DNA of 9,030 nucleotides, taken from NCBI GenBank assembly GCA_035528375.1, contig DATKYS010000006.1, forward strand, positions 1 to 9,030, read 5' to 3'. The notes below the pieces were generated by a model. That model had not been told where the DNA came from. It worked only from the letters and a program-made list of their open reading frames with translations, and searched no databases. The translations under genes and the position numbers were made by a program. Below are positions 1 through 9,030 of this stretch, one piece after another (position 1 is the stretch's first letter; every line of letters begins with the position of its first letter). The stretch comes from a bacterium (lineage in GTDB: Bacteria; RBG-13-66-14).

Positions 1-12
1 AGGTCGGCCCGC

Positions 13-47
13 CCCTCACCCCAACCCTCTCCCTAAAAGGGAGAGGG
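13..47 (-). repeat. Hairpin repeat, CCCTCTCCC family
   Basis: A perfect 10-bp inverted repeat (25-34 with 38-47, loop AAA) is flanked on its left by the reverse complement of GGTTGGGGTGAGGGG. Read on the minus strand this is the CCCTCTCCC-hairpin-TTGGGGTGAGGG word found as an intergenic repeat in many unrelated bacterial genomes. Three related copies lie at 7793-7842, 7878-7912 and 8063-8098, all in the opposite orientation. No coding role is visible. Confidence 0.8.
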
Positions 48-73
48 GGCCGCTGCATCGCCTCCCCCGTCTT

Positions 74-108
74 TGCGATGACGTAGGGGCGTGTCTTTAG
101 ACCCGCCC
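74..108. repeat. Tag plus hairpin of the CTACG repeat family
   Basis: Positions 74-88 are the exact reverse complement of CCCTACGTCATCGCA, a word that recurs at 7753-7767, 7951-7965 and 7992-8006. It is followed by an imperfect hairpin at about 88-108 (GGGCGTGTCT, loop TT, AGACCCGCCC, one mismatch). It belongs to the same modular intergenic repeat family as the neighbouring elements. Confidence 0.65.
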
Positions 109-110
109 GT

Positions 111-210
111 GGGCCGACCTAAACGGCGCGCCGTCGGTCGGCCCCTACGTCCGGCAGCAATATAAACGGGCGACCGTGGAGGACTCGTCCTACCGGTCGC
201 CCCTACGGGG
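111..210 (+). repeat. Composite two-hairpin repeat, copy A
   Basis: Two hairpins lie in series. The first has 9-bp arms, GGGCCGACC at 111-119 and GGTCGGCCC at 136-144, around a GGCGCGCC palindrome, and is followed by CTACG. The second has GGGCGACCG at 168-176 and CGGTCGCCC at 194-202 and is followed by CTACGGGG. The first 40 bases differ from copy B (1957-1996) at one position. It is intergenic and non-coding, and its mechanism of spread is not visible. Confidence 0.8.
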
Positions 211-232
211 AATTGCGCGGTTCTAAATGTAG

Positions 233-254
233 GGCGGGGACTTCAATCCCCGCC
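233..254. repeat. Hairpin repeat, GGCGGGGA module
   Basis: Perfect 8-bp arms (233-240 and 247-254) enclose a 6-nt loop. Read on the minus strand the element is GGCGGGGA...TCCCCGCC followed by CTACATTT, the same module as at 7733-7754 and 8031-8052. It sits about 30 bp past the stop of the minus-strand gene at 287-742. On the plus strand it is followed by TTTTT (256-260), so it could also act as an intrinsic terminator for plus-strand transcripts entering from the left. Confidence 0.65.
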
Positions 255-286
255 GCTTTTTCAGGCAATCCTCACCCTGGTGGCCC

Positions 287-742
287 TTAGAAATAGTACC
301 GCAGCGCCAGGCCGCCGGAGACGTCGAAGCCCACCGCCGGGATGAAGTCCAGCCCCAGCCCGATTTCCGCCGACACCCCCAGGTGCCCCTCCAGGAAGAG
401 GTACTCAATACCGATCAATCCTCGGCCGGAGACGTGCATCTCGCTCTCGCCCGTCTCGTCCTTCTTGGCCTCGTGGATGGCCACCCGCCCGCCGACTCCC
501 AGGTACGGCCGCCAGGGAGATTCCAGCCAACCGAAGTGGAAGAGATAGTCCGCCCCCCCGGCGATGCCCCCCCCAAGGATGGACCAGGCCAGGTGGAAGT
601 CTATGGCGGACGGGGGCGAGAAGTTCCACTTGGCGGAAAGGCCCGTCGGCTCGCCAATGATGAGCCCGAGGCCGAAGTCGCGCACCTGCGCCGACGCCGC
701 GAGCGCCAGCACCAGAATCAACGCAACCGTGAGAATCCGCAT
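287..742 (-). CDS. Small outer-membrane beta-barrel protein
   Basis: A predicted 151-residue exported protein. Residues 1-18 form a clear signal peptide (Arg2, long Leu/Ala/Val core, probable cleavage ASA|Q). The rest alternates hydrophobic and polar residues with many glycines, as in amphipathic beta strands, and it ends in RYYF, the terminal aromatic expected of proteins inserted by the BAM complex. The stretch GLGLIIGEPTGLSAKW near the N-terminus resembles small Gram-negative barrel proteins of unknown function (DUF3996-like), though I cannot confirm family membership. The start at 742 is chosen because GGAGG (750-754) lies 7 nt upstream and the signal peptide begins there; the open frame extends to 958 only by chance. 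It is divergent from the gene at 813, with which it probably shares a promoter region. Its role is unknown; it could be structural or a narrow pore. Confidence 0.85.
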   Translation of the reverse strand: MRILTVALILVLALAASAQVRDFGLGLIIGEPTGLSAKWNFSPPSAIDFHLAWSILGGGIAGGADYLFHFGWLESPWRPYLGVGGRVAIHEAKKDETGESEMHVSGRGLIGIEYLFLEGHLGVSAEIGLGLDFIPAVGFDVSGGLALRYYF

Positions 743-782
743 CGTCTTTCCTCCCATTTTTAAAAGAAAAACACGCACTTCA

Positions 783-790
783 AGTATAAT
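783..790. promoter_or_regulatory. Overlapping divergent -10 elements
   Basis: TATAAT at 785-790 reads on the plus strand, 22 nt before the ATG at 813. TATACT (reverse complement of 783-788) reads on the minus strand, 40 nt before the start at 742. The two hexamers share four bases. No clear -35 is visible for either direction. This would be a symmetric bidirectional promoter in a gap of only 70 bp. Confidence 0.55.
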
Positions 791-812
791 AGTAACGAAT
801 TGGAGGTAAAAA

Positions 813-1523
813 ATGCAAGTTACGACTTTTACGGCGATGATGATTGCCGCCGTGGTGGCGGCGCAGACGCCCGCCCCGACGCCCTCCACCGCCGACGAGG
901 AGCTCCGGGCCGAGGCGGACAGGACGCCCTCGATGGCAGCCGAGGCGGCCGCCGACATCGCCGCCGGTCAGACCGCCGACGAGCAGGCCGGGCAGCTCGC
1001 TTACGAGGACACCCAGGGCCGCTGGATTCTATCCTGGGGGCCGACCTGGGCCGACGACCACTCATGGTACGACTACTACCCCCTGGCGACCACGTTCACC
1101 GCGCCCTTCCGCTGCCGCCTGGTCGCCTACCGCATCTACTGGTCGGGATACCCGGCGATGGCCTCAGTCCAGGAGCAACACACGGGTCCGACGCTCGATC
1201 TGATGCTCTACGCCGACTCGGGCCAGGACGGGACGCACCGCCCCGCGGGCGAGCCGCGCTTCACCGACAGCCTGGACGTGAGCTGGGCCGCCGCCGGGTG
1301 GATAGAAGTCGACGTCTCGGACTGGCGCGTGGACCTGGACGAGGGCGAGGTCTTCCACCCCGGCTGGAGCTCGAACACCGAGCTCGCCAACGGGCTGTCG
1401 TTCTCGGTGGTGCCGGGATCCTACTCCTGCTGGTACTCGTCGGATTCGCCGCAGGGGCCGGTGTGGATGGACGCGCAGAACGACTGGACGCACGTGGTGG
1501 AGGCTGTGGTCGAGAAACTTTAG
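813..1523 (+). CDS. Exported protein of unknown function
   Basis: A 236-residue protein whose family I do not recognise. The start is well supported: GGAGG at 802-806 lies 6 nt upstream and an in-frame TAA lies at 807-809. Residues 1-18 look like an export signal with a hydrophobic Ala/Val/Met core ending AAQT, but the n-region carries no Lys or Arg, which is unusual. Residues about 18-70 are Ala/Glu/Asp/Thr-rich and probably unstructured. From about residue 90 the protein is rich in Trp, Tyr and alternating beta-type residues: a segment beginning LATTFTAPFRCRLVAYRIYW, then GWIEVDVSDW and GLSFSVVPGSYSCWY. This pattern resembles carbohydrate-binding or jelly-roll sandwich domains of secreted proteins, by inference only. 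The gene is monocistronic and ends just before a strong bidirectional terminator. Confidence 0.8.
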   Translation: MQVTTFTAMMIAAVVAAQTPAPTPSTADEELRAEADRTPSMAAEAAADIAAGQTADEQAGQLAYEDTQGRWILSWGPTWADDHSWYDYYPLATTFTAPFRCRLVAYRIYWSGYPAMASVQEQHTGPTLDLMLYADSGQDGTHRPAGEPRFTDSLDVSWAAAGWIEVDVSDWRVDLDEGEVFHPGWSSNTELANGLSFSVVPGSYSCWYSSDSPQGPVWMDAQNDWTHVVEAVVEKL

Positions 1524-1545
1524 CCGCCGGCGGCCTGGCGTAATA

Positions 1546-1583
1546 AAAACCGCCCCGCGTCGAATGCGGGGCGGCTTTTTTTA
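1546..1583. terminator. Bidirectional intrinsic terminator
   Basis: A 9-bp perfect stem (CCGCCCCGC 1550-1558, GCGGGGCGG 1566-1574, 7-nt loop) is followed on the plus strand by a run of seven T (1576-1582). On the minus strand it is followed by TTTTTATT. It lies between the convergent genes ending at 1523 and 1594 and can serve both. Confidence 0.9.
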
Positions 1584-1593
1584 TTATCGACCG

Positions 1594-1881
1594 CTAATCG
1601 CCCACCGGCACCCACTCGCCGGTCGCCTCGTCGTAGTAGTAGGCGTTGCCGTCCTCGTCGTAGGCCGTGTCGTCCACGGGGGTCGGGTCCGGCACCTCCG
1701 GAATGTTATACAGGCTCTCTTCGGCCTCCTCCGCCCCCTCGCCCGAGTACTCCACCCAGACGGTTCCGCTGTCGTCGGTGTAGGTATCCAGGTAGAAGTC
1801 GCCGGAGCCCTCGTCGTCGTCATCGGCCAGCGCCGGGATGAACAGGGCCAGCATCAGCAGCACGGGCAGGAAACGGCTCAT
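1594..1881 (-). CDS. Small, extremely acidic exported protein
   Basis: A predicted 95-residue protein. The first 19 residues (MSRFLPVLLMLALFIPALA) are a textbook signal peptide with cleavage after ALA. The 76-residue mature part holds 15 Asp and 11 Glu and no Lys, Arg, His or Cys, so it should be strongly negative at any physiological pH. It starts with DDDDEG and ends in a Tyr/Trp-containing tail, AYYYDEATGEWVPVGD, that loosely recalls the YYY-x-x-x-TGE turn of WW/OCRE-type modules; this is a resemblance only. AGGAGG (1887-1892) lies 5 nt before the ATG and a TATACT box lies at 1911-1916. It could be a calcium-binding or surface-coating protein, but no EF-hand or dockerin motif is present. 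It is convergent with the gene at 813-1523 and shares its terminator. Confidence 0.8.
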   Translation of the reverse strand: MSRFLPVLLMLALFIPALADDDDEGSGDFYLDTYTDDSGTVWVEYSGEGAEEAEESLYNIPEVPDPTPVDDTAYDEDGNAYYYDEATGEWVPVGD

Positions 1882-1910
1882 CCATTCCTCCTAAAAAATT
1901 GAGCACACCC

Positions 1911-1916
1911 AGTATA
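1911..1916 (-). promoter_or_regulatory. -10 element (TATACT) of the acidic exported protein
   Basis: TATACT on the minus strand ends 29 nt before the ATG at 1881. No -35 box is evident. It is the same hexamer used before several other genes in the window. Confidence 0.5.
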
Positions 1917-1956
1917 TCCTCATCCTTCTCATTTTCCCAGCTTATTTTCCGCCCGC

Positions 1957-2040
1957 GGGCCGACCTGAACGGCGCGCCGTCGGTCGGCCCCTACGTTCGG
2001 CAACAGCGGTAACGGGCGACCGTGGACGGTCGCCCATACG
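1957..2040 (+). repeat. Composite two-hairpin repeat, copy B
   Basis: It has the same layout as copy A at 111-210. GGGCCGACC (1957-1965) pairs with GGTCGGCCC (1982-1990) around GGCGCGCC, followed by CTACG. A second hairpin, GGGCGACCGT (2014-2023) with ACGGTCGCCC (2026-2035), is followed by ATACGGGT. The second hairpin has a 2-nt loop here and a longer loop in copy A. It lies just downstream of the AIM24 gene and may help terminate it, although no T-run follows. Confidence 0.8.
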
Positions 2041-2055
2041 GGTGGAATTCTTGAG

Positions 2056-2071
2056 GCGCGGGTCGGCCCTA
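2056..2071 (+). repeat. Partial CTACG repeat merging into the AIM24 gene end
   Basis: CGCGGGTCGGCCCTAC matches the right arm and CTAC tail of the GGTCGGCCC repeat, without its left arm. Its CTA (2069-2071) is the reverse complement of the TAG stop codon of the AIM24-like gene, so the repeat end and the gene end coincide. Confidence 0.55.
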
Positions 2072-2725
2072 CTTCGAGCCCATCATGTAGAACATCATGG
2101 GGTTGCGGGTCTGCATCCACACCCGGCCCGGGCCGCTGAAGCGGCACACGAACCCCTCGCCGGAGAAGAAGAGGGACTTCATCCCGCCGGCCTTGGTGAC
2201 CTTGAAGGTGGCACTCTCGTCGAAGGCGACGATGTGGCCGGTGTCCACGACGTACTCCTCGCCGGCGCCGAGCTCGACCATGTGGATGGCGCCGTAGGCG
2301 GAGAGGAAGACGTCGCCCTGGCCGGAGATTTTCAACAGGAAGAGGCGCTCGCCGGAGAAGAACATCTTGCCGCCGCCGAACTTCGTGTCAATCTGGATGT
2401 CGCCGGTGTCGAAGATGTAGGAGCCGGACTGGACCAGGACGGCGTTGCCGGCTAGCTGGAGCTGAACGACGTCGCCGGGGTAACCGGGGGCGAAGGTGAC
2501 CTCGCCGCCGGAGGGTCCGCCGGTGTAGGTGTTCTGGAAGAAGCTCTCGCCGCCGACCATGGAGCGCAGGAGGGCCTTGCCGATGCCGCCGCGGGCCTTG
2601 GTCTTCATCTCCATGTCTGCGGACATGCTCACCATGGCGCCCGCCTCGGCGGTCACGCTCTCGCCGGGGTCCAGCATCACCTTGGCCAGGGTGAAGTTGG
2701 GTCGGTATAAAAGTTCATGTTTCAT
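2069..2725 (-). CDS. AIM24 family protein (TIGR00266/DUF124)
   Basis: A 218-residue protein, about the usual bacterial length for the AIM24/TIGR00266 family. Family hallmarks run in order: an N-terminal VMLDPGESVTAEAGAMVSMS (about residues 15-34), FFQNTYTGGPSGGEVTFAPG, repeated GEx-F/L-F-SG turns forming the double beta-prism-like body, a VDTGHIVAF motif, and the closing GPGRVWMQTRNP. Relatives are named after yeast mitochondrial Aim24, but the biochemical role of the bacterial members is not established. There is no signal peptide, so it is probably cytoplasmic or peripheral to the membrane. AAGGAG (2730-2735) lies 4 nt before the ATG. A TATACT -10 lies at 2772-2777. It is divergent from the DUF2225-like gene, and its TAG stop falls inside an intergenic repeat end. 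Confidence 0.93.
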   Translation of the reverse strand: MKHELLYRPNFTLAKVMLDPGESVTAEAGAMVSMSADMEMKTKARGGIGKALLRSMVGGESFFQNTYTGGPSGGEVTFAPGYPGDVVQLQLAGNAVLVQSGSYIFDTGDIQIDTKFGGGKMFFSGERLFLLKISGQGDVFLSAYGAIHMVELGAGEEYVVDTGHIVAFDESATFKVTKAGGMKSLFFSGEGFVCRFSGPGRVWMQTRNPMMFYMMGSK

Positions 2726-2771
2726 GGTTCTCCTTCGGGATATGTTGGGGAATTTCGCATTAGGTACACGC

Positions 2772-2777
2772 AGTATA
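2772..2777 (-). promoter_or_regulatory. -10 element (TATACT) of the AIM24-like gene
   Basis: TATACT on the minus strand, 46 nt before the ATG at 2725, within the 152-bp divergent gap. No convincing -35 is seen. Confidence 0.5.
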
Positions 2778-2838
2778 AAACAACCGGCGGGTCGGGGCCA
2801 AGGCGAAAATTAAGGCCCGCGTCTCCGGGCGCCGATCG

Positions 2839-2847
2839 TGCTATACT
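2839..2847 (+). promoter_or_regulatory. Extended -10 element of the DUF2225-like gene
   Basis: TGCTATACT is a TGn-extended -10 (hexamer 2842-2847), ending 30 nt before the ATG at 2878. The TG extension could explain the lack of a -35 box. Confidence 0.6.
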
Positions 2848-2877
2848 CTTAAAAAAGGACAACCGAGGAAGGTGAGC

Positions 2878-3864
2878 ATGACCCGCCGGATACTCCTGCT
2901 GGCTTTGGTTCTCTGCCTTTCCGCCGGGGCCACCACCCTGGAAACGGAAACGCGCATCTGCCCCGTGTGCGGCGAGGAGGTCGAGGTCGGCGTCCTGGCC
3001 AGCACGAACAACTTCGGCGGGGTGGGTACCGACTTCGCCCAGCACGCCGTCGGTAACCAGCCGTGGTGGTACTGGCTGGCGTACTCGCCGGGGTGTGGGT
3101 ACGCGGACTGGGTGGGCCGCTTCGGCGAGGAGCTCCCCGAGGACGAGGCCGCCTTCGTGCGGGAAAATCTATCCGACCGCGGCGGGGAGCAGCCGCTCTG
3201 GGAGCAGTACCGCAACCTGTACCTGCTGGAGAAATTCCGGGGCGCCACGCGGGTCGAGCTGGCGGATACGCTTTTAATCGGCTGGTGGTGCCTGCGGCCG
3301 GAGAACCTCCCGGCGGACTACCGCACCGATTACACCGCGTCCATCGTCGGGCTGTTGGACTCCGCGCTCGAGGCCGGCGAGGTGCTGCCGGAGCAGCTCG
3401 TGGAACGGGTGTACCTGGCGGCGGAGCTGACCCGACTGGGGGGCGACCACGAGGGGGCCGGGGGGCGCTTCGAGGAGGCCATGCTCATGCCCAACCTGGC
3501 CGAGTCGGGGATGCACGACTTCGTGGTGCGGCAGCTTCTTTTGTGCGACGCGCCGGAGACCCGGCGGCGGGTGGCCGCGGGGGACTTCGCGGGCGGCGGG
3601 GGGATTGACGACGCCGAGGACGCCGTCACCGCCCGGGGCGCCTGGGAGTTTTTCGCCAACAACGTCTCGGACGCGATTGATCGGGCCGACGCGGCGCTCA
3701 TGGTCTATTTCTACGGCACGCGGCTGGGCTGGAGCGCGGAGGAGCTCACCCCGTGGGTCGGACGTTTTCGGGAGAACTACGCCGCCGAGCTGAACCGCCG
3801 CCCGCTCCTGTACGACGCCGAGGACCTGGGGTTGTTGGAGCGGTTGACCGAGTACGAACGCTGA
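2878..3864 (+). CDS. Exported DUF2225-like protein with an incomplete zinc ribbon
   Basis: A 328-residue protein. Residues 1-18 are a signal peptide (Arg-Arg, Leu-rich core, cleavage near AGA|T). Residues 26-82 follow the DUF2225 pattern: CPVCGEEVEVGVL (Cys28, Cys31), an Asp-Phe-containing middle (TDFAQH), then an aromatic stretch ending SPGCGYADW (Cys73). In typical members the second knuckle is CPxCGYA; here its first Cys is Ser70. The remainder is helical with Glu/Leu/Ala repeats, like the TPR-type tail of DUF2225 proteins. ATG 2878 is preferred over an in-frame GTG at 2872 because the GAGGA at 2865-2869 is 8 nt from the ATG and only 2 nt from the GTG. DUF2225 proteins are usually cytoplasmic and of unknown function, so an exported version is notable. 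LVLC at residues 10-13 is not a proper lipobox. Family assignment is from the motif only. Confidence 0.75.
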   Translation: MTRRILLLALVLCLSAGATTLETETRICPVCGEEVEVGVLASTNNFGGVGTDFAQHAVGNQPWWYWLAYSPGCGYADWVGRFGEELPEDEAAFVRENLSDRGGEQPLWEQYRNLYLLEKFRGATRVELADTLLIGWWCLRPENLPADYRTDYTASIVGLLDSALEAGEVLPEQLVERVYLAAELTRLGGDHEGAGGRFEEAMLMPNLAESGMHDFVVRQLLLCDAPETRRRVAAGDFAGGGGIDDAEDAVTARGAWEFFANNVSDAIDRADAALMVYFYGTRLGWSAEELTPWVGRFRENYAAELNRRPLLYDAEDLGLLERLTEYER

Positions 3865-3977
3865 GGTCACCCGGAATCACGCTGATGAAATATACCTTTT
3901 TAGGTTTGTATTTTACTATTGTTTAATTAGAAGGATCGTTTGGTCGTAGTTCGATAGCTATCAGGAAATCCCGGGCG

Positions 3978-4002
3978 GGGCGGTCGGTGGGCCGCCCTTT
4001 TT
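3978..4002 (+). terminator. Intrinsic terminator after the DUF2225-like gene
   Basis: GGGCGG (3978-3983) pairs with CCGCCC (3992-3997) around an 8-nt loop and is followed by TTTTT (3998-4002). It lies 114 bp downstream of the stop codon, so the transcript would carry a long 3' tail including the AT-rich patch. Confidence 0.75.
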
Positions 4003-4014
4003 CACGAGTGGGGC

Positions 4015-4048
4015 TTGACAGGGGCTTGCGGGTGGAGTAATTTATACT
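4015..4048 (+). promoter_or_regulatory. Promoter of the propeller protein gene
   Basis: TATACT at 4043-4048 ends 19 nt before the ATG at 4068, so transcription would begin about at the Shine-Dalgarno site. A perfect TTGACA lies at 4015-4020, but 22 bp from TATACT, longer than the usual 16-18. TAATTT (4038-4043) is at 17 bp but matches the -10 consensus poorly. Which pairing is used is unclear. Confidence 0.5.
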
Positions 4049-4067
4049 CAGTGTAGGAGGTGGAGTG

Positions 4068-5921
4068 ATGAATAAAATCCTGGTCATTCTCGCCGCCCTC
4101 GCCCTGACGGCCCCCCTGGCCGCCGAGGAGTGGCACAAAGAGGCCCTCGACACTCTGGACACCAGCAACGACACCTGCCTCGTCCTGGACGGGCTCGGAC
4201 ATCCGCGAATCGTCTACATCGCCTCCAGCGACCTCAAGTACGCCTGCTGGGACGGGGCCGACTGGTCCTACGTAACGATATACCATTCCAGTAGCTTGAC
4301 CGGGCTGCTCGACCTGGTACTGGACGACGACGAATACCCCCATATCGCGTATTGTACGTTCCGTGTAGCGGACAGTCTGACGTCGTATTATTACACGTAT
4401 TTCGATGAGAACGGCCAACATTTTTGTCCAATATTCGAGACGAGTTTCGCCGCCCAGTACATATCCCTCGACCTGGCCGCGGACCGAACCCCCCACGTAT
4501 CCCTGGGGTACATGCCTTATTGTTACGCGTACTGGGACGGCGAATTATGGTACCTCGAAAGGGCGCCGGGATTCGGGGACATCGCTTTCGACGGGGCCGG
4601 CCGGCCCACGGTCGCGACCTGCTGGACGAACGACGAGCTCACGCTCGCCGTCCGGGAAAGCGGCGGGTGGACCGAGGAGACGGTGGACGCGGATGTGTCG
4701 TCGAAAATGGCATCGCTGGCCTACGACTCCCTGAACCACCCCCATATCTCCTACTACGACTCCGACGCCGACGACCTCCGCTACGCCTATCACGACGGTT
4801 CCGCCTGGCACGTCGAAATCCTGGACACGGAGGGCGACGTCGGGAATTACAACTCACTTGCACTCGATTCGGACGACCTGCCGCACATCGCCTACTACGA
4901 CGCCACCGAAGACGACCTAGTCTACACGTACTACGCCGGGGGAGAGTGGCACCGCGAGGTGGTGGATTCGGTGGGCGGCGTGAAACTTTACGCTTCGCTG
5001 ACGCTGGACTCCTACGACAGGCCGCACATCTCGTACAACAACGACACCCTCGGCGCCGTCATGTACGCCAGGCCGGTCAACGAATTCTTCCACCTGGTAT
5101 GGCCCGAGAGGGACGAGTTGGTGGAAGGCCCTTCCCTGACGCTGAACTGGCAGGACCATGAGATTCCCGACCTGGACAGCTACACGCTCCTGTGGGCGCG
5201 GAACCCGGATTTCAACGATTACGAGGAGATCACCGGGATTGAGGAATCGGAGTATCTGCTGGAGGGCCTGGAGGACGGCGACCGCATCTGGTGGCGGGTG
5301 AAATCGGTGGACGAGTCGGAGGACGAGCAATGGGCCGAGGAGATGGATTGGTTCTTCGACGTGGAGCTGGGCGGCGGGGTGGATATCGTTGACATGGGCG
5401 CGAAGCCGACCGACGCGGGCGTGTTAGTCAACTGGCGCTTCGAGGGGGGCGAGCCCGTCGGGATGGAAATATGGCGGAGCGATGACGGTGGTGAACCGGT
5501 CGCGCTTCCCGGCGGACCGCTGCCCGGTTCCGCCTCCCGCTACCTGGATCGGAAGGTTACACCGGGCGTCGAGTATATTTACCGGCTGGAGGTCACGGAG
5601 GCCGACGGGACGGTGACGCGGTTCGGACCGACGGAGGCGGTGAAGATTTCCCTACCGGACATCGAGCTGACGCTTGCCGCCTTCCCCAATCCTGCGACTG
5701 ATACCGTCACGATTCGCTGCGACCTGCCCGAAGACGGCCGGGTGGAGCTGGCGGTCTTCGATCTCGCCGGTCGGCGCGTGGCGACGCTGGTGGAGGGGGA
5801 GGTCGCCGCCGGCAGGCACGAGGCGGTCTGGGATTGCGCCGACGTGAAACCTGGCGTATACCTCTGCCGGCTGGAGACGACGGGGGGTAACTCGACCGAA
5901 CGCCTGGTCGTCACTCGATAG
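4068..5921 (+). CDS. Exported seven-bladed propeller protein with FN3-like and C-terminal sorting domains
   Basis: A 617-residue exported protein. Residues 1-19 are a signal peptide (cleavage near LAA|E). Residues 21-337 contain seven copies of a 38-51-residue unit centred on a PHIxY-like motif (prolines at 46, 91, 142, 180, 225, 272, 319), usually followed by a Tyr-rich strand and a GxxWHxExxD strand. This is the pattern of a beta-propeller. The N-terminal EEWHKEALDT supplies the last strand that blade seven lacks. Residues about 341-431 and 436-528 are fibronectin-III-like (the second with IWRSDDGG and YLDRKVTPGVEYIYRLE). Residues 536-617 are a type IX secretion/FlgD-like C-terminal domain (AFPNPATD, FDLAGRRVATL, WDCADVKPGVYLCRLET). 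It is probably secreted or surface-anchored and binding; no catalytic motif is recognised. ATG 4068 is preferred over GTG 4065 because AGGAGG (4055-4060) is 7 nt away. Confidence 0.9.
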   Translation: MNKILVILAALALTAPLAAEEWHKEALDTLDTSNDTCLVLDGLGHPRIVYIASSDLKYACWDGADWSYVTIYHSSSLTGLLDLVLDDDEYPHIAYCTFRVADSLTSYYYTYFDENGQHFCPIFETSFAAQYISLDLAADRTPHVSLGYMPYCYAYWDGELWYLERAPGFGDIAFDGAGRPTVATCWTNDELTLAVRESGGWTEETVDADVSSKMASLAYDSLNHPHISYYDSDADDLRYAYHDGSAWHVEILDTEGDVGNYNSLALDSDDLPHIAYYDATEDDLVYTYYAGGEWHREVVDSVGGVKLYASLTLDSYDRPHISYNNDTLGAVMYARPVNEFFHLVWPERDELVEGPSLTLNWQDHEIPDLDSYTLLWARNPDFNDYEEITGIEESEYLLEGLEDGDRIWWRVKSVDESEDEQWAEEMDWFFDVELGGGVDIVDMGAKPTDAGVLVNWRFEGGEPVGMEIWRSDDGGEPVALPGGPLPGSASRYLDRKVTPGVEYIYRLEVTEADGTVTRFGPTEAVKISLPDIELTLAAFPNPATDTVTIRCDLPEDGRVELAVFDLAGRRVATLVEGEVAAGRHEAVWDCADVKPGVYLCRLETTGGNSTERLVVTR

Positions 5922-5953
5922 AATCGTCCGGGTATATGGGTGCATATTAAAAT

Positions 5954-5979
5954 GGGGGATGACTTTCCGGTCATCCCCC
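5954..5979. terminator. Hairpin after the propeller gene
   Basis: A perfect 10-bp stem, GGGGGATGAC (5954-5963) with GTCATCCCCC (5970-5979), has a 6-nt loop. No T-run follows on the plus strand. On the minus strand it is followed by ATTTTAATAT, so it may terminate transcripts coming from the right. A weaker version in the second duplicate lies at about 6121-6147. Confidence 0.55.
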
Positions 5980-5998
5980 CGTCCGCCCTCCGGTTTAA

Positions 5999-6047
5999 AA
6001 AGACCGGCGCCGGGTCTTCGGTTTCCCGGTCGGCGGCTCTTTTTTTC
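5999..6047 (+). terminator. Intrinsic terminator of the propeller gene
   Basis: An imperfect GC-rich stem (from AAGACCGGCGCCGGG, about 6000-6014, to CCCGGTCGGCGG, 6025-6036) is followed by CTC and a run of seven T (6040-6046). It lies about 80 bp after the stop at 5921, in copy 1 of the tandem duplication. Confidence 0.7.
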
Positions 6048-6166
6048 TAACCGGGCAACGCCCGTCTCACCGGTCGGCGTGATTCGGAATCAGTCGGGTA
6101 TAGGTCGGAATAATTGAACAGGGGATGACCTTTACGATCCTCCCCCGTTTGCACTCTAGTTCTCAG

Positions 6167-6207
6167 AGACCGGCGTTAAGCCTTCGGCTTCTTTGTGGTC
6201 TTTTTCT
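6167..6207 (+). terminator. Second terminator-like hairpin, in copy 2 of the duplication
   Basis: The outer stem AGACC (6167-6171) pairs with GGTCT (6197-6201). The inner stem AAGCC (6178-6182) pairs with GGCTT (6186-6190) around TTC. A T-rich run, TCTTTTTCTT, follows. It is the duplicate of the 5999-6047 terminator and would be a backup. The same bases on the opposite strand encode the lysine codons of the mini-ORF at 6176-6217, so the two interpretations compete or coexist. Confidence 0.5.
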
Positions 6208-6217
6208 TGCCGGGCAT
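6176..6217 (-). CDS. Candidate 13-residue lysine-rich mini-protein
   Basis: On the minus strand, ATG at 6217 opens a 13-codon frame, MPGKKKTTKKPKA, ending in TAA at 6176-6178. GGGAGG (6224-6229) lies 6 nt before the ATG, ideal spacing, and a promoter with -35, -10 and an AT-rich upstream tract lies at 6272-6299. Seven of 13 residues are Gly-free basic or proline positions (6 Lys, 2 Pro), giving a strongly cationic peptide. Similar tiny Lys/Pro-rich ORFs are rarely annotated, and I know of no function. In the duplicate at about 6010-6053 the equivalent frame is broken: reading from a TTG in place of ATG it stops at the fourth codon, and one base must be removed to restore a basic frame. Alternatives are a non-coding RNA from the same promoter, or simply the complement of a plus-strand terminator. 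Confidence 0.4.
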   Translation of the reverse strand: MPGKKKTTKKPKA

Positions 6218-6256
6218 CAAGCACCTCCCTTCGATTGTGGGTGGTGATGGGAACGA

Positions 6257-6299
6257 ATACTTTATGGCTAAAGTATAGACGGTTTCGCAAAAAATTCAA
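6257..6299 (-). promoter_or_regulatory. Promoter with overlapping operator-like palindrome (minus strand)
   Basis: On the minus strand TTGAAT (6294-6299) is followed by a 16-bp spacer and TATACT (6272-6277). Directly upstream, 6300-6335 is very AT-rich, like an UP element. An inverted repeat, ATACTTT (6257-6263) and AAAGTAT (6270-6276) with a 6-bp centre, overlaps the -10 and the predicted start point at about 6265, the usual place for a repressor site. It is the most complete promoter in the window, and it points at the mini-ORF. Confidence 0.55.
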
Positions 6300-6617
6300 G
6301 AAAAAAATTATTCAACCAAGATTATATATTTCAACTAGTTACATAGATTTACCCTTCAACGTTCCGATTTTTTTCGAGACCGCGGAAGACCTCCAGCCGG
6401 GGGGTATAGGCGTAAAACAAGGGTATACCTTTCACAAGCCGAATGGCCCCCCGCCGACCGCCCGCGCGACCGAGGAATTTTTTTCCGCCGCTCGGGAAAC
6501 ATCGGATCGCGTGACCCGATTTACTTAAAAAAACCCCGCGAGCGGCGCCCGGTGGTCGGCCCCGCCGCCCCGACGGCCGAGGCACTCCACGAACGCAAAA
6601 GCGGGTGAGGCCCAATC
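6300..6617. other. AT-rich island and non-coding stretch
   Basis: Positions 6285-6370 are strikingly AT-rich, with long A and T runs, in a GC-rich genome. TTCAA recurs at 6295, 6311, 6330 and 6355. From 6371 to 6617 the base composition returns to GC-rich with no supported gene. A mismatched stem at 6501-6520 (ATCGG...CCGAT) has no T-run. Open frames on both strands here lack convincing protein features. Confidence 0.45.
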
Positions 6618-6626
6618 TGGTATAAT
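6618..6626 (+). promoter_or_regulatory. Extended -10 element of the patatin gene
   Basis: TGGTATAAT (6618-6626) is a perfect TGn-extended consensus -10, ending 30 nt before the GTG start at 6657. No -35 is needed for such promoters and none is evident. Confidence 0.65.
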
Positions 6627-6656
6627 AACCGTCGCCCTTTTCACCCGGACGCCGCC

Positions 6657-7670
6657 GTGACCTATCCCGAAAAACCTTTGGCGCTGGACCCGGGAAATCT
6701 CAGCCGCTTCATCGCACGCGTGAAGGACCCGGACACGCATTTCGCCGTTTCGCTGGGATCGGGGGCGACGCTGGCGCTGGCCTCCAGCCTCTCGATTCTG
6801 CAGACGCTGGACGACCTGGGCCTGCGGGGTCACGTGGACGAGGTGTGGGGAGCCTCCTCGGGGGCGCTCGCCGCGGGGCTCTGGTGCTCGGGGACGCCCG
6901 TGGCGGAGGTGATGGCGCTCCTGCGGCGGTTGCGACGCCGCGACCTGGTGGACGTGGCCTGGGGGCACATCCTCAAGGGGCTCTTCACCCGGAGGTGGGA
7001 CCTGGACCTGGCCGACGGTCTCGTGAACGGCCGGGCGCTCATCGGCCGGGTGAGGGGTCTCCTGCGCGTCGAGCTGGTGGAGGACTGCCCGGTCCGCTTG
7101 AGGATACTCCTGGCCCACGACGACGGCTCGGCGCGGATAAAGGTGGTCAAGCGGGGGTCCCTCCTCGACGCGATTCGAAGCTCCATCGCCATGCAGGGGG
7201 TGATGCGGCCCGGGTGGTTCGAGGGGGAGAGGTTCGTGGACCCGACACTTCTGGAAAAAACGCCGCTCCCCAGCGTCACCGCCGACTTCCGCGCCTCGGG
7301 GAGCACTAAAAAAAAGCTCCTCATCCTGGCCGCCTTCTTCGGCTACCACGGGCAGACCCGACCCATCCGCGGGCTGATGAGCCGCATCTTCTTTTTCAAG
7401 GAGGTGTTGCAGTACCAGGTGTTCCTGGCCCACCTGACCGCGGTGCGCCACCAACCCGGCACCGACGTCATCGTTTACTCACCGTGCATCCACGATGTGG
7501 ACACCCTGGCCGTGGAGCAGGCGGACGAGATTTTCTCCGAGGTCCGGCGGCAGATGGCGGTCCGACTTTCCGACGAGTGCCTGGACGCCGACATCCACAA
7601 GGCGGACCCCGACGTCTGGGTCCCGCGCTGGTGCCCGTCCACGCTCTTCGAGAGGGACGAGGGCGAGTGA
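6657..7670 (+). CDS. Patatin-like phospholipase
   Basis: A 337-residue predicted serine lipid acyl hydrolase of the patatin family. Gly34-Ser-Gly36 (SLGSGATLALA) matches the glycine-rich oxyanion loop. GASSG at 65-69 is the GxSxG nucleophile elbow with Ser67. AIRSSIAMQGVMRP (172-185) matches the conserved segment before the catalytic Asp, and FVDPTLLEKTPL gives Asp195. In most patatins this is Asp-Gly-Gly/Ala; here it is Asp-Pro-Thr, so activity is plausible but not certain. There is no signal peptide or clear membrane segment, so it is probably cytoplasmic, acting on phospholipid or acyl ester substrates. The start is GTG 6657, placed by the promoter and frame limits; no good Shine-Dalgarno precedes it, unlike its neighbours. 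The C-terminal ~110 residues match no domain I recognise. No clear terminator follows; a repeat array begins about 60 bp downstream. Confidence 0.85.
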   Translation: MTYPEKPLALDPGNLSRFIARVKDPDTHFAVSLGSGATLALASSLSILQTLDDLGLRGHVDEVWGASSGALAAGLWCSGTPVAEVMALLRRLRRRDLVDVAWGHILKGLFTRRWDLDLADGLVNGRALIGRVRGLLRVELVEDCPVRLRILLAHDDGSARIKVVKRGSLLDAIRSSIAMQGVMRPGWFEGERFVDPTLLEKTPLPSVTADFRASGSTKKKLLILAAFFGYHGQTRPIRGLMSRIFFFKEVLQYQVFLAHLTAVRHQPGTDVIVYSPCIHDVDTLAVEQADEIFSEVRRQMAVRLSDECLDADIHKADPDVWVPRWCPSTLFERDEGE

Positions 7671-7731
7671 TACCCCTTCCCTCGGGGAGACCTGCGGGTC
7701 GGGATTAGGGTCGTGGTATGGAATGTGAATG

Positions 7732-8120
7732 CGGCGGGGACTAAAATCCCCGCCCTACGTCATCGCAACCGGGGTGAAGGTTGCGATGGTCCCCTCTCCC
7801 TTCCAGGGAGAGGCTCGCCTACGGGTTAGGGTGAGGGTCGGGACCGGGAACGTCGAAAACACGGCGGCCCGCGGCCTCCCTCTCCCCGTGGGAGAGGGAA
7901 TGAGGGTGAGGGCTGCCTTAGAATAAAAACGGGCCGACCTGAAGGTCGGCCCCTACGTCATCGCAATTCGCGGCGGCCCGCGGAGGGGCCGCCCTACGTC
8001 ATCGCAGCCGGGGTGAGGGTTGCATAAAACGGCGGGGATTAAAATCTCCACCCTACATTTCCCCCTCCCCCCTCTGGGGGGAGGGTTGGGGTGAGGGGCA
8101 GGCGGGTTAGGAGACCCGCC
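7732..8120 (+). repeat. Array of eight or more hairpin repeat modules
   Basis: Modules in order, arms given: 7733-7740/7747-7754 (GGCGGGGA) with tag CTACGTCATCGCA; 7761-7770/7779-7788 (CATCGCAACC); 7793-7801/7805-7813 (CCTCTCCCT); 7878-7886/7890-7898 (CCCTCTCCC); 7931-7940/7943-7952 (GGGCCGACCT) with tag; 7972-7979/7986-7993 (GGCGGCCC) with tag; 8031-8039/8044-8052 (GGCGGGGAT, two mismatches) followed by CTACATTT; 8063-8072/8076-8085 (CCCTCCCCCC) followed by TTGGGGTGAGGGG; 8101-8107/8114-8120 (GGCGGGT). The same modules appear at 1-254 and 1957-2071. No coding region is supported here. Confidence 0.85.
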
Positions 8121-8249
8121 CCCGTGAAAAACGTAACCGGCTGTCGCAGGGTGCGGCTCCGTAAACGGCCCGTTTCTTGCTGGTAGAATAATATAGGGAG
8201 GATGTCCCCCCGCCAATCGGCTTTCTTCCTTGTACGGCCGGTCCCCCCG
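8121..8249. other. Intergenic spacer before the protease gene
   Basis: Past the repeat array I see no hairpin with a T-run and no supported gene. GGGAGGATG at 8196-8204 looks like a start site, but the Shine-Dalgarno abuts the ATG and the frame runs through the protease promoter into the protease gene in another frame. Confidence 0.4.
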
Positions 8250-8258
8250 TGCTATAGT
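8250..8258 (+). promoter_or_regulatory. Extended -10 element of the protease gene
   Basis: TGCTATAGT (hexamer 8253-8258) ends 34 nt before the ATG at 8293. It shares GTGCTATA with the promoter at 2838-2845. Confidence 0.5.
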
Positions 8259-8292
8259 GGGCTTGGAGCACGACGTTTAAAGGGGTGCGGTT

Positions 8293-9030
8293 ATGAAGCG
8301 CCTGACCCTCCTTCTCGTCCTCGCGGCGACTTTGCCCGCCCTGGCGGCGGCCGAGATTTCCCCGATTCTGGAGCGTCAGATGGCGCGCGCCGGGGACGAC
8401 GAGCTCCTCGGCGTCTGGGCCTTCTTCTCCGACAAAGGGTACGCCGGACCGGCGGAGATGGAGGCGTCCCTGGACGCCTTTGTAGCCGCGATGAACCCCG
8501 AGCAGTACGCCCGCCGCGCCCTCAACCGCCCCCCGGGCTCCCTGGCCGACGAGCGCGACCTGCCCGTGTACCGGCCCTACGACGAGGCGGTCACGTCGCT
8601 CGTCACCCGCCGCATCGGCGCCAGCTCCATCGCCAACGCGGTCTCGTTCGACGCCACGCCGGCCCAGATTCGCGCCGTCGCCCGGCTCCCCTTCGTGGTC
8701 CGGCTCCAGCCCACGGCGACCAGCGTTCTGACCGACGCCTTTCCCGGGGGAAGCGCGGATTACGACCCGACGGCCATGGATTACGGCCCCTCGGAGACCC
8801 AGATAACCCAGATTCAGGTGGACCGGCTCCACGACGAGGGATACTCCGGGGCGGGTGTGACGGTGCTGATGCTGGACACCGGCTTCCGCACCGACCACGA
8901 GGCCTTCACGGAGCTGGACCTGAAGGACGCGTGGGACTTCGTCAACGACGACGACGAGGTGGACAACGAACCGGGCGACGACTCCCACGCCTGGTACCAC
9001 GGCACGTACACCTGGAGCGCCCTGGGCGGC
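8293..9030 (+). CDS. Exported subtilisin-family (S8) serine protease, cut by the window edge
   Basis: An open frame of 246 codons running off the right end of the window. Residues 1-19 are a signal peptide (Lys-Arg, Leu-rich core, ALA). Residues about 33-140 look like an inhibitor I9-type propeptide, ending with the characteristic AVSFDATPAQIRAVARLPFV and VRLQP. The catalytic domain follows: GAGVTVLMLDTGF gives catalytic Asp195, and HGTYTWSALGG gives catalytic His236 with the usual HGTxxxxxxGG spacing. The Ser region lies beyond the window. The stretch between them, FVNDDDEVDNEPGDD, is very acidic, typical of S8 enzymes with calcium sites. The start is ATG 8293, with AGGGG (8281-8285) 7 nt upstream. 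It probably acts outside the cytoplasm, processing or degrading proteins; a C-terminal sorting domain like that of the propeller protein would be plausible but cannot be seen. Confidence 0.9.
   Translation, partial: MKRLTLLLVLAATLPALAAAEISPILERQMARAGDDELLGVWAFFSDKGYAGPAEMEASLDAFVAAMNPEQYARRALNRPPGSLADERDLPVYRPYDEAVTSLVTRRIGASSIANAVSFDATPAQIRAVARLPFVVRLQPTATSVLTDAFPGGSADYDPTAMDYGPSETQITQIQVDRLHDEGYSGAGVTVLMLDTGFRTDHEAFTELDLKDAWDFVNDDDEVDNEPGDDSHAWYHGTYTWSALGG

Follow-up and report, generated by a model that had tools for sequence, protein, structure and literature searches.

Type I toxin-antitoxin systems pair a small hydrophobic toxin peptide with an antisense antitoxin RNA. Amino-acid leader-peptide attenuators have a short open reading frame (ORF) that is rich in one amino acid and is followed by hairpins. 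AapA3 of Helicobacter pylori is a type I toxin mRNA with a 5'-3' long-distance interaction (PMC6733600). Spot 42 RNA of E. coli encodes a 15-amino-acid protein, SpfP, and both the RNA and the protein were tested by experiment (cited in PMC11955535). Here we describe a unit from the phylum Coatesbacteria that belongs to a known kind, the short mRNAs and dual-function small RNAs.

Like Spot 42/SpfP (PMC11955535), the unit combines a predicted short transcript, its own promoter and terminator, and an ORF of about equal, tiny size. Unlike Spot 42, it is known from sequence alone, Hfq is undetected in its phylum, and the two have no sequence relation. Like AapA3, it would be a short structured mRNA, with the 5' end predicted to pair with the 3' part and the Shine-Dalgarno (SD) sequence predicted to be paired (PMC6733600). 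But the pairing predicted for the SD does not exceed that of shuffled leaders, and the peptide, MPGKKKTTKKPKA, is lysine-rich, has no hydrophobic stretch, and does not resemble a type I toxin in this respect.

The stretch of DNA that we analyzed (the window) is a complete contig of 9,030 bases from a 2.6-Mb genome; we know of no cultured member of the Coatesbacteria. The unit sits between a propeller gene and a patatin-like gene, on the opposite strand. The features are:

4065-5921, plus strand: propeller gene with a Por secretion tail (stop at 5921)
5954-6057, both strands: diverged tandem copy of 6121-6216, with two hairpins, terminator-like both ways
6119-6149, minus strand: imperfect terminator-like hairpin
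6151-6164, minus strand: predicted 3' arm of a closing stem, after the stop codon
6176-6217, minus strand: 13-codon ORF encoding MPGKKKTTKKPKA, plus TAA (ATG at 6217-6215; TAA ends at 6176)
6224-6229, minus strand: SD GGGAGG, 6 nt before the ATG
6249-6260, minus strand: predicted 5' arm of the closing stem
6257-6276, no strand: perfect palindrome ATACTTTAgccaTAAAGTAT over the -10, operator-like
6272-6277, minus strand: -10 hexamer TATACT, with a spacer of 16 bp; start point expected near 6265
6294-6299, minus strand: -35 hexamer TTGAAT, identical in 3 of 3 genomes
6307-6334, minus strand: second, tandem promoter-like site TTGAAA-16-AATAAT, with similar sites in both relatives
6657-7670, plus strand: patatin-like gene

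The promoter scan of the window listed no plus-strand promoter-like site near the ORF. Short repeats, of the types GGGCCGACCT...GGTCGGCCC and CCTCTCCCT...GGGAGAGG, are interspersed at 1-260, 1950-2060, and 7680-8110 of the window; by blastn, these repeats are also on the contigs of relatives.

The gene order bears on whether the ORF is a leader peptide whose lysine codons attenuate a downstream operon. The six lysine codons, with hairpins and a terminator after them, do fit an attenuator. But in all three genomes with the locus, the minus strand has no gene downstream of the ORF for the unit to control, and the next gene is convergent. This gene order nearly refutes attenuation, which we consider very improbable.

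The initial annotation listed TTGAAT-16-TATACT on the minus strand with a palindrome over the -10, GGGAGG at ideal spacing, ATG, MPGKKKTTKKPKA, and TAA, and all of these parts are present where it placed them. The peptide is very basic, with 6 lysines among its 13 residues. Promoter, SD, start, and stop lie within one unit, which gives the locus the sequence features of a micro-protein mRNA. When the intergenic region was shuffled, 42 of 1,000 sequences (about 4%) had a strong SD followed by an ORF of 9 codons or more, so statistics from this single sequence are only suggestive, and conservation carries the case.

TTGAAT-16-TATACT was also recovered by the promoter scan in both relatives. Its description as the best-formed promoter in the window was not exact: it scores 9/12, versus 10/12 for the tandem site, which lies 35 bp upstream. 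The window has 5 promoter-like sites, as compared to 1.4 ± 1.2 in shuffles. The palindrome (6276-6257) reads ATACTTTA-GCCA-TAAAGTAT, with no mismatches, and is identical in the three genomes; a palindrome with at most 2 mismatches is expected just 0.05 times in the window. We also considered that the palindrome might mark a member of a regulon, and rejected this, as there are no other exact sites in 14 genomes of the phylum.

For a neutral expectation, we turned to the two flanking genes and their 4-fold degenerate sites, of which 66 of 247 (27%) are variable across the three genomes. Across the ORF and its stop codon, just 1 of 42 columns is variable (P = 3.5e-5, which assumes independent sites and one neutral rate, for blocks that were picked from the finding's own anatomy). 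The sole change, from ACA to ACC, is synonymous. A random single change in the ORF would be synonymous with a probability of 0.21, so this change alone is weak support for selection on codons. The SD stretch (6222-6232) has no variable columns out of 11, and the promoter palindrome region has 1 of 25. The leader between the palindrome and the SD, in contrast, has 8 variable columns out of 22 as well as indels, and the AT-rich tract has 35 of 92. The constraint is modular, with the promoter and operator, then a free leader, and then the SD and ORF, and this contrast between frozen and freely varying parts fits a selected minus-strand unit. Further downstream, 4 of 28 columns vary in the region after the stop codon, 5 of 29 in the hairpin, and 54 of 194 in the downstream intergenic region. 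The ORF is the most constrained 42 bases: within the aligned region and outside of protein-coding genes, the only 42-base segments with at most one change are the ORF and its one-base shift.

In both relatives with the locus, the promoter, the SD, and the frame are all conserved (the initial annotation had said beforehand that a lack of such conservation in close relatives would refute the unit). This conservation supports the proposal of a minus-strand unit, whether it acts as a peptide or as an RNA. A unit of about 150 nt, with promoter, operator, SD, 13 codons, and hairpin terminator, appears to be under selection.

Separately, there is a second conserved non-coding block at 6395-6443, with 4 of 49 columns variable (P = 0.0012, under the same assumptions). 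It carries GGTATAGG and GGTATACC half sites, and its synteny is limited to the same three genomes. It may serve the patatin gene as an operator or as a promoter element.

Our best explanation, to which we give about even chances, is that the locus encodes a self-contained, repressible, short minus-strand mRNA that is translated into a 13-residue basic peptide. We infer that transcription begins near 6265 from TTGAAT-16-TATACT and that the palindrome over the -10 is probably the binding site of a repressor. The strong SD on the RNA of about 150 nt would drive translation into MPGKKKTTKKPKA. The transcript would end at the hairpin at 6149-6119, which had been placed at about 6121-6147 and was found; the proposed length of 140 nt was slightly short. 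In both relatives, this hairpin is followed by the T-run TGTTTTTT. In this genome, the T-run is broken at 6108-6119 (TGTTCAATTATT), so the transcript may continue to the terminators at 6045-5954. The initial annotation also raised the possibility that the RNA is antisense to the 3' region of the propeller gene. This is unsupported, as the transcript should end about 190 bp before that gene's stop codon. As for the peptide, being basic and without a hydrophobic stretch, it would most likely bind RNA, DNA, or another acidic partner.

A translated mRNA would fit the near-absence of change in the ORF, with its one synonymous substitution, when 27% of 4-fold sites vary. It would also fit the frozen SD and palindrome on either side of a leader with substitutions and indels, as for a promoter and an mRNA. 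The synteny in two other genomes, the promoter rescanned in both relatives, and the end of the constraint at a neighboring copy (29 of 104 columns variable) also argue for it. On the other side, there are three genomes with one informative codon change, and pattern searches for the peptide elsewhere, which covered the 14-genome set for the phylum, viral contigs, and 84,980 genomes, found no relatives except in RBG_13_66_14. Also, the predicted folds leave the SD base-paired in each of the three genomes, and the region after the stop codon is itself fairly conserved and is predicted to pair with the 5' end, which is more like an RNA.

Indeed, the predicted fold is alike in all three genomes. 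6260-6249 pairs with 6164-6151 (12 pairs in the relatives), and in each genome, about 98% of shuffles give a poorer duplex than this closing stem. Within the stem there is a compensatory C-G to U-A change and a C-G to U-G change, and the 149-nt fold of the window sequence has z = -3.3. So we also considered that the unit might be a structured small regulatory RNA, with its 5' end paired after the ORF, inner hairpins, and a closing terminator. The SD and the ORF would be incidental, and the conserved bases would act by pairing with targets or by binding a protein. However, once the terminator is left out, the fold surpasses shuffles by only a modest margin (z of -1.4 to -2.8). The compensatory pair is one among 49, and the covariation, from three sequences only, is within shuffled controls. 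The 5' arm overlaps the palindrome, whose conservation could be at the DNA level. Furthermore, it would be a coincidence that an SD is conserved at ideal spacing and that the constraint lies exactly over the ORF. The RNA matches no known family (there is no Rfam match at the gathering threshold, and allowing E up to 5 gives only a chance match to P15). Nor does it seem to be a CsrA sponge or an Hfq-dependent RNA, as neither protein was detected in any of 14 Coatesbacteria genomes (G000-G013). Overall, a structured RNA with an incidental ORF seems unlikely, but it is the main competitor of the peptide.

Both aspects might matter in the same transcript, with a peptide and base pairing, by analogy to Spot 42/SpfP. 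Such a dual-function RNA would account for the ORF-like constraint as well as the shared fold. But it requires both functions, and we view it as improbable. We also rejected the idea that occlusion of the SD acts as a switch: shuffled leaders pair with the SD equally well, so we do not count the pairing of the leader over the SD as evidence.

The initial annotation offered an alternative for the lysine codons, which is that they are merely the complement of the T-run that follows the hairpin of a plus-strand terminator, or of a terminator relic. The segment 6121-6216 does have a tandem counterpart at a distance of 166 bp, and that counterpart is a bidirectional terminator: the segment aligns end to end with 5954-6057 with a score of 42, versus a maximum of 27 in 2,000 pairs of shuffles, so the two units share an origin. 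There is also a stem with TTTTTC on the plus strand. But as a present function, a plus-strand terminator is quite improbable. On the plus strand, the fold of the ORF segment is no better than shuffled sequence (z = -0.6), while the sister copy forms strong folds whichever strand is read (z = -4.6 on the plus strand and -4.0 on the minus strand). The sister copy has no SD, no ORF, and no conserved start codon, and it drifts at the neutral rate, as compared to 1 of 42 columns for the ORF. A terminator would also leave the conserved SD, promoter, and palindrome unexplained.

As an account of origin, the alternative may hold: the lysine codons may first have appeared opposite the T-run of a terminator. 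Such an origin does not account for the present freeze of the ORF. We can imagine, as a speculative scenario that we consider doubtful, that a peptide gene was born antisense to a bidirectional terminator that had been duplicated in tandem. In one copy, the A-tract would have become the lysine run, the segment would have gained a promoter, an operator, and an SD, and selection would have fixed it in one lineage of Coatesbacteria, while the sister stayed a plain terminator. The copies in these three genomes are compatible with either order, terminator first or gene first.

The locus is found in 2 of the 3 other genomes of the genus, in synteny and at 89–91% identity. Searches by DNA, by pattern, and by covariance model gave no further copies in the 14 Coatesbacteria genomes. 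In those genomes, the covariance model recovered the three loci; its other hits were terminator hairpins and a single alignment in G005, which overlaps the end of a gene and its terminator. We rejected a wider family. A different gene occupies the position upstream of the patatin gene in G003 (from the same genus) and in G004 and G006 (from the same family), and we also rejected an orthologous locus there. An exact-pattern search of 84,980 genomes, which would miss divergent copies, matched only one relative, Candidatus Coatesbacteria bacterium RBG_13_66_14. Viral contigs and phage records gave no matches, and we rejected a phage origin. The unit is rare and restricted to part of one genus of Coatesbacteria, and it is either young or often lost.

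Annotation misses genes that are this short, and conservation is needed to reveal them. If the ORF of this unit is translated, few bacterial protein genes that carry a promoter, an operator, and a terminator of their own would be shorter. And with a non-coding sister copy adjacent to it, the locus could give a traceable origin of a micro-gene from a terminator.
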